This document shows, piece after piece, positions 1-64,000 of a DNA stretch of 64,000 nt. Within the stretch, counting starts at the first letter, position 1. Each line of letters begins with the position of its first letter. The DNA lies in contig JANQPV010000065.1 of the NCBI GenBank assembly GCA_028285305.1, forward strand, positions 62,001 through 126,000, read 5' to 3'. Position numbers and translations under genes: made by a program. The notes beneath the pieces were generated by a model, which did no database searches, was not told the origin of the DNA, and was given only the letters and a program-made list of their open reading frames with translations. Source of the DNA: Alphaproteobacteria bacterium (GTDB lineage: Bacteria > Pseudomonadota > Alphaproteobacteria > SMXP01).

Positions 1-981
1 CCGAGACCGGATGCGGTACTGGCCTATTCCGGAGACAAGAGCTTTCTCTTTACTCCTGAGAAAGATGCTTTTTTGATGTATGCATCGTCCGGTGGCGGAT
101 TGATTTCCATGGGTGGACCGGTTGGACCCAAGGCAAAGTGGCGGCCGCTGCTGGCGATGTTCCGGGACCACGCGGCCCGGGAAGGTGTTCGCCCCGCTGT
201 CTACGCGGCACCGCCCGAGTTGCTGCCCGATTTGTTGGACCTCGGGTTTCGCGTCGAGAAGATCGGTGAGAACGCCATTTTGGACTTGCCTGACTTCACA
301 TTGTCGGGGCGCAAGCGCGAAGTCATCCGGCGCGGCCGGCGCAAACTCGCAGAACGCCAAGGGGCAAGCTTTACCCTGCATTTGCCTCCACACGACGAGG
401 CGCTGCTCGACCGGTTGTCGCCCACGTCAACCGCATGGTTGGAGGATCAAAACGGTGACGAGAAGGCCTTTTCGTTGGGCAAGTTCGATCCAGACTTTTT
501 GAACACCTGCCCGATTGGCGTCGTTGAGCGTGAAGGCGAAGTCATCGCGTTTGGAAGCCTTTGGACGACACCGGACAAGGGCTGGGCGGCCATTGATCTC
601 ATGCGCTATCATCCGGAGCGTTCTCCTACCAATACGATGGACTTTTTGCTCGTTGAGTTGATCTTGTGGGCCAAGGAACAGGGCTACAAAAAGTTCGATC
701 TTGCCATGGCCCCGCTTTCGGGACTTGCAGAGGGCGACCACGCCCCCTTGTTCGCCCGATTGGGCCGGATGATCTATGAGCACGGAGAGCGGATCTATAA
801 TTTCCGCGGGTTGAAACGGTTTAAGCAAAAGTTCGATCCCTGGTGGGAGCCACGCTATCTGGCCGCTCCTGGACCCTGGTCCCTGCCGGTCATTCTGGCC
901 GAAGCTGCAGTGCTGACCAATGGCATGCCATCGGTCAGCAAGGGCAAGAATGGGAAGACGAGTTCGAACGGACGCGGCTAG
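1..981 (+). CDS. MprF-like C-terminal domain protein (DUF2156), 5' partial
   Basis: The reading frame is open from base 1, so the start lies outside the window; 326 residues are visible. They match the cytoplasmic catalytic domain of MprF-type phosphatidylglycerol lysyl/alanyltransferases (DUF2156, a GNAT-like fold), which move an amino acid from aminoacyl-tRNA to phosphatidylglycerol and lower the negative charge of the membrane. Seen directly are GDKSFLF near the left edge, MGGPVGP near residue 40, DLAMAPLSGL, and the closing block YNFRGLKRFKQKFDPWWEPRYL, which is typical of the family's C-terminus. Whether an N-terminal flippase membrane domain precedes it cannot be seen. The tail after residue 300 is a low-complexity Lys/Ser/Gly stretch. 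Family assignment is firm; the lipid and amino acid used are not known. Confidence 0.85.
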   Translation, partial: PRPDAVLAYSGDKSFLFTPEKDAFLMYASSGGGLISMGGPVGPKAKWRPLLAMFRDHAAREGVRPAVYAAPPELLPDLLDLGFRVEKIGENAILDLPDFTLSGRKREVIRRGRRKLAERQGASFTLHLPPHDEALLDRLSPTSTAWLEDQNGDEKAFSLGKFDPDFLNTCPIGVVEREGEVIAFGSLWTTPDKGWAAIDLMRYHPERSPTNTMDFLLVELILWAKEQGYKKFDLAMAPLSGLAEGDHAPLFARLGRMIYEHGERIYNFRGLKRFKQKFDPWWEPRYLAAPGPWSLPVILAEAAVLTNGMPSVSKGKNGKTSSNGRG

Positions 982-1263
982 CGATTCGACCGGCTTTTCA
1001 TGGTCCCTCTTTGGTCCTCCGATGTCCCATAACCGAAGGCCTTCTCCTCGGAGGACGCTTGTTCGTTGGACACGCAAATCCAGGAACCGGCATTTCTCCG
1101 CTCGGTACTCGTTTCGCTCGATTGGCAGGGGAATAAGAAAGTTTGAAATACAGCGGACCACCAAGCCTCTCGTTCCCAGCAGGGAGGTTGCGCACCTGGA
1201 AGAAGAGAGATATGAGGTCTTCCCTTCTTGGCCATCCGAGCATCTATTCCAGGGGCCCCTCTC

Positions 1264-2169
1264 ATGACATTTCTGACGGCGCTTCTGCCGGTCATCGCGC
1301 TTGTGGCTTTAGGGCGTGTCTTGGCCTCCCTGAACGTGTTGTCTCGAGACGGCTGGCAGGCGATCGAACGCCTCAGCCTTATGGTGCTTTTTCCGGCGCT
1401 CATCATTCTTGTGCTGAGCACGGCTGAGTTTGAAAAAGCGCCACTGTTTGTTGCCCTGTCCCTTATCGGTGCACAACTGCTCATGGGCGCAGTCGCCCTT
1501 CTTGCAGCTTTGGTTCCGCGTCTCTCCAGGCCCGCCGTAGGCTCTATCATCCAATCGAACGTACGCTGGAACACCTTCATTGCACTTTCGCTCGCGGGCT
1601 CTTTGTACGGAGCAGAAGGCGTGGCAATCATGGCGATCATTTCAGCTTGCATGATTCCCACAGCAAACATTTTATCCGTCTACGGGTTTAGTCACTTCGG
1701 TGATAACGGAGAGAGCAGACGCAATCCCTTCGGCGAAATGCTTCGCAATCCTTTGATCATAGCCTGTGCGATCGGACTTTCCTTGAATGTTCTTAAAATA
1801 CCGCCAACAGGCCTGGCGGAAGAAGTTCTAGAACTCTTGTCCAGAGGAACGGTTCCACTGGGGCTTCTGGCCGCCGGCGCTGGGATCAACTTCGCGTCCT
1901 TGTGGGCGGGAAAGCTTCAAGTGATCCTTTGGTCCGTCGTCCGCCTCTTGGGTTTGCCGATTATTGCCGGTGCCGTTGCAGTCCTCTTGGGTGTGGGCGG
2001 CGTGCATCTGGCACTCATCCTTATCGCGGCATCGACACCGACAGCCGCAAACGGATACGTACTGGCGCGACAGATGGGGGGTGATGCGGATTTGACCGCC
2101 AGTCTGATTGCGCTTCAGACGGTGCTGGCCATTGTGACCATGCCCTTGTTCTATTACGCTCTCAGGTGA
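1264..2169 (+). CDS. AEC family transporter (auxin efflux carrier-type permease)
   Basis: A 301-residue, highly hydrophobic protein with about ten membrane segments, starting MTFLTALLPVIALVALGRVL as AEC (auxin efflux carrier/malonate permease) proteins do. Typical features are the N-terminal half ending near NVRWNTFIALSLAGSLYG, a short cytoplasmic loop rich in charged residues (GDNGESRRNPFGEM), and the C-terminal half with GTVPLGLLAAGAGINF and TPTAANGYVLARQMGGD. Bacterial members export or import small carboxylates or amino acids; the substrate here is unknown. The frame is open further upstream to 1228, but the start at 1264 gives the normal family N-terminus and has AGGGG about 10 bases before it. 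The next gene begins 14 bases after the stop, so the two are probably co-transcribed. Confidence 0.85.
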   Translation: MTFLTALLPVIALVALGRVLASLNVLSRDGWQAIERLSLMVLFPALIILVLSTAEFEKAPLFVALSLIGAQLLMGAVALLAALVPRLSRPAVGSIIQSNVRWNTFIALSLAGSLYGAEGVAIMAIISACMIPTANILSVYGFSHFGDNGESRRNPFGEMLRNPLIIACAIGLSLNVLKIPPTGLAEEVLELLSRGTVPLGLLAAGAGINFASLWAGKLQVILWSVVRLLGLPIIAGAVAVLLGVGGVHLALILIAASTPTAANGYVLARQMGGDADLTASLIALQTVLAIVTMPLFYYALR

Positions 2170-2183
2170 CTTGGAGAGAACTT

Positions 2184-2549
2184 ATGACGTATGAAGAGTT
2201 CAATGACTTCTGCGGCCATCTCCCCGCCACCAGTCATGTGGTGCAGTGGGGCGGCGCCCACGTCTGGAAAGTGGGCGGCAAAGTCTTTGCGATCGGCGGC
2301 TGGAACAACGAAGAACGCTCCGGCATTACGTTCAAAGTGACGGAACTGGCGTTTGATATCTTAAAAGACCAGCCGGGCCTGCGCCCTGCCCCCTATCTCG
2401 CCTCCCGGGGTATGACCTGGATCCAACATTACGACGAGCCGGGGCTTTCAGACGATGACCTCAAAGACTATTTGCGGCTGTCTCATAAAATAGTTGCTTC
2501 AGGTCTCTCGAAGAAAAAGCAGAAAGAGTTGGGTTTAGATCAACTCTGA
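2184..2549 (+). CDS. MmcQ/YjbR family protein
   Basis: A 121-residue soluble protein of the MmcQ/YjbR family (double-wing, CyaY-like fold). Seen are the N-terminal MTYEEFNDFC, the core VWKVGGKVFAIGGWN, the segment FKVTELAFDILKDQPGLRPAPYL and the C-terminal DDDLKDYLRLSHKIVASGL, in the family's usual order and length. The role of these proteins is poorly known; DNA binding has been proposed from structure. A GTG at 2166 is in frame, but the ATG at 2184 is preceded by GGAGAG seven bases upstream and gives the usual N-terminus, so it is preferred. It follows the AEC permease closely and may share its transcript. Confidence 0.8.
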   Translation: MTYEEFNDFCGHLPATSHVVQWGGAHVWKVGGKVFAIGGWNNEERSGITFKVTELAFDILKDQPGLRPAPYLASRGMTWIQHYDEPGLSDDDLKDYLRLSHKIVASGLSKKKQKELGLDQL

Positions 2550-2582
2550 AACCCGCTGAACGATTCAAATGTGTGCTCAAGT

Positions 2583-2906
2583 TCATTTCTCCGTCACTGC
2601 CGCTTCAATCCGGCCGTCCACAATGCGCACTTCAAAGGTTTCAATGCCGCGCGTCGCGGGCGGCCCTAAATGCTCGCCGGTCTTTATGTCAAAACGGGCG
2701 CCGTGAAGAGGACAGAGGATTTTGCCCCGCCGTATGCGGCCCGTGGAGAGAGGGCTCGCTGCATGGCTGCAGAGATCTTCGATGCAGTAATGCTCGCCGT
2801 CCAGATTGACGAGGATCACGTCGCGGCCGTTGACGGTGTGGACGGAACATTTTCCGGATGCTAGGGAGCCAACCTCACATACATCGAAGAAGTTTTTTTC
2901 GTTCAT
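2583..2906 (-). CDS. Rieske [2Fe-2S] ferredoxin, oxygenase component
   Basis: A 107-residue single-domain Rieske ferredoxin. The cluster ligands are visible as C46-x-H48 (CSH) and C65-x2-H68 (CPLH), sixteen residues apart, with the usual Leu-Cys-Ser-His and Cys-Pro-Leu-His-Gly-Ala surroundings. No signal peptide or membrane anchor, so it is cytoplasmic and fits an electron carrier feeding a ring-hydroxylating or other Rieske oxygenase rather than a bc1 subunit. It is the last gene of a minus-strand group that includes a Rieske oxygenase alpha subunit at 3443-4825, its most likely partner. Nitrite reductase NirD-like proteins have a similar fold, but no nirB is nearby. Confidence 0.88.
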   Translation of the reverse strand: MNEKNFFDVCEVGSLASGKCSVHTVNGRDVILVNLDGEHYCIEDLCSHAASPLSTGRIRRGKILCPLHGARFDIKTGEHLGPPATRGIETFEVRIVDGRIEAAVTEK

Positions 2907-3006
2907 CTTGATCTTGATTTAGATGTGCGGCGAACTGGATGCATTTTATAACGGTCGTAGACTCTACCCAGCCACTGTATTCGAGCAGTGTACCAATTTC
3001 CCTGAT

Positions 3007-3315
3007 TCATTTTCCCAAGGCTCGCCATACCATCCACATCTTCTTGAGATATCCGGCTTCATAGAGTTCCTCGTGATCGAGCATCGCGTTGCGAACTGAT
3101 AAATGGGCGTACAAATAGAGCAGCCATGCACAGAAAGCGGCAGCGGCTGAACTAGTTGCAAAAACCGCCAAAATATAGAGCCAGGCATCTAGCCCGCTCG
3201 TTGTCCATGCCGACGCCACCGGAAAACTAACGAACGCTCCGAAATACAACCAGAAATTCAACCACGCAAATGACCTGCTAACCCTCCGTAATTCGTAAGC
3301 CTTTGGATCGTCCAT
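3007..3315 (-). CDS. small two-helix membrane protein, unknown function
   Basis: I do not recognise this family. From the ATG at 3315 the product has 102 residues: a charged N-terminus (MDDPKAYELRRVSRS), a first hydrophobic segment around FAWLNFWLYFGAFVSFPVA, a second long one around LDAWLYILAVFATSSAAAAFCAWLLYLY, and a basic/acidic C-terminal tail (DHEELYEAGYLKKMWMVWRALGK). The frame continues upstream to 3393, but those residues are polar and atypical, so the internal Met is preferred. It sits between the Rieske oxygenase and the Rieske ferredoxin, about 100 bases from each and on the same strand, so co-expression is likely. A role in anchoring or assembly of the oxygenase is only a guess. 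Confidence 0.6.
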   Translation of the reverse strand: MDDPKAYELRRVSRSFAWLNFWLYFGAFVSFPVASAWTTSGLDAWLYILAVFATSSAAAAFCAWLLYLYAHLSVRNAMLDHEELYEAGYLKKMWMVWRALGK

Positions 3316-3442
3316 CAGGCATCGCCGAATAGCGAGGCGGCCAGCTCGGAAAGAGCTCTCATGCACCCGAAATCCACACGAATCCCGAAACAATCATACA
3401 AGCCGAACACATTCTGCGGTTGGGTCGAAACCAGCAAGCATC

Positions 3443-4825
3443 CTACTCCGCTGCCTGACTTTGGACTTGGCGCCGGAAGGGGTCATCTTCCATCCACACG
3501 TCCACCCAATCGTGAAAGTGTTGGACGCGGGCTTCGTCTTCGTTGAGCAGGGCGTGGCTGAACCCTCTAGAATGCATACCGGCCTGCATGTCGCGCAGAT
3601 AATAGATATCCTGATCAATGGTGATGGTCATCGTGTGCTTGCCCGCAATGACGTCATCCTGAGTGAACACGTCGTGCTCCGGCCGGTCGTCGTTTTCGTA
3701 ACGCAGGAGACCCGGATCCGCGCCCAATGCCAATCCTCGGTCCTTGTCGACCGCGACTTCGGCTGGGATCTGAAGGGTCCATTTGTCGAAGAAACACTTG
3801 TTCGGGTCGCTCGGATGGGGCCGGGGTCCATAGATCCAGAGCTCTTCCGCCTTAATCGTCATGAAAAGGTTGGGGAAGAAATCATACTGATAGACATCGG
3901 TCACTTGGTCGTCGTTGAACTCTGAGTAAGAAAACCCCAGTTCCTCGCCTATCTTGCGTTTTTGTTTGCTGGCGGCTTCCCGGATAGCTGGCACACGCCC
4001 CTTGAACGCATCGGGGTCAAGACCAATCGCCTGGAGCCCCATCTTCATAAGATCGGGGACTTCGCTTGGGATACCGTAGCGCGGATTGGTCACGAAGCCT
4101 TCGACTGACGTGCGGGTGTGGCCGAACGGCCAAAGGTCATTTTTCGAGTTGCAGCAGTCAACAAAGGAGGCGTGTTGAGGGTGGATGAAATCCACGTGAT
4201 ATTGTTCGAGGAAATTGTCTTTAAGCGTTTTCCAATTCGCATCCAGATGGACCGTCTGATGTTTCACCAGGCGCATTTTTTCGAAGCGGTACGGCGCCAA
4301 TTGCGGGATGATCAGACCCAGAAACTCGTCCAGCGGCGGAGCATCATCGTTCATCGTGATCCAGATGAGACCGGCCCAAGTGTCAAGGCGCACCGGTTTC
4401 AGCGAACGCTCCGCACACGGTACGCCCCCAGCAAAGCGGTCTTCGTCGGGCACCTTCTTGAGGCGGCCGTCCAAACCATAGGTCCAACCGTGATAGGGGC
4501 AAGCTATGTCGTTTACAGATCCCCACTCGTTGGTGAAAATGCGATTGCCCCGGTGTTGGCACACATTGAAAAATGCCGAAATCCTATCCTCATCCGTCCG
4601 GGTGATGATGATACTTTCCCGGCCGAGATCATAAATGAAGTAATCACCGGGCTCTTCCAGATCCTCCATGAGGCCGACGAACAGCCAGGCCTTGGTCCAG
4701 ATGGTGTCCCACTCCCGGGCCATGAATTCCGGCGATGTATAGCGTTCCGCGTCGAGCCGGGCTCGCTTTGACGGCGCGGCTCTATAGCCTCCCGGAAAGT
4801 CAACCGGTGTCGAAACCTGGGGCAT
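3443..4825 (-). CDS. aromatic ring-hydroxylating-type Rieske oxygenase, alpha subunit
   Basis: A 460-residue Rieske non-heme iron oxygenase large subunit. The Rieske site is C89-x-H91-x17-C109-x2-H112, and the mononuclear iron site follows the E/D-x2-H-x4-H pattern as E208, H211, H216 in the sequence DNFLEQYHVDFIHPQH. The C-terminal half is the SRPBCC-type catalytic domain, with the Asp-rich segment VYQYDFFPNLFM supplying the usual downstream carboxylate. Such enzymes hydroxylate or demethylate aromatic, betaine-like or other small substrates with electrons from a ferredoxin. The nearby ferredoxin gene (2583-2906) is a plausible donor; no reductase gene and no beta subunit are nearby, which suggests an alpha3 enzyme. 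The substrate cannot be read from sequence. It starts 70 bases after the methylsuccinyl-CoA dehydrogenase stop. Confidence 0.88.
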   Translation of the reverse strand: MPQVSTPVDFPGGYRAAPSKRARLDAERYTSPEFMAREWDTIWTKAWLFVGLMEDLEEPGDYFIYDLGRESIIITRTDEDRISAFFNVCQHRGNRIFTNEWGSVNDIACPYHGWTYGLDGRLKKVPDEDRFAGGVPCAERSLKPVRLDTWAGLIWITMNDDAPPLDEFLGLIIPQLAPYRFEKMRLVKHQTVHLDANWKTLKDNFLEQYHVDFIHPQHASFVDCCNSKNDLWPFGHTRTSVEGFVTNPRYGIPSEVPDLMKMGLQAIGLDPDAFKGRVPAIREAASKQKRKIGEELGFSYSEFNDDQVTDVYQYDFFPNLFMTIKAEELWIYGPRPHPSDPNKCFFDKWTLQIPAEVAVDKDRGLALGADPGLLRYENDDRPEHDVFTQDDVIAGKHTMTITIDQDIYYLRDMQAGMHSRGFSHALLNEDEARVQHFHDWVDVWMEDDPFRRQVQSQAAE

Positions 4826-4895
4826 GCCGTTCCTCCTTCTCAGGAGGCAGAATGATACGCGGGTCCGGCCCGGTCAAGCAAGGTCTGGCAAGCCC

Positions 4896-6593
4896 TTAAT
4901 TGCGTCCCACTTCCAACAGGCGCCTGGAAATCACCTGTGCCTGGATTTCGGCGGCCCCCTCGAAAATATTGAGAATGCGCGCATCGCACAGCACCCGGCT
5001 GATCGGGTATTCGAGAGCAAAACCATTGCCGCCGTGCATCTGCAAGGCGTTGTCGGCGGCCGCCCAAGCCACCCGGGCGCCCAAGAGCTTCGCCATACCG
5101 GCCTCTAGGTCACAGCGGCGACCCTCGTCTTTCTCGCGGGCGGAGAAATAGGTCAGTTGGCGCGCGATCATGATCTCAACGGCCATCATGACCAACTTGC
5201 CGTAAACGCGGGGAAACTCGGCGATGGGCTTGCCGAATTGTTGGCGGTCCTGGGCGTATTTTAGCCCAAGCTCCAGCGCCGATTGAGCGACCCCTACCGC
5301 CCGAGCCGCCGTTTGGATGCGCGCGCTTTCGAAGGTCTGCATGAGCTGTTTGAAGCCCTGGCCTTCCTCTCCGCCCAATAGATTGTCCGCCTTGACTTCG
5401 AACTCATCAAAGCCGAGTTCATATTCCTTCATTCCTCGATAGCCGAGCACTTCGATTTCGCCGCCGGTCATGCCGTCCGCAGGGAAATCATTGCTCTCTT
5501 GCTGTCGAGGTTTTTCCGCTAGGAACATGGAAAGACCCTTGTACCCCTTTTCATCCGGGTTTGTCCGAGCAAGGAGCGTCATGACATCGGCCCGCGCCGC
5601 ATGGGTGATCCACGTCTTGTTGCCTGTCACCTTGTAAACATCCCCGTCCTTGACGGCGCGGGTGCGCAAGGAGCCCAGATCCGATCCCGTGTTGGGTTCA
5701 GTAAAGACGGCGGTGGGTAAGATCTCCGCGGACGCGATCTTCGGGAGCCACTTTTTCTTTTGATCCTCGGTGCCACCCCCCAGTATGAGTTCTGCCGCAA
5801 TCTCTGACCTGGTGCCGAGAGAGCCCACACCAATGTAGCCACGTGAAAGCTCTTCGGAGACCACACACATAGAGGTCTTGCTCATCCCCAGGCCGCCATA
5901 TTCTTCGGGGATTGTCAGCCCAAAGACGCCCAGTTCTGCCATTTCTTTGATGATTTCCGCAGGGATCAACTCATCTTTCAAGTGCCACTGATGGGCCGGC
6001 TCGACAACTTTTTCGTCGCAGAAGCGGCGGAACTGGTCCCGCATCATGTCGTAAGTTTCATCAAGCCCTACATTTCCAAACGTTGCAGATCCAGCACTTG
6101 CCGTTAGGAGCTCAGCGAGACGCGCCACAACGCGCCGGCTGTTTCCGTGCTCCATCAGTGTGCATACGGACGGGGTCGCAAACGCATGGACCGCGTCATC
6201 GTCCAGCCCAACATCCCTCGGCCGGACGATCTCGTTTTGGCTCATTGGAATGCCGCCGATCATCTGGCTAAGGTATTCGCCAAACGCGGCCTGAAGGATA
6301 AGCTGTTCGATTTCGCCGAGTTTACCCTCGCTCTGCAGCCTCTCCGCCCATTTGTGCATTTCGGTCAGAGCGGCAACGTAAGTTGCAAACCAGGCAAGGC
6401 CGTGCCCGGCGAACTGGTCCTGGTCAACGGCTTGGGAAGTGACCGGTCCGTCTCCCACCAGCCTGGCATGCAAGCCGTGGCGTGCCGCCTGCAACGCCGT
6501 ATCGGCGGCAGCAACCGCCTCCGACGTCAGCACCAATAAGTCAGGCAAAAGGGTTGAGTCCTGGTGGGTCGTCATATCTTCGGCAACGCTCAT
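4896..6593 (-). CDS. mcd: (2S)-methylsuccinyl-CoA dehydrogenase, ethylmalonyl-CoA pathway
   Basis: An FAD acyl-CoA dehydrogenase of 565 residues, far longer than the usual ~380. The extra ~170 residues at the N-terminus form a helical extension (MSVAEDMTTHQD... to about ATPSVCTL) characteristic of methylsuccinyl-CoA dehydrogenases, which oxidise (2S)-methylsuccinyl-CoA to mesaconyl-CoA. The rest is a standard fold: TEPNTGSDLGSLRTRA in the FAD/substrate region, GNKTWITHAARAD, QTAARAVGVAQSAL, DRQQFGKPI, HGGNGFALEYPISR, and the C-terminal IFEGAAEIQ, whose Glu (E545) aligns with the catalytic base of medium-chain enzymes. A GAAGAG ribosome site precedes the ATG. The methylmalonyl-CoA mutase, MeaB and cobalamin adenosyltransferase elsewhere in the window support an operating pathway; Ccr, Ecm and mesaconyl-CoA hydratase are not in view. 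Confidence 0.85.
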   Translation of the reverse strand: MSVAEDMTTHQDSTLLPDLLVLTSEAVAAADTALQAARHGLHARLVGDGPVTSQAVDQDQFAGHGLAWFATYVAALTEMHKWAERLQSEGKLGEIEQLILQAAFGEYLSQMIGGIPMSQNEIVRPRDVGLDDDAVHAFATPSVCTLMEHGNSRRVVARLAELLTASAGSATFGNVGLDETYDMMRDQFRRFCDEKVVEPAHQWHLKDELIPAEIIKEMAELGVFGLTIPEEYGGLGMSKTSMCVVSEELSRGYIGVGSLGTRSEIAAELILGGGTEDQKKKWLPKIASAEILPTAVFTEPNTGSDLGSLRTRAVKDGDVYKVTGNKTWITHAARADVMTLLARTNPDEKGYKGLSMFLAEKPRQQESNDFPADGMTGGEIEVLGYRGMKEYELGFDEFEVKADNLLGGEEGQGFKQLMQTFESARIQTAARAVGVAQSALELGLKYAQDRQQFGKPIAEFPRVYGKLVMMAVEIMIARQLTYFSAREKDEGRRCDLEAGMAKLLGARVAWAAADNALQMHGGNGFALEYPISRVLCDARILNIFEGAAEIQAQVISRRLLEVGRN

Positions 6594-6778
6594 CGAATCT
6601 CGCTCTTCTTTCAGTTCCGCCTCTTAGGGCCGTCATTCTATCACAGGCTTATGTGGGACAAACGCCCTTCCACCGTCAAGCCGGTGAAACATTGCATTAC
6701 GGCCAAAAGCTTGCGGCGGATCGCCCTGCACATGGACCATCCGCCGCACCTCAGACACCTAAAAGTAGTAAATGAGTG

Positions 6779-7222
6779 TTAAGACTTAACGCCAAGCAGT
6801 GGAACCCACGCCGGCGTTTTCTCTCGGTCTAACAGGATGAGCGCGGCGCTGGCCAGCCACACGGCGACAGCCGTCATAAACAGGCCGCCGCCGTCTCCCG
6901 CCGGGTTGGTGGGCGGCGTAACGACCACGCCAAGCGGCGAGAACAGGTGGAAGAAAATCGCGCCGGAAATGATACCAAGCGAGCCGAGTGCCCCCACAAC
7001 GCGGGTTGCGGGAACCAAAAGCAGAATCGATGCGATAAGTTCCGCGATCCCGACGCCAAAACGTCCCGCCGGCTCGAACGGCAATCCCGTCCACTCTTCG
7101 ATCGTGGAAAAAATGTGCACCCCTTCGGGCGCTCCAGTAAACTTACTGAACAAGCTGGTTACAAACACGACCGCAATAAAGGCGGCCAGGCCCCAGGGCA
7201 GAAAAGTTTTGAGTTTGTCCAT
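6779..7222 (-). CDS. DoxX-like membrane protein
   Basis: A 147-residue protein with about four membrane helices and the general layout of the DoxX family: an N-terminal helix ending in SLFSKFTG, a short loop with EEWTG, then GRFGVGIAELIASILLLVP, GALGSLGIISGAIFFHLFSPLG and a last helix before the polar tail. DoxX-like proteins have been tied to quinone or thiol redox chemistry, but the role is not settled. The frame extends upstream to 7324; the ATG at 7222 is chosen because GGAGGT lies just upstream and the hydrophobic N-terminus starts there. It lies between a hybrid histidine kinase and the methylsuccinyl-CoA dehydrogenase, all on the minus strand. Confidence 0.7.
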   Translation of the reverse strand: MDKLKTFLPWGLAAFIAVVFVTSLFSKFTGAPEGVHIFSTIEEWTGLPFEPAGRFGVGIAELIASILLLVPATRVVGALGSLGIISGAIFFHLFSPLGVVVTPPTNPAGDGGGLFMTAVAVWLASAALILLDREKTPAWVPLLGVKS

Positions 7223-7324
7223 GATACCTCCATCCATCTTTGGTGGAGCTAACATAGGGTCGTCGGCGTTCAGACGGTCATCAAGCTTAGTCACGGGGCC
7301 GTAATCGGCTCGTGACTGCAACAC

Positions 7325-9562
7325 CTACGATCGTGAACGGACCGATCGGCCTCCCCCTTGATCCACGGACGCATCATTCGGTGTGATTGATACACTCAGT
7401 ACACGCGCCATTTCGCTGAGCAGTTCGCTTTGGTCGATCGGTTTTGATACATAACCCGACATTCCAAGTTCCAGATAGCGCTCCTTGTCACCACTCATGG
7501 CGTCGGCCGTCAGTGCAATGACCGGAACACTCTTCCACGCTGACTCCGAAGCTCTTATTTGGCGAATGGTTTGGACACCATCCAGGAGCGGCATATGAAC
7601 GTCCAAGAGGACCACATCGAAGGCATCGCGTTCTGCCAAAAGTTCGAGCGCTTCCCGGCCGTTCTGAGCTTCTTCGATATCCATTTGATAGGGTTCCAAG
7701 AATATCTTGGCGACCTTGCGATTGACGAAATTGTCGTCAACCAGAAGGACCCGCAACCGCGAGAGGTTGTTTTTCTTGATTTGAGACGGCTCCCCCCTTG
7801 GTGGCCTGGCTTGGTTTTGGGAGCGTTCGGCGTTGAACGTGAGTGTGAAGGTTGAACCCCTACCCGCATCGCTTTGGACCGATACGTCTCCGCCCATGAG
7901 GTTCGCGAGCCGGCGCGAAATGACAAGGCCCAAGCCGGTACCACCGACACTTCGCGTCGCGGACCCGTCTCCTTGAGTGAACGGTTGAAATAAACGGTCG
8001 ATCGTGGCTTCGTCCATCCCAATGCCCGTGTCACTCACCTCCACCCGTATGCCATAGTTCCCTCTTGAGTCCCTACGGCATTCAACACGTATGCTAACGC
8101 TGCCTTCGCTTGTGAATTTGACAGCATTTGAGACGAGATTCGACACGCATTGGCGCACTCTCACCGGATCGAACCGAAGCATGGTTGGCACGCTGTCGTC
8201 TATGGTCAGTGAGCACTCTAATTGCTTTTCTTCGGCGCTCGCCAAGAACAATTTGTGTACCCTGTTAAAGGCATGGCGAAGATCCCCTTCGACAGGAGAA
8301 AGCTCAAGTTTGCCGGCTTCAATTTTCGACAGATCCAATACGTCATTCAGAATGGCAATGAGGGTCTTTCCCGAGTCCGTCAGTGTGTCAACCATCTCGG
8401 CTTCTTCGGTTCCGAGATTACGAGACTTGAGGGCTTGGGTCATTCCCAGAATGCCATTGAGGGGTGTGCGAATTTCATGGCTGATGTTTGCCAGAAACTC
8501 GGATTTGAGGCGCGTCGATTCCTCAGCCAACTCTTTGGCCTGCTCCAGTTCAAGCTCGGCATGCTTTTGTTCAGTCACATCCGTCATGAAGCCCAGAATG
8601 CGCGTCGACTCCCCGGACATGGAGGGCTGCAACTGAAAGTGCGAGTGCAGCCAACAGATCTCGCCGTCTCCCCTTTCGAAGCGGAAACATTCATCGAATT
8701 GGCTGCTCCGGCCCGCCTCATGCCGTTCCCAGGCGTCAAGAATTCGTTCTTGATCGTCCGCATGGACCATTGTTCCAAAGGGATCCGCCGTCATCTCTTC
8801 TCGAGTGATCCGGCGTCCGTATATCTCGTGCAGTCGCGGTGTGCAGAAAAACTCCGCTGTCTCTCGATCCAAGCTCCAAATCGCGGCGCCTGCGACATCC
8901 AAGGACAGTTCAAGACGCCGATTCTCTTCTAAGAACTCTTGATAGGAACGCTCGTTCAAAAGCGAAAATGCGTAGGTGATTGCGAAGACCGAAGACGTGG
9001 CCACGACTGCAAAAAGAAACTTAGAAAAATAGTCCGCACTCTGAGGCATCACGGGAGATGAGACTGCACCCGTCACATGGCCGGCCCAAAGGGCCGTGAA
9101 CACGCCCAGGAGCATGACCCAAACCAGTGTCGCGCCGTTGCGTGAGACTATGAACCCGACCAAAAGCGGAAGGCCAACAATAATCGCCATATCATTTGAG
9201 TAGAACCCGCCGCGGGCAAACGCTGAGAGAATCAATGAGGCACATACCCAAACACATAGGTTAATCCCTGCCCATTTGGTTGAGCGCGTTTGGCGAACGA
9301 TGAACGGAGTGGCGAGTAAGCTTGCGGTCGCAACGATCCCGATCAAGCGAATCACCCAATGCTGTGCGTGACCCGCAATCACGTCCTGGCCGATCAGGAT
9401 TGCGGCTTGAACTCCAAAGATCGGAGCGCAAAGGACCAGGAGCCGCGCCTTGCTTGTTTCTTGGAGTGAATTCGCGAATGTATCAATGCGGCCGACCCGG
9501 TCCGCGAAGGAAAGCAATGATTCGAATATCTTCTGGGTCACCTGGCGGCCGCTGTTTTTCAC
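7325..9562 (-). CDS. hybrid sensor histidine kinase/response regulator
   Basis: A 745-residue hybrid kinase. Residues 40-200 contain about six membrane helices without a large periplasmic loop; 215-330 is a PAS fold with a PAC-type end (FMTDVTEQKHAELELE); a short coiled coil leads to the HisKA domain with phospho-acceptor H362 (NISHEIRTPLNG). The HATPase has the N box near SNLVSNAVKF, the G1 box DTGIGMD and G2 GGTGLGL. The C-terminal receiver (from about 603) has the acidic pair DD at 609-610, phospho-acceptor D654 (LLDVHMP) and K707 (SKPID). The start is a GTG. No Hpt or output regulator is adjacent, so its partner is elsewhere. What it senses is unknown; the membrane part suggests a signal within or near the membrane. 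Confidence 0.92.
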   Translation of the reverse strand: MKNSGRQVTQKIFESLLSFADRVGRIDTFANSLQETSKARLLVLCAPIFGVQAAILIGQDVIAGHAQHWVIRLIGIVATASLLATPFIVRQTRSTKWAGINLCVWVCASLILSAFARGGFYSNDMAIIVGLPLLVGFIVSRNGATLVWVMLLGVFTALWAGHVTGAVSSPVMPQSADYFSKFLFAVVATSSVFAITYAFSLLNERSYQEFLEENRRLELSLDVAGAAIWSLDRETAEFFCTPRLHEIYGRRITREEMTADPFGTMVHADDQERILDAWERHEAGRSSQFDECFRFERGDGEICWLHSHFQLQPSMSGESTRILGFMTDVTEQKHAELELEQAKELAEESTRLKSEFLANISHEIRTPLNGILGMTQALKSRNLGTEEAEMVDTLTDSGKTLIAILNDVLDLSKIEAGKLELSPVEGDLRHAFNRVHKLFLASAEEKQLECSLTIDDSVPTMLRFDPVRVRQCVSNLVSNAVKFTSEGSVSIRVECRRDSRGNYGIRVEVSDTGIGMDEATIDRLFQPFTQGDGSATRSVGGTGLGLVISRRLANLMGGDVSVQSDAGRGSTFTLTFNAERSQNQARPPRGEPSQIKKNNLSRLRVLLVDDNFVNRKVAKIFLEPYQMDIEEAQNGREALELLAERDAFDVVLLDVHMPLLDGVQTIRQIRASESAWKSVPVIALTADAMSGDKERYLELGMSGYVSKPIDQSELLSEMARVLSVSITPNDASVDQGGGRSVRSRS

Positions 9563-9668
9563 GACGGAATGCCCTAAATTTGGGCACGTTCAGGCTGAAC
9601 CGAATAGCTAAAGATTAATTTAACGCAGGATCGTCGTTCAAAGACGCCGGCGTCCGCCTGAGCCGTTG

Positions 9669-9962
9669 CTAACCGGCTCTCCGCGTTGCAGGAAACGGTA
9701 TAATATTGTTGCCGTCCGAGTCGACTTTCGGGCCCTCTTCGCCGACGATCTCGGCAAACTCTGCTTGGCGCTCCAATTCGAGACTGAGGTCATCCAAGAA
9801 CAATTGTGCAGCACGGATGCCTTCATGCTCGATGATCATCTGTAAACAAACGGTAACCAACGCCGACGTTACATCGCCGTAATCATATCCGTCTGCGCGC
9901 ATGGCGTCCGTCGTCGCCTCTATTATTTGCGCGGCGCTATCGCCCTCTTCATAGGATTCCAT
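9669..9962 (-). CDS. small acidic protein of unknown function
   Basis: I do not recognise a family. The product is 97 residues, soluble and strongly acidic, with predicted helices over most of its length: MESYEEGDSAAQIIEATTDAM, then TSALVTVCLQMIIEHEGIRAAQLFLDDLSLELERQ. It ends DGNNIIPFPATRRAG; a closing 'IPFP' followed by basic residues is common among small alphaproteobacterial proteins of unknown role. It lies between the hybrid kinase and meaB on the same strand, with gaps of about 105 and 170 bases, so it may be transcribed alone. Length, codon pattern and a real ATG support it over the overlapping frame at 9638-9826. Confidence 0.6.
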   Translation of the reverse strand: MESYEEGDSAAQIIEATTDAMRADGYDYGDVTSALVTVCLQMIIEHEGIRAAQLFLDDLSLELERQAEFAEIVGEEGPKVDSDGNNIIPFPATRRAG

Positions 9963-10129
9963 GCCAATCGATCCCCGGTCTTTCTATTCAAATGGCTCTG
10001 TGCGTTCCATTGAAACGCTGGCCCCCAAGTCAGTTGAGTCACACATCACTCGAAAATTGTTATCACACCGTTAAACGACGAAGGATCATTCGCCTTCTTT
10101 CCTACAAGGGGGAATTCTTTTTTGGATGA

Positions 10130-11113
10130 CTATGGCTCGCGACGCTTGAAAAAATCTGTGAGAATCTGGTCCGCTGCGGAACCGGGGGTTAAGACGCCGC
10201 GCGCCACGTCGGATTCCAACGCTTTTGCCCGTTCCATTATTGCCGCTTCAGACTTAACAGCCTCCAACAAACCCTCTGTCACTTCTGACCAAAACCAAGA
10301 CCGGGCCTGCCCCATGCGCAAGGTATCCAGTTGGTCTGTCTGCTTCATATGTTCAACAAACCGTTCGATGGCGGCCCAGGTTTCAGGCAATCCGGTTCCA
10401 TCCAGAGCCGACGTAAGGAGCACGGGCACCTGCCAGCCCTCGAACTTAGGGCGCATTAAATGCAGGGCGGATTTGTACTCAGCGGCCGCGATTGTTGCCG
10501 CGGCCTTCATCTGTCCATCTGCCTTATTGACAATGAGCAAATCAGCCAGTTCCATGATGCCGCGCTTGATGCCTTGGAGTTCGTCGCCGCCCGCGGGCGA
10601 TTGCAGAAGGGCGAACAAGTCCACCAGTTGCGCAACCGTTGTTTCCGATTGACCAACGCCCACAGTCTCAATCAAGACCACATCAAAACCAGCGGCCTCG
10701 ACCACCAACAGCGCCTCACGTGTGCGCCGCGCCACACCGCCCAGTGTGCTTCCAGCCGGAGATGGGCGAATGAACGCGTTCGGCTGACGAGAAAGCTCTT
10801 CCATGCGTGTTTTATCGCCCAAAATGGACCCGCCGGAGCGAGAGGAGGAGGGGTCGATGGCCAAAACCGCCAATTTGAGGCCTTGGCGAATCAACTGCAT
10901 TCCAAAGGCTTCGATAAATGTCGACTTGCCGACGCCCGGAGCTCCAGACAAGCCGATCCGAATGGCCCCTCCCGTATGCGGCAGTAACTCCGTCAGCAGC
11001 GCCTCAGCTTGTTTTCGTTGATCGACCCGAGATGATTCGATGAGTGTGATCGCCTTTGCGAGCGCCCGCCGGTTTCCTGACACAATCTGATCAACAAGGT
11101 TCTTAATTGCCAT
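10130..11113 (-). CDS. meaB: methylmalonyl-CoA mutase-associated G3E GTPase MeaB
   Basis: A 327-residue GTPase of the MeaB/ArgK family, which guards methylmalonyl-CoA mutase: it gates loading of adenosylcobalamin and helps remove damaged cofactor. Seen are the P loop GAPGVGKST at 57-65, AVLAIDPSSSRSGGSILGDKTRM, which carries the family's switch region, VLIETVGVGQSE, the characteristic DELQGIKRGIMELADLLIVNKADG with the NKAD base-recognition motif, and a C-terminal dimerisation tail. It is not next to the mutase (26663-28810) but about 16 kb away. It is divergent from the DUF3108 gene at 11303. Family assignment is clear. Confidence 0.95.
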   Translation of the reverse strand: MAIKNLVDQIVSGNRRALAKAITLIESSRVDQRKQAEALLTELLPHTGGAIRIGLSGAPGVGKSTFIEAFGMQLIRQGLKLAVLAIDPSSSRSGGSILGDKTRMEELSRQPNAFIRPSPAGSTLGGVARRTREALLVVEAAGFDVVLIETVGVGQSETTVAQLVDLFALLQSPAGGDELQGIKRGIMELADLLIVNKADGQMKAAATIAAAEYKSALHLMRPKFEGWQVPVLLTSALDGTGLPETWAAIERFVEHMKQTDQLDTLRMGQARSWFWSEVTEGLLEAVKSEAAIMERAKALESDVARGVLTPGSAADQILTDFFKRREP

Positions 11114-11302
11114 TGAGGATGATTTTTGGTTTCACGAGGCTGTTATTTGCTGCCGGGTTAATAGAGATGCCAATACCAACAATACGGACTCCAGTTCACG
11201 CCCAGTGTGTAGTATCGTTCTCTCGGGAGTGAAAAGCGAAATTCTTAAGGTTGCGTAGAGATATTCTATCCAGCGCCGATCGGCCATTTAAGGACAACCG
11301 GG

Positions 11303-12250
11303 ATGGGGGCACTCAGACATTTCATTTCACCGCGCAGACCCAAATTGTGGGATGCAGGCGGGCGCGATCTACCATATTTAGTGCTGGGCATCGCAGCCGT
11401 TTGCCTTTGTCTGGTGCTCTCCGCTCAGCAGACCCGCGCTGACGATCGTGTCCCGAAGCCGCAGCCACACCAGATCGCAAGCCTGGCCCCGTCGGAACTC
11501 AAAGGGCCGGCCGAACGGGAATTGAGAGTTGCCTACATTTTTCACCTGGGCGGCATCCGGACGGGCCGCATGACCCTTGATGCCAGTTGGACAACGGAGG
11601 CGTATGCCCTGAAATCCCAAGTGAGGACGGAAGGCCTTATTGAAGCGTTGATCGAAGGCCAATATGTTTCATGGTCAGAAGGCAATCTGATCGGAAAGGC
11701 GGTGCGGCCTCGTCTGTATACGTCTAACTTTATTGCGAACGACGATCATCAGTTCATCAATCTTTCTTTCAATGGCGAAGAGCCAACGGCCCTGGTTGCG
11801 AAGCCGCCGTACGATTTGGAGTTCCCTGTAAGCCGGGCGCTCAAACGACGCACTGTTGATCCGATGAGCGCCTATTTGCACGTGGTCGTGGGGTCCAGCG
11901 TCGATGCAAATTCACCGTGCGGACAGGCCGTTCCGATTTATGACGGCCGGCGGCGGTACAATCTCAAAGTCAAGTTTGTCAAAGAAGTCTCGATCCGGTC
12001 GAAAGATCCGCAAGGGTATAATGGTCCCGGCTTTAAGTGCAGAGTTCGCTATGAGCAAGTTGCAGGCTTTCATCCGAACGATATAGACGCACAGGAGATA
12101 CCACCCTTTACGGTCCATATCGCCTCCATCCGCGACGCCAACTATTTGGTTCCGGTCAAGGTGTCGGTAAATACGGACTTTGGTGTGCTGGTCGGACGAG
12201 CGACGTCGGTTCGTTTGAACGAGGTCAAATCTGATCCAGATGAGTCATAG
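11303..12250 (+). CDS. DUF3108 domain-containing exported protein
   Basis: A 315-residue protein with an N-terminal hydrophobic segment (LPYLVLGIAAVCLCLVLSAQQTRAD) that acts as a signal peptide or anchor, followed by a DUF3108-type domain. The start of the domain is visible as LRVAYIFHLGGIRTGRMTLDASW, with the typical VRTEGLIEALIEG block after it, and the domain ends in a beta-rich stretch closing with FGVLVGRATSVRLNEV. The family is periplasmic and its function is unsettled; a beta-structured lipid-associated fold has been suggested. The upstream region is shared with divergent meaB. Whether the ATG at 11303 or a later start is used is not certain. Confidence 0.75.
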   Translation: MGALRHFISPRRPKLWDAGGRDLPYLVLGIAAVCLCLVLSAQQTRADDRVPKPQPHQIASLAPSELKGPAERELRVAYIFHLGGIRTGRMTLDASWTTEAYALKSQVRTEGLIEALIEGQYVSWSEGNLIGKAVRPRLYTSNFIANDDHQFINLSFNGEEPTALVAKPPYDLEFPVSRALKRRTVDPMSAYLHVVVGSSVDANSPCGQAVPIYDGRRRYNLKVKFVKEVSIRSKDPQGYNGPGFKCRVRYEQVAGFHPNDIDAQEIPPFTVHIASIRDANYLVPVKVSVNTDFGVLVGRATSVRLNEVKSDPDES

Positions 12251-12347
12251 CCGTCTTTGTGCCGGTGACGGCCATTGCGATCGTATGACTGGGCCCGAAT
12301 TTCTATTTCTTCGCTGCAATTGCACCGCGTGCGTGCCATAAAGCACA

Positions 12348-13823
12348 ATGGACTTTTTACTCGCCACCCGAGATTGGTTTGTTGAGAACGCCGATTTGCT
12401 CTCCGGAATCGCAGCCGCGATTGTCGTGGCCGGATTTATCATCTCTCCATTCGGCGCCGGTGTCCGGGCCATTTTGAGGCGCGTGCGGCGGCATGAGAAT
12501 GTCGTTCAAGTCGACATGGAACCGCAGCAACAAAAGTATACGCCTGAAAGTGAGCCGGAACGGCCTATGATCGCTGTGCTTCCACTCACCAATATGAGTG
12601 ATGATCCGCAGCAAGAACATCTGGCCGATGGGATGACTGAGGACATTATTACGCTTATTTCCAAGATGCCTGCGTTTGATGTCATCGCGCGCAATTCCTG
12701 TTTCACATACAAAAACCAAACGGTCGATATTCGGGACGTGGGCCGCGATCTTGGCGCACAATATGTCGTTGAAGGCAGTGTGCGGCGGATGGGCGACGAC
12801 CTTCGGGTAACGGTCCAACTGATCGATGCAACTACGGGCAATCACGTCTGGGCGGAAAAATACGACCGTCCGACGAAAGAGATGTTCGCCTTGCAAGACG
12901 ACGTCACGGCGTCTATCGCGGCGCAGATCCTGCCTCAACTAAACTACGCTGAACTCGAGAAACGAAAAAAACAGCCAACGGAGAGCCTCAATGCATGGTC
13001 GCTGGACCGACAAGCAAACATGCTGCTCTCGGTCGAGCGCCATACCCAAGCCAATCTCAAAAAGATCTTAGATCTTGCCAACCGGGCGATCATGCTCGAC
13101 CCGAGCTTTGCGCACGCCTACGGATCACGCGCGCGGGCGCTGGTCCTCGGATTGATCTTCGATGAAACGGACGACCGGGAAAGAGACCTCAAACTGGCGC
13201 AAGAGTCCTATAGGAGAATGCGGGAGCTGGCGCCTCATGATGCGGAAACGTTCCTGACAGGCGCGCAAATCGCGCAAGCGGAAAAAGACCCCGAGCGCGC
13301 GGTGATATTGCTGGAGCAGGCCTACCAACGAAACCCAAACAGTGTGCTGATCTTATCGACTCTGGGTTGGAATTTGGCGAAGGTGGGAAGGATTGAAGAA
13401 GGTCTAGAAAAACTCGGCCGGGCCCTTGCTCTTTCGCCGCACGACCCTTCACGGCACACGACTCATTTTCTTTTTGCCTTGTCTTCTCTGTATGGAGATC
13501 ATCATGAGTTGGCTATGGAACATGCCCGAAAAGCCACTGAAGCACACGATGAGTATTTTCCCGCGATTGGGCTTTATGCTGGATTGCTATTGCGTGCGGG
13601 CGAAATTGATCGAGCCCGTCAGCAATTTGAGCGCATGAAGCTGCTGTCTCCTGAGCGGGTGGATGTCAGCAAGGAAAGTATCGTCGCCTATCTTATCGAT
13701 ACGCTGCACCTCAGTGATGAAGATGCCCGCAAGATCGGCGACTTGCTGGAATCCGAAGTTTTTGTCGCAGAAGGGACGTCTGAGGCAGCGACGAGTGAGG
13801 CCGAGTTAAACCAGATTCGCTAA
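12348..13823 (+). CDS. membrane-anchored TolB-like/TPR protein
   Basis: A 491-residue protein. Residues about 15-35 form a single membrane helix (SGIAAAIVVAGFIISPFGAG) with a basic flank. Then comes the module often found after cyclase or transcription-regulator domains: IAVLPLTNMSDDPQQEHLADGMTEDI, DVIARNSCFTYK, GAQYVVEGSVRR, LRVTVQLIDATTGNHVWAEKYDR, which corresponds to a TolB N-terminal-like or FlgO-like fold. The C-terminal half is a run of tetratricopeptide-like helices (LDPSFAHAYGSRARAL, PNSVLILSTLGWNLAKVGRIEEGLEKLGRALALSPHD). No cyclase domain or DNA-binding domain is present, so it may be a scaffold. Its last bases overlap the end of the convergent OYE gene by 18 bases. Confidence 0.8.
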   Translation: MDFLLATRDWFVENADLLSGIAAAIVVAGFIISPFGAGVRAILRRVRRHENVVQVDMEPQQQKYTPESEPERPMIAVLPLTNMSDDPQQEHLADGMTEDIITLISKMPAFDVIARNSCFTYKNQTVDIRDVGRDLGAQYVVEGSVRRMGDDLRVTVQLIDATTGNHVWAEKYDRPTKEMFALQDDVTASIAAQILPQLNYAELEKRKKQPTESLNAWSLDRQANMLLSVERHTQANLKKILDLANRAIMLDPSFAHAYGSRARALVLGLIFDETDDRERDLKLAQESYRRMRELAPHDAETFLTGAQIAQAEKDPERAVILLEQAYQRNPNSVLILSTLGWNLAKVGRIEEGLEKLGRALALSPHDPSRHTTHFLFALSSLYGDHHELAMEHARKATEAHDEYFPAIGLYAGLLLRAGEIDRARQQFERMKLLSPERVDVSKESIVAYLIDTLHLSDEDARKIGDLLESEVFVAEGTSEAATSEAELNQIR

Positions 13824-14915
13824 GCTTTTGGTATCATAGGGCTTGAGCTTGTCGAACGTGTCATTGCGAACATGGTTCGCCCATTCCGGGTTCGTGATGA
13901 GGGCTCTGCCCACCGCGACCAAGTCGAATTCCTCTCGCTCCAGGCGCTCAATCAGATTGTCCAGCGAAGCCGGCGCGGCAACGGCATCGGGCGATCCGTA
14001 GCCGGAAATAAAGTCCTGGTCGAGCCCAACACTGCCCACAGTAATCGTGGGCTTTCCGGTCATTTTCTTGGTCCAGCCCGCGAGATTTAGCTCCGAGCCG
14101 TCAAACTCCGGCTCCCAGAACCGGCGGGTTGAACAATGAAAGATGTCAACACCGGCATCCGAGAGCGGCGTCAAAAAGGCTTCGAGCTCTTGCGGCGAGG
14201 GCGCCAATTTGACCGCGTAGTCTTGCTGCTTCCACTGAGAAAACCGCAACAGGATTGGGAACGACGGGCCGACGACGGCGCGTACCGCTTTCACGATGTC
14301 AGCGGCAAACTTCGTGCGGTCCACCATGGAGCCGCCAAACTCGTCAGCGCGCAGATTCGTACCGTCCCAAAAGAATTGATCGATCAGATAGCCATGGGCA
14401 CCGTGGATCTCGACACCGTCAAAGCCCAGTTCTTGCGCGTACCCGGCGCTTTTCGCAAAGCCTTGAATGGCGTCTTCGATTTGCGTAAGCGTCATCGGCT
14501 CGCTGATTTTCTTGCCGCCCGCTTTGTTTGTTCCAGACGGACCAACGCTCGCGATGTCCTTGTGGGGCGACTTATCCTGACGGCGCAGCATGCCCATGTG
14601 CCACAGCTGAGGCATGATCTTGGCACCGGCGTCATGAACTGCGTCTACGACTTTTTTCCATCCCGACAAGGGCTTCTCGCCGTAGAACACAGGAACGCGG
14701 CCATCATCGTTAGCCGCCTCGTATTCGGGTGCCGTGCCTTCGGTGATGATAAGCCCCGTCCCGCCGACAGCCCGCTTGCGGTAATACTCAACAACATCGT
14801 CTGTAGGCGTTGCATCGGGCGAGAAGCTGCGCGTCATGGGCGCCATGACGATCCGGTTGGACAGGGACAAAGATCTAGACTTGAACGGTTCGAACAATAG
14901 GGAGGTATTGGACAT
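13806..14915 (-). CDS. Old Yellow Enzyme family NADH:flavin oxidoreductase
   Basis: A 369-residue FMN enzyme of the OYE family, with the TIM-barrel order LFEPFKSRSLSLSNRIVMAPMTRS, PQLWHMGMLRR, GFDGVEIHGAHGYLIDQFFWDGTNLRADEFGGS, and the phosphate-binding end FDLVAVGRALITNPEWANHV. These enzymes reduce the C=C bond of alpha,beta-unsaturated carbonyls, nitro-esters or related electrophiles. The HGAHGYL pair normally binds the substrate carbonyl, but here the second position of the usual H-x-x-H/N motif is a histidine. It follows the E2 gene on the same strand after a 66-base gap, so it may be the last gene of the dehydrogenase-complex operon. Physiological substrate unknown. Confidence 0.9.
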   Translation of the reverse strand: MSNTSLLFEPFKSRSLSLSNRIVMAPMTRSFSPDATPTDDVVEYYRKRAVGGTGLIITEGTAPEYEAANDDGRVPVFYGEKPLSGWKKVVDAVHDAGAKIMPQLWHMGMLRRQDKSPHKDIASVGPSGTNKAGGKKISEPMTLTQIEDAIQGFAKSAGYAQELGFDGVEIHGAHGYLIDQFFWDGTNLRADEFGGSMVDRTKFAADIVKAVRAVVGPSFPILLRFSQWKQQDYAVKLAPSPQELEAFLTPLSDAGVDIFHCSTRRFWEPEFDGSELNLAGWTKKMTGKPTITVGSVGLDQDFISGYGSPDAVAAPASLDNLIERLEREEFDLVAVGRALITNPEWANHVRNDTFDKLKPYDTKSLANLV

Positions 14916-14981
14916 GAGCTTGATTCTCCGCGAACGTTTGGCGGTGACGTGTTAGATGTGCGTGTCTACGGTTGGGGGCCG

Positions 14982-16415
14982 CTAAATGACTAGACTGACC
15001 GGATTCTCGATAAGATCCTTGAAGGCGGCGAGGTATTTGGCTCCGACGGCGCCGTCGATTGCTCGGTGATCACATGACATCGTCACATGCATCATGGGCG
15101 CCAAGTCCAAAAGCCCGTTTACATTGGCGGGGCGTTCTTCGACCGCTCCTACCGCAATGATGGCGCCTTGGGGCGGGTTAACAACCGCATCAAAGCCCTG
15201 AATGCCGAACATTCCTAGGTTTGACAGGGTGATCGTTCCCCCTTCGATATCGGCCGGTAACAATCCACCGCTTCGCGCCTTCTCTGCGAGCGCGGCGATC
15301 TCGCCGGAAATCTGCAAAACCGACTTCTTGCACGCGCCTTTGACGATGGGCGTGATCAAGCCGCTTTCTACGGCGACGGCTACGCCTACATCGGCTTGAT
15401 TGAAAAAGCGCATCTCATCGTCAGCATATTGAACATTGGCTTCAGGCACATCGCGCAGAGCCAGGCCAACCGCTCTCACGAGAAGGTCGTTGACGCTGAC
15501 TTTCTTGTCGCCAAGACGCTTGTTGATCCCTTCGCGCAAGCTCATCAATTCCGCCATGTGCAACTCGATGCGCAAATAATGGTGCGGTGCCTCGGTCTTC
15601 GATTGGACAAGGCGGCGCGCGATCGCTTTGCGCATGCCCGACAACGGTTCCGTCCGATAGCGGGCGGGGCCAACTTGCACCACCGACGCCAACCCTCCGC
15701 CCGCTGACGCACCTTCCACATCTCGCTTCAAGATGCGGCCGTTCGGACCGGTCCCCTGAATAACATCAAGGTCGACGCCCTTTTGCTTGGCAAGCCGCTT
15801 TGCCACGGGTGAGGCATTGACCCGATTTGCTTTGCGTCCGAGAGGCCCGCCCGCTGCAGCTTCTACATTGGCAACGGAAATCCGGCCCAATCTTCCGGTC
15901 CCGCTCACGCTGCTCAGATCAACACCTGCCTGAATGGCGAGACGCGCCGCGATGGGGCTGATGTTGAGATTGTTCTCTTCAATGAATGTGCGAACCGCAT
16001 CGGACGAGACGGATGAGGCTTGGGGCCCTGTTTGCGCCGGCGCTGCACCGTTCGATGATGATGGAACAGCGGAACCGTAACCTCCACCTGCTTCGGCCAC
16101 CTCGACTTCTTCAGGCTCAACCGATTTGTAAGAAGACACGAATTCGTCGACCTGATCGTCGGTCACACCTTCGGCTGCGATGACGGCCAGAAGTTTACCC
16201 ACAGGGTACGTTACCCCTTCCTCGGCGATGACACTTTTTAGGTTCCCTTCGAATTCAACTTCGTACGGGATGGACAGCTTGTCCGTCTCGATATCGGCGA
16301 GCTCAGCACCTAAGTTCAGGGCATCGCCTTCTTTAAAGTGCCATTTGGTAATCTGGCCTTCGGTCATTTCCATGCCGAGTTTGGGCATCACGACCGGAAA
16401 AATATCCTTCGACAT
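14982..16415 (-). CDS. dihydrolipoamide acyltransferase (E2) with tandem subunit-binding domains
   Basis: A 477-residue E2 component. One lipoyl domain at the N-terminus has its lipoylation site at K46 in DIETDKLS. After a flexible Pro/Ala/Glu linker come two peripheral-subunit-binding domains in a row: about 151-187 (ISPIAARLAIQAGVDLSSVSGTGRLGRIS) and about 200-236 (ASPVAKRLAKQKGVDLDVIQGTGPNGRIL). The catalytic domain follows, with H450 and D454 in DHRAIDGA as active-site residues. The complex transfers acyl groups from the E1 decarboxylase to CoA. Most E2s carry one binding domain, so two is notable. It begins immediately after the E1beta stop. The acyl substrate is most likely acetyl, from acetoin, pyruvate or a related 2-oxo compound. 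Confidence 0.92.
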   Translation of the reverse strand: MSKDIFPVVMPKLGMEMTEGQITKWHFKEGDALNLGAELADIETDKLSIPYEVEFEGNLKSVIAEEGVTYPVGKLLAVIAAEGVTDDQVDEFVSSYKSVEPEEVEVAEAGGGYGSAVPSSSNGAAPAQTGPQASSVSSDAVRTFIEENNLNISPIAARLAIQAGVDLSSVSGTGRLGRISVANVEAAAGGPLGRKANRVNASPVAKRLAKQKGVDLDVIQGTGPNGRILKRDVEGASAGGGLASVVQVGPARYRTEPLSGMRKAIARRLVQSKTEAPHHYLRIELHMAELMSLREGINKRLGDKKVSVNDLLVRAVGLALRDVPEANVQYADDEMRFFNQADVGVAVAVESGLITPIVKGACKKSVLQISGEIAALAEKARSGGLLPADIEGGTITLSNLGMFGIQGFDAVVNPPQGAIIAVGAVEERPANVNGLLDLAPMMHVTMSCDHRAIDGAVGAKYLAAFKDLIENPVSLVI

Positions 16416-17426
16416 TTAAAGGGCCTCCATCACCTGCTGCACCTCTTGCTTAATTCGATCCTTGCTCGGAAGATAAGCGTATTCCAAGTTGGGCGCGAAC
16501 GGGATCGGTGTATGGGGCGGTGTCACTAGCTTGATCGGCGCATCCAAATAGTCGAACGCTTGAGAGGCAACAATACCGGCAATGTCCGACGCCATACTGC
16601 AACGCGGGTTTGATTCGTCCACGACAACAAGACGGCCCGTCTGCTGAACGCTTTCAAGGATCAACTCTTCATCCAAAGGGGATGTCGTGCGCGGATCGAT
16701 CACTTCACAGGAGATGCCCTCGGCCACCAGCTCATCGGCGGCCTCGTTTGCGAGATGAACCATGCGAGCAAACGCGACAATAGTAACATCGGACCCCTCG
16801 CGCGTCAGATTTCCTTTGCCGAAGGGAACCGTATAGGATTCGTCGGGCACTTCGCAGGCGGCCATGTAGAGCATCTTATGCTCAAAATACATGACCGGGT
16901 CTTCGCCGCGAATGGCTGACGTGAGGAGACCCTTTGCATCATATGCATTCGAAGGGACCGCACATTTGACGCCTGGTATGGATGTGAGCCACGCATAGTT
17001 CGTTTGCGAATGTTGGGCCGCGGCGGACATGCCCGCCCCCATCGTGGTCCGGATCACCATGGGCGTTTTCGCTTTACCGCCGAACATGTACTTGAATTTG
17101 GCGCCTTGATTGTAGACGGGGTCTAAGCATAGGCCCATAAAGTCCGTAAACATAATTTCTGCGACCGGACGCAGGCCAGCGAGAGCCGCGCCGGCGGCCG
17201 CCCCGACAATTGCAGATTCGGAGATCGGAGTGTCGATGACTCGCTGCTCGCCGTATTTCGTGAAAAGACCCGCGGTCAAACTGAACACGCCGCCAATGGC
17301 TTCGGGCCCGCCAGGCGACCCCATGCCGCCCGCCACATCTTCCCCCAGAACGATAACGTTTTCGTCCCGTTCCATTTCTTGATGGAGACACTCGTTGATC
17401 GCGTCCCGCATGGATTTTTCTGGCAT
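16416..17426 (-). CDS. 2-oxo acid/acetoin dehydrogenase E1 beta subunit
   Basis: A 336-residue transketolase-like beta subunit of a thiamine-diphosphate-dependent dehydrogenase complex. Seen are RDAINECLHQEMERDENVIVLGEDVA, the GGVFSLTAGLF block, DTPISESAIVGAAAGAALAGLRPVAEIMF, which carries the Glu that activates the cofactor, and the C-terminal EVIDPRTTSPLDEELI, VDESNPRCSMASDI and VTPPHTPIPFAP. It has the length and motifs of AcoB or PdhB. It pairs with E1alpha at 17471 (44-base gap) and E2 at 16415 (no gap), which fixes its role as the second E1 subunit. Ribosome site GGTAAGGA lies upstream of the ATG. Resemblance is somewhat closer to acetoin dehydrogenase than to the housekeeping pyruvate enzyme, but that is judgement by eye. 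Confidence 0.92.
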   Translation of the reverse strand: MPEKSMRDAINECLHQEMERDENVIVLGEDVAGGMGSPGGPEAIGGVFSLTAGLFTKYGEQRVIDTPISESAIVGAAAGAALAGLRPVAEIMFTDFMGLCLDPVYNQGAKFKYMFGGKAKTPMVIRTTMGAGMSAAAQHSQTNYAWLTSIPGVKCAVPSNAYDAKGLLTSAIRGEDPVMYFEHKMLYMAACEVPDESYTVPFGKGNLTREGSDVTIVAFARMVHLANEAADELVAEGISCEVIDPRTTSPLDEELILESVQQTGRLVVVDESNPRCSMASDIAGIVASQAFDYLDAPIKLVTPPHTPIPFAPNLEYAYLPSKDRIKQEVQQVMEAL

Positions 17427-17470
17427 CGGTTCCTTACCCCTAGAGTCTGACTGGATGAGTCTTTATGGTT

Positions 17471-18439
17471 TTAGTATTCGTTGTAAACGTCTGTGTACAG
17501 CATTTCCATCGGCGGCAGTGGTGCAGCGCTGGCTTCAGCAACCGCCTCGTCGATGAGAGCGAGTACCTCTTCATCGATCTTGTCCAGGTCTTCGTTTGTC
17601 AGAAGCGCGGCTTCCGTGACCCGCTGACGAAACTTTGGCAAACAGTCCATGGTTTCCCGATTTTTCTTGGTCTCGTCCGGTCCTCTATAGTTCTGCGGGT
17701 CGCCTTCCACATGGCCATAAAAGCGAACAATCGGTAGGTAAAGGGCGCTGGGACCCTCTCCCGCGCGGCCACGATCGACCGCTTCTTTCATGGCGTCGTA
17801 CACTGCGAAAAAGTCGGATCCGTCCGCTTCGAAGACGGGCATGCCAAAGGCCTTGGTCCGGCCGACAATATCGCCACTGCCTACGGCGTAGCTGTAGTGG
17901 GTATGCTCGCTGTAATGATTGTTTTCAATCACGAAGATGACGGGCGCTTTCAGGACGACCGCCAAATTCATCGCCTCAAAGACCGTACCCTGATTGATAG
18001 ATCCATCGCCGCCGAACGAAACGGCGACGCGGCCTGTTCCCCTGTTTCTCTCTGCGATCGCCGCGCCTACGGCCAATGGAGGACCACCGCCGACGATGCC
18101 GTTGGCCCCCAACATTCCCTGATCCAAATCGGCGATATGCATCGACCCGCCTTTGCCGTTACACAAGCCTCCATCTTTGCCGTAAATCTCTTTCATCATG
18201 CCTTTGACATCGCAGCCCTTGGCGATGCAATGGCCGTGGCCGCGATGCGTGCTGACCATTTTGTCGTCGATCTCCAGGTTTTCACAAACACCAACAGCAC
18301 AAGCCTCTTGGCCACTGTAGAGATGGGTGAACCCTGGGATCTCTCCCCTGCCGATTTCGATATGGAGGCGCTCCTCAAACTCGCGTATGATCTTCATCTG
18401 GCGATATGCGCGCAACAGTTCGTCTCGGCTCAATTGCAT
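17471..18439 (-). CDS. 2-oxo acid/acetoin dehydrogenase E1 alpha subunit
   Basis: A 322-residue E1 alpha subunit with the thiamine-diphosphate motif GGDGS...NN (from VSFGGDGSINQGTVFEAMN to VIENNHYSEHT). Other landmarks are LYSGQEACAVGVCENL, THRGHGHCIAKGCDVKGMMKEIYGK, NGKGGSMHIADL and GANGIVGGGPPLAVGAA. The short length and the end PMEMLYTDVYNEY resemble AcoA-type acetoin dehydrogenases. It is the first gene of the operon E1alpha-E1beta-E2-(OYE). An inverted repeat 23 bases upstream of the ATG is a candidate operator. No E3 (lipoamide dehydrogenase) gene is in the window, so that subunit must be supplied from elsewhere. Acetoin, pyruvate and branched-chain keto acids are the alternatives for substrate. 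Confidence 0.92.
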   Translation of the reverse strand: MQLSRDELLRAYRQMKIIREFEERLHIEIGRGEIPGFTHLYSGQEACAVGVCENLEIDDKMVSTHRGHGHCIAKGCDVKGMMKEIYGKDGGLCNGKGGSMHIADLDQGMLGANGIVGGGPPLAVGAAIAERNRGTGRVAVSFGGDGSINQGTVFEAMNLAVVLKAPVIFVIENNHYSEHTHYSYAVGSGDIVGRTKAFGMPVFEADGSDFFAVYDAMKEAVDRGRAGEGPSALYLPIVRFYGHVEGDPQNYRGPDETKKNRETMDCLPKFRQRVTEAALLTNEDLDKIDEEVLALIDEAVAEASAAPLPPMEMLYTDVYNEY

Positions 18440-18461
18440 TGGAGTCCTCCCGCTTGACCCA

Positions 18462-18498
18462 GAGCCGTTTTGGTTCTAACGGAAACACAAAACGGCTC
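18462..18498. promoter_or_regulatory. perfect 11-bp inverted repeat upstream of the E1 alpha gene
   Basis: The arms GAGCCGTTTTG (18462-18472) and CAAAACGGCTC (18488-18498) are exact reverse complements separated by 15 bases. The repeat ends 23 bases from the E1alpha ATG, within its probable promoter or leader. It may be a binding site for a dimeric regulator of the dehydrogenase operon, or a leader hairpin; no run of T follows on the minus strand, so it is not a classic terminator. Confidence 0.55.
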
Positions 18499-18710
18499 CA
18501 TATTCCTTGTTTTGCGCGTTTCCGGATGGTGAACCGGATTCCACTTCACCTGGAAACGCTTGAGTGCGAATAGATGGAGCAACGGACCAGAACGTAAGAG
18601 GCGCCTAATCAGTCACCCATGCTTGTTTTCCGGCACACTATGCCGGGATTTTCAGAAACGCAAGCGGTCAGAGCCTGTTCAAAACTCCCTTGGTCGAAAG
18701 GTTAAGAACC

Positions 18711-19181
18711 ATGAGTAACATCCATAGCTACAACACAAAAACCGTTTGGACAGGCAACGAAGGTGAAGGCACGAAGAGCTATCAGTCCTATAAGCGAAAC
18801 TACGAACTGCACATGGCCGGTAAGCCCATGATACCCGGTTCCGCCGACCCGAACTATCTGGGCGACGCGACCCGTCACAATCCAGAGGAGATGCTCTTGG
18901 CATCGCTGTCGGCCTGTCACATGCTGTGGTACTTGCACCTGGCAAGCATGGCGAAGATTGTCATCACCAAATATGAAGATGATGCTGTCGGCACGTTGGA
19001 AACGCAAAAGGACGGCAGCGGGAAATTCACAAGCGTAACGCTCCGCCCCAGGATCACTGTCAAAGCGGGCGCCGACTTGACGAAGGCGGACGCCATCCAC
19101 GAGCGGGCCAACAAAATGTGCTTTATCGCCCAATCGGTGAATTTCCCCGTGGGTCATGAGGCCACATTCATTGAGGAATAG
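18711..19181 (+). CDS. OsmC family protein
   Basis: A 156-residue OsmC-type protein. Visible are the beta-strand start YNTKTVWTGNEGEGTKSYQSY, the conserved NPEEMLLASLSACHMLWYLHLAS containing the first redox Cys, and the second reactive Cys in ANKMCFIAQSVNFPV. OsmC/Ohr proteins reduce organic and other peroxides through this cysteine pair. Spacing fits the OsmC-like branch rather than a dedicated Ohr, so the physiological peroxide is uncertain. The frame is open to 18690 but the ATG at 18711 has GAAAGG upstream and gives the normal N-terminus. It is divergent from the dehydrogenase operon, with 271 bases between the two starts. Confidence 0.88.
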   Translation: MSNIHSYNTKTVWTGNEGEGTKSYQSYKRNYELHMAGKPMIPGSADPNYLGDATRHNPEEMLLASLSACHMLWYLHLASMAKIVITKYEDDAVGTLETQKDGSGKFTSVTLRPRITVKAGADLTKADAIHERANKMCFIAQSVNFPVGHEATFIEE

Positions 19182-19554
19182 GCCTCGCGCGCAGTGCCGG
19201 CTGACAATTCCCCGGCAAGCTGTGTGAGCAAGACGAAGACTGGGGATGCAGAAGCACCACCACAGTCTTGATAGCACCCTTGCGCATTGGATCCCCGGTC
19301 ACGCGCTGACGCGCGGCCGGGGAAATGCAAGTCGTTAATTGATCTATTCCGCGTCGACACCATTTCACCGTGGAGCGATCGAAGATCGCAAACACACGGG
19401 GATCCAGAAGTACGGCTTCGGACTGACTGGAGCTTCGCATAGGCGCCCTCGTTCAAACGCGGTCGGGGAAAAGACAACTTCAGTTGACACAATATCGCCA
19501 TGCCCTCCACTCTATGCTGAGTCCTCGCAAACACGAGCGGCAGAGGAGCACAAT
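19182..19554. repeat. intergenic region with REP-like palindromes
   Basis: This 373-base gap holds no convincing gene. It has two palindromic units in opposite orientation. The first has TCCCC at 19208-19212 paired with GGGGA at 19241-19245. The second has TCCCCGG at 19292-19298 paired with CCGGGGA at 19317-19323, with an inner GCGC/GCGC pair. A half-unit, CGGGGATCC, follows near 19396. The second unit reads GGATCCCCGG...CCGGGGAAAT and matches the units at 26480-26590. TTGACA occurs at 19484-19489, but no good -10 hexamer lies at the right distance. Confidence 0.6.
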
Positions 19555-19947
19555 ATGGACGAATTTCTTCAGATGGCGGCAGAGCAATTGGGGCTGGACC
19601 AAGCCTCCATCGGCAATGTGGTGGGTATTGTGCTCGGTTTTCTGAAAGACAACGCGCCCGGCGAGGAGATGCAATCGCTCTTTGACAATTTGCCGGGAGC
19701 CCAAGAGTTGATCGATGGCATTCAAAGCGGCGACAGTGGCGGATTGCTGGGAGAAGCTGCGGGTGCATTGGGCGGCCTGCTCGGGGACAAGGGCGAAGCA
19801 TTGGAAGCGCTGGCGCAACTCAAAGAAACCGGCCTTCAATCCGGCCAGATCGGAGACGTCCTTGCCCTCTTTAAGACCTTCGCCAGCGAGAAGGTGGGGC
19901 CCGACCTGATCGAGAAAATCATGAGTAATCTGCCCGACCTTGGATGA
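19555..19947 (+). CDS. small protein of unknown function, possibly DUF2780-like
   Basis: A 130-residue soluble, acidic, Gly/Leu-rich protein with mostly helical character: MDEFLQMAAEQLGLDQ, VVGIVLGFLKDN, LFDNLPGAQELIDGIQ, then a glycine-rich hinge (GGLLGEAAGALGGLLGD) and a last helix ending MSNLPDLG. The pattern of short helices, a central Gly/Leu repeat and a C-terminal helix resembles the poorly characterised DUF2780 (VcgC/VcgE) proteins, but I am not sure of that. AGAGGAG lies 9 bases before the ATG at 19555; the open frame upstream to 19339 crosses the REP-like repeats and is rejected. It converges on the next gene with one base between the stops. Confidence 0.65.
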   Translation: MDEFLQMAAEQLGLDQASIGNVVGIVLGFLKDNAPGEEMQSLFDNLPGAQELIDGIQSGDSGGLLGEAAGALGGLLGDKGEALEALAQLKETGLQSGQIGDVLALFKTFASEKVGPDLIEKIMSNLPDLG

Positions 19948-19948
19948 C

Positions 19949-20377
19949 CTATTTCTGGCTGCCCAGAAGCGGTCCATGGGTTGGTTTACGGCGGGCGTGA
20001 AAGAAGAACAGCATCGCGCCAACATAAGCGATGACCATAATTCCAATGTAACTAGAGCCGAGAAGAATGCCGAACAGTTCCGGATCGGACCGACCTGCAT
20101 TATGGAATTCGAGCGCTGATCCTGGGACGGCGCGTTCGCTCATGACGATTGACAATTCGACAGCATCCCGCACCTGCGCATTGCTGACCAATAAAAACAC
20201 GGAACAGAACAACGTGAACAGAGTAATCACGATCCACGTCATGAGTTTGCTGAGCTGAGCACCGATGAGATAGGCCGTGACGAGCATGGCGAACACGATA
20301 GAGGCGTAATGCATCATGTTCGTGACCAGCGTATTCATGACTTCGTTGAACAAGTAGGCATATTCATAATCGGTCAT
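19949..20377 (-). CDS. membrane protein of unknown function, three helices
   Basis: Unrecognised family. The 142-residue product has about three membrane helices: around YASIVFAMLVTAYLIGAQL, LMTWIVITLFTLFCSVFLLVS, and SSYIGIMVIAYVGAMLFFFHA, with a loop of about 45 residues between helix 2 and helix 3 (NAQVRDAVELSIVMSER...). It ends in a short basic tail, ARRKPTHGPLLGSQK. It is followed on the same strand by no close gene and is 43 bases downstream of the Nudix gene's stop, so it may be the last gene of a Nudix/NTF2 group. Its stop is one base from that of the opposing gene at 19555-19947. Nothing in the sequence indicates its role. Confidence 0.6.
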   Translation of the reverse strand: MTDYEYAYLFNEVMNTLVTNMMHYASIVFAMLVTAYLIGAQLSKLMTWIVITLFTLFCSVFLLVSNAQVRDAVELSIVMSERAVPGSALEFHNAGRSDPELFGILLGSSYIGIMVIAYVGAMLFFFHARRKPTHGPLLGSQK

Positions 20378-20419
20378 GCGGACCCTCGTTGTTCTGACTG
20401 GGATGACTTGGCAGCGCTG

Positions 20420-21043
20420 TCATTTCCAAGCGAACTCCGGTTGATCAAGATGGGCCACGCGGGTGTCGTTGCCTTTGACGGCCACTTCATGGAACTGATA
20501 GATGAGCGCGCCCGTTGGCGCATGGACTTGGCGGTCTCCGATCAGAATACGGATGATCGGCCGCGCCGGATCCGGGCCGTTCAAGAAGATTGGCGAGTCG
20601 GACCTCTCGAGTTCTTGCAGCGGAACATGCTGCACAAAGGCTATTTCGTCAGGATCAGGACGGAGCGCGCTGATATCCGGCAGCCAAAAAACAAAGGGCG
20701 AAATGACAAAGCCCGAGCGGGTCACATATTCATCGAGCGGGCCTAGGTGCGAGTCCTCGTTCAGTGACAAACCGAGCTCTTCTTGACATTCTCGAACAGC
20801 CGCCTCAAACGCGGTTTCGCCCTCGTCCAATCTGCCTCCAGGGAGCGCCCATTGACCCGAATGACGTCTGAGTTTCGCCGTGCGTTTGGTAAGAACAAAA
20901 CTCGCTCTCGTTTCGTCTTCGTGAGATGGTGTGACAATGACAGCCACGGCGGCCCGGCGGGGAGCATTGTCTTCGGCGGGCACATTTTCAAAATGAGACA
21001 AGTTGGCGAAAAGCCGTTTCCGGAGTGCGTCATCAAACTTCAT
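20420..21043 (-). CDS. Nudix hydrolase, CoA pyrophosphatase-like
   Basis: A 207-residue Nudix hydrolase. The Nudix box is complete as G-x5-E-x7-REC-x2-EELGL (GRLDEGETAFEAAVRECQEELGL). Just before it lies TKRTAKLRRHSGQWALPGG, close to the UPF0035 signature of the CoA-pyrophosphatase branch (YeaB/NudL/NUDT7-like), which cleaves CoA to 3',5'-ADP and 4'-phosphopantetheine. The start chosen is the ATG at 21043, which overlaps the end of the upstream NTF2-like gene by 11 bases, implying translational coupling. The longer frame to 21199 runs through that gene and is rejected. The substrate could also be an ADP-sugar or another nucleotide. Confidence 0.85.
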   Translation of the reverse strand: MKFDDALRKRLFANLSHFENVPAEDNAPRRAAVAVIVTPSHEDETRASFVLTKRTAKLRRHSGQWALPGGRLDEGETAFEAAVRECQEELGLSLNEDSHLGPLDEYVTRSGFVISPFVFWLPDISALRPDPDEIAFVQHVPLQELERSDSPIFLNGPDPARPIIRILIGDRQVHAPTGALIYQFHEVAVKGNDTRVAHLDQPEFAWK

Positions 21044-21440
21044 GGGCGTCGTCCGCATTGACTGCGACCACCGCGCGCCAGCCATTGCCATAGTCTGCAA
21101 GGATATAGTGCATGCGGAACCAGTAGATGAGACTATTGTCTTTGCGGCGGAAAGACCATTTCGTCTCGGCCCGGACCAAATTCGGTCCATGTGTCGCAAA
21201 GAGATCGAGCGAAGAGAGTTCTGCCCGGTGATAACCCAAACTTTTATGATGATCGTTCACCAAGTCGAAATTTCGAACAATCTCATCTCGAGTTGTCAAC
21301 GCGATCGCCCCGTCGCGTCCGATGATCGTAAGAGGGACGTTCATCAGATCGGCGATGGCTTCAGAGTCAAATGAGTCGAATGCATTCGTCCAAATGCGAA
21401 AGAACTTCTCAATGGATGTTCTGAGAGAGGCGTCCAGCAT
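21033..21440 (-). CDS. NTF2/SnoaL-like protein
   Basis: A 135-residue protein with the cone-shaped NTF2-like pattern: helical N-terminus MLDASLRTSIEKFFRIWTNAFDSFDSEAIADLMNVPLTII, then beta strands (VRNFDLVNDHHKSLGYHRAELSSLDLF, LVRAETKWSFRRKDNSLIYWFRMHYILADYGNGWRAV). SnoaL/DUF4440 proteins bind or isomerise small hydrophobic molecules or act as accessory domains, and the function cannot be told from sequence. The ATG at 21440 has AGGACC just upstream and defines a compact domain; the frame continues to 21653 over residues that do not fit the fold. The stop overlaps the Nudix start, so the two are expressed together. Confidence 0.7.
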   Translation of the reverse strand: MLDASLRTSIEKFFRIWTNAFDSFDSEAIADLMNVPLTIIGRDGAIALTTRDEIVRNFDLVNDHHKSLGYHRAELSSLDLFATHGPNLVRAETKWSFRRKDNSLIYWFRMHYILADYGNGWRAVVAVNADDAHEV

Positions 21441-21603
21441 TTTTGGTCCTGTTATTCGTTCTGAATACCAATAGCCTAGTTCGACATGGATCCTCATGCA
21501 AAGCTCAATTGTGCTGCACTTTGCGATTAGCTGCCCGTCCCTCTTTACCCAAGGGGGCGGGCCCTGGTAACACAGAGTCGTGCCCGGGAGCGAAACGCCA
21601 AGA

Positions 21604-24465
21604 ATGTCGGAACCCAAGCTGGATTTGTCAGCGCCCATATCAGATGAGGTCAAAGAGACGACCTGCTACATGTGCGCGTGCCGGTGTGGCATTCGCGTTC
21701 ATATCAAAGACGGTCTCATCCGCTATATTGAGGGCAATACAAAACACCCCGTGAACGAAGGCGTGCTCTGCGCCAAAGGGGCGGCCGGCATCATGCAGCA
21801 TTATTCGCCGGCCCGCCTCAGGAAGCCTCTGCGCCGGGTGGGTGAACGGGGCTCGGGCGAGTTCAAAGAAATCGAATGGGAGGAAGCGCTCGACACGGCC
21901 ACGGCTTGGCTCGCCCGTGTGCGCGCAACGGACCCGCACCGGCTCGCCTTTTTCACCGGCAGAGATCAAAGCCAGGCTTTGACCAGTTGGTGGGCGAAGG
22001 AATTCGGCACGCCAAACTACGCGGCCCACGGCGGGTTTTGCTCCGTTAACATGGCAGCGGCCGGTCTCTATACGATCGGCAGCGCGTTTTGGGAATTCAC
22101 CGAGCCCGACTGGGACCGGACAGACTATTTCCTCCTGTTCGGCGTAGCCGAAGACCACGCGTCAAACCCCATCAAAAAGGGTATTGCGAAACTAAAAGAG
22201 CGCGGGGCGAAGTTTGTCTCGATCAACCCGGTACGGACGGGATATTCGGCGGTTGCAGACGAATGGATCGGGATTACGCCGGGGACGGATGGCCTTTTTG
22301 TGTCCGCCCTCATTCATGAACTGCTCCGAGCGGGCAAGGTGGATCTCGATTTTCTCTTGCGCTATTCCAACGTGGCTTGGCTTGTTATCGACGATCCGGG
22401 CCATGAAGAAGACGGGCTGTTCTATTTGGGCGATATGGGCCGGCCGGCCATCTGGGACCGCAAAGAAAAATCCGTTCGAAACGCGTATGACGGGGATGGG
22501 CAGCCTGCGCTGACCGGCGAGTTCGAACTTCCCGACGGACGGAAAGCCCGCCCGGCCTTCGATCTCCTTCGGATGCGGTTCCTTCGTGACGAGTACAGAC
22601 CTGAAGCGGTTGCCGATCAAACGGGGGTTTCGGCGGCGACGACGAAACGAATTGCAGCGGAATTGGCCGAGGCCGCGTTTGAGAACCAAATCGAGCTGGA
22701 TATACCTTGGACAGACGCTTTCGGAAGATCGCACAAAAAGACCATCGGGCGACCTGTGGCCATGCATGCCATGCGAGGCATATCGGCTCATGCGAACGGA
22801 TTCCAAACGTGCCGGTTGATTCACCTGTTGCAGATCCTCTTGGGCACAATCGATGCGCCGGGCGGGCTGCGCTTCAAACCGCCATACCCGAAATCTCTAA
22901 GCTCCTTGCCCCGTCCGTCGGGACGCGCCGAAGACGTTCTGCGCAATGCGGCGCTGGCCGGGCCTCATTTGGGCTTTCCCACATGGCCGCAACATCTGCT
23001 GGTGGACCGGGAAGGTCAGCCGCGCCGGATCGACAAGGCCTTTTCCTGGGAGGCCCCCTTTGCTGCCCACGGTATGATGCACACGGTCATTGCCAATGCC
23101 TGGCGCGGCGATCCCTACCCCATAGATACGCTCTTCATGTATATGGCGAATATGGCGTGGAACTCCGCCATGAACACCAAAGACACGATCGCCATGCTGA
23201 CGGATAAGGACGCGCGGACGGGTGAGTATAAGATCCCGCACATTATCTATTCCGATGCCTTTGCCTCTGAGATGACAGCCTACGCGGATCTGGTCCTTCC
23301 CGACACGACGTATCTCGAGCGTTGGGATTGCATCTCCCTTCTCGACCGTCCGATTTCGACGGCGGAAGGGCCGGCCGACGCGATCCGCCAGCCGGTGTTT
23401 GAACCCGACCGGGATGTGCGGCCCTTTCAGGACGTTCTCTTGGACTTGGGCGCCCGGCTTGGCCTCTCCGCCATGATCACCCGCGAAGGGCGCCCGAAAT
23501 TTCCAGGCGGATACAAAGACTACTTGACGCACCACCACCGGCTGCCGGGCGTCGGCATGCTGGCGGGTTGGCGGGGCGCAGAAGGGGAAAAGACGGTCCA
23601 AGGCGAAACTAACGCAGATCAAATTGACCGTTACATTGAGAATGGCTGCTATTGGTATGATCCGCTGCCGGAAGGACTTCAGTATTACCGGTTCTTCAAC
23701 CGCGACTATCTCGTTTATGCGGCCAAGAGTGGTTTCGTCACATCGACTGATCCCATTGTTCTCAACGTTTACGCAGAGGAATTGCAGCGCTTTCGTTTGG
23801 CAGCGCGCGGGTACGGCCCTTTCGTTCCGCCAAAAGAGCATAAAGATCGCATCGAGACCTACTTCGATCCCCTCCCCTTTTGGTATCCGCCCGATCTTGT
23901 CTCGGGGGACCCCGGAGACGAGTATCCTCTTCACGCTCTCACCCAGCGACCGGCGCATATGTATCACTCCTGGGGCGGACAGAATGCCTGGCTGCGGCAA
24001 ATTCAAGGGGACAATGTGCTTTTCATCTCCCACAAGGTGGCCGAACAGCATGAACTGCAGGATGGCGATTGGGCCTGGGTCACCAGTCGGCACGGCAAGA
24101 TCAAAGTGCGGGTGAAACCGATGGAGGGTGTGAATGACCATACCGTGTGGACGTGGAACGCCATCGGTAAGCGCAGTGGCACCTGGTCGCTGGATCCTCA
24201 GGCGCCGGAATCGCAAAAGGGCTTTCTGCTTAATCATCTCATTGAGGATCTGCTGCCGGAGCAGCCGGGCCAATATCGCTATTCCAATTCCGATCCCATT
24301 ACCGGTCAGGCGGCTTGGTTCGACTTAAAGGTCCGTATCGAGAAGGCGGGAGATGAAGGGATAGATGTCGCAGAGCCCCGCTTCGAGACCGTTCCCGCGC
24401 CTCCCGGCGTTGAGGCGGCAGCCTCCAAATCGCGCTACGGCGCCGGGTTCCGGAGGAAGTCATGA
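21604..24465 (+). CDS. soeA: sulfite dehydrogenase SoeA, molybdopterin subunit
   Basis: A 953-residue molybdopterin-guanine-dinucleotide enzyme. The N-terminal [4Fe-4S] ligands are C21, C24, C28 and C56 (CYMCACRC...VLCAKG). The likely molybdenum ligand is C146 in AAHGGFCSVNM. Domains follow the DMSO-reductase family: ALTSWWAKEFGTPNY, DYFLLFGVAEDHASNP, INPVRTGYSAVADEWIGITPGTDGLF, YADLVLPDTTYLERWD, and the C-terminal dinucleotide-binding end with HSWGGQNAWLRQI. It lacks a twin-arginine signal, so it faces the cytoplasm, as the SoeABC sulfite-oxidising enzyme does. It resembles alphaproteobacterial SoeA proteins; polysulfide or thiosulfate reductases are relatives. The start is ATG 21604; an in-frame GTG lies at 21580. 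It heads soeABC and is divergent from the NTF2-like gene. Confidence 0.85.
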   Translation: MSEPKLDLSAPISDEVKETTCYMCACRCGIRVHIKDGLIRYIEGNTKHPVNEGVLCAKGAAGIMQHYSPARLRKPLRRVGERGSGEFKEIEWEEALDTATAWLARVRATDPHRLAFFTGRDQSQALTSWWAKEFGTPNYAAHGGFCSVNMAAAGLYTIGSAFWEFTEPDWDRTDYFLLFGVAEDHASNPIKKGIAKLKERGAKFVSINPVRTGYSAVADEWIGITPGTDGLFVSALIHELLRAGKVDLDFLLRYSNVAWLVIDDPGHEEDGLFYLGDMGRPAIWDRKEKSVRNAYDGDGQPALTGEFELPDGRKARPAFDLLRMRFLRDEYRPEAVADQTGVSAATTKRIAAELAEAAFENQIELDIPWTDAFGRSHKKTIGRPVAMHAMRGISAHANGFQTCRLIHLLQILLGTIDAPGGLRFKPPYPKSLSSLPRPSGRAEDVLRNAALAGPHLGFPTWPQHLLVDREGQPRRIDKAFSWEAPFAAHGMMHTVIANAWRGDPYPIDTLFMYMANMAWNSAMNTKDTIAMLTDKDARTGEYKIPHIIYSDAFASEMTAYADLVLPDTTYLERWDCISLLDRPISTAEGPADAIRQPVFEPDRDVRPFQDVLLDLGARLGLSAMITREGRPKFPGGYKDYLTHHHRLPGVGMLAGWRGAEGEKTVQGETNADQIDRYIENGCYWYDPLPEGLQYYRFFNRDYLVYAAKSGFVTSTDPIVLNVYAEELQRFRLAARGYGPFVPPKEHKDRIETYFDPLPFWYPPDLVSGDPGDEYPLHALTQRPAHMYHSWGGQNAWLRQIQGDNVLFISHKVAEQHELQDGDWAWVTSRHGKIKVRVKPMEGVNDHTVWTWNAIGKRSGTWSLDPQAPESQKGFLLNHLIEDLLPEQPGQYRYSNSDPITGQAAWFDLKVRIEKAGDEGIDVAEPRFETVPAPPGVEAAASKSRYGAGFRRKS

Positions 24466-25205
24466 CGAGCCTTCCCAAAGAACCTCCGACCAAACGCCTT
24501 GGCCTCGTTATTGATTTGGACACGTGCGTCGGCTGTCACGGCTGTGCCGTTGCCTGCAAGGAGTGGAATACGGGCGGTATTGCCGCGCCCTTGTCGGACG
24601 TTCATCCCTATGGAGAGGATCCGTCGGGCGCGTGGCTTAACCGGATCCATGGCTATGAAGTCGCGGACGGGCCTAGCGAGAGCCGCACTGTTTACTTCCC
24701 TAAGTCTTGCCTTCATTGCGAGAACGCGCCTTGCGTGACGGTGTGTCCGACAGGCGCCTCCTATAAGCGTCAAGACGATGGCATCGTCCTGGTGGATGAA
24801 GACAAGTGTATCGGTTGTAGTCTGTGTGCTTGGGCGTGTCCTTACGGTGCACGCGAGCTCGATCCGGTCGACGGGGTGATGAAGAAGTGTACGCTTTGCG
24901 TGGACCGGATCTACAATGAGCACATCCCTAAGGAGAGCCGGGTCCCTGCCTGTGTGGCCAGCTGTCCCACCTCCGCCCGGCATTTCGGAGACCTGGCTGA
25001 TCCGGAGTCAGACGTTTCCAAACTCGTCGCCGAAAGGAGTGGCTTCGATCTGGCGCCCGAGCAAGGCTGTTCTCCTACGAATAAATACCTCCCGCCCCGG
25101 GCGAAACGGATGGGGGCCGAAGTCGTGAATGAGGAGCTAGAAGAACCGGCAGGCGGATTCCTTGGCTGGCTCGATAAGGCGCTGACGCAATTGGGTGGGG
25201 ACTGA
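24462..25205 (+). CDS. soeB: sulfite dehydrogenase SoeB, four-cluster iron-sulfur subunit
   Basis: A 247-residue ferredoxin-like electron-transfer subunit with four [4Fe-4S] motifs: CVGCHGCAVACKEWN, CLHCENAPCVTVCPTGA, CIGCSLCAWACPYGA, and CTLCVDRI with later PACVASCPTSA. This is the DmsB/PhsB/SoeB pattern, relaying electrons between the molybdopterin subunit and the membrane subunit. It starts with an ATGA overlap of four bases with soeA, so it is translationally coupled. After its stop, a 332-base stretch holding a MITE-like element separates it from soeC. The C-terminal end, rich in acidic residues and Gly/Leu (EELEEPAGGFLGWLDKALTQ), fits a docking tail. Confidence 0.92.
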   Translation: MTSLPKEPPTKRLGLVIDLDTCVGCHGCAVACKEWNTGGIAAPLSDVHPYGEDPSGAWLNRIHGYEVADGPSESRTVYFPKSCLHCENAPCVTVCPTGASYKRQDDGIVLVDEDKCIGCSLCAWACPYGARELDPVDGVMKKCTLCVDRIYNEHIPKESRVPACVASCPTSARHFGDLADPESDVSKLVAERSGFDLAPEQGCSPTNKYLPPRAKRMGAEVVNEELEEPAGGFLGWLDKALTQLGGD

Positions 25206-25537
25206 AAGGTGTGGGGATCAATCACAAAGCACTTTGCGTGCCCGTGTTCTCGGCTACAAGACTCGAATGCAGAGCCCCACCTCCCCCTTGTGGGGAGGTC
25301 GATAAATCCAAGCGCAGCGCCGGATTTTTCGGGTGGGGGTTGGACATTTGTGGATTCTTCTTGGTTGAATCCGATTGAGCTTCGTACTTGCGATAGGACC
25401 CAAAGCACTCTCCTGTTTCTGGTTTCGCCGTTTTACCCCCACCCCAAAAAAGACTCTGGACACAGAGCCTTTTTTGGGCCTCCCCACATGGGGGAGGCGG
25501 AGCGCTATGCGCGCCTAAGCGCCCAGAGAGCAACGAC
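25206..25537. repeat. MITE-like element with inverted ends between soeB and soeC
   Basis: The gap is 332 bases and codes for nothing plausible. A 218-base element occupies 25280-25497. Its ends are near-perfect inverted copies: CCTCCCCCTTGTGGGGAGG (25280-25298) and CCTCCCCACATGGGGGAGG (25479-25497); the reverse complement of the left end matches the right at 18 of 19 positions. Each end is itself a hairpin. Subterminal gggtgggggt (near 25331) and acccccaccc (near 25435) are also inverted. The two parts look like a pair of REP units or a small non-autonomous element. No transposase is present. Confidence 0.7.
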
Positions 25538-26467
25538 GTGAGACCCGCGTTCTCCGTCATCTTCTTTACGACTGTGTCCGGCGCTGGGTACGGCCTCTTG
25601 GTTTTGATCTGCTTGCTCTATTGGTTCGGCGCAGCACCCATGGGCAGCGGCTTTTCGGCTGGCGGGCTTGGCCTCGCCTTCGTCTTTATCAGCGCCGGTT
25701 TGCTTTCTTCAACGCTTCACCTCAAGCATCCCGAGCGGGCCTGGCGGGCGCTCAGCCAATGGCGCTCGTCGTGGCTTTCCCGCGAAGGTGTGTTTGCGAT
25801 CGCGACTTACGGCCCTTTCCTTTTGTTGGCCTACGGATGGACCGTGTTGGGCTCGGACGGCATTCTGTTCAAACTCGCGGCTCTGGTGACGATGGTGCTG
25901 TCTCTCGTGACCGTCAACTGCACGGCTATGATCTATGCCAGTCTGAAATCCATTGATGCCTGGTCCCAGCCTTTGGTGCCTCGGGTCTATTTCGCCTTTG
26001 CCCTTCAGTTGGGAAGCCTATGGCTGGCCGTAATTTTGTCGTTCAACGGGTTCTACCACTTTGTTGACGGGATCATTGCGCTCGCGGCGTCAGGCCTCGT
26101 CTGGTTTTTCAAGCGGCAATATTGGAGCGCGATTGACGGGCTGAGTCCGAAGACGACCGCCAACACGGCGACCGGCCTTGCCGGCACTGTTTCGGCCTTT
26201 TCCGCTCCCCATACGGAGGAGAATTTCCTTACCCACGAAATGGGCTTCAAGATCGCCCGTAAGCACAGCGCCACCCTGCGACGGATTGCGGTTATGCTTG
26301 GTCTCGCCGCTCCCGCCATTCTCGTCTTGCTTTCGTTTCCAGCATCAGGCGCGGTGCAATCAGCCCTCCTTCTCCTCGCCGCCGTTAGCGCCATGGCTGG
26401 CGCGTTCGTTGAGCGCTGGCTCTTCTTTGCGGAAGCCAAGCACACGATGGCGGTGTATTATGGGTGA
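25538..26467 (+). CDS. soeC: sulfite dehydrogenase SoeC, DmsC/NrfD-like membrane subunit
   Basis: A 309-residue membrane protein with about eight helices, from FSVIFFTTVSGAGYGLLVLI to the final RWLFFAEAKHTMAVYYG. The pattern matches the DmsC-type anchor of molybdoenzymes: an HLKHPERAWRALSQW loop, then SREGVFAIATYGPFLLL, and a C-terminal FVERWLFFAEAKH. It should pass electrons between SoeB and the quinone pool. Start is GTG at 25538, with AGAGAG a short distance upstream. It is separated from soeB by the inserted element, which may alter its expression relative to soeAB. Family assignment rests on context and the anchor motifs. Confidence 0.85.
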   Translation: MRPAFSVIFFTTVSGAGYGLLVLICLLYWFGAAPMGSGFSAGGLGLAFVFISAGLLSSTLHLKHPERAWRALSQWRSSWLSREGVFAIATYGPFLLLAYGWTVLGSDGILFKLAALVTMVLSLVTVNCTAMIYASLKSIDAWSQPLVPRVYFAFALQLGSLWLAVILSFNGFYHFVDGIIALAASGLVWFFKRQYWSAIDGLSPKTTANTATGLAGTVSAFSAPHTEENFLTHEMGFKIARKHSATLRRIAVMLGLAAPAILVLLSFPASGAVQSALLLLAAVSAMAGAFVERWLFFAEAKHTMAVYYG

Positions 26468-26662
26468 GGCTATTCTAGATCCCCGCTCGGCGGACCTCCG
26501 GTCCTTGGCGGGGAAATTGGGGGAGTTTTGTATAGTTTCCAACGAACTCCATTTCCCCGGTACGCGAGCAGCGCGAGCGCTGACCGGGGATCCATGCATC
26601 CCATCAAACGACCAAACTTCGGAAAGTGGGCCCCCGCTTCAAGCGGGGGAATATTGGTACTC
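26468..26662. repeat. three palindromes between soeC and methylmalonyl-CoA mutase
   Basis: The 195-base gap between converging genes has three hairpins. The first has TCCCCGC 26480-26486 with GCGGGGA 26508-26514, plus an inner GGACC/GGTCC. The second has TCCCCGGT 26554-26561 with ACCGGGGA 26583-26590 and lies in the opposite direction to the first. The third is CCCCCGCTT 26631-26639 with AAGCGGGGG 26641-26649. The first two share outer bases with the unit at 19292-19323. They may also end transcription of both flanking genes, though none has a T run. Confidence 0.6.
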
Positions 26663-28810
26663 TTAAGCCGCCACGCGGCGTTTTTCCCGAATGAGGCCCA
26701 AGATCTCCCGTGCGGCGTTTGGGATGTTCGTGCCCGGGCCGAAGATGGCGGAGGCCCCGGCGGCTTTGAGCTCATCATAATCCTTGGGCGGAATAACGCC
26801 GCCGCAAACGATGAGAATGTCGTCAGCGCCTTCAGCTTTGAGGGCGCTCGCCAACTGGGGCACCAGGGTCTTGTGACCGGCGGCTTGGGAGGAGACGCCC
26901 ACCACGTGGACGTCCGCATCGATGGCGTCTCTCGCCGCCTCTTGCGGGGTTTGGAACAAAGGCCCCATATCCACATCAAAGCCGATATCGGCAAAGGCGG
27001 TGGCGATGACTTTGGCACCGCGGTCGTGACCGTCTTGGCCCATTTTCACGACGAGCATGCGGGGCCGGCGGCCTTCCTCTTCGGCAAATTTCTCAATATC
27101 CGCCTGGATGGCGGCGAACTCGGCATCGCCTTCATAAGCCGCTCCGTACACACCGGCTATGGACTTGATCTCTGCCTTATGACGTCCAAAGATTTTTTCC
27201 ATGGCGTCGGAAATCTCGCCTACCGAGGCCCTTGCCCGGGCGGCATCGACGGCGAGCTGAAGCAGGTTGCCGTTGCCTTCCGCGCCGTTGGTCATGGCCT
27301 TAAGGGCGGCTTGGCAGGCGGCTTCGTCACGCTCGCTGCGGATTTTTGCAAGGCGCGCCACCTGCTGGTCGCGCACCTGGGTGTTGTCCACATCAAGGGT
27401 GTCGATGTCTTCTTCTTCGGCCGGCTGATACTTGTTCACGCCAACGATGACTTCTTCGCCCCGGTCGATGCGCGCTTGTTTCCGCGCGGCGGCTTCTTCG
27501 ATCCTGAGTTTCGGCATGCCGGAGGCCACCGCCTTGGTCATGCCGCCCAGCTCCTCAACTTCTTCGATCAGCTTCCAGGCTTCAGCCGCAATCGAATGGG
27601 TGAGCGATTCCACATAGTAAGAGCCGCCCAAAGGATCGACCACATTTGTGATGCCGGTTTCGTGGTTGAGCACGAGCTGGGTGTTGCGGGCGATACGGGC
27701 CGAAAAATCCGTCGGCAGAGCGATGGCTTCATCGAGCGCATTGGTGTGCAGACTCTGGGTGCCGCCCAAAACGGCCGCCAAGGCTTCGACGGTCGTACGG
27801 ATGACATTGTTGTAGGGGTCCTGCTCGGTGAGAGACACGCCCGAGGTTTGGCAGTGAGTGCGCAGCATCAACGAGCGCTCGTTCTTGGGATCGAATTCAG
27901 ACATGATCCGGCTCCAGAGCAATCGGGCGGCGCGCAGCTTGGCGACTTCCATGAAGAAGTTCATGCCGATGGCAAAGAAGAACGACAAGCGCGGGGCGAA
28001 CGCGTCCACATCGAGGCCCGTGCTGAGCGCGGCGCGCACATATTCCTTGCCATCCGCAAGAGTGAAGGCCAGCTCTTGCACTTGGGTCGCGCCGGCCTCT
28101 TGCATGTGATAGCCGGAGATGGAGATTGTATTGAATTTCGGCATGTTGGCGGAGCAATAGCCGATAATGTCGGCAACGATCCGCATGGAGGGCTCCGGCG
28201 GATAAATGTACGTGTTCCGCACCATGAATTCTTTGAGAATGTCGTTCTGGATCGTGCCCGCCAGTTTGTCCGGTGTAACGCCCTGCTCTTCGGCTGCCAC
28301 AATATAATTGGCGAGGATCGGGATCACTGCGCCATTCATGGTCATGGAGACGGACATTTCATCGAGCGGGATGCCGTCGAAGAGGATCTTCATGTCCTCA
28401 ACGGAATCAATTGCGACCCCTGCTTTGCCCACATCGCCCACCACACGGGGGTGGTCGGAATCATAGCCGCGATGGGTCGCCAGGTCGAAGGCGACGGAAA
28501 GGCCTTTTTGACCCGCCGCCAGATTGCGCCGGTAGAAGGCATTTGATTCCTCGGCAGTCGAAAAGCCCGCATACTGGCGGATGGTCCACGGCCGGCCGGC
28601 ATACATGGTGGCCATCGGCCCCCGCAAAAACGGAAAGACGCCCGGAAGTGAATTGGTGTGCTCTAACCCTTCCAAGTCCTCCGCCGTATAGAGCGCCTTA
28701 ACATCAATCCCTTCAGGCGTTTGCCAAACAAGATCTTCGACCGGTTTTCCTTTGAGCTGTTTTTCGGCCAAAGCCGACCAGTCCTGGTAGCTTTTGTTGT
28801 CTGATGCCAT
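26663..28810 (-). CDS. scpA: methylmalonyl-CoA mutase, adenosylcobalamin-dependent
   Basis: A 715-residue single-chain mutase that interconverts (R)-methylmalonyl-CoA and succinyl-CoA. The N-terminal TIM barrel carries [40 protein letters not shown], and [16 protein letters not shown], where the Thr-Met-Asn-Gly pattern is typical of methylmalonyl- rather than ethylmalonyl-CoA mutase. The C-terminal B12-binding domain has the cobalt-ligand motif [11 protein letters not shown] (D-x-H-x2-G) and [25 protein letters not shown] 28810 is chosen, with GAAGG upstream; the frame extends to 28849. Length is like E. coli Sbm. Its helper genes meaB and a cobalamin adenosyltransferase lie elsewhere in the window. 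Confidence 0.95.
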
Positions 28811-29103
28811 GCTGAAACCTTCGACAAGTGTGGCGGGTCCGGGACCCAATTTGCGGCGGAGTATTGCGGAACTGCTCTAGAGGGTCAAATTCAATCCGAA
28901 TTGCGTCCGCCTTGCGTAAACCAAAGATATGGTTCTTTTCTTGACTTGCGATCAACAAACTGATCCGTCGTGCGTTGATGATTCGTTTCGGCTCCGTTCC
29001 AAACGCGTTCTTTGGATGGACGCGGCACGCTTCATGAAAGTTTGGTGAGTCGGCAAACTAGGCCTTGTTTTGGGACGATAAAACGGCAATCTAAAAGCGA
29101 GTC

Positions 29104-31800
29104 ATGTCCATTCACCGTCACCCTTCTTCCGGCCCCGTGACCGCCGTCCTTGGGCCCACAAACACCGGAAAAACCCACTACGCGCTGGAGCGCATGTTGG
29201 GCCATGAGACTGGAATGATCGGTCTGCCACTGCGCCTCCTTGCGCGCGAGGTGTACGACAAAGTGGTCGATGCCAAAGGTTCGGGCGCCGTGGCGCTGAT
29301 CACTGGGGAGGAAAAGATCCTGCCCCGGGCCCCCAAATATTACGTTTGCACCGTTGAAGCGATGCCGCTTAGCATTCCCGTGGCGTTTGCGGCGGTGGAC
29401 GAAATCCAGCTCGCCGACGACCGGGACCGGGGCCATATCTTCACCGACAGGCTCTTGCATCTTCGCGGTACGGAAGAAACCATGGTGCTTGGGGCCGAGA
29501 CCATTCGCCCTCTGATTAAGTTGCTCTTGCCCGGCACCAAGTTTGTTACACGGCCCAGATATTCGAACCTAAGCTTTGCGGGGTCTAAGAAGCTGAGCCG
29601 ACTGCCCCGCCGATCTGCAATCGTTGCCTTCTCCGCTGAGGAGGTCTATGCGATCGCCGAACTCATCAGACGCCAGCGGGGCGGCGCAGCTGTGGTTATG
29701 GGGGCACTCAGCCCCAAAACCCGAAACGCGCAAGTTGCGCTTTATCAGGCAGGGGAAGTTGACTACTTGGTCGCCACTGACGCTGTCGGCATGGGGCTGA
29801 ACATGGATGTGGACCATGTGGCCTTTGCCAGTCTGTCCAAGTTTGACGGATTGAAACGGCGCCCCCTGACCGTTACGGAACTGGCGCAGATCGCCGGCCG
29901 GGCCGGGCGTTATATGAACGACGGCACGTTTGGCACGACGGCAGATGCACCGGCATTGGATCCAGACACGGCCGAACGCATTGAATCTCACCAATTCGAC
30001 CCGCTCAGTGTACTGATGTGGCGCAATCGAACTTTGAACTTCAGCTCACCCTCGGCTCTGATTACGAGTCTCGAGCTTCCCGCCCCGCGGCCGGGACTTG
30101 CCCGCACCAAAAGTGCCCTTGACGTTATTTCTTTCAAGGCCTTGCGCAACGATGAGACCATCAAGCGTAAACTTGGCGGACCCGCCACCGTCAAAACGCT
30201 TTGGGAGATTTGCCAGGTTCCCGATTTCAGAAAAGTCATGATCGATGAACATATCGGGCTGCTCCGAACGTTGAGCGAGCACCTGCTTACCTCGGACGGA
30301 CATATCCCCGAAGATTGGCTGGCCCCGCGGGTGGCGCAAACGGAGAGTACGGACGGCGATATCGATACGATCGCAAATCGGATTGCCCATTGCCGCACAT
30401 GGACGTTCATTTCCAATCGGTCCGGGTGGCTTCAGGATGCGGCCCATTGGCGGGACCGCACCCGGCAAATCGAGGAAAAACTGTCCGATGCTCTCCACGA
30501 AAAGCTCACACAGAGGTTTGTGGACAGACGAACGAGTATTTTGGTGAAAAGCCTGCGGGAGCGGACCGATCTGTTGGCGGGCGTTTCCGATGATGGCGAA
30601 GTCACCGTCGAAGGCCACTTTGTCGGGCGCCTCCAGGGATTGCAGTTTAACGCGGATCCGCGTGCGGCCGGCATTCATGGGCGGGCCTTGCGCCACGCGG
30701 CGTCGAAGGCGCTCAGTAGCGAAATCCGTAAGCGTGCGGAGCTCTTTTTGAACTGCGGCGATTCGGAAATCTCGCTGTCGGACAATGGCAAGATATGCTG
30801 GCAAGGCGCGACCGTTGGCAGATTGGCTAACGGAATCGACTGGTTTCATCCGAAAATTGAACTTTCTCCGTTGGAGCAAGTCGATTCGCTGACCCAAAAG
30901 AAACTCCGTCAACGGTTGGATCGCTGGCTTGTGACAGAGCTCGAGTCGCGGCTTCCCTCCGTGGCGGCACTTGTTGGTTCGCTGAGCAAAAGCTCCTCCA
31001 CGCAACTGAGCGCGAACGCACGGGGTCTCATTTTTCGGCTGTTCGAGAACTATGGATGGCTTCGCCGGAAGACCGTTCAGATGGAAGTCTCTGAAATCGA
31101 AAAGGACGAGCGCGCGATCCTGCGGCGTATGGGCGTCAGGATCGGAGAATTCGCCATTTGGCAGCCTGATATCCTAAAGCCCCAAGGTTCGGCAATCCTT
31201 CGGCTGCTCTACGAAGTTTGGAACGGCCATGAAAGATTGTCGATACCCGCTCTGACCAATCGAGGATTGACCTCGCTGCCACGCGAAGCAGGTGCCGACC
31301 CTTCTCTTTATGCGCTCTTTGGTTACGTGAATTGTGGTCCTCGTTTTGTCCGTATCGATATTGTCGAGAAGCTTGGAGACCTTGTCCGTTCGGAGACAAA
31401 ACCTTTTGAGCATTTCTGTCCACCGCGGGATGAGAGTGCGGACCCTTTCATTGGGGCGATGCTGGGGATTGCCCCAAAAGGGAAGCCGAAAAAACGTAAG
31501 AAGACCAATTTTGTTTTCGCTCCCAGCCCGAGGATGACGTCTTTGGTCGGTTGCTCAGAGAAGGAACTGGCGCAGGTTCTCAGCGCTCTGGGCTTTAAGC
31601 GCTTTCGTTTGGACCAGCTCCATGAGGGAGCAGACGAGCTCGTTCTGTGGCAGCGCAACGTACCCCGCGCGGACAAGCCGCGGAACAAACACCGAAAAGA
31701 CGCCCCGGAAAAAGACAAAAAACGGAAAAACAAGACTGCCAAAGGCGCACTCAGCCACTCCCCGTTCGCTGCTCTGGAAAAACTCCAGACCACCCGTTGA
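29104..31800 (+). CDS. Suv3-like superfamily 2 helicase
   Basis: An 898-residue helicase. Walker A is GPTNTGKTH near residue 17; motif II is VDEIQLADD (DEIQ); motif VI is AQIAGRAGRYMNDGTFG. Between these lie VYDKVVDAKG, ALITGEEKI, VVMGALSPKTRNAQVALY and DYLVATDAVGMGLNMD, which is the Suv3-type arrangement. A long C-terminal extension (from about 420) unique to alphaproteobacterial members ends in a Lys/Arg-rich tail. The partner and substrate are not known; mitochondrial Suv3 unwinds RNA for decay, which fits the origin of mitochondria among alphaproteobacteria. It is followed after 16 bases by an S4 RNA-binding gene, consistent with RNA work. Confidence 0.88.
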   Translation: MSIHRHPSSGPVTAVLGPTNTGKTHYALERMLGHETGMIGLPLRLLAREVYDKVVDAKGSGAVALITGEEKILPRAPKYYVCTVEAMPLSIPVAFAAVDEIQLADDRDRGHIFTDRLLHLRGTEETMVLGAETIRPLIKLLLPGTKFVTRPRYSNLSFAGSKKLSRLPRRSAIVAFSAEEVYAIAELIRRQRGGAAVVMGALSPKTRNAQVALYQAGEVDYLVATDAVGMGLNMDVDHVAFASLSKFDGLKRRPLTVTELAQIAGRAGRYMNDGTFGTTADAPALDPDTAERIESHQFDPLSVLMWRNRTLNFSSPSALITSLELPAPRPGLARTKSALDVISFKALRNDETIKRKLGGPATVKTLWEICQVPDFRKVMIDEHIGLLRTLSEHLLTSDGHIPEDWLAPRVAQTESTDGDIDTIANRIAHCRTWTFISNRSGWLQDAAHWRDRTRQIEEKLSDALHEKLTQRFVDRRTSILVKSLRERTDLLAGVSDDGEVTVEGHFVGRLQGLQFNADPRAAGIHGRALRHAASKALSSEIRKRAELFLNCGDSEISLSDNGKICWQGATVGRLANGIDWFHPKIELSPLEQVDSLTQKKLRQRLDRWLVTELESRLPSVAALVGSLSKSSSTQLSANARGLIFRLFENYGWLRRKTVQMEVSEIEKDERAILRRMGVRIGEFAIWQPDILKPQGSAILRLLYEVWNGHERLSIPALTNRGLTSLPREAGADPSLYALFGYVNCGPRFVRIDIVEKLGDLVRSETKPFEHFCPPRDESADPFIGAMLGIAPKGKPKKRKKTNFVFAPSPRMTSLVGCSEKELAQVLSALGFKRFRLDQLHEGADELVLWQRNVPRADKPRNKHRKDAPEKDKKRKNKTAKGALSHSPFAALEKLQTTR

Positions 31801-31816
31801 GCCAACTGTACACGCT

Positions 31817-32215
31817 ATGACAAACGTGCAAGACGACTCCCAGAGAATAGACAAATGGCTTTGGTACGCCAGGTTCTTTAAGACGCGCTCCTTGGCGTCC
31901 AAGATTGTAGCCGGTGGCAAAGTCCGCATTTCAAACGGCGACAAAACCGAGCGCATTTCGAAGGCCAGCCAACAGGTCAAGGTCGGGGATACGCTGACCT
32001 TTACAGCGGGTCGGCGCGTGCGCGTGGTCAAGGTGTTGGCGCCAGGGGATCGTAGAGGGCCCGCCGAAGAGGCGCGTCTGCTTTATGAAGAGGTCATATC
32101 CCCTTCTCCACAGGCCGGTGAAGCCGACTCCAGTCGTGCTGCGCGAGGCGGTCGACGGCCCACAAAAAAGGACCGGCGTGTCCTGAACCAGGTAAAGAAC
32201 AACGTAGATTGGTGA
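31817..32215 (+). CDS. S4 RNA-binding domain protein, Hsp15-like
   Basis: A 132-residue protein whose first half is an S4 domain: RIDKWLWYARFFKTRSLASKIVAGGKVRISNGDKTERISKASQQVKVGDTLTF, the same arrangement as E. coli Hsp15 (HslR), which rescues stalled 50S subunits carrying nascent chain-tRNA. The basic, low-complexity C-terminal tail (RAARGGRRPTKKDRR) is typical. ATG 31817 is used: the frame is open upstream but in the 3' end of the helicase gene. Its TGA stop overlaps the GTG start of the TerB-like gene by three bases (GTGA), so these are coupled. Assignment to the Hsp15 group rather than another S4 protein is by the N-terminal sequence only. Confidence 0.85.
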   Translation: MTNVQDDSQRIDKWLWYARFFKTRSLASKIVAGGKVRISNGDKTERISKASQQVKVGDTLTFTAGRRVRVVKVLAPGDRRGPAEEARLLYEEVISPSPQAGEADSSRAARGGRRPTKKDRRVLNQVKNNVDW

Positions 32216-32706
32216 GGCAAGTCAAAGTGTTGAAGTCCATATCAAACTTTTTGAAAACGGGTCGGTTGGATCCGGCTGGCGCGAGTGAGAGCGAAGCGGG
32301 GCATGACTCGGCGGATCTCCAACTGGCCGTGGCCGTGCTACTAATCGAAGCTGCCGTTTTGGAGGAAAACTATTCCGCCTCGGAACGGGACCTGATTGAA
32401 GATCTGCTCGCGAAGCGATTTGATCTCTCCGATGAACAAAGAACGAGCCTCATGGAATTGGCAACACAAACTCAGAGCGATTCGATTGAGTTGCATCGTT
32501 TCACGAATGTGGTCAAGGACAGTTACGGGCTCGAAGAGCGCGCGGAGATTATCGAAATGCTTTGGGAAGTCGTCTACGCAGACGGTGTCGTTCATGATTA
32601 CGAAGCATATCTGCTACGCAAAATCGCGGGGCTCATCCATGTATCCGATCGCACACGCGGCGATCTTCAAAAGCGCGTGCGGGCTCGGCTGGGCCTCGAT
32701 GCCTAG
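32212..32706 (+). CDS. TerB-like protein
   Basis: A 164-residue, acidic, all-helical protein of the tellurite-resistance TerB family. The block AVAVLLIEAAVLEENYSASERDLIEDLLAKRFDLS and the later EIIEMLWEVVYADGVVHDYEAYLLRKIAGLIHVSD carry the two acidic, metal-binding-like helical repeats of that family. Most members are not tied to tellurite; the role is probably general stress or membrane-associated signalling. The start is GTG at 32212 overlapping the S4 stop; an in-frame TTG lies at 32209. It is followed by a 225-base gap before fdxA. Its place in the helicase-S4-TerB-fdxA-carD order is shared by many alphaproteobacteria, as I recall it. Confidence 0.8.
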   Translation: MRQVKVLKSISNFLKTGRLDPAGASESEAGHDSADLQLAVAVLLIEAAVLEENYSASERDLIEDLLAKRFDLSDEQRTSLMELATQTQSDSIELHRFTNVVKDSYGLEERAEIIEMLWEVVYADGVVHDYEAYLLRKIAGLIHVSDRTRGDLQKRVRARLGLDA

Positions 32707-32931
32707 TCTTTGACGGCGATTACTCCATGCCGTCCAATTTCCGCGGAGAGGTTGACTCGGCGATGAAATTCGTACTCATATTCGCCGCAATTTTGCGTCT
32801 GATCGCGAAAGAAATACTGTATTGCATCCGACAAATTCATTCAGTTAAGAACCGCATGACATGTATCGATGTCAATTGACTGAACGCGTTTGCCGAATGA
32901 TCCGGCTAGATTTTTTGGGACCAAAAGACAC

Positions 32932-33273
32932 ATGACCTATCTTGTCACAGATTCCTGCATCCGCTGCAAACTCATGGATTGCGTAGAAGTTTGTCCGGTG
33001 GACTGCTTCTATGAAGGGGAGAACATGCTCGTCATTCATCCAGATGAATGTATCGATTGCGGTGTTTGTGAACCCGAATGTCCAGTCGAAGCGATCGTTC
33101 CCGACACTGAAGACGATTCAGATGGGAAATGGTTAACCATAAACAAAGATTTTTCCGAGAAATGGCCCAATATCACGGTGAAGGGCACGCCTCCAGCCGA
33201 CTCAGCAGATTTTGAGCAAGAAACAGGTAAGTACGAGAAATACTTCAGCGAGAAACCCGGCAGCGGTAGCTGA
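32932..33273 (+). CDS. fdxA: ferredoxin FdxA, seven-iron type
   Basis: A 113-residue ferredoxin. Two clusters are predicted: an N-terminal [3Fe-4S] site from [17 protein letters not shown] and a [4Fe-4S] site from [16 protein letters not shown] charged C-terminal extension ([26 protein letters not shown]) is typical of FdxA of proteobacteria. It starts at ATG 32932; the open frame runs back to 32890. No terminator with a T run was found after it; a weak 5-bp hairpin AGGGC/GCCCT follows near 33283. Its electron partner is not known. Next comes 625 bases with no gene, then carD. Confidence 0.95.
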
Positions 33274-33898
33274 CCCGCAATTAGGGCGTGCTATTGCCCT
33301 CCGATACGGTCTAACGGGTTGAAAATACGGCACATTGTACCAATCTAGTGGGTTAAACCCGTACACGTGGACAGCGAACTATAGTTCAATCGCGCTACTG
33401 CAAAGCTTTCCGAAACTTAACCATGTTTGAGTTTATACTTGGAAACAGCGGTAATTGGTGATAATTTGTCAGTCCAGTTTTTCGCTAGACATTTGCTCCG
33501 CAAAGAAAACAGCGTTGTAGACTTCAGCGACGAGCAGTTTGGGTGGACTTTCTGTGATCAGAGCCGAACCGGCCGGATAATCAGAAAGTAGGTGTTTGTG
33601 CGAGAAATTGGTCGGACACCATCGAGGAGGCGGCCACAGGCGCTGCAGCAAGGGTCATAATCTGAGGCTTGCGTTAAGCTATTGTCTTGTCCGCAGACCT
33701 CAGACGTGAGATTCTTTGGTTGATTTGTCCGGCGACGACATTGGGTCACATTACCGAGGCTCTGCTGATCAGTTGCGTGCAAGATGCGTGCCGCGGTGTG
33801 GAAAAGAAAAGTAGCGTTCGTAGAGCCCCCTGACGGCGGAGCAGATAGCGAGTTTGAGTTCAAAAGGAACTTCCAAGAACAAAAGGAAAGAAGCGGGA
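33274..33898. other. long untranslated region between fdxA and carD
   Basis: No convincing gene is seen in these 625 bases: frames on the minus strand at 33469-33651 and 33558-33920 have odd composition and no ribosome site. The stretch holds an exact palindrome GGGTTAAACCC at 33350-33360 and a 7-base inverted pair TCTGAGG (33661-33667) and CCTCAGA (33698-33704). These may belong to the carD promoter and a structured leader, or to a small RNA that I cannot name. There is no tRNA, tmRNA, RNase P or SRP RNA signature by eye. Confidence 0.4.
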
Positions 33899-34423
33899 AT
33901 GGCAAAAAAACAAGCGACAAAGAAGAAGCTGGACTTTAAGCCAAAAGAGTTTGTGGTTTATCCAGCGCACGGCGTTGGCAAGATTGTCGATGTCGAAGAA
34001 CAAGAAGTCGCGGGAATGAAGATTGAAGTCTTTGTTGTCGAATTCGAACAGGACAAGCTCATCCTTCGCGTTCCCACCGCCAAGGCAACATCCGTTGGCA
34101 TGCGCAAACTTTCCAGCAAAGATATTGTCAAGAACGCTCTAGAAACTCTTAAAGGTCGTGCACGCATTAAGCGGACCATGTGGAGTCGGCGGGCGCAAGA
34201 GTATGAAGCCAAAATTAACTCGGGTGACCTTCTGTCCATCGCTGAAGTCGTTCGTGACTTGCATCGTGGTTCTGGGCAGCCGGAACAATCTTATTCCGAG
34301 CGCCAACTCTACGAGGCTGCGTTGGATCGCATGGCCCGCGAAGTCGGCGCTGTCGAAAAGCTCAAGGAAGAAGAAGCTGTGGCTTATGTCGAGGAAGTGC
34401 TCCACAGCGCACAAGCCGCTTAA
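33899..34423 (+). CDS. carD: CarD family transcription regulator
   Basis: A 174-residue CarD/CdnL-type protein. After a short Lys-rich start (MAKKQATKKK) comes the Tudor-like RNA-polymerase-interaction domain (VYPAHGVGKIVDVEEQEVAGMKIEVFVVEFEQDKLILRVPT), then a helical C-terminal domain with RARIKRTMWSRRAQEYEAKINSGD and AEVVRDLHR, where the Trp is the conserved wedge residue at the promoter bubble. CarD stabilises the open complex at many promoters. A GGAAAG-type ribosome site precedes the ATG at 33899, preferred over the upstream start at 33854. A strong terminator follows the stop. Confidence 0.95.
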   Translation: MAKKQATKKKLDFKPKEFVVYPAHGVGKIVDVEEQEVAGMKIEVFVVEFEQDKLILRVPTAKATSVGMRKLSSKDIVKNALETLKGRARIKRTMWSRRAQEYEAKINSGDLLSIAEVVRDLHRGSGQPEQSYSERQLYEAALDRMAREVGAVEKLKEEEAVAYVEEVLHSAQAA

Positions 34424-34451
34424 GACGCGTTTTTTCCTTAGTCAGTTATCC

Positions 34452-34480
34452 GGGGCGGACCTTATCGGTCCGCCCCTTTT
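34452..34480 (+). terminator. rho-independent terminator of carD
   Basis: A perfect 10-bp stem GGGGCGGACC (34452-34461) and GGTCCGCCCC (34467-34476) with a five-base loop TTATC is followed by TTTT. It starts 28 bases after the carD stop and is the clearest intrinsic terminator in the window. Confidence 0.92.
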
Positions 34481-34550
34481 GATTCGGATAAAACAGGCCT
34501 CACAGCCTTCGTCTTACTGATACCAGACCTTACGATTGAGGGACGCAAAG

Positions 34551-36044
34551 CTATTCCCTTACGATCTTAACGAGGTCTCCTGATTTCAACTGATCGCCTT
34601 GGTCCAATCCGTTCAGTGTCATAAACCGTTCCTTACGGAAGTTCGAATAGGCCATCCGATTGGCAAGACCATCAATGGTGTCGTTGCGGCGCACTCGGAC
34701 GAGTTGAACTCGCAGGGGCTTTAGTTTTCCAGCTTCACTCGCTGAAATGGAACGAAAGCTGCCCACCATCTTTTCAAGATCGTCCGCCACCGCATCGGTT
34801 CTGTTTGGATTTGTTAGGATCTGGAACCGAGCCACATATTTGGGCGAAAACGCCAATGCGACCAGACGGAGATCCCCGGTACCATTTCGAGTATTGATCC
34901 GCGTGATCGCTGAGGCCGCGTTCATCCCCCTGATTTTGAATGCCTGCAGATTTTGAAGATTAGCGTCCTTCCCCCATCCTCTGATGTAAGCGCCCATATC
35001 GTTTCCGGTCCTTGGCGCGTCGAAATCGAACTTGACCTGAGTGCCGTTCGGGCCAACGGCAAGAACATAGTTCGGATTGTTGGTGAGGTTGAACCCGCTT
35101 GGCGCGGTGAACGTGAAACGAAGCTCGGGGTGAGAGAATGTGGTGCCGCGCACATAGCCTTGTTCCGGATCATCCCCATAAAGAAGGCCTTGGATCGCAT
35201 TGAGATAGGCCGCCGATTTGTCCGGACGGCTTCCTCGCGCAATTCCTGTTGATGCAGCCTTCTGCTCGGCGCGTTGAACCCGTTTCAATGTGTTGGGATG
35301 CGTGGACAGGTACTGGACCTGATGAGGATCATAGCCAACGCCTTGAACGGTCGCATGAAGCTTTTGCTGCCGCTCCAGATTCCCTAGAAACGACGACATA
35401 GAGTACGGATCATATCCTGCGGCCGTCAGATAATCCGTCCCCACGGCGTCGGCCTCATATTCGTCTTGCCGCGAATTATTGAGCAAGTAGAGCTGGCTGC
35501 CCGCGCCCAAAATCTGACCAACAGCTTCGCTCTGAGTTAAAATCGCTCCTAGTATGCTTCCGATCCCAGCAATTTGCTGCTTGCTGAAGCGTTCGGCGGA
35601 ATGGCGTTCGACCACGTGCCCCAATTCGTGGGCCAAGACACCGGCCACTTCCGCTTCGGAATTCGCCAGAGCCAGGATCCCACGTGTTACGTAGATGTAG
35701 CCACCAGGAAGGGCCATGGCGTTAACGACCGGAGAATTCAAGACCGTGAACGTGATCTCGCTCTGCTCCACAGGAGAGTTCTTCACGATCGTGTTCATGA
35801 TTTGATCGGCGTACGATGCGATTTGATTGTTCTTGTACGCGCCCCCAAACTCTTGCAGGATCAGCGGATGCTGCTGGGCACCGATTTTCTTTTCGGATTC
35901 CTTGTTCATGAATGGCGTGAATTGGGCGGCCGCCGGCGACACCATAAAAGCTGCAGCAATACACACACTCAGAGTAAGAATTACTTGCAACAATAAATTG
36001 TGAGTGCGGTCTTGTTCACTCTTTGAAGCACAAAGTCGGCTCAT
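34551..36044 (-). CDS. M48 family zinc metalloprotease with LysM-like tail
   Basis: A 497-residue exported protease. An N-terminal signal-like segment (LLLQVILTLSVCIAAAFMVSPAAA) leads to the M48 domain: NAMALPGGYIYVTRGILAL, the zinc motif H139-E-L-G-H143 (AHELGHVVERHSAE), and DEYEADAVGTDYL with the third ligand. The C-terminal region has a LysM-like end (RRNDTIDGLANRM...LKSGDLVKIV) that could hold it to peptidoglycan. Members such as BepA/YfgC help outer-membrane protein assembly. The ATG at 36044 has AAGGGA upstream, and its start overlaps the end of the upstream SNase-like gene by 29 bases, so the pair is coupled. Confidence 0.9.
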   Translation of the reverse strand: MSRLCASKSEQDRTHNLLLQVILTLSVCIAAAFMVSPAAAQFTPFMNKESEKKIGAQQHPLILQEFGGAYKNNQIASYADQIMNTIVKNSPVEQSEITFTVLNSPVVNAMALPGGYIYVTRGILALANSEAEVAGVLAHELGHVVERHSAERFSKQQIAGIGSILGAILTQSEAVGQILGAGSQLYLLNNSRQDEYEADAVGTDYLTAAGYDPYSMSSFLGNLERQQKLHATVQGVGYDPHQVQYLSTHPNTLKRVQRAEQKAASTGIARGSRPDKSAAYLNAIQGLLYGDDPEQGYVRGTTFSHPELRFTFTAPSGFNLTNNPNYVLAVGPNGTQVKFDFDAPRTGNDMGAYIRGWGKDANLQNLQAFKIRGMNAASAITRINTRNGTGDLRLVALAFSPKYVARFQILTNPNRTDAVADDLEKMVGSFRSISASEAGKLKPLRVQLVRVRRNDTIDGLANRMAYSNFRKERFMTLNGLDQGDQLKSGDLVKIVRE

Positions 36045-36834
36045 CTCGGTGTCCCTTCTTTACCCGTTGGTTTGGAGGATACTCTATCTGTTCCGGATGC
36101 GTCACCTCCAAATTGGGGCCATTGTATGAAGTGATCCAACCGCGCACCCGAATGCGTTGTCCTTCCAATGACTTAAGATCGATGTCGCCGCCTTCCAAGG
36201 CCTTGCGGAATTTCGGGGCAATGGTGACGGTGAAATCGGTCTTCCAGTCGTCACCAAAATTCAAATAGTGTCGGCCCTTCACAATCGCGGCGGCTCGCAC
36301 GCGTCCTTCAACGATCTGAAATGTGTCAATTTCCTGACGAAGCCTGTCCGGTGAGCGCACTTGGTACCAATCGAGCGACCAAATGCCCAAGCGCTCCGTA
36401 CGCGCTACTTGTTCCAGCTTCTGGAGCTCTCGAATGCACCGCGTATGGGATCGCAGACTATGCACTCTCGCCATGCCCCGGCGCACCATGAGACCTTGGA
36501 GCCACGTTCCGTCTTTCAGCTCAATTTGGCCCAATAGACGCCGATGACGGTCTCGCTCCTCGCCCACAAAGTAGACAAATGCCTCTTCCCCTTCGGCAAC
36601 TGCATTCAAGTAGGCTGTGGCTTGCTTTGCCATCGGCTGAGGGGTGAGGCCAAAACCCGGCATCTTTGGCGCTTCGATTCCCACCAGAACAAGAATGTCG
36701 CCGCTTGCCAGCTCGATTGTGTCCCCGGACACGGCTGCTTTGAGCGTAACCTGTATGGAGCGCATCCGTTCTTCGGCAACCAAAGGCTCGCCGAACAAGA
36801 TGAGAAGGACGATGCAGGCAAGCCTCATTCGCAT
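36016..36834 (-). CDS. exported SNase-like protein, probably degenerate
   Basis: A 272-residue protein. It has a signal peptide (MRMRLACIVLLILFGEPLVA), followed by a staphylococcal-nuclease-like OB fold: VSGDTIELASGDILVLVGIEAPKMPG, then KQATAYLNAVAEG, VGEERDRHRRLLGQIEL and QGLMVRRGMARVHS. The usual catalytic Arg in 'VRLxGIDAP' is replaced by Val (V49 by hand alignment), and the Asp by Glu54, so nuclease activity may be lost. The last ~100 residues form a second beta-rich domain (VEGRVRAAAIVKGRHYLNFGDDWKTDFTVTI...IRVRGWITSYNGPNLEVTHPEQIEY), which resembles a nucleic-acid-binding OB fold. It overlaps the M48 gene. Family assignment is reasonable; function unknown. Confidence 0.75.
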   Translation of the reverse strand: MRMRLACIVLLILFGEPLVAEERMRSIQVTLKAAVSGDTIELASGDILVLVGIEAPKMPGFGLTPQPMAKQATAYLNAVAEGEEAFVYFVGEERDRHRRLLGQIELKDGTWLQGLMVRRGMARVHSLRSHTRCIRELQKLEQVARTERLGIWSLDWYQVRSPDRLRQEIDTFQIVEGRVRAAAIVKGRHYLNFGDDWKTDFTVTIAPKFRKALEGGDIDLKSLEGQRIRVRGWITSYNGPNLEVTHPEQIEYPPNQRVKKGHRDEPTLCFKE

Positions 36835-36849
36835 GAGAGGGCGCCGACC

Positions 36850-38865
36850 TCAAGGCTGATCAGATTCGAGATTTAGCCAGGCGATTTGGTTCGGCGACAA
36901 AGTAATAGAGAGGGCTCCAAAACTCGAGTGCGCCTCATTCAACGTGCGCGGACCGATCAGCGCATAAGGCGCGAACGGTTGGTCCAGAACATAGGCCAGC
37001 GCGATTTGCACCGGCTCGACGTTCAAATTGTTTGCCAATTCGATCGCCCGTCGGCGACGCTCAAAGTTATCATCAGCAACCCATCCCTGAAGATCCTCGT
37101 TTAAGTTTGGATTGCTGGGATCCCCCCGGTCTGTGAAAAAGCCGCGAGCTTGGGACGACCAAGCCATCAGAGAAAGTTTCTCTTGCGATATCCAGTTCTT
37201 AAACGCCGGCTCAGACGCCGATTCACATCCAGGCCAAATGGGCTCGACCATTCGGGCCAGACTGAAATTATTGCTCACAACTTGAAAAGACTGCTTGCCG
37301 GTTTGGGAGGCATAGTCCATGGCTTGGACCAAGCGGTCCATGGTCCAATTCGATGCGCCAAAAATGCGGATTTGACCAAGCGCAACATGGTCGTTCAAAA
37401 CGTCAATGAATTCGCTTACTGGTATGTCCGGATTATCACGGTGCAGCATATAGATGTCCACATAATCCGTCTGGAGACGGTCAAGACTCTCACGCAGTTG
37501 TCGTGATGCGTGATCGGGTGTGCACCAGGGCGTATGGGCGCCTTTGCCAATGATGGCCACATCGTCGCGTATATCTCGGTTTTGGATCCATTGTCCCAAC
37601 AAACGCTCCATCAATCCGCGTTCGTAAATGTGGGCCGTGTCGAACAGGGTGCCTCCGTTTTCGAAGAAGTCATCGAACATCACCGTTGCATGAGGCAACG
37701 TGGTCTGGTTGTCGCATCCCATCACGAGCCGCGACAGTCTCTTTTCAAGACCGTCAATCTTGCCGTACTTCATATTGTTCCTGCCATCCACGGTGAGTGG
37801 GTCACCGGTCAGTGTGGGGATGGCCGATCGTTCGGCTTCATAGGTCAGGCCAACGGCTTGGCGCCAGAGATCCAAAGCTCGCATGTTGCCGAGGGAATCT
37901 TCCCAGTTCATGGCGGACGCTTGCCGTTTTCCGGCTAATATGGCTTCACCGACATGATCGGCTTCGATCGTATACAGAGGGCGTGGGTCGACGACTTCGA
38001 TCCGATCCGGCGTTCCGTCCAATCCGCCATCCGGCAGCTTCACCACATCAATATGGGTTGAGCCTCCCTTCATGCCCGACGCGTGCCAGGGGCTCGGCAC
38101 ATGAAGACGCCCTTTGGTTCCAGTCACCGTCAAACCCACGCCCAGCGGCACGCGTGTAGCAGCCGAGACATGGGCAAGAATATCGTCTTCAAATTCCAGG
38201 ATCCCGAACGTATGTTCGTCGACGCCAGTCGTTCCGATATGTGCCGCTGCGTGGACACGCACCGGCTCTGCATAGGCGTTGCCTTGGGCCGCGCCAGCAA
38301 TAAGCCGCGCTGCCGAAACCGGGTAACAGCCAATGTCAAGGATGCCCCCACCGCCCAGAGCGTTGGAAAACAAGCGGTGATCCGGATCGAAGGGAGCGGC
38401 AAACCCGAATCTAGCTTCGATCGTTCGCACATCTCCTATGATACCCTCCTTGACTAACTCAACCAGTTTTTCCGTTAGCGGATGGCATCGATACATAAAG
38501 GCTTCCATTGCGAACACGTCCGCCTTTTCGGCAGCGGCATAGGTTCCCATCGCTTCGGCGTGGTTCATGGCCACCGGTTTTTCGCAAAGGACGTGCTTTC
38601 CGGCGCGTGCGGCCTTTACGGCCCACTCGGCATGGCTCGGGTGCGGTGTCGCGATATAGACAGCGTCGACCTCGTCGTCTTCGAGCATGGATTGATAGGA
38701 AGAGAATGGCTTACAGGCTGAGAACTTTTCCTTAAATTTCTTGGCCTGGTCCTCGGACCGGCTCGCAACGGCGGAGAGCTCGCCTGTCTTCGATGCGACG
38801 ACCCCAGCTGCGAAGGCCCGCGAAATATTGCCTGTACTGATTAACCCCCATCTGACTTTGTTCAC
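36850..38865 (-). CDS. fused Gfo/Idh/MocA dehydrogenase and aldo/keto reductase
   Basis: A 671-residue fusion. Residues 1 to about 330 are a Gfo/Idh/MocA oxidoreductase: N-terminal Rossmann start VRWGLISTGNISRAFAAGV, DAVYIATPHPSHAEWAVKAARAGKHVLCEKPVA and the alpha/beta C-terminal domain. Residues about 345-671 are an aldo/keto reductase: RLVMGCDNQTTLPHATVMFDDFFENGGTLFDTAHIYERG holds the Asp/Tyr of the catalytic set, then IGKGAHTP, VDIYMLHRDNPDIPVSEFIDVLNDH with Lys/His positions, and the cofactor end IALAYVLDQPFAPYALIGPR. Such a fusion would oxidise and reduce a sugar or polyol at two positions. It starts with GTG in a GTGA overlap with the SelO gene. The substrate is unknown. Confidence 0.85.
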   Translation of the reverse strand: MNKVRWGLISTGNISRAFAAGVVASKTGELSAVASRSEDQAKKFKEKFSACKPFSSYQSMLEDDEVDAVYIATPHPSHAEWAVKAARAGKHVLCEKPVAMNHAEAMGTYAAAEKADVFAMEAFMYRCHPLTEKLVELVKEGIIGDVRTIEARFGFAAPFDPDHRLFSNALGGGGILDIGCYPVSAARLIAGAAQGNAYAEPVRVHAAAHIGTTGVDEHTFGILEFEDDILAHVSAATRVPLGVGLTVTGTKGRLHVPSPWHASGMKGGSTHIDVVKLPDGGLDGTPDRIEVVDPRPLYTIEADHVGEAILAGKRQASAMNWEDSLGNMRALDLWRQAVGLTYEAERSAIPTLTGDPLTVDGRNNMKYGKIDGLEKRLSRLVMGCDNQTTLPHATVMFDDFFENGGTLFDTAHIYERGLMERLLGQWIQNRDIRDDVAIIGKGAHTPWCTPDHASRQLRESLDRLQTDYVDIYMLHRDNPDIPVSEFIDVLNDHVALGQIRIFGASNWTMDRLVQAMDYASQTGKQSFQVVSNNFSLARMVEPIWPGCESASEPAFKNWISQEKLSLMAWSSQARGFFTDRGDPSNPNLNEDLQGWVADDNFERRRRAIELANNLNVEPVQIALAYVLDQPFAPYALIGPRTLNEAHSSFGALSITLSPNQIAWLNLESDQP

Positions 38866-40277
38866 GACGTGTCCTCCAACGCTTCGCGCATTGTGGCGAT
38901 TTCTTCAAGTTTGGCTTCAAACGGTGTCCAATCGTCCTCCAAAGCAATCCGCTCCCAAATCGCTTCTATCTCGTCGATCAGAAGCGTACACGGCGTCCCT
39001 TCTCGGAAATAGGCATGGGATAGAGCCTCTTCCCGGCATGGCTCGTAGCGTTCCATGCGCGTCCTGATGTCCGCAAAAAGAGGATGTCGATAGGCTGACG
39101 CAACAGGGCTGGCATTCGCGTCCCGAAGCGCGCCACCATACCAATCGAAAAAGAACCGTTCGAATCCCACTTGCGAACGCTGCATGAAATGGAGCGATGA
39201 ATTCACCAGTTCGGCGTCCCCCTCGCCGCGCGGTTTCAGTCCCAGTCGTTTGAGGAACTTTTCGATGAGCGCCCCTTGATAGCGAGCAGGATAGGCTTCG
39301 AGCGCGTCAACCAAGACTTCTTTTTCGCAAATCAAACTCAGCGCACCGGCCAATTGCTTCAAGTTCCAAAAGACCGCTTCCGGCTGGCGCCCAAACGCAT
39401 AAATCCCTTGCTGATCAAAGTAGGCCGCGACGAAAACCGGGTCGTAAATGGGAAGCAGCCGATACGGGCCGTAATCGAAACTCTCTCCCGTGATTGTCAT
39501 ATTGTCGGTGTTGAGGACTCCGTGCACGAACCCCGCCGTCATCCACGAGGCGACCAATTCGGCGGTGCGCCCACAGATACGGCTTAAAAAGGCGCCCACT
39601 TTTTCATCCGTGTCCGGTCCATCCAGATCTGGGAAGTAGTGTTCTATAGAATAATTGACCAGCCGCCACAGACGCTCTGTGCTTTGCTCATAGGCCTGGC
39701 GCTGGAATGTACCGAAGCGAATGTGAGAGTGGTTCAAGCGTACGAGCACGGCCGAGCGCGCCGGCGAGGGCTCGTCATGGCGATAGAGCTCCTCACCCGT
39801 TTCCAACAGGCTGAACGATTTGGACGTGTACACACCCAGGGCTTCCAAAAGCTCCGTGACCAGCACTTCTCGGACGCCGCCCTTAAGGGTTAAGCGGCCA
39901 TCTGCGGTCCGGGAGTAAGGCGTTTGTCCGCTGCCTTTGGTCGCAAGGTCTAGAAGCCGGCCGTCCTCGGGATCGCGAAGTTGGGCAAACAGAAAGCCTC
40001 GGCCATCGCCAATGTCCGGATTGTAGGATCGGAATTGGTGGCCGTGATAGCGCATGGCGAGGGGATGCGCCAAGTTTCCGGGAAGGGGTTCAAAAACACC
40101 GAAGTGACTTTGCCATTCGGCCTCGCTTAACAGGCCAAGACCTAACCGATCCGCCCACCGCTGGTTGCGATAGCGAACAAGGTGAGCTGGAAACTGGGCC
40201 GGCTCAACCGCGTCGAAGAAGCCTTCACCGATTTCTTTGTAAACGGGCTGGGGCGTGTAGTGATTGGCAATGGGCAT
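38862..40277 (-). CDS. selO: protein adenylyltransferase SelO (YdiU/UPF0061)
   Basis: A 471-residue pseudokinase-fold enzyme that transfers AMP to Ser, Thr or Tyr of target proteins. Family motifs are PLAMRYHGHQFRSYNPDIGDGRGFLFAQL, DLATKGSGQTPYSRTADGRLTLKGGVREVL, GVYTSKSFSLLETGEEL, HGVLNTDNMTITGESFDYGPYRLLPIYDP and the later EAVFWNLKQLAGAL. The length is slightly under the ~480 residues usual in bacteria. No selenocysteine or cysteine redox switch is visible at the C-terminus, which ends EEIATMREALEDTS. It is transcribed toward, and overlaps by four bases, the fused oxidoreductase gene, so it is the first gene of the pair. The start is ATG 40277. Confidence 0.93.
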   Translation of the reverse strand: MPIANHYTPQPVYKEIGEGFFDAVEPAQFPAHLVRYRNQRWADRLGLGLLSEAEWQSHFGVFEPLPGNLAHPLAMRYHGHQFRSYNPDIGDGRGFLFAQLRDPEDGRLLDLATKGSGQTPYSRTADGRLTLKGGVREVLVTELLEALGVYTSKSFSLLETGEELYRHDEPSPARSAVLVRLNHSHIRFGTFQRQAYEQSTERLWRLVNYSIEHYFPDLDGPDTDEKVGAFLSRICGRTAELVASWMTAGFVHGVLNTDNMTITGESFDYGPYRLLPIYDPVFVAAYFDQQGIYAFGRQPEAVFWNLKQLAGALSLICEKEVLVDALEAYPARYQGALIEKFLKRLGLKPRGEGDAELVNSSLHFMQRSQVGFERFFFDWYGGALRDANASPVASAYRHPLFADIRTRMERYEPCREEALSHAYFREGTPCTLLIDEIEAIWERIALEDDWTPFEAKLEEIATMREALEDTS

Positions 40278-40464
40278 GTGTTTCTCATACTCGGAAACAA
40301 TTCCAGGCCAAAGCTGATTTCAGACCACCGCATACAAAAAACGGTGGTATGCAAGTGATATTGCCTCAGCTGTGGGTCGTAACCACCTTTAGTGTAGACA
40401 GTCTGGTGTCGTAAGCTAACATTCGCTTCGTCAGCAGATGGGGTCGTGTGGAGGAACAAATTCA
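40278..40464. promoter_or_regulatory. divergent selO/nfeD control region with overlapping inverted repeats
   Basis: The 187-base region between selO and nfeD has ACCACCG (40324-40330) pairing with CGGTGGT (40342-40348), and GCATAC (40330-40335) pairing with GTATGC (40347-40352). The two pairings cannot form at once. This could be a shared operator or a leader with alternative folds. GGAGG at 40450-40454 is the ribosome site of nfeD. Confidence 0.4.
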
Positions 40465-41958
40465 ATGCTAGACTCAAATCACTATCATAACGCATTGAAA
40501 AGAAACGTATTTTTTCTTTCTTTAGTCGCGCTGGGCTTGGCTGGGTTCGCCTTTCACTCGTTCACTGGCGCTAAAGCACAGACCGAAGAGTCGGCGCGAT
40601 CTGCCGTGGTGTTGACCATAGACGGCCCGATCGGGCCGGCCATTGCAGATTACGTGAGAAGGGAGATTTCCAAAGCAAATGATGCGGGTGCCGGCCTCAT
40701 CATCCTTGAAATGGACACACCAGGCGGCCTCGACACCAGCATGCGGGCGATCATAAAAGACATTCTTGCTTCAAGTGTCCCGGTCGCCAGTTATGTCGGG
40801 CCGAGCGGAGCGCGGGCAGCCAGTGCGGGGACTTACATCATGTATGCAAGTCACGTGGCGGCCATGGCGCCGGGGACTAATTTGGGATCCGCAACGCCTG
40901 TGCAAATGGGCGGTACCTCTCCGGTTCCCAACGAGGAACCCGCGACCCCTGCTGAGCCAGCTTCGGAAGAAGGCGCGGATGGGGAAGGTAATTCGTCTAA
41001 TGAAGAAGCGAACAAGCAGGACGCTCAGGAAGGTGGGGAAGAAAACTCCGGCGATGCCGCGCCCTCGAACGAAGACAGCATGCGGGCCAAAGTTGTGAAT
41101 GACGCCGCCGCCTATATTCAAGGTCTCGCAGAACTGCGGGAACGTAATGTAGAATGGGCAGTGAAAGCGGTTCGCGAAGCGAAAAACCTAACGGCTACCG
41201 ACGCTGCGGAGCAAAATGTCATCGACTTCGTTGCGATCGACCTCAATGAGTTGCTTGAAAAATCTCAAGGCCGAACAGTTAAGATGGTCGGCGATGCGAC
41301 ATTGACTTTGGACGTGAAAGACCTCTCGATTGTCCGCAATGAACCGGACTGGGCCACCGAGTTTTTGGCGACGATCACCCACCCCAATGTTGCGTTTCTC
41401 CTTATGACATTGGGCTTTTACGGACTGTTTTTTGAACTCGCCAATCCGGGGTCTGTCTTTCCCGGCGTCGCGGGTATCATTGCTTTGATTCTCGGCCTTT
41501 ACGCCCTCAGCGTTTTGCCGGTCAATATGGCCGGGGCCGGACTTCTTGTGTTCGGCATTATTCTTATGATCGCGGAGGCGTTTTCTCCGTCGATCGGCGT
41601 GCTGGGACTGGGCGGGCTTGCAGCCTTCGCCTTGGGCGCAACCATGTTGTTCGAAACTGAGTCCCCGGAGTTTCAACTTTCCCCTGAAGTGATCATTGCG
41701 ACGACGGTGGCGAGCGGCGTCTTTATGGCGTTCATTGCTTTCTTCGCCCTGGGCGCACAAGCAAAGAGAGTCGTCACCGGCAAGGAACATATTCTACGTC
41801 AACGGGGAGTGGTGGAAAGCTGGGAAGGCAAAGCCGGCTGGGTTACCCTCGACGGCGAAAGATGGAGCGCCGTCAGTGATTATGAGCTGCAGCCCGGCCA
41901 GGTTGTCAAAGTCGTCAAGATGGATGGGCTCACGCTCAAGGTTGCACCGGTTCGGTAA
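40465..41958 (+). CDS. NfeD-type membrane serine protease, long form
   Basis: A 497-residue protein: a signal-like helix (NVFFLSLVALGLAGFAFHS), a ClpP-class protease domain with LEMDTPGGLDTSM and GPSGARAASAGTYIMYASHVAAMAP (the Ser of ASAGT is the likely nucleophile), an unusually acidic, Glu/Asn-rich insert of about 50 residues, then about four to five membrane helices (LLMTLGFYGLFFELANPG, IIALILGLYALSVLP, LLVFGIILMIAEAFSP) and a C-terminal OB-fold (GVVESWEGKAGWVTLDGERWSAVSD). Long NfeD proteins work with stomatin-like proteins, and a slipin gene follows 42 bases later. ATG 40465 is chosen, with GGAGG at 40450. Confidence 0.9.
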   Translation: MLDSNHYHNALKRNVFFLSLVALGLAGFAFHSFTGAKAQTEESARSAVVLTIDGPIGPAIADYVRREISKANDAGAGLIILEMDTPGGLDTSMRAIIKDILASSVPVASYVGPSGARAASAGTYIMYASHVAAMAPGTNLGSATPVQMGGTSPVPNEEPATPAEPASEEGADGEGNSSNEEANKQDAQEGGEENSGDAAPSNEDSMRAKVVNDAAAYIQGLAELRERNVEWAVKAVREAKNLTATDAAEQNVIDFVAIDLNELLEKSQGRTVKMVGDATLTLDVKDLSIVRNEPDWATEFLATITHPNVAFLLMTLGFYGLFFELANPGSVFPGVAGIIALILGLYALSVLPVNMAGAGLLVFGIILMIAEAFSPSIGVLGLGGLAAFALGATMLFETESPEFQLSPEVIIATTVASGVFMAFIAFFALGAQAKRVVTGKEHILRQRGVVESWEGKAGWVTLDGERWSAVSDYELQPGQVVKVVKMDGLTLKVAPVR

Positions 41959-42000
41959 CCGGAGCACAAAGATTAAAGGCTGGATTCAGAAAGGGCCAAT

Positions 42001-42750
42001 ATGTTTGACTTATTTACACTCTTAGCGATCGGCGTCTTCCTCTTCATCGTCGTCGTTCCGGCGATTATCAAAATCCTTCGGGAGTATGAACGCGCGGTGA
42101 TCTACACGCTTGGTCGCTTCACGGGTGTATCGGGGCCCGGCCTGATCCTGCTCATTCCCTTTATCCAGCAGATGGTGAAGGTCGATATGCGGACACTTGT
42201 CCACGACGTTCCGTCTCAAGACGTTATCTCCAAAGACAACGTTTCGGTAAAGGTGAATGCGGTGATTTACTATCGGGTGATCGATGCCAACAAGGCGATC
42301 AACCAAGTGGAGAACTTCATGGCGGCCACCAGCCAGCTGGCGCAGACCACATTGCGCTCGGTACTCGGTAAGCACGATCTCGATGAAATGCTCTCAGAGC
42401 GCGACAAGCTCAATTTGGATATTCAAGCCATTCTCGACAGCCAGACCGAAGCCTGGGGTATCAAGGTCGCCAACGTTGAAATCAAGCATGTCGATATCGA
42501 CCAAAGTATGATCCGCGCCATTGCCAAGCAAGCCGAAGCCGAGCGGGAACGGCGTGCTAAGGTCATCAGTGCTGACGGTGAGATGCAGGCGGCGGAGAAA
42601 CTGGCCGAAGCGGCGCGCATTCTTGCGGGAGAAGAACAAGGCCTGCAGATAAGGTATCTGTCCGCATTGCAAGAGATTGCCAATGACCGGACGAATACCA
42701 TCGTATTCCCCTTCTCGCCCGAGACCCTGTCTAAGGTGTTTGGGCGGTAG
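42001..42750 (+). CDS. slipin/stomatin family SPFH protein
   Basis: A 249-residue SPFH-domain membrane protein. A single N-terminal helix ([20 protein letters not shown]) is followed by the stomatin pattern: [103 protein letters not shown], and the coiled coil rich in Ala/Glu ([34 protein letters not shown]). The protein forms membrane assemblies that organise lipids and proteins. It lies 42 bases after nfeD in the classic NfeD-slipin pair. Confidence 0.95.
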
Positions 42751-42787
42751 AACGTATGCGGACGGGGAGACACCTCGTCCTTTGAGA

Positions 42788-43447
42788 TTATCGGCTGATA
42801 AGCTTTTGGGCGCTGACCCCGTAGCTCCGTTCGAACGCAGACTGGTAGGCGGGCCTTGCGCGCATCCCTGCGTGGAAGGTGTGTAAAAACTCTGGCACGT
42901 CCATCTTGTAGGCCACGATCCAATCGAGGCACGTGGTGAGAAGGATGTCCGGTATACTGAGTTTATCCTGCACCAGGTGGGAGAAGTCCCGCCCGCGAAG
43001 AGATTCGATCGCCCCTAACTGCTTGTAGAAATACGCTTTTGCGGAGTCAACGACACCCGGCGCATCGCCGTAAATCGCTTTAAGGTCTTGGTGACGCCGA
43101 ATGACGTAGAGCGAGGTTTCATCGAGTTCAGACAGAATAAAGCAGGACCATTCATCGCACTTGGCCTTGTCTTCAATCGTCTTGGGCAGGAAGACGTTCG
43201 ACCCGTCGCCATACTTTTCAAGCAGATAGTTGGTGATCGCAACGCTTTCGGATAGCTCGAATTCGCCGTCTACCATATAGGGGATCTTTTGCTTCGGGTT
43301 CAGGCTCGTATACTCAGCGGTCTTCGTTTCGCCCGTACGCGGACCGAAGGCGTTCAGCCTATAGTCCACGTCCAATTCCTCGAGGAGCCAAATGGGGCGC
43401 ATCGTCCGTGTCGTTGTATTGCCCCAGAGTTTGACCGGCGGCGTCAT
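42788..43447 (-). CDS. glutathione S-transferase-like protein coupled to bioD
   Basis: A 219-residue GST. The N-terminal thioredoxin-like part has VKLWGNTTTRTMRPIWLLEELDVDYRL, NPKQKIPYMVDGEFELSESVAITNYLLEKY (the Ser of ESVA binds glutathione), then the helical C-terminal domain (KCDEWSCFILSELDETSLYV, DKLSIPDILLTTCLDWIVAYKM). ATG 43447 overlaps the bioD stop as ATGA, so it is the third cistron of bioF-bioD-GST; the frame runs up to 43489 inside bioD. Its place in the biotin operon is unexpected and its substrate unknown. Its stop converges on slipin, 37 bases away. Confidence 0.88.
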   Translation of the reverse strand: MTPPVKLWGNTTTRTMRPIWLLEELDVDYRLNAFGPRTGETKTAEYTSLNPKQKIPYMVDGEFELSESVAITNYLLEKYGDGSNVFLPKTIEDKAKCDEWSCFILSELDETSLYVIRRHQDLKAIYGDAPGVVDSAKAYFYKQLGAIESLRGRDFSHLVQDKLSIPDILLTTCLDWIVAYKMDVPEFLHTFHAGMRARPAYQSAFERSYGVSAQKLISR

Positions 43448-44124
43448 ACGACCTCCAGGAGAGATGTGAGGTCCGGTTGTTTTGCCCACTCTTGCGTTGG
43501 CAAACGCTTGAGAATGTGAATGGGTGTGTGCTGGGCAAAGCGCCCTATCGCCTCAGCCGTTTCGCCCGGAGGAACGGGTTGCTCCGGAGACGGACTGATG
43601 ACAATTCCCCTCACTGAAAGATTGCGGGCCTTCAGCGTTTCATACGCCGTCAAGGTGTGGGAGATCGTCCCCAAATAAGACCCCACGACAAGGATCGCCG
43701 GCAATCCGAGGACTTCCGCCCAATCAATGACAAGTTTGTCGTGACACAAAGGCGCCATAACACCGCCGACGCCCTCCACCAACAACGGGCCCGTGCCCAC
43801 CGGATGGGCCCGGCAAAATGCAACGACTTCTTCAAATTCGATCTCGCGGTTCTCTCTGGCGGCTGCCATGTCAGGTGATAAAGGCTCTGTAAACCGCCAA
43901 GGGGCTATCTCTTCCACCTCTTCCCGCGACAGTTCGCGGCCGAGGGCGCTCAGAATCTGTCCGGGATCGGAGTCTTCAACCTCATCGAAACTAAAGCCTG
44001 AGACCACGGGCTTTAAGGCTTCCACGTGCGCGCCCTTTGCCCTCAGCTGCCGGCAGAGGAGCGCGGTCACATAGGTCTTTCCAATCTCCGTCCCCGATGA
44101 GGTTATGAATAGTCCTTTGTTCAT
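43444..44124 (-). CDS. bioD: dethiobiotin synthetase
   Basis: A 226-residue P-loop enzyme that closes the ureido ring of dethiobiotin from 7,8-diaminopelargonic acid, CO2 and ATP. The Walker-A-like loop is SSGTEIGKTYVTALLCRQL at residues 9-27. KPVVSGF follows, with the substrate loop and VEGVGGVMAPLCHDKLVIDWAEVLGLPAILVVGSYLGTISHTLTAYETL, characteristic of BioD. Start is ATG 44124 in a four-base ATGA overlap with the bioF stop; the stop overlaps the GST start. It is therefore in a tightly coupled three-gene unit on the minus strand. Confidence 0.95.
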   Translation of the reverse strand: MNKGLFITSSGTEIGKTYVTALLCRQLRAKGAHVEALKPVVSGFSFDEVEDSDPGQILSALGRELSREEVEEIAPWRFTEPLSPDMAAARENREIEFEEVVAFCRAHPVGTGPLLVEGVGGVMAPLCHDKLVIDWAEVLGLPAILVVGSYLGTISHTLTAYETLKARNLSVRGIVISPSPEQPVPPGETAEAIGRFAQHTPIHILKRLPTQEWAKQPDLTSLLEVV

Positions 44125-45344
44125 TGATCCGATCTCATAGGTAAGATGTGCGTTCGCACAAAATCAGCTAATCGCAAAATGTCCTCATCCCGATGTGAGG
44201 CCGTGAACGTAAAGCGCAGGCGCGAGGTGCCTGTCGGGACCGTTGGCGGCCGGATCGCCGTTACGAGAAAACCTTCCGCCTCAAGCATATGCGACGCTTT
44301 CAGAGTCGCGTCGGCGTCTCCCACGATGAGCGGCACGATTGGAGACTGAGGCTGAGGCAAGCCTATCCGATCGGTGAACACGGTGGCTTGGCGGACAGGC
44401 TGCGCACAAAACTCTTTGTCCGACGCAATGATGTCCAAGGCCGCGATGCTGGCCGCAACACTGGCCGGCGGCAAGCCCGTCGTATAGACGAAGGAGCGCG
44501 CGCGATTGCGAATGAGTTCGGCAACTGCGTGAGACGCGCACAGATAGCCACCATAGGACCCAACAGCTTTCGACAACGTTCCCATTTGCAATGGTATGGA
44601 AAGGCTGGCGCCGTCGAAGGCGGCTTTCGAACCGTGGCCGTCTCCGACCACGCCGAGACCGTGAGCATCGTCCGTCATGAGCCATGCGTCATATTTGTCC
44701 GCGAGCGCGGCAAGATCGGGCAAAGGCGCCAAGTCCCCGTCCATACTGAACACACCATCCGTGAGGATCAGAGCGTTGCCTGCTTTTGAACGATGCTCTG
44801 CGAGAACACTTTCCAAGTGGTCGCACGCATTGTGACGAAAGATGAACTGATCAGCCGCCGAAAGCTGCGCCCCGCCAAACAAACAGGCATGGGCCAACTC
44901 ATCAATAAAGATCACATCTTGGGCGCCGATCAGTGACGGGATGATGCCAATATTGGCCAAATAGCCCGAGCCGAAGACGACGGCGTCTTCCGTCCCTTTA
45001 ATCTTGGCGAGCCTCTTTTCGAGCTGGGCAAACAGGGGGTGATTGCCGGTGATGAGCCGAGAGGCACCAGCACCGGTGCCGTAAACTTCAGTTGCTTCTA
45101 TCGCAGCGCGCTTTACCGCCGGGTGCTGTGATAAGTTCAGATAGTCATTGCAACAAAAGGAGATGAGCGCCTTGCGCTGGGTTTCTGAGCCGTCCTCAAG
45201 GCGAAATGCCGCCGCGTCTTCCCTCCGGTCGGTTTCGACCAAACGACGGCGTAACGACCGATTCTGCAGAGATGCTAGCTTTTTTTTAGCGAATTCTTCT
45301 AAGATCGTCATGCGCTCGCGAAACTCAACTGACTCATCCGACAC
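44121..45344 (-). CDS. bioF: 8-amino-7-oxononanoate synthase
   Basis: A 407-residue PLP enzyme of the alpha-oxoamine synthase family that joins pimeloyl thioester and alanine. Seen are CCNDYLNLSQHPAVKRAAIEATEVYGTGAGASRLITGNHPLFAQLE, FIDELAHACLFGGAQLS, ILTDGVFSMDGDLAPLPDL, DDAHGLGVVG and the PLP lysine in MGTLSKAVGSYGGYLCAS. The GTG at 45344 has GGAGG about 13 bases upstream; an ATG at 45311 would remove eleven residues. It is divergent from bioA with 39 bases between the starts, leaving little room for two promoters. No recognisable BioR or BirA operator was found there. Confidence 0.95.
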   Translation of the reverse strand: MSDESVEFRERMTILEEFAKKKLASLQNRSLRRRLVETDRREDAAAFRLEDGSETQRKALISFCCNDYLNLSQHPAVKRAAIEATEVYGTGAGASRLITGNHPLFAQLEKRLAKIKGTEDAVVFGSGYLANIGIIPSLIGAQDVIFIDELAHACLFGGAQLSAADQFIFRHNACDHLESVLAEHRSKAGNALILTDGVFSMDGDLAPLPDLAALADKYDAWLMTDDAHGLGVVGDGHGSKAAFDGASLSIPLQMGTLSKAVGSYGGYLCASHAVAELIRNRARSFVYTTGLPPASVAASIAALDIIASDKEFCAQPVRQATVFTDRIGLPQPQSPIVPLIVGDADATLKASHMLEAEGFLVTAIRPPTVPTGTSRLRFTFTASHRDEDILRLADFVRTHILPMRSDQ

Positions 45345-45383
45345 GGAATAGCAAATTCCTCCGGTAGAGAGAAAGAATGTTCG

Positions 45384-46676
45384 ATGCCCCCATTAACTGA
45401 AACGCCGGAATGGGTCCTTGAAGGCCGAGATCATGTGTGGCTTCCATACACCCAAGTGCAGACCGCGCCGCTTCCCCTGCCTGTCAAAGAGACCCGGGGG
45501 ACTCGCCTGATCCTTGAGGATGGCCGCGAATTGATTGATGGCTGTTCCAGTTGGTGGACGGCCTGTCATGGCTACAATCACCCCCACATTGTCGGCAGAA
45601 TCTCAGAACAGCTCAAAAGGATGCCCCATGTCATGATGGGCGGCATCGCCAACGAGCCGGCCTACACCCTGGCGAAACGGCTCGCGGACCTTTTGCCCGG
45701 TGATCTTTCCAGAGTGTTTTTTGCCGAATCGGGCTCCGTGAGCGTCGAAGTCGCCATGAAAATGGCAATTCAGTATTGGATCAATCAGGACCGGCCGACC
45801 CACAAAAAGTTCCTCTGCTTCGAAAGCGGCTATCACGGCGATACGATGGGAGCAATGTCGGTTTGCGATGTGGACAGAGGAATGCACCAAGTCTTCAAAG
45901 GCGCCCTCATCGAACAGCATCTGATGCCTTTGCCTGAGAGCGATGCAACGCGCGCCCGGTTACGCGAATTCTTGCGCATGCATCACGAAGATATCGCCGC
46001 GGTCATCATGGAGCCCTTGGCACAGGGTGCGGGCGGCCTCAAATTTCACTCCAAGGAAACACTCCGGTATATTCGTGAGACAACGGATGAATTCGGTACG
46101 CTTTTGATCTTCGATGAGATTATGACCGGCTTTGGCCGTACGGGATCTATGTTTGCGTGTGAGGGCGCAGACGTTGTTCCCGACATCATCACTTTGTCCA
46201 AGGCGCTCACCGGGGGAACGCTGCCTTTGTCGGTTGCGATTTCCAATGAGCGGGTGAGCGCCGCGTTTATCAATGAACGGGCGGACACGGCACTGATGCA
46301 TGGACCCACATTCATGGGACATGCCCTGGGCTGCGCGGCGGCGCACGCCTCCCTCGACCTCTTTGAACGGGAGCCCCGTCTAAACCAGGTCGCTGCCATT
46401 GAGGCGCATTTCAACGCGGTCCTACCTTCGGCGCGGAACTTGCCGGGGGTTGTCGATGTGCGCGCGCTGGGTGCGATCGGAGTTATCCAGGTCAAAGAAC
46501 TCAAGAACCTAAGTTGGCTCAAGGACCGATTTGTCGAGGAGGGTGTTTTCATTCGTCCGATGGCGGATGTCATCTACGTTGCGCCGCCTTTTGTGATCGA
46601 ACCGGACGACCTGCGCCGACTGACGGACGTGATGCTCGACGTCACACGAGAGTGGAGCCAGCGCGAATTCAGCTGA
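45384..46676 (+). CDS. bioA: adenosylmethionine-8-amino-7-oxononanoate aminotransferase
   Basis: A 430-residue class III aminotransferase that makes 7,8-diaminopelargonic acid with S-adenosylmethionine as the usual amino donor. Visible are [17 protein letters not shown] near the start, typical of Bio[69 protein letters not shown], and [14 protein letters not shown] with the PLP lysine, then [22 protein letters not shown]. An earlier ATG at 45377 is out of frame and stops at once. It is divergent from bioF, so bioB must be elsewhere. Confidence 0.95.
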
Positions 46677-46769
46677 TCCGCTTTTTTTGCGGTCAATTGC
46701 TTCGAAGACAAAGTCTAACTCGTCGTGTATGGTAGGACCCAAAGCTGAGCATAGAATTTGGAGGGTAAG

Positions 46770-47315
46770 ATGGGCGCATTGCAAAGAATTCTCTTCTGGT
46801 TTTTTGGGGTCATTGTTGTTCTAGTCGTTATCAGTTTCTTTCTCCCGGCGAAGGTCCATGTAGAGCGCAGCGCCTCAATCGCCGCATCCCCAGAGATCGT
46901 TTTCAGCTACGTGAACAGCCTGTCAGAATTCAATCGATGGTCACCGTGGTCGGAAATTGACCCTGAGACCGAGTACGAGTTTAGCGGACCGGACGCCGGT
47001 GTGGGGAGCAAAATGAGTTGGTCCAGCGAGAACAACAACGTTGGCTCGGGTACTCAAGAGATCGTTGAAAGCGTTCAAAACCAACACGTCGCCACAAGCC
47101 TGGAATTTCAAGGCCAAGGAGCCGGGCAGGCAAGATGGGTGCTTACGCCTGCGGGGGAGGCCACAGAAATCACATGGGAGTTCGATACGGAAATGGGAAT
47201 GAATCCTGTTCAGCGGTATTTCGGATTGATGATGGACAATTTGATCGGAGCCCAATACGAACAAGGACTGGCTAACCTTAAAGCGCTGGTCGAAGAAGAG
47301 CATCCCGCCGGCTGA
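46770..47315 (+). CDS. membrane-anchored SRPBCC (START-like) protein
   Basis: A 181-residue protein with a single N-terminal helix (ILFWFFGVIVVLVVISFFLP), then an SRPBCC/polyketide-cyclase fold: VHVERSASIAASPEIVFSYVNSLSEFNRWSPWSEIDPETEYEFSGPDAGVGSKMSW, VATSLEFQGQGAGQARWVLTPAGEATEITWEFDTEM, and the closing helix (MDNLIGAQYEQGLANLKALVEEE). This domain binds hydrophobic molecules. GGAGG lies just before ATG 46770; the frame begins at a TTG at 46758. The next gene starts 19 bases after its stop. The ligand is not known. Confidence 0.85.
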   Translation: MGALQRILFWFFGVIVVLVVISFFLPAKVHVERSASIAASPEIVFSYVNSLSEFNRWSPWSEIDPETEYEFSGPDAGVGSKMSWSSENNNVGSGTQEIVESVQNQHVATSLEFQGQGAGQARWVLTPAGEATEITWEFDTEMGMNPVQRYFGLMMDNLIGAQYEQGLANLKALVEEEHPAG

Positions 47316-47334
47316 TCCTCACGAAAGACGAACC

Positions 47335-48141
47335 ATGGCATACGAAGCGTTGCTTGTAGAAAAGCAAGGACAGGTCGATTGGGTCACTCTCAATCGTCCC
47401 GAGACTTATAATACTCTCAATCAGACGATGACGGACGAGCTGCAGCACTATTTTGGTGAGCTGTACACAGATCACGCCACGCGCATTGTCGTCCTTAAGG
47501 GTGCCGGACAAGGCTTTTGCGGCGGCCTCGACCTCAAAGAGGCCGCCGGACGCAACGAGCCCGGCGAAAGACGGTCCGTTGCCGAAGGATTACGCGGTCA
47601 ACGCCGTATCGCCGAGATCGTTATCCGGATGCGGCGTTGTCCTCAGCCCATCATTTCTCTCATTCATGGCGGTGCTGCCGGCGGTGGATTCGCATTGGCT
47701 CTTGCCTCCGATATCAGGATTGCCGGAAAATCTGCCAAAATGAACGCTGCCTTCATCCGTATCGGTTTGTCCGCCTGCGACATCGGCGTGAGTTACTTTC
47801 TTCCCCGGCTCGTGGGCGTGTCCGTTGCCTCGGAACTCATGATGACGGGCCGCTTCATTCGTGCAGACCGGGCGTTGGCGACGGGTCTGGTTTCGGAGGT
47901 CGTGGAAGATGATCAGTTGGAAGCGGCCGCAAAGCCCTATGTGGAGGAAATGCTGCAGACCACGCCGCTTGGGCTTCGCCTGACCAAAGAATGTCTGAAT
48001 ATGAACGTGGATGCTTCGAGCTTGGAGGCCGCCGTCGCTATGGAGGATCGCAACCAGATTTTGTGCGCGCAATCGAGCGACATGCGTGAGGGCATTGCCG
48101 CCTTCTTTGAGAAGCGCCCCGCTCATTACACTGATACCTGA
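47335..48141 (+). CDS. enoyl-CoA hydratase/isomerase family protein
   Basis: A 268-residue crotonase-fold enzyme. Motifs are LVEKQGQVDWVTLNRPETYNTLNQTM, GAGQGFCGGLDLKEA, ISLIHGGAAGGGFALALASDIRIAGKSAKMNAAFIRIGLSACDIGVSYFLPRLVG, and the C-terminal helices. The first catalytic Glu position (after AAFIRIGLSA...) is not Glu: the segment reads RIGLSACDIGVSY, with Asp nearby, so hydratase chemistry may differ or it may be an isomerase-like member. It starts 19 bases after the SRPBCC stop. A short coupled reading frame follows at 48141. The substrate cannot be read from sequence. Confidence 0.88.
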   Translation: MAYEALLVEKQGQVDWVTLNRPETYNTLNQTMTDELQHYFGELYTDHATRIVVLKGAGQGFCGGLDLKEAAGRNEPGERRSVAEGLRGQRRIAEIVIRMRRCPQPIISLIHGGAAGGGFALALASDIRIAGKSAKMNAAFIRIGLSACDIGVSYFLPRLVGVSVASELMMTGRFIRADRALATGLVSEVVEDDQLEAAAKPYVEEMLQTTPLGLRLTKECLNMNVDASSLEAAVAMEDRNQILCAQSSDMREGIAAFFEKRPAHYTDT

Positions 48142-48308
48142 TGCAGACCTCGTTTGAAGATCAGTTTCTCGCCGACGATGCCAATCAGACGGCCGCCGGT
48201 CATCGGGGTGTTCTCCTGATCGGGAGTGAGGGCGAACTATTTTTTGGACAAAATCCCATTCGCCCCTTGAACTGGCGCATGGAACAGAAAGGACTGCAAA
48301 AGAGGTGA
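48141..48308 (+). CDS. possible small coupled reading frame, 55 residues
   Basis: The stop of the enoyl-CoA hydratase gene overlaps an ATG (TGATG), and the frame then stays open for 55 codons. The product reads MQTSFEDQFLADDANQTAAG at the start and contains HRGVLLIGSEGELFFGQ and ends MEQKGLQKR. It is soluble and unrecognised. The one-base overlap suggests translational coupling; nothing else supports it, and chance is possible. Confidence 0.3.
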   Translation: MQTSFEDQFLADDANQTAAGHRGVLLIGSEGELFFGQNPIRPLNWRMEQKGLQKR

Positions 48309-48408
48309 GTGCGTCCTTGTACCCCCTTCTCTTCACGGAAAATTCGGGTGACTAAGACGACCATTTGAAGTAATCGACAACGGTTATTTGGCCCCCGTGT
48401 GACAAGTG

Positions 48409-50070
48409 ATGAACCCCCACAAAAATCTGAAAACTCTAAGCCTTTACCCCTACGACGCCATCATCGTCGGCGGCGGGGTCACCGGCGCATGTATCGCCCG
48501 TGATGCGGCCATGCGAGGGCTTCGGGTAGTGCTTCTTGAAGCCAAAGACTTTTGTCACGCAACGAGTGCGGGTTCCTCAAAACTCATCCATGGGGGCCTG
48601 CGATATCTCGAAAACTACGAATTCGGTTTGGTCCGTGAGGCGCTCCGGGAGCGGCGCATCTGGGAGATCATAGCGCCCCACCTGGTTCATCCCCTGCCCT
48701 TTTGTTTTCCAATCCATGGGGACAGTACCTTCGAAAAGTACAAGCTTCGCGCCGGGCTCACCCTTTACGATATTCTTTCTCTAGACAGAATTTTTCTCAA
48801 TGATCCGGCGAAGCGCCTGCCCGGTCACAAGTACTTTACCCCTGAACGCACGTGTGCATCCTTTCCACAGATTAATCCCCACAAGCTGATGGGCGCACTT
48901 ACCTATTATGATTGTCAGATGGATAGTCCCGAGCGGCTAGGTCTTGAGTGTGTTCTGAGCGCTGTCGACCATGGTGCAGAAGTGGCGAATTACATGCCCG
49001 TGACCGAACTCCTCACTCAGGAGGGGCACGTCAAAGGCGTTCGTGTACAGAGTAAAATAACTGGTGAAACCACCGATCTTAAGTCCGAGCTCGTTATCAA
49101 TGCTACTGGGCCGTGGGCAGATGAGTTTGTGGGCAATGCCAGTGGCCGAAACCCAGGGGTGAAGCTTTTGAGATCCAAAGGCATTCACATTGTCACGCGG
49201 GCGCTCACAGATCGGCATGCCCTCTTTATCAGCGGCGATCATGAGCATTTGTTTGTCATGCCGTGGCGGGGCCACTCCCTCATCGGTACAACAGATACTG
49301 TCTACACAGGATCCCTCGACGAAGTCTACGCAACGCAAGACGATATCGATAAGTTGATCGGCACCGTCAATGTTGGCTTGCCGCATACAAATCTGAAAAT
49401 GGAAGACGTGCTCCACGCCTATGCTGGCATCCGTCCGCTCATCGGCGATAGCGAAGCGTCCGGAGATGATTCGTATACGGCGAGCCGAAAATCGGAAATT
49501 ATGGACCACGCAGACTCAGGCATGCCCGGATTGATTTCGGCGCTCGGCGGGAAATGGACAACTTCCCGCGCTCTGGCAAAGAAAGTGGTCAATCTCGCCT
49601 GCAGGCGCCTCCACAGAGAAAAAGGCCACTGCCGCACGCACCGGGTTCCTCTCTTCGGGGGGGCCGTGGGGAAGTTCGATGCGTTTTTGGAGAACGCGGT
49701 TCGACGAAACGATACTATCGACGCCCCCATCATTTCGAACCTGGTGCGGACATATGGAGAAAAATACCGGCGCGTTTTGCGCTATCACACGCCGGAATGC
49801 GAGAGGCTTTCGCCCGCGTTCCAGACGGTGCCGGCCCAGATCCGCTACGCCGTCAAGCATGAATTCGCGCTTTCTTTAGAGGATGTCCTGTTCCGGCGAA
49901 CGGGGTTGGCTACTTTGAAGCATCCGGGTGCTTATGCGGTCGAGCGGGTCGCCGACATTATGGCAGAAGAACTGGAGTGGTCGCCTGAAATGCGTGCGGC
50001 TCAAATTGACGCCGCCAACACAAAACTGAAAGCGCATCATTCGTTCGAGCCGATCGCGAAAGCTGCTTAA
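48409..50070 (+). CDS. glpD: glycerol-3-phosphate dehydrogenase, FAD-dependent
   Basis: A 553-residue flavoprotein that oxidises sn-glycerol 3-phosphate to dihydroxyacetone phosphate and feeds electrons to quinone. The N-terminal FAD-binding loop is AIIVGGGVTGACIARDAAMRG, followed by ATSAGSSKLIHGGLRYLENYEF, the GlpD signature. Later come LGGKWTTSRALAKKV and a C-terminal domain of about 150 residues. It is a peripheral membrane enzyme without a signal peptide. The frame starts at GTG 48406; the adjacent ATG is used here. No strong ribosome site is visible. No glpF, glpK or glpR is nearby. Confidence 0.93.
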   Translation: MNPHKNLKTLSLYPYDAIIVGGGVTGACIARDAAMRGLRVVLLEAKDFCHATSAGSSKLIHGGLRYLENYEFGLVREALRERRIWEIIAPHLVHPLPFCFPIHGDSTFEKYKLRAGLTLYDILSLDRIFLNDPAKRLPGHKYFTPERTCASFPQINPHKLMGALTYYDCQMDSPERLGLECVLSAVDHGAEVANYMPVTELLTQEGHVKGVRVQSKITGETTDLKSELVINATGPWADEFVGNASGRNPGVKLLRSKGIHIVTRALTDRHALFISGDHEHLFVMPWRGHSLIGTTDTVYTGSLDEVYATQDDIDKLIGTVNVGLPHTNLKMEDVLHAYAGIRPLIGDSEASGDDSYTASRKSEIMDHADSGMPGLISALGGKWTTSRALAKKVVNLACRRLHREKGHCRTHRVPLFGGAVGKFDAFLENAVRRNDTIDAPIISNLVRTYGEKYRRVLRYHTPECERLSPAFQTVPAQIRYAVKHEFALSLEDVLFRRTGLATLKHPGAYAVERVADIMAEELEWSPEMRAAQIDAANTKLKAHHSFEPIAKAA

Positions 50071-50094
50071 CCCCTTACATCCCGGAGACTCTTC

Positions 50095-51030
50095 ATGGGC
50101 GCCTCAGATCAAGACTTCATCCTCCATCACTACGACACCTCGCCCTACTCGGAGAAAGTCCGGCTCGCGTTCGGCATCAAGAATATCAGCTGGTACTCTG
50201 TGCAGATACCGAACATTATGCCGAGGCCCGATCTCATGCCGCTCACCGGCGGATACCGAAAGACACCGGTTCTTCAGATTGGCGCCGATATCTATTGCGA
50301 TACACAGATCATATTGAGAGAGATTGAGCGGCGCGTACCCGAACCCGCGCTCTTGCCCGCCAGTGTTGCGGGCGCCGCTCCCGCGATGGCTCTGTGGACG
50401 GACCGCTCGTTCTTTCAGGCGTCGGTTGCCTTGATATTTGGAACCATTGGGGATGCTGTCCCGGCGGAATTCAAGAAAGATCGCGAACAACTCAGCGGTG
50501 CACCGTTCAATACCGATGCCATGAAACAAGCCGTTCCTATGATGAAAGATCAATGGCGGGCTCAAGCAGGCTGGCTTGATGCGCAACTTTCTGATGGCAA
50601 ACCCTTTTTGTTTGGCGATGCGGCCACGTTGGCCGATCTTCATGGCTATATGAACATTTGGTTCCTGCGTTCGGCTCTTCCCGATGCAGCGGAAGCGATC
50701 TTGTCAGAGTATGAATATGTGTCGTCCTGGGAGGGACGGCTGAAATCTATCGGCCATGGAACGCGCACCGAGCTCGGCTCCGCTGAGGCATTAACCATCG
50801 GATCAAACGCTGCGCCCTCACCACCAGAGATTCGTGACGCAAACGATCCAAACGGCCGCGTTCCTGGAGACAAAGTCGTCGTGATGGCAGACGACTACGG
50901 AAAGGACCCAATCGCTGGGACACTCGTTTCTTCGTCGGACCAACACATTACAATCCTGCGCCAAGATAAAAGAGCCGGTGAGATTGCGGTGCACTTTCCC
51001 AAAACCGGGTTCTTCATCGTACCGGGATAG
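50095..51030 (+). CDS. glutathione S-transferase family protein with extra C-terminal domain
   Basis: A 311-residue protein, longer than the usual ~220. Residues 1-90 are a GST N-terminal (thioredoxin-like) domain: ILHHYDTSPYSEKVRLAFGIKNISWYSVQIPN, KTPVLQIGADIYCDTQIILREIERR. Residues 95-225 form the helical GST domain (LFGDAATLADLHGYMNIWF). The last ~80 residues (from about SNAAPSPPEIRDAND) are a beta-rich domain with GDKVVVMADDYGKDPIAGTLVSSSDQHITILRQ. The GGAG in the leader is at a normal distance. It follows glpD by 24 bases and is followed 4 bases later by the TusA-like gene, so it is probably in an operon with them. Substrate unknown. Confidence 0.85.
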   Translation: MGASDQDFILHHYDTSPYSEKVRLAFGIKNISWYSVQIPNIMPRPDLMPLTGGYRKTPVLQIGADIYCDTQIILREIERRVPEPALLPASVAGAAPAMALWTDRSFFQASVALIFGTIGDAVPAEFKKDREQLSGAPFNTDAMKQAVPMMKDQWRAQAGWLDAQLSDGKPFLFGDAATLADLHGYMNIWFLRSALPDAAEAILSEYEYVSSWEGRLKSIGHGTRTELGSAEALTIGSNAAPSPPEIRDANDPNGRVPGDKVVVMADDYGKDPIAGTLVSSSDQHITILRQDKRAGEIAVHFPKTGFFIVPG

Positions 51031-51034
51031 AGGC

Positions 51035-51280
51035 ATGGCGCGTTATTGCCTTGATACGCGGGGGCTCAAATGCCCTCTGCCGGTCCTTAAAACCGAACAG
51101 CGCATTGATCAGTTGGCTCCCGGCGATGAACTCGAAGTCCTCGCTTCAGATCCAGTCTCGGTGATCGATATTCCGCATTTCTGCCAATCGAACGGCCATG
51201 TGTTGTTGGACTCGCGGGAAAATCAAGAATCCTTTGTGTTTGTTATTCAAGTCGGCCATACCTCTGCGCTCGCCCAATAA
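51035..51280 (+). CDS. TusA/SirA-like sulfurtransferase
   Basis: An 81-residue TusA-family protein with the conserved start YCLDTRGLKCPLPVLKTEQ, in which the Cys of CPLP is the sulfur-carrying residue, and the two-layer alpha/beta pattern ending in FVFVIQV. Such proteins pass persulfide sulfur to tRNA thiolation, molybdenum-cofactor or other pathways. It begins four bases after the GST stop. ATG 51035 is chosen over an upstream start in the same frame. The sulfur link to SoeABC is possible but unproven. Confidence 0.85.
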   Translation: MARYCLDTRGLKCPLPVLKTEQRIDQLAPGDELEVLASDPVSVIDIPHFCQSNGHVLLDSRENQESFVFVIQVGHTSALAQ

Positions 51281-51351
51281 CCACTGATACATATACTTTG
51301 CCTAATGTGTCAGTCTGAGTAAGATGCGTTTGAATCGCCGCTTCCTGAACG

Positions 51352-51807
51352 ATGGGGATTATGGCAAAGGAAACAGGATCACTAGAGAGCGCCATTGCAT
51401 ACGCAGAGTCGATCTGCATAAAGAATGGAACTAAGCTCACCGATAATCGGCGCAAGATTTTTGAGGTCGTTCATGCAGCCGGGCGCCCCATCGGTGCATA
51501 TGATATAATTGATGCGTTGTCAGACAGTATCCCCGGGGCGAAACCGCCAACCGTTTACCGAGCCCTGGAGTTTCTGCTTGAGATCGGTCTCGTTCACAAA
51601 ATAGAGTCTTTAAACGCCTTTATGAGTTGTGCCCATCCCGGCCATACGCATGCGGTGCAAATGCTCATCTGCGATTCTTGTGGACTAACGTCAGAGATAA
51701 ACGATCAGGAAATCAACTCGAATGTTGTCAGCCTGGCGAACACCCAAGACTTCGAAGTCGACCATGCCATATTCGAAATCCATGGGAAGTGCAGCAGGTG
51801 TCAGTGA
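51352..51807 (+). CDS. zur: Fur-family zinc uptake regulator, Zur-like
   Basis: A 151-residue Fur-family protein. The winged helix covers ENGTKLTDNRRKIFEVV-like residues to KPPTVYRALEFLLEIGLVHKIESLNAFMSC, and the C-terminal dimerisation domain has the metal ligands H-x-H (HPGHTH), the Cys pair ICDSCG and the end CSRC. This two-Cys-pair layout suits Zur, which represses zinc uptake genes when zinc-loaded. Start codons lie at 51352 and 51361; the second has GGGG nearby, so the exact start is not certain. It lies between a TusA-like gene and an SDR; no znuABC genes are nearby. Confidence 0.85.
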   Translation: MGIMAKETGSLESAIAYAESICIKNGTKLTDNRRKIFEVVHAAGRPIGAYDIIDALSDSIPGAKPPTVYRALEFLLEIGLVHKIESLNAFMSCAHPGHTHAVQMLICDSCGLTSEINDQEINSNVVSLANTQDFEVDHAIFEIHGKCSRCQ

Positions 51808-51989
51808 TCCTTGCTTGGGTTGTGTTTCTTTTGAAAAAGTCAATCTGTTAAGTCGTTTGCCCACGCATCTCAGAAAAGCATTGACTTGATTGGCACTCTT
51901 GGTGAGGGTGCCCGCTCATCTGAACCAACTGAAAATGACATGCGGACGGCGCAGAAGCGCCACTCCCATAAGACTTCGAAAGACACGCG

Positions 51990-52946
51990 TTGAAGATCTT
52001 CATAACCGGAGCATCAGGGTTCGTTGGGAGCGCTGTGCTTCAGCAGTTCCGGGAGACACACGCATTTCGCGCCATGGCGCGGTCACGGGACAGTGCGCAG
52101 ACTATTCAGGGTCTTGGGGCTGAACCCGCACTCTGTTCGCTTGCGGATGTTTCAGCTAGTCACCTTGAAGGGTGCGATGCCGTGATCCACTCCGCGGCCT
52201 TCCTCGGACCTTGGGGAAAGCGACGGGATTACTGGGAGGCCAATGTCGTTGGTACAGAAAGATTACTGGACGCGGCCAAATCCGCTGGTGTTCAGCGGTT
52301 CGTCCATATCGGTACCGAGGCGGCCTTGTTTCGCGGTCAGCACATGCGCAATATTGATGAAACCTATCCCTACCCTTCGAGCACGCCTTTTCTCTACTCT
52401 GAAACAAAGAAGGAAGCGGAGATCCGTGTCCTGGCGGCCAATACGTCCGAGTTCGAAACCATTTCTCTGCGTCCACGCCTCATTTGGGGGCCGGGCGATC
52501 AAACCGTCTTGCCGGAGCTTGTACGGATGGTCGAAGGCGGACAGTTTGCTTGGATTAATGGCGGAAAAGCCAAGACGTCGACGGCTCATATCGAAAATGT
52601 TGTGCACGCTATTTCTCTCGCCCTCCAACAGGGGGAACCGGGCGAAGCGTACTTCATAACTGATGATGAATATATTACGTATAGAGATTTTCTTTCCCGA
52701 TTGCTTGCCACTCAAGGGCTCACGCCGCCTGATCGATCCATGCCCGGCTGGCTTCTTGGGGGCGCCGCGTCATTGCTCGAGGGGGTGTGGGGTCTGCTCC
52801 CAACCAAATCGCCGCCGCCCCTTACCAAATTCGCCGTCAGCATCATGGCGCGCGATTGCACCTTGCAAATCGGAAAGGCAAAACAAAAATTGGGCTACGA
52901 ACCCCAAATCACAGTTAACGAGGGCCTAAAACAATTGACAGCGTGA
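51990..52946 (+). CDS. NAD-dependent epimerase/dehydratase (extended SDR)
   Basis: A 318-residue extended short-chain dehydrogenase. The nucleotide loop is TGASGFVGSAV; the catalytic set includes Tyr and Lys in YSETK; further motifs are AVIHSAAFLGPWG, VQRFVHIGTEAAL, LRPRLIWGPGD and the Trp/Gly-rich C-terminal substrate region. It resembles sterol/3-beta-hydroxysteroid or sugar epimerase relatives. The start is a TTG at 51990; a canonical start would remove the N-terminal Rossmann strand, so it is preferred. The upstream 180-base gap shows no clear promoter. The substrate is not known. Confidence 0.88.
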   Translation: MKIFITGASGFVGSAVLQQFRETHAFRAMARSRDSAQTIQGLGAEPALCSLADVSASHLEGCDAVIHSAAFLGPWGKRRDYWEANVVGTERLLDAAKSAGVQRFVHIGTEAALFRGQHMRNIDETYPYPSSTPFLYSETKKEAEIRVLAANTSEFETISLRPRLIWGPGDQTVLPELVRMVEGGQFAWINGGKAKTSTAHIENVVHAISLALQQGEPGEAYFITDDEYITYRDFLSRLLATQGLTPPDRSMPGWLLGGAASLLEGVWGLLPTKSPPPLTKFAVSIMARDCTLQIGKAKQKLGYEPQITVNEGLKQLTA

Positions 52947-53009
52947 CCTCGCGCACCAAGTCTCGAGAGGCCGCGTTTCATTCGTTTATATCATGCCAGG
53001 AGAACGGAA

Positions 53010-54287
53010 ATGAGTGATCTGAAGTTTGACACATTGACTATCCATGCCGGAGCGCAGCCCGATCCCACAACAAAGGCTCGCGCGACGCCCATTTATCAGA
53101 CGACGTCCTTTGTCTTTGACAATGTCGACCATGCGGCCTCTTTGTTCAATCTTCAAGAATTCGGCAATATCTACACACGTATCGGGAATCCCACCTGCGC
53201 TGTACTGGAAGATCGCATCGCGGCATTGGAAGGGGGCACCGCCGCACTGGCCGTGGGGTCCGGCCATGCGGCACAAGTGATTGTCTTCCACACATTGCTG
53301 GAGCCCGGGGACGAGTTCATCGCTTCCAAACAACTGTATGGCGGATCGATCAATCAATTCGGTCATGCGTTCAAGAAATTCGGATGGGAAGTCAAATGGG
53401 TCGACGGCGGGGACCCGGCAAGTTTCAAATCCGCTGTCTCACCCAAGACCAAAGCGATCTTCACCGAAAGCATTGCCAATCCTGGAGGGATTGTCGTTGA
53501 TTTGGCCGGCATTTCGTCCGTTGCCAAGGACGCCGGAATTCCATTGATCGTGGACAATACGCTGGCGACACCGGCTCTGTGCCGCCCCTTCGAGCACGGC
53601 GCAGACATTATTGTCCACTCTGCAACGAAGTTCTTGGGCGGCCACGGCAATTCCATTGGCGGCCTGATTGTGGACGGGGGTAGCTTTGACTGGTCCGCAG
53701 GCGGAAAATATCCAACTCTCTCCGAACCCTGTGCGTCTTATCACGGCGTCAAACTTCACGAAACGTTTGGACCGATCGCATTCGCGATCGCTTGTAGAAC
53801 GCTGGGACTTCGCGACCTGGGCCCCGCCCTGTCGCCGTTCAATGCCTATTTGATTGCAACCGGCATGGAAACCCTTTCCTTACGTATGGCCCGTCATTGC
53901 GAGAACGCCCAAAAGCTTGCGGAGCATTTGTCCGGCCACGACAAAGTCACCTGGGTCTCTTATGCTGGTTTGCCTAAAGATCCGCACCACAAATTGGCTC
54001 AGAAGATTTCGCCGGGCGGCGCCGGCGCCGTGTTCACATTTGGCGTGAAGGGCGGATATGAGGCGGGCGTGAGCCTTGTCAACTCTGTCGAGCTGTTCAG
54101 CCACTTGGCCAATGTGGGCGATACCCGCAGTCTAATCATTCATCCCGCCTCGACCACGCATCGGCAACTTTCGGAGGAGCAGGCAGCGGCCGCAGGTGCG
54201 GGACCAGATGTGGTGCGTGTGTCGGTCGGGTTGGAAGATCCTGACGATATCATTGCCGATCTGGACGCGGCGTTGAGCAAAATCTAA
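53010..54287 (+). CDS. O-acetylhomoserine sulfhydrylase-type PLP enzyme
   Basis: A 425-residue Cys/Met-metabolism PLP enzyme. It starts FDTLTIHAGAQPDPTTKARATPIYQTTSFVFDN, has NIYTRIGNPTCAVLEDRIAALEGGTAAL, then KQLYGGSINQF, ADIIVHSATKFLGGHGNSIGG (with the PLP Lys), and ends in VELFSHLANVGDTRSLIIHPASTTHRQL and VRVSVGLEDPDDIIADLD. This is the pattern of O-acetylhomoserine aminocarboxypropyltransferase (MetY), which makes homocysteine or methionine from O-acetylhomoserine and sulfide. GGAGA precedes the ATG. A cystathionine gamma-synthase would lack the long insertion seen here. It lies 63 bases after the SDR. Confidence 0.93.
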   Translation: MSDLKFDTLTIHAGAQPDPTTKARATPIYQTTSFVFDNVDHAASLFNLQEFGNIYTRIGNPTCAVLEDRIAALEGGTAALAVGSGHAAQVIVFHTLLEPGDEFIASKQLYGGSINQFGHAFKKFGWEVKWVDGGDPASFKSAVSPKTKAIFTESIANPGGIVVDLAGISSVAKDAGIPLIVDNTLATPALCRPFEHGADIIVHSATKFLGGHGNSIGGLIVDGGSFDWSAGGKYPTLSEPCASYHGVKLHETFGPIAFAIACRTLGLRDLGPALSPFNAYLIATGMETLSLRMARHCENAQKLAEHLSGHDKVTWVSYAGLPKDPHHKLAQKISPGGAGAVFTFGVKGGYEAGVSLVNSVELFSHLANVGDTRSLIIHPASTTHRQLSEEQAAAAGAGPDVVRVSVGLEDPDDIIADLDAALSKI

Positions 54288-54326
54288 CGGAGATCCACAG
54301 CGCGATCGGGCGCTCAGCGACAGACT

Positions 54327-54363
54327 AAAAAAACAAAAGGCGCGAGCTCATTCGGCTCGCGCC
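54327..54363 (-). terminator. intrinsic terminator of the bactofilin gene
   Basis: On the minus strand a perfect 9-bp stem GGCGCGAGC/GCTCGCGCC (54339-54347 and 54355-54363) with a 7-base loop is followed by TTTTGTTTTTTT (54327-54338). The T run lies only on the minus strand, so it ends the bactofilin transcript (gene ends at 54413), and the hairpin may also help stop the plus-strand sulfhydrylase transcript. Confidence 0.9.
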
Positions 54364-54412
54364 CTCTCGACCTTAATGGGTCGATAAGATCGGCGATGAG
54401 AAACCTAGGGCG

Positions 54413-54949
54413 TTAGGCTACCGACTTAACGGGAGCATTGCCGGCAGGAGGAAGCACCTCTTGGCTCGCGGAGGATGAACTTCTCGGTTCACTTTGTGCC
54501 CTTTGAGACTTTGGGGAACCGCTCTTGGATTGCTTTGCAAACGGATCTTCGGCATGACGGCATCCACCTTCGAAGAATGCACCCGACTCAACGGTGAGGT
54601 CTGTGTGCAAAATGTCTCCTTCGACATGGCATGAGCCCAGAAGCTCAACCTTTCTGGCACGCAGACTGCCTTTTGTCCGACCCCGGACCGTTACCGTATT
54701 GGCGATGATATCACCTTCAATCTCGGCGTCTTTGCCAACAATCAATGTTCCGCTTCGAATGGAACCTTTGATTTTGCCATCAAACTGAATTTCACCTTCT
54801 GTCCACAGATCACCATTCAGCTTCAGATCTGGACCAAAAATAGAAGGCGCGGAGCGGCCTGACGTTTTTTCCGGAGGCCGCATTTCGCGCGTGGAAACCG
54901 GCGCCTCGTTTTCATCTTCGTATTCCATGTCACGGCTCTTATTGAACAT
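54413..54949 (-). CDS. bactofilin
   Basis: A 178-residue bactofilin, a cytoskeletal polymer built of a beta-helical DUF583 core. After a polar N-terminus comes the core: SIFGPDLKLNGDLWTEGEIQFDGKIKGSIRSGTLIVGKDAEIEGDIIANTVTVRGRTKGSLRARKVELLGSCHVEGDILHTDLTVESGAFFEGGC, with the repeated V/I-x-G pattern of beta-helix rungs. The C-terminal tail is Ser/Gln/Pro-rich and disordered. Bactofilins help shape cells and place cell-wall or stalk machinery. Unlike many alphaproteobacterial bactofilins it is not next to an M23 peptidase gene. It is followed by the intrinsic terminator at 54327-54363. Confidence 0.95.
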   Translation of the reverse strand: MFNKSRDMEYEDENEAPVSTREMRPPEKTSGRSAPSIFGPDLKLNGDLWTEGEIQFDGKIKGSIRSGTLIVGKDAEIEGDIIANTVTVRGRTKGSLRARKVELLGSCHVEGDILHTDLTVESGAFFEGGCRHAEDPFAKQSKSGSPKSQRAQSEPRSSSSASQEVLPPAGNAPVKSVA

Positions 54950-55317
54950 TGTGCTACCTGCCTTTACCCTAGAACGTGAGAGGAGCGTTGCTTCGAACTC
55001 CCAGACATTTGACCTGAAACTCGCAACTTTTTAGTTAACTTGAGGTCGCGCGTTCGAAATTAATTGGCGGACTTTTGATCGCCGAACCAGGTGCGGCGTC
55101 TCACGGGCCTCTCAGGTTTTTCGCTGTCTAGCGCGGAAAATGCCCAACAATTGCGTGCATCCGAAGGCAAAATTCTGCTAAAAGCGAGGCCGTCACAGTT
55201 TCGTAACATTTCGCTATGCGGGCGAGCTGGACTGTTCAAATGTATTTGAACTTACTGCGAAATCGTGGAAATCATACCTTGTGGAAAACATGACCAAATC
55301 ACTATTGGCGCGCGTCC
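54950..55317. promoter_or_regulatory. bactofilin/CYTH-CHAD divergent region with 18-bp palindrome
   Basis: This 368-base gap contains no gene. An exact 18-base palindrome, GTTCAAATGTATTTGAAC, lies at 55234-55251 (8-base arms, 2-base centre), 66 bases before the CYTH-CHAD gene start. It looks like an operator for a dimeric regulator. The rest is not structured by eye, and no promoter pair with good spacing was found. Confidence 0.5.
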
Positions 55318-56847
55318 GTGGCAGTTTCGAAGACGACCGAAGTTGAAATAAAGTTTAAGCTCAGCGAGCGCACATCGAAGTTGCTCGCTGCCGAGCTCTT
55401 TGCGAGCGAATTACCAAAGCTCACCGAGAGCGCGTACTTTGATACGCCGGAGAATCTTCTCCAGCAGAATGGCCTGGAACTTCGGCTGCGCAAGGCAGGA
55501 AAAGGCTACAGACAAACCATCAAAGCCCTGCCCGCCGCCCCAAGAGCTTTCTCGCGCACGGAGATCGAAAGCGACGTGAGCTCGGACCTGCCCGACCCGG
55601 GGCCCCTGTCGCGCCTTTTGAAGAAGGCCAAGCCCCAGGCATGCACGCTGCAGCCGATCTTTGAAACCCGGTTCAAACGCTGGAAGAACACTCTTCAATC
55701 TCCAAGCAACAGGGGCGCCATCGAAGCGTGCCTTGATGTCGGAGAAGTCCGCGCTCAGGATAAAAAGGAAAGAATCCGCGAGCTCGAACTGGAGCTCAAG
55801 GGCGGATCGATTTCGGATCTCTATGGCGTCGCTTTGAATTTGGCGTCGAAATACGACTTGACGCTCCTGTTCGATGGAAAAGCTGATCGGGGTTACAGGT
55901 TGTGTACAGACAAAGAAATCAAGGCGTGGAAGCCCAAGAAACATGGGCTCGATCCAGACCTGAATATCGTTGACGCGGCCACTGAGAGTTTGCGGCAGGC
56001 CTATACCCACTTTGCACGCAACATAACACCCGTCGTGGAGATCGGCCACCCGGACTCTATCCATCAAATGCGGGTCGGAATTCGCCGTCTTCGGACTATT
56101 GCTTTCGTTTTTTCTCAGTTCACTGCGCTCAATTCATCTGGGAGCCCGCTCTCCGAGATGCGTGGGCTGTTTGCTCAATTGGGGCGCATTCGTGAGATGG
56201 ACGTGTTCATGAAAGATGTCGCGCCGGAAACGAATGGTCTGCTTTCAGAGAAACAATGGGGAACGATTGAGCAGGCCATCGTCCGGAATCGCGACGGCAA
56301 AATGAAGACGTTGCGCAAGCGGTTGACCACTTCTCAGTTTACATCAGAGGTCCTGCAGCTCGGACACTGGATTGAGCAAAAGAAATGGATCGATGCGTCC
56401 AACGCCAACAGCCGGACTCTGATGGAATTAAACGTCAAGCAATTCGCTGAAGCACGTTTGCCCGAACTCTATGACGAATTGATCAGCCGGCGCCGTCTCA
56501 TCAGAGACGGGGAACACTCTGAGTGGCATCGCCTGCGCATTCAAACGAAAAAGCTGCGCTATGCCTCGGAGTTCTTTTCCAGTGCGTTCCATCAAACGAA
56601 ATCTAAGGCCTTCATTCGGCGATTGAGTTCTTGGCAGGACCGGTTGGGCCGTCTCAACGATATTGCCACTGCGGCGAAATTTCTGAAGCGCATAAGCCGG
56701 GAGGAACAAGGCAAAGCCAGAAAAGACATCGCAAAGTCGTCGCTCATGGTGGCGGGATGGGCTCACGCCGTGCTTTCCCGCGAAGAACCGGAACTTGCAA
56801 AACACTGGCAAGTCTTTGAACAGGCGTCACCCTTTTGGACAAAATAG
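55318..56847 (+). CDS. CYTH and CHAD domain protein
   Basis: A 509-residue two-domain protein. The N-terminal CYTH domain has the E-x-E-x-K signature at E8, E10, K12 (TEVEIKFKL), with later AYFDTPENLLQQNGLELRLRKAGKGYRQTIKA. CYTH proteins hydrolyse triphosphates such as inorganic triphosphate. From about 225 the CHAD domain begins (HFARNITPVVEIGHPDSIHQMRVGIRRLRTIAFVF...), a His-rich helical domain that binds polyphosphate; the second half includes HRLRIQTKKLRYASEFF. This pairing is usual (YgiF-like). The start is GTG at 55318, with the usual family beginning. Confidence 0.92.
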   Translation: MAVSKTTEVEIKFKLSERTSKLLAAELFASELPKLTESAYFDTPENLLQQNGLELRLRKAGKGYRQTIKALPAAPRAFSRTEIESDVSSDLPDPGPLSRLLKKAKPQACTLQPIFETRFKRWKNTLQSPSNRGAIEACLDVGEVRAQDKKERIRELELELKGGSISDLYGVALNLASKYDLTLLFDGKADRGYRLCTDKEIKAWKPKKHGLDPDLNIVDAATESLRQAYTHFARNITPVVEIGHPDSIHQMRVGIRRLRTIAFVFSQFTALNSSGSPLSEMRGLFAQLGRIREMDVFMKDVAPETNGLLSEKQWGTIEQAIVRNRDGKMKTLRKRLTTSQFTSEVLQLGHWIEQKKWIDASNANSRTLMELNVKQFAEARLPELYDELISRRRLIRDGEHSEWHRLRIQTKKLRYASEFFSSAFHQTKSKAFIRRLSSWQDRLGRLNDIATAAKFLKRISREEQGKARKDIAKSSLMVAGWAHAVLSREEPELAKHWQVFEQASPFWTK

Positions 56848-56932
56848 CCGCCCGCACCCGCTCATGACAATGTGATTGGTCAATACTTTGTGAGTCTGAC
56901 AAACTGATTTTGGAACTAACCAGGAGGATGCC

Positions 56933-57349
56933 ATGAAAAAAGCATGGACAGTTGCAGCGTCAGCGGCGGTTGCCGCCCTCATTGTGGCAGGAACGGCGAC
57001 TTCTAAGGAGAAGGACGAAGAGCCAAAGGAGCTTAAGCGTTACGCTGCCACCGGTGAGACTGAACTTTGTCTGCGTACGACGAAAATTCGCAGTAGCCAA
57101 GTCTTGGACAATCAACATATCCTATTCAAGATGAACAATGGCGACACCTATCTCAACAAACTTCCGCGCAAGTGCAGCCAACTTGGGTTCAACAGAGCCT
57201 TTTCTTACAAAAACAATACGTCCGAACTGTGCAACACAGAGATCATTCGTGTTTTGAACACCAGCGCGGCCGGAGGACCAACAACACTGGCGACATGCGG
57301 GATTGGTAAGTTTGAGCGGTTGGAAAAAATCGCGAAGGCTGAAAAATAA
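56933..57349 (+). CDS. exported small protein, DUF6491-like
   Basis: A 138-residue protein with a signal peptide (MKKAWTVAASAAVAALIVAGTATS), preceded by AGGAGG at a good distance. The mature part has four Cys in LCLRTTKIRSSQVLDNQHILFKMNNGDTYLNKLPRKCSQLGF, FSYKNNTSELCNTEIIRVL and TLATCGIGKFERL. The order CLRTxxIRSxxVLDxxxILF...LPRxC..LGF..AFSY resembles the family of unknown function DUF6491. Paired disulfides in the periplasm are likely. The cleavage site is probably after TATS or similar. It stands alone between divergent and convergent genes, so its role is not suggested by context. Confidence 0.75.
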   Translation: MKKAWTVAASAAVAALIVAGTATSKEKDEEPKELKRYAATGETELCLRTTKIRSSQVLDNQHILFKMNNGDTYLNKLPRKCSQLGFNRAFSYKNNTSELCNTEIIRVLNTSAAGGPTTLATCGIGKFERLEKIAKAEK

Positions 57350-57395
57350 TCCGCTTACAGTCTAAGTGAGAAAAGGCGAAAACTAAAGGTCCCCT

Positions 57396-57425
57396 AGGCC
57401 GGGTGCGCTAAATGGTGCCCGGCCT
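57396..57425. terminator. hairpin between converging genes
   Basis: AGGCCGGG (57396-57403) pairs with CCCGGCCT (57418-57425) around a 14-base loop in the 91-base gap between the exported small protein and the GST gene. No T run follows on either strand, so intrinsic termination is only moderately supported. Confidence 0.45.
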
Positions 57426-57440
57426 CCTCTGTGCACCGGT

Positions 57441-58163
57441 TTAGTCCGGGACGGGAATGGCTCGTTGATTGTACAGCATCTTTCGTATTCTCGCCTTTTC
57501 TTCGTCCGTAAAGTCGTCGGGATTGACTGACAAGTCAGAGCCCGCGGCCATTCCTTTCTGTACGCCTTCACGATTTCCGAGCTCTTCGAACCACCGTTTG
57601 ACGTATTTGAACTCATCCAAGTCCTGCCCTTGGTTTTCCCAGCCGGCGGACCAGGGATAACAGATCATGTCGGCAATCGTATAGTCGTCACCCGCCAAGT
57701 ATTTCGACCGATAGAGCTGATTGTTCAGTACACCATAGAGACGGTTGGCCTCGTCCGTATACCTCTTAACAGCGTAGGATTGATCACCTTGTTCGTCCTT
57801 TAGCCGACGAAAATGGCCGCACTCACCGAGCTTGGGTCCTTGATTTGCCATCTGCCACATGACCCATTGCGTGACCTTGTACTTCGCCGCGGGCTCTTGA
57901 GGCCAAAACTTGCCGCTTTTCTCGGCGATGTACATCATGATGGCGCCGGACTCGAAGAGAGTGAGTGGTTCACCCCCGCCCATTGGATTATGATCCACCA
58001 TCGTGGGCATGCGATGGTTCGGGTTCACCTCAAGGAGCTCCTTTTTGAACTGATCCCCGGTCAAGATGTTCATGGGGACGATATTGTAAGGAACTCCCGC
58101 CTCTTCCAAGAGGATGGTCACCTTCTTTCCATTGGGCGTAGGCCAGTAATGCAAATCTATCAT
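57441..58163 (-). CDS. glutathione S-transferase, Ure2p/YfcG-like
   Basis: A 240-residue GST. N-terminal: IDLHYWPTPNGKKVTILLEEAGVPYNIVPMNILTGDQFKKELLEVNPNHRMPTMVDHNP, where the Thr/Asn-Gly position (TPNGKK) is typical of the Ure2p-like/Nu class, then GGGEPLTLFESGAIMMYIAEKSGKF and the helical C-terminal domain (VMWQMANQGPKLGECGHF...YLAGDDYTIADMICYPW). Such proteins often have disulfide-bond oxidoreductase activity with glutathione. ATG 58163 is used with GGAGAGG upstream; the open frame extends to 58232. An imperfect palindrome CCAC...GTGG lies at 58239-58254, about 76 bases upstream of its start. Confidence 0.9.
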   Translation of the reverse strand: MIDLHYWPTPNGKKVTILLEEAGVPYNIVPMNILTGDQFKKELLEVNPNHRMPTMVDHNPMGGGEPLTLFESGAIMMYIAEKSGKFWPQEPAAKYKVTQWVMWQMANQGPKLGECGHFRRLKDEQGDQSYAVKRYTDEANRLYGVLNNQLYRSKYLAGDDYTIADMICYPWSAGWENQGQDLDEFKYVKRWFEELGNREGVQKGMAAGSDLSVNPDDFTDEEKARIRKMLYNQRAIPVPD

Positions 58164-58544
58164 GTCACCTCTCCTTCGGTAGAAAATCGAAACAAAGCGC
58201 TCTTCTGCATCTATATGTTGCAGCACAGTCAATATCGACCACTATATATTGTGGCATACCATTCACGCGCCGTTCAGGCCAGCGTGGCTATGCTCTTACA
58301 CCAGGGCACGGGTTTTGTGACCCTCCGTGAGCGCATAACACAGTTCCGCGAGGAGACCTTACATTGTGAGACGCGGGACTTATATGAGGCACGTGACCGA
58401 GGAGCACAACGCGCGCTCCGGAGAATTGGGAGTTTCGACTATGTTAGCAGGCAGACTTTTCTTGGGGGCATTTGCCGTGTCCGCCTTTCTCCTTGCAGCT
58501 GCGCTGTTGGGGCCGTCGGCCTACGCATTCTAGGCCTCGCTGGA
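58164..58544. other. gap with possible operator and small reading frame
   Basis: The 381 bases between the GST start and the MAPEG gene stop contain an imperfect palindrome (CCAC 58239-58242, GTGG 58251-58254, A/T centre), perhaps a GST operator, and a 30-codon reading frame at 58441. No long gene is credible: the frame at 57813-58553 on the plus strand is antisense to the GST. Confidence 0.4.
58441..58533 (+). CDS. possible 30-residue hydrophobic peptide
   Basis: An ATG at 58441 with GGGAG about 8 bases upstream opens a 30-codon frame. The product begins MLAGRLFLGAFAVSAFLLAA and ends LLGPSAYAF, so it looks like a signal peptide or single membrane helix. Its size makes chance possible, and nothing else supports it. 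Its stop is 12 bases from the end of the opposing MAPEG gene. Confidence 0.3.
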   Translation: MLAGRLFLGAFAVSAFLLAAALLGPSAYAF

Positions 58545-58931
58545 TCAGATTAACTCGACAGCGATCATTCCCATGCCGACAACTGACGCAGCCCAAGCCA
58601 AAGGACGGACAAGCGGCAAACCAATCAAATAGATGATTGCGTGCACCACGCGGGCGAAGAAGAACAGCTGAGCGCCCCATATGGTCAAATTGCTGGTGAC
58701 GCCTGCGACGTGGGCAACCAGTACCAACCCGACAAACATGATCATGTTTTCGAACATGTTGTTCCGCAAACGGACAGCGCGTTTATTGAGGACGCTTGGC
58801 TCCGGCAAATTGTCCCTTGGCCCGGCTTGCGCCATCAGGCCGTTTTCCAGGATTGCCAGTGTGGCGGGCACCAGAATGAGAACGAACATGAGGAATATGC
58901 TGTAGACGAGGTACGTGAGTTCAGGTGTCAT
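58545..58931 (-). CDS. MAPEG family membrane protein
   Basis: A 128-residue protein with four membrane helices and the MAPEG pattern: LTYLVYSIFLMFVLILVPATL, the polar loop with PRDNLPEPSVLNKRAVRLRNNMFENMIMFVGLVLVA, where the R-x2-N-x2-E-N motif lines the glutathione-binding region, then ARVVHAIIYLIGLPLVRPLAWAASVVGMG. Members include microsomal GST-like enzymes; bacterial ones of this size are mostly uncharacterised. It follows the MFS transporter gene on the same strand with an 18-base gap, so co-transcription is likely. Confidence 0.9.
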   Translation of the reverse strand: MTPELTYLVYSIFLMFVLILVPATLAILENGLMAQAGPRDNLPEPSVLNKRAVRLRNNMFENMIMFVGLVLVAHVAGVTSNLTIWGAQLFFFARVVHAIIYLIGLPLVRPLAWAASVVGMGMIAVELI

Positions 58932-58949
58932 TGATACTGCCTTCTGTTT

Positions 58950-60239
58950 CTAATCGAATAATTTGTCGGCTTTCGCGAACAAGAGATAAAAGACTAAGCC
59001 GAACAAGCAAATCGCAGCGGCGACCTGAAAAACCACAGCCCAGTTTCCGCCGGTTGCCTGCAAAATAAGTCCGCTGACGAGAACGCCAATAAACCCCGGG
59101 AGTGTGCCCGCCGTATTCGTCAGCCCCATGAGGACGCCCGCATGACGAGGCGCAATGTCCAGGTGATTGACGGCAAAGCCGCCGGCCGCAAAGCCCCCTA
59201 GAAAGTTCCCGACACACATAATAGCGATGGCGACGGGTGCAGATGAAACCCCGCCAACCGCAATCAATGCTGCCGCGGCACCGCCGAACGCCAAGAACTG
59301 GCAGAATTTCCTCACTCTGATTTTTGGAACTCCTCTGGCGATGGCGCGATCGGCGACAACTCCAACAAAGTTCAGGGCAAGAAAACTCACCAAAGCGGGG
59401 AGCATGGCGAATAGGCCGACGGCCGCAAAGTCCACGCCCAAACCTTCGACCAGGTATTTGGGCAAAAAAGACAACAGGACGTAGCTTGCCCAATTGGTGC
59501 AGAAATGGCTGACGATGATTGCCCAAACGGGCAAGCTGGTGAGCAACTCGCGCCACGGGGTCGCAGCCGCCTCGCCAACGGCGGCACCCGAATTGACGAT
59601 CCGTTCCCGCTCGAATGACGCGATCCGCTGATGGGATTGCGGTGAGTGGGCAACAAGGCGGTCCCAAAAAATCCACCAGATGAAGCCGGTTGCGCCGAAC
59701 AGATAGAAGACCCACTCCCACCCAAACGCCTCGGCGATGATGGGTGACGCAACGAGCGCGAATACAGTTCCCAAGGGAATGCCGCTGAAGACGATACCAA
59801 TCGCCCGGGATCGTTCTTCTTCCGGCACCCATTTGCCAAATAGATTGTAAACGGACGGAAAGGCAACGCCCTCCCCGATCCCCATACCAATTCGGGCAAG
59901 ATAAAGGATCGTCAGACCCAATGCCGCTGCGGGCGGAGTTATGATTGTAAAGATCGACCAGACAATGACGCCAAGGGCTAGAATCGCTTTTCCGCCATAC
60001 CGATTCGCCAGCCAACCGCCCAGAATTTGAGTGACAAGGTAGCCCAGAAAAAACGAGGACAGAACAAAGCCCTGCGTTCGGTCGTCCCAACCATATTCGG
60101 CGGCCATGGGCAGGATTGTGACTGAGATATTGGCGCGGTCGATGTAGCAAATGAAAATAGCGACCGCGCTTAAGAACACGACTGAATAGCGTCTAGGCCA
60201 ATATCGCGAGAGCGATATCGGCCGCGTTTCCATCGTCAT
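58950..60239 (-). CDS. MFS transporter, anion:cation symporter type
   Basis: A 429-residue major facilitator with twelve predicted helices. The N-terminal half has YSVVFLSAVAIFICYIDRANISVTILPMAAEYGWDDRTQGFVLSSFFLGYLVTQILGGWLANRYGGK, the pattern of the anion:cation symporter (ACS/SLC17) group, with ARIGMGIGEGVAFPSVYNLFGKWVPEEERSRAIG carrying the R-x-G-x3-G motif. The C-terminal half includes NTAGTLPGFIGVLVSGLI. Substrates are usually organic acids or sugar acids; this one is unknown. Read with the MAPEG gene downstream in the same direction. It is divergent from the AI-2E family gene. Confidence 0.88.
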   Translation of the reverse strand: MTMETRPISLSRYWPRRYSVVFLSAVAIFICYIDRANISVTILPMAAEYGWDDRTQGFVLSSFFLGYLVTQILGGWLANRYGGKAILALGVIVWSIFTIITPPAAALGLTILYLARIGMGIGEGVAFPSVYNLFGKWVPEEERSRAIGIVFSGIPLGTVFALVASPIIAEAFGWEWVFYLFGATGFIWWIFWDRLVAHSPQSHQRIASFERERIVNSGAAVGEAAATPWRELLTSLPVWAIIVSHFCTNWASYVLLSFLPKYLVEGLGVDFAAVGLFAMLPALVSFLALNFVGVVADRAIARGVPKIRVRKFCQFLAFGGAAAALIAVGGVSSAPVAIAIMCVGNFLGGFAAGGFAVNHLDIAPRHAGVLMGLTNTAGTLPGFIGVLVSGLILQATGGNWAVVFQVAAAICLFGLVFYLLFAKADKLFD

Positions 60240-60363
60240 TTCAGCGTTTCCTCTTTTTACCCGAAGCTACACGAGCGGAGCCAAGACGCAAGGCGCCTTA
60301 GATGATCTGAGAAAAGTTGTTCGCACTTGCGAATTGTGTTGTGATGAGTCGGCGAGAGCGGCG

Positions 60364-61482
60364 ATGGAAATTCAAAGACCAACCACGGAGCAAATTCTGG
60401 GTACAGTGGGCTTGGTGGCCCTCACGGTTGGCACTTTCGTCGTGTTGCAGCCTTTCTTGAATGCGCTTCTCTTCGCTCTCATTTTGACCATTGCCAGCTG
60501 GCCGGCATTTGAACAGCTGGAACACCGTCTTAATGAACGAAACACGTTGGCGGCGGCCATCGCCACCGGCGCGCTTGTGGCGGTCTTGCTTATCCCGGTT
60601 ACCGGCTTGGCGATTGTTCTGGCGGACGATGTTGCACAGTTCGTCGGCGAGTTCCGCTCGACGGTCGAGAGCCCTCCCGAGCCGCCCGCATGGTTGGTTC
60701 AATTGCCAATCGTGGGGGATCGCCTGGCCGGCTTATGGGAGGCGTTTCGCGATGGTACGCTGAATATCGCGGAAACAATTGCTCCTTATGGCGAACAAAT
60801 TGGCCGGGCTCTTCTATCCGGGACCGGGGCGGTCGGCGGTCAAATTGCACAATTGTCGCTGGGTATTCTCATCACTTTCTTCTTGTTTCGGGATGGGGAC
60901 CGGATTGCCGAGCGGGTCCGGGTTTTCGTGAGCCGAATTGCGGGGGCGCGCGCGGAAAGCCTTTTGCAAAAAGCCCACGGCACCATGGTGGGCGTCATTT
61001 ATGGAATCGTTGGAACCGCCATTGTTCAAGGGTTTCTTTGCACGATCGGCCTCGTAATCGCTCAGGTTCCGGGGGCGATTCTCCTGGGGGTGGCAGCTGC
61101 GATCTTGTCCGTCATACCTTTCGGGGTGGGCATCGTTCTGTGGTCGTCAGCAATTTGGCTCTTTTCGCAAGGCGAGATCGTTTGGGCTCTCTTTTTGGTG
61201 ATTTGGGGCATCCCTGTGGGGATCGCTGAAAACGTCATTAAGGCGGGCTTCATCAGTCGCAATAGCAGCTTGCCGTTTGTTCTCATCTTTTTGGGATTGC
61301 TCGGCGGTGCAATTGCGGGTGGGTTCACCGGAATCTTTTGGGGGCCGGTGGTCCTGACCGTTTCTTACACTATCCTCCTTGAATGGACACAGCCTCAACC
61401 TGATGGCGGAGAGGACGTCCCTGTTGATGGTGCGGCAGCGAATGAGCCGGACGTTAAAGACGATGCTGAGTCTGTGGTCTGA
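60364..61482 (+). CDS. AI-2E family permease
   Basis: A 372-residue membrane protein of the AI-2 exporter (TqsA/PerM) family. Helices include ILGTVGLVALTVGTFVVLQPFLNALLFALILTIASWPAF, ALVAVLLIPVTGLAIVLADDV, and the C-terminal block GVIYGIVGTAIVQGFLCTIGLVIAQVPGAILLGVAAAILSVIPFGVGIVLW with the family's P-F-G turn, then FISRNSSLPFVLIFLGLLGGAIAGGFTGIFWGPVVL. The Glu/Asp-rich tail is variable. ATG 60364 is used; an earlier start in frame lies at 60334. Despite the name most family members are not proven autoinducer exporters. Confidence 0.88.
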   Translation: MEIQRPTTEQILGTVGLVALTVGTFVVLQPFLNALLFALILTIASWPAFEQLEHRLNERNTLAAAIATGALVAVLLIPVTGLAIVLADDVAQFVGEFRSTVESPPEPPAWLVQLPIVGDRLAGLWEAFRDGTLNIAETIAPYGEQIGRALLSGTGAVGGQIAQLSLGILITFFLFRDGDRIAERVRVFVSRIAGARAESLLQKAHGTMVGVIYGIVGTAIVQGFLCTIGLVIAQVPGAILLGVAAAILSVIPFGVGIVLWSSAIWLFSQGEIVWALFLVIWGIPVGIAENVIKAGFISRNSSLPFVLIFLGLLGGAIAGGFTGIFWGPVVLTVSYTILLEWTQPQPDGGEDVPVDGAAANEPDVKDDAESVV

Positions 61483-61495
61483 GGAAGTCTTACCG

Positions 61496-62374
61496 TTATC
61501 GCAGGGCCACCGCGTCCAGTGACGTTCGTCCCGCGCCGAACAGCAGCAAGAGCACCAATGCGCCTATGATGGGGCCAAACGTGGGAAGAAGCGAGATATA
61601 ATCCTGCACAACAATCGATGCAGCGATAAACAAACCCACCGCAATTGAAAGCATGACGATCGCGGCCAACCTCGTTACAAATCCCAACAACAACAGAGCG
61701 GCGCTCAGTACCATGAGAATAATCAGCCCGTGGTAAGCCCAAGTTGGATATTCAAGCAAGCCCTTGGTGGCATCGGGTGACAGAAAGGCCAGGTCAGTAT
61801 CGGCCAACAGGTCGAATACCGAACGGAACAATGGGCTCTCGGGCATCAAAGCATAGAGGGCAAAGAGTCCGGCCAAGGCGAGCCGCAATACCAATGCTTG
61901 TTCCGTCCACGCGCTCGTTTCTCGCGTTCGTCTCGCGGGTGCCCGCTTAGGCGGTGCCAAACGCACACCTTCCCGTTCCGGCTCGGCTTGAAGATAAAAC
62001 TCAATAGAATTGATCATTTGGTCAAATCCAGAGTGCTTGGACTGTCCCTTCCAACCCTTTAAGTTAAAGGGCCGCACGCGCGTGTAGGGCTCAGGCACTC
62101 TGGCGCCATCCAATCGCACGGTGACAAGAGAGTTAATCTCCATGCCGTACTTGGTAAAGCGCCCCACGTCCGGGTCATCGACCGAGTGGCGCGACCAAAG
62201 CGTCAACACGACCTTGGCCTCCTCGATCTGCTGGCGATTGAGCGATTGTGAGGCGTGGGACGTGGTGATCTTGCGATCGAACCACACCGTCCAACCGCGG
62301 TCACGCAAAGCCGTCGCAAGCAAGCGCGCTCGTCTCGTATCCTTCTTTGCGTAAGCGACGAATATGTCTGCCAT
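61496..62374 (-). CDS. TIR domain fused to DoxX-like membrane region
   Basis: A 292-residue protein. Residues 1-100 are a bacterial TIR domain (TIR_2 type): MADIFVAYAKKDTRRARLLATALRDRGWTVWFDRKI, then EEAKVVLTLWSRHSVDD and LVTVRLDGARVPEPYTRVRPFNLKGW. A linker leads to about four membrane helices (LVLRLALAGLFALYALMP, WAYHGLIILMVLSAALLLLGF, LAAIVMLSIAVGLFIAASIVV, LPTFGPIIGALVLLLLFGAG), resembling DoxX. In a hand alignment, the catalytic Glu of NAD-consuming TIRs falls on F73, so NADase activity may be absent. Start is ATG 62374 with GAGGGG upstream. Its last bases face the AI-2E gene 13 bases away. Function unknown; membrane signalling is one guess. Confidence 0.8.
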   Translation of the reverse strand: MADIFVAYAKKDTRRARLLATALRDRGWTVWFDRKITTSHASQSLNRQQIEEAKVVLTLWSRHSVDDPDVGRFTKYGMEINSLVTVRLDGARVPEPYTRVRPFNLKGWKGQSKHSGFDQMINSIEFYLQAEPEREGVRLAPPKRAPARRTRETSAWTEQALVLRLALAGLFALYALMPESPLFRSVFDLLADTDLAFLSPDATKGLLEYPTWAYHGLIILMVLSAALLLLGFVTRLAAIVMLSIAVGLFIAASIVVQDYISLLPTFGPIIGALVLLLLFGAGRTSLDAVALR

Positions 62375-62486
62375 TGAACCCCTCAGAGCAATCTTATCCA
62401 ATGCTCGTCTCAGACGGATGCCCCAGATCCCCCTCGGGAAAACATAGGGCTAAGAGGACAATCAAGCAACTTTGCGGCCACACCGG

Positions 62487-63353
62487 TTAAAACGGACGAT
62501 CGCCATTGATCGTCACCCGCCGCATATGGCGTCGCTGTCCGTGGTAGTCGTTCAAGGCGTAATGCTGGACCGAGCGATTATCCCAAAAGGCGACGGACCC
62601 GGGCTGCCAGCGAAACCTGCAGGTGAATTCTTCCCGCGTTGCGTGCTCATATAGGTACTGCAGGATCGGACGGCTCTCGGTTCGCGTCATATCTTTGATA
62701 CGAATGGTAAATGCCGGATTCACATAGAGCGCCTTGCGCTTCGTTTCAGGATGCGTTCGGAAGATGGGATGCTCGAATTCTTCGACCTCGGCTCCGACTT
62801 GCTCGATCGCCATGGATTTGCGCTTCAATGCCGAATTCCCAGCAGCGCCGTACTCGCGCTCAGACGAATGGACCGCCAACCGACCCGCAAATAGGTCTTT
62901 CATTCCTTGCGACAACCGATCGTACGCTAAGTGTTGGTTGGCAAACAAAGTGTCGCCGCCAAATGAGGGAACCTCAAGCGCATACAGCACAGACCCGAGT
63001 ACCGGTTTTTCTTGAAATGAAATGTCCGTATGCCAGCCGCCCCCGAAGTTGACCTTTTCCGTTGGTTCTTTGATGATCTCCATAACCTCCGGGTGACCGT
63101 CCATGCCCTTGACGTAGGGATGAATATGGAGCGTTCCAAATCTCTTGCCGAAAGCGATATGCTGTTCGGGCGTTAGCGTCTGCTCACGGAAAAAAATGAC
63201 ATGGTACTGGAGAAATGCCCGGTGTATTTCGTCCAGCTGCTCGTCTGCGACGTTCGAAAGATCAACCCCTGTGATCTCTGCACCCAAAGCGCCGGACACC
63301 GGCTCTGGAGTTATTGTTTTGTATTCAGGGGTTGTTTCGCTGAGTGCGCTCAT
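62487..63353 (-). CDS. TauD/TfdA family Fe(II)/2-oxoglutarate dioxygenase
   Basis: A 288-residue double-stranded beta-helix dioxygenase. The iron ligands are H108 and D110 in GGWHTDISF and the distal H264 in SVQHYALNDY, with the 2-oxoglutarate Arg in the block QRRHMRRVTI. The N-terminal PVSGALGAEITGVDLSN and LQYHVIFFREQTLTPEQHIAFGKRFGTLHIHPYV are TauD-like. TauD releases sulfite from taurine; related enzymes act on alkyl sulfates or 2,4-D. No tauABC genes are nearby. Sulfite from it would be oxidised by SoeABC, but that is inference. The downstream gap to the TIR gene is 112 bases, and it ends 24 bases after the ATR gene's stop. Confidence 0.9.
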   Translation of the reverse strand: MSALSETTPEYKTITPEPVSGALGAEITGVDLSNVADEQLDEIHRAFLQYHVIFFREQTLTPEQHIAFGKRFGTLHIHPYVKGMDGHPEVMEIIKEPTEKVNFGGGWHTDISFQEKPVLGSVLYALEVPSFGGDTLFANQHLAYDRLSQGMKDLFAGRLAVHSSEREYGAAGNSALKRKSMAIEQVGAEVEEFEHPIFRTHPETKRKALYVNPAFTIRIKDMTRTESRPILQYLYEHATREEFTCRFRWQPGSVAFWDNRSVQHYALNDYHGQRRHMRRVTINGDRPF

Positions 63354-63377
63354 CGTCTGCCCTCTTCTTTGCGTTTC

Positions 63378-63962
63378 CTATCTGTTGGCGCCGGGGACCC
63401 ACAAAACGTCTTCGCGACCTTCATCGTTTGCTATTCGTCCTGCTACGAACAAAAAATCGGAAAGTCTGTTTACATATTTCAGTGCCGGTTCACCGACTTG
63501 TTCCCCTTCGATATGAACGAGCCCCACCATGAGCCTTTCGGCTCTGCGTGAAACGGTGCGTGCCAAATGCAAATGGGCCGCCGCTTCGGAACCGCCCGGA
63601 AGGATGAATGATTTTAGAGGTTCAAGACGTGCGTTCATTTCATCGATCTCGGCCTCAAGTCGTTCCACTTGCGCTTCCGTCATGCGCAAAGGTTCGTAGT
63701 CCAAGGGCTTTCCCTCATCAGGTGTGCATAAGTCCGCGCCCAAATCAAACAGGTCGTTCTGGATCCGCGAGAGGGCTTTGTCGAGCGGCCCGTCCAAGTA
63801 GAGACGCGCTATTCCAATCACAGAATTTGCCTCATCCACGGTTCCATAGGCTTCAATGCGCAGAGCGTTCTTGGGAACGCGCGTTCCGGTCCCCAATGCC
63901 GTTGTACCCGCATCGCCCGTCTTGGTGTAGATCTTATTCAGCGTGACTATGGGAGCCTCCAT
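63378..63962 (-). CDS. cob(I)alamin adenosyltransferase, PduO/MMAB type
   Basis: A 194-residue ATR that makes adenosylcobalamin from cob(I)alamin and ATP. Signature parts are VTLNKIYTKTGDAGTTAL (ATP-binding start), VDEANSVIGIAR, LFDLGADLCTP, LPGGSEAAAHLHLARTVSRRAERLMVGL with the conserved R-x-x-x-R/E motif, and ALKYVNRLSDFLFVAGRIAN. The start MEAPIVTLNKIYTKTG fits the family, and the gene ends 24 bases before the TauD-type gene. It supplies the cofactor to methylmalonyl-CoA mutase at 26663-28810. The upstream flank is cut by the window edge. Confidence 0.95.
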   Translation of the reverse strand: MEAPIVTLNKIYTKTGDAGTTALGTGTRVPKNALRIEAYGTVDEANSVIGIARLYLDGPLDKALSRIQNDLFDLGADLCTPDEGKPLDYEPLRMTEAQVERLEAEIDEMNARLEPLKSFILPGGSEAAAHLHLARTVSRRAERLMVGLVHIEGEQVGEPALKYVNRLSDFLFVAGRIANDEGREDVLWVPGANR

Positions 63963-64000
63963 TCTCGATTGGTAAAGGATCAGCGGTCAGGGATTCAAAA

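Follow-up and report, generated by a model that had tools for sequence, protein, structure and literature searches.

Bacterial TIR domains have been studied mostly as NAD-consuming enzymes, and a TIR domain is normally an NAD-cutting or immune-signalling module. What, then, does such a domain do when its catalytic glutamate is missing and a membrane domain follows it? The question is raised by one gene in the 64,000-nucleotide stretch of alphaproteobacterial DNA analysed here (the window). The preliminary description of this gene had proposed a non-enzymatic, perhaps adaptor-like TIR fused to four DoxX-like helices.

The gene and its neighborhood

The gene occupies positions 61496..62374 of the minus strand, with the ATG at 62374 and the stop codon at 61496-61498, and encodes a TIR-DoxX-like fusion protein of 292 aa (TIR-DoxX). 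This reading of the ORF, including coordinates and strand, agreed with the preliminary one. The frame is uninterrupted across the TIR and DoxX-like halves. Further support for the gene came from Pfam, from a ribosome-binding-like GAGGGG located 5 bases 5' of the ATG and from the host-like codon make-up (GC3 of 0.65, inside the range of the neighbors). No sigma-70-type promoter was found for the gene, and no RNA families were found in the window. One terminator-like site lies within the gene; shuffled sequences give more such sites.

TIR-DoxX is encoded by the third and last of three minus-strand genes. The first (63962-63378) encodes a PduO-type cobalamin adenosyltransferase (ATR) and the second (63353-62487) a TauD-type dioxygenase, which is followed by a gap of 112 bases. 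On the other side, the 3' ends of the TIR-DoxX gene and the convergent AI-2E-family permease gene are 13 bases apart. The preliminary names of all three neighbors were borne out by Pfam and NCBIfam. Ten TauD-like dioxygenase matches were detected in the same genome. Upstream of the window, the contig carries housekeeping-looking genes (argininosuccinate lyase, diaminopimelate decarboxylase, and FtsE/FtsX-like; names from sequence inspection only).

We considered a defense island and rejected it. The neighbors are metabolic and transport genes, none of them for defense, as the preliminary description had stated, and the PADLOC matches were weak, partial, and restricted to residues 2-35. For Thoeris and other TIR defense systems, TIR-DoxX had neither a full defense model match nor a defense neighbor. 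Since the surrounding genes are ordinary or housekeeping-like and GC3 is in their range, the gene has an ordinary chromosomal location outside any defense island.

TIR-DoxX has the TIR fold but not the catalytic Glu of TIR NADases

Residues 4-120 (62015..62365, minus strand) matched TIR_2 (PF13676) with 50.6 bits and an E value of 3.3e-13, above the cut-off of 28 bits. The AlphaFold2 model, for which the input alignment contained 48 relatives, had a pLDDT of ~95 across most of this domain. Its best PDB matches in a Foldseek search were all TIR domains (SARM1, TIR-STING, MyD88, TcpB, and AbTir). The matches span enzymes (SARM1, AbTir) and adaptors (MyD88, MAL, TLRs), and the fold alone therefore does not tell an enzyme from an adaptor. 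Alignment with 134 relatives showed that the fold residues D3, F5, Y8, D12, L23, G27, V30, W31, D33, W60, V70, L83, P94, and W108 are retained. In many of the relatives found, the TIR is fused to transmembrane or other domains. Searching the PDB by phmmer with the TIR-DoxX protein alone yielded nothing significant, and alignment to solved TIR structures needed the family profile rather than the single sequence.

In the family profile, position 73 is the Glu that ends the WxxxE motif in AbTir, BtTir, PdTIR, and TcpB, and position 69 corresponds to Trp204 of AbTir. In TIR-DoxX, Phe73 (codon 62156..62158, minus strand) replaces the catalytic Glu (AbTir E208); 132/134 relatives have Glu here and the other 2/134 have Ala. 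The Trp is replaced by Asp69 (codon 62168..62170, minus strand), at a position with Trp in 114/134 and Phe in 10/134 relatives. Residues W60, S64, V70, and L83, which flank the active site, are kept and in register. Thus, the hand count of the preliminary description, which had assigned Phe73 and Asp69 to these two places, was right.

The NADase of AbTir is inhibited by mutating any of S140, R151, D167, V193, W204, and E208 (PMC11374754, table II). According to the profile alignment, the corresponding residues of TIR-DoxX are A7, R17, D33, T58, D69, and F73, meaning that four of the six are changed and two (R17 and D33) are kept. D33 is the Asp after strand B. At the place of the strand A Ser, TIR-DoxX has Ala7 (codon 62354..62356, minus strand), and 126/134 relatives have Ser. 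The S140A exchange inhibits the AbTir NADase, and the equivalent change has the same effect in TcpC (PMC11374754). The Trp is dispensable for the TcpC NADase, and Ser and Glu are needed in AbTir and TcpC alike (PMC11374754). Loss of the Trp alone would therefore not be decisive. The BB loop is also altered: a Gly present in 110/134 relatives is lost (G39S), S42 stands where 131/134 relatives have F, W, or Y, and Ile46 is changed (I46N).

E79 was evaluated as a substitute active-site glutamate and rejected. It is six residues C-terminal to position 73 and closes the helix that contains both (residues 68-79 in the AlphaFold2 model), and its column in the alignment is an unconserved mix of E, D, Q, and R. 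Both sequence and model place it outside the active-site position. The changes to the Glu, to further residues needed in AbTir, and to the BB loop make it very unlikely that the domain hydrolyzes NAD by the usual mechanism. With the catalytic Glu absent, TIR-DoxX is most likely not an NADase and, judged from its sequence, its TIR domain is very likely non-enzymatic.

The C-terminal half is DoxX-like

The TIR domain is followed by a basic linker at ~residues 138-160 (..PPKRAPARRTRETSAW..; 61895..61963, minus strand; pLDDT <50 at 138-152) and by a DoxX/DoxD-like membrane region at ~residues 160-290 (61505..61897, minus strand). The Pfam scores of this region were low. DoxD was matched with E 0.001 and 19.5 bits in the protein scan and with 22.9 bits in the genome scan (cut-off 22.7), and DoxX with E 0.023 and 15.8 bits in the protein scan (cut-off 23.6). 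Yet, against a profile built from 20 DoxX proteins of related genomes, the C-terminal half scored 22.7 bits, above all 1000 segment-wise shuffles (<=15.6 bits) and above the other membrane proteins of the window (<=5.5 bits). It contains approximately four hydrophobic segments with starts near residues 160, 216, 238, and 260, and the DoxX-like motifs G-x-x-TR (here G-F-x-TR) and, C-terminally, GxGRxSLDA (here FGAGR-x-SLDA). These results uphold the proposal that the TIR domain is followed by four DoxX-like helices. The best single match of this half was a DoxX-like protein in another genome (G268; 39% over 83 residues). The His found after the third helix in the nearest DoxX relatives is Gln in TIR-DoxX; more distant DoxX proteins also do not have this His. 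AlphaFold2 modeled the C-terminal half as one 80-residue helix, which is not trustworthy because the alignment held no relatives of that half.

The fusion is found in one genome

The preliminary description had called for a search for the same fusion elsewhere. Using full-length and C-terminal queries, we found no protein with both halves in overlapping samples of 96 relatives, 385 genomes from the class, and 398 from the phylum. The fusion was also not found in genomes of named species (in one scan, among the best 80 matches listed), nor in plasmids, phages, or viral contigs. Four genomes of the same family, which are incomplete, were without it, and no paper combining "TIR domain" and "DoxX" was found in the literature. 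TIR-DoxX has been found in a single genome and so far makes a lead rather than a class.

TIR-DoxX departs from the family at 12 of the 28 positions that are conserved in 80% of relatives (rank 7 of 135 sequences; median 1) and is, therefore, a divergent TIR overall. This divergence and the occurrence in a single genome would fit a lineage-specific relic, in which an old TIR-membrane fusion lost its activity and is drifting, open but functionless. No orthologue that could have revealed selection was found, and the gene may be such a decaying orphan. However, the 292 codons are open, the start site is good, the codon make-up is host-like, most fold residues are kept in a confidently modeled TIR domain, and sequences of similar overall divergence (L053, L055, and L049) retain the catalytic Glu. 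We consider a relic unlikely, but it is the strongest rival to a scaffold at the membrane.

Other TIR proteins and Glu-less relatives

The same genome encodes five other TIR_2 proteins (L064-L067 and L069, on contigs C74, C35, C50, C24, and C54). All five have the catalytic Glu, and two carry transmembrane helices. TIR enzymes require self-assembly (PMC8635717), and TIR-DoxX might act as a dominant-negative regulator, a dead TIR that joins assemblies of the active TIRs of the cell and keeps them off or localizes them to the membrane. However, the five genes are located on different contigs, none adjoining the TIR-DoxX gene, and the BB loop of TIR-DoxX is altered; we regard such a regulator as improbable. 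Among the domain architectures of this genome are a TIR with two helices (L008/L067) and a TIR with several helices and a formylglycine-enzyme-like tail (L006). Adjacent TIR-membrane gene pairs (L027, L028) were detected in G229 and G126, two genomes of the same genus; in each pair, one BB loop is normal and one is shortened.

Besides TIR-DoxX, the only Glu-less TIRs among the 134 relatives were L018 and L052, both with Ala (frames around 1501-1869, on the minus strand for L018 and the plus strand for L052). They represent one protein of 330 aa in two species of one genus, which belongs to the same class as TIR-DoxX. This protein is membrane-anchored by one helix near residue 250, and its gene lies beside genes for a YchF-like GTPase and a thioesterase-like protein. 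When its TIR was used as a query against 337 genomes, TIR-DoxX was the top match apart from the protein itself. A tree joined TIR-DoxX with L018/L052 (support 87/91). Given the great length of the L052 branch and the program's warning of false joins, the grouping may be long-branch attraction, and we take it as only a hint of a family of membrane pseudo-TIRs.

A possible scaffold at the membrane

Our computation established a TIR fold, the loss of the Glu and other NADase residues, and a DoxX-like membrane part. From this we infer, as the best reading, a role as a scaffold or regulator at the membrane. With its catalytic residues lost and a DoxX-type anchor fused to it, TIR-DoxX, if it has a function, probably acts by keeping proteins together at the membrane and not as an enzyme. 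Specifically, it could be a catalytically dead TIR on the cytoplasmic face of the inner membrane, held by a four-helix anchor and offering a scaffold or docking platform without enzymatic activity, a proposal to which we give an even chance. The DoxX half would place the protein in the inner membrane with the TIR domain facing the cytoplasm, and the TIR fold would bind another protein, possibly another TIR. Redox or stress proteins may be close by, as has been suggested for the DoxX of mycobacteria.

In favor of a scaffold are the changed NADase and BB-loop residues, the kept fold residues, the confident TIR model, the intact frame with its host-like codon make-up and ordinary neighborhood, the Glu-less, membrane-anchored L018/L052 protein, and the Glu retained in all five other TIR_2 proteins of the genome. 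Against it are the lack of an orthologue in the genomes searched, the weak DoxX sequence match with its unreliable model, and the altered BB loop, a loop on which many TIR assemblies rely; in addition, the neighboring genes indicate no partner. Of the preliminary proposal, the non-enzymatic part gained support from the missing Glu and the further losses of AbTir-needed residues; the adaptor-like part was an inference for which no partner, conserved neighbor, or orthologue was found. The idea that TIR-DoxX is still an enzyme, using another residue (e.g., E79 or D69) or another substrate, is very improbable, since, although D33 and R17 are kept and the Glu is dispensable for some TIR effects (TirD of Dictyostelium, PMC13142454), the residues equivalent to S140, V193, W204, and E208 have all changed and E79 is misplaced in a variable column.

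More generally, bacteria could use dead membrane TIRs either as genuine adaptors or to restrain active TIR enzymes, with TIR-DoxX as an example, but this is doubtful. If true, a membrane TIR with the fold and without the catalytic site would be a bacterial parallel to animal scaffold TIRs, and TIR-DoxX would be a simple test case of whether bacterial TIRs can signal by assembly alone.

Comparison with known systems

In AbTir, the Acinetobacter baumannii NAD+ hydrolase (8G83/7UXU), the TIR fold and the D167 and R151 equivalents are common to TIR-DoxX. In contrast, S140, V193, W204, and E208 are A, T, D, and F in TIR-DoxX, and the solved AbTir domain is without a membrane part. The animal adaptor TIRs MyD88 and MAL are non-enzymatic, as TIR-DoxX very likely is, and serve assembly. 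They matched the TIR domain of TIR-DoxX in fold (Foldseek) but belong to a different sequence family and are fused to other domains.

TIR-DoxX shares the helix layout and the G-x-x-TR and GxGRxSLDA motifs with DoxX/DoxD proteins, such as the TQO small subunit DoxD and the mycobacterial DoxX of the SodA-SseA complex. It differs from them by a Pfam score below or at the cut-off, by the Gln instead of His after the third helix, and by the TIR fusion. In mycobacteria, DoxX has been proposed to join SodA and SseA in a membrane oxidoreductase complex, and a DoxX-domain protein of these bacteria reportedly affects resistance to stress and to phages (PMC10943396). By analogy, this may be a lead on the role of the anchor and is not evidence for it.

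Bacterial TIR_2 proteins with transmembrane tails (L044 and L056 of G399; L003, L006, and L008) resemble TIR-DoxX in having an N-terminal TIR of the same family (~25-34% identity) followed by at least one membrane segment. However, they keep the Glu and none was found with a DoxX-like tail. The L018/L052 protein has a single-helix anchor and another C-terminus, but it has in common with TIR-DoxX the absence of the catalytic Glu, a membrane anchor, an EPY..F stretch, and the mutual match.
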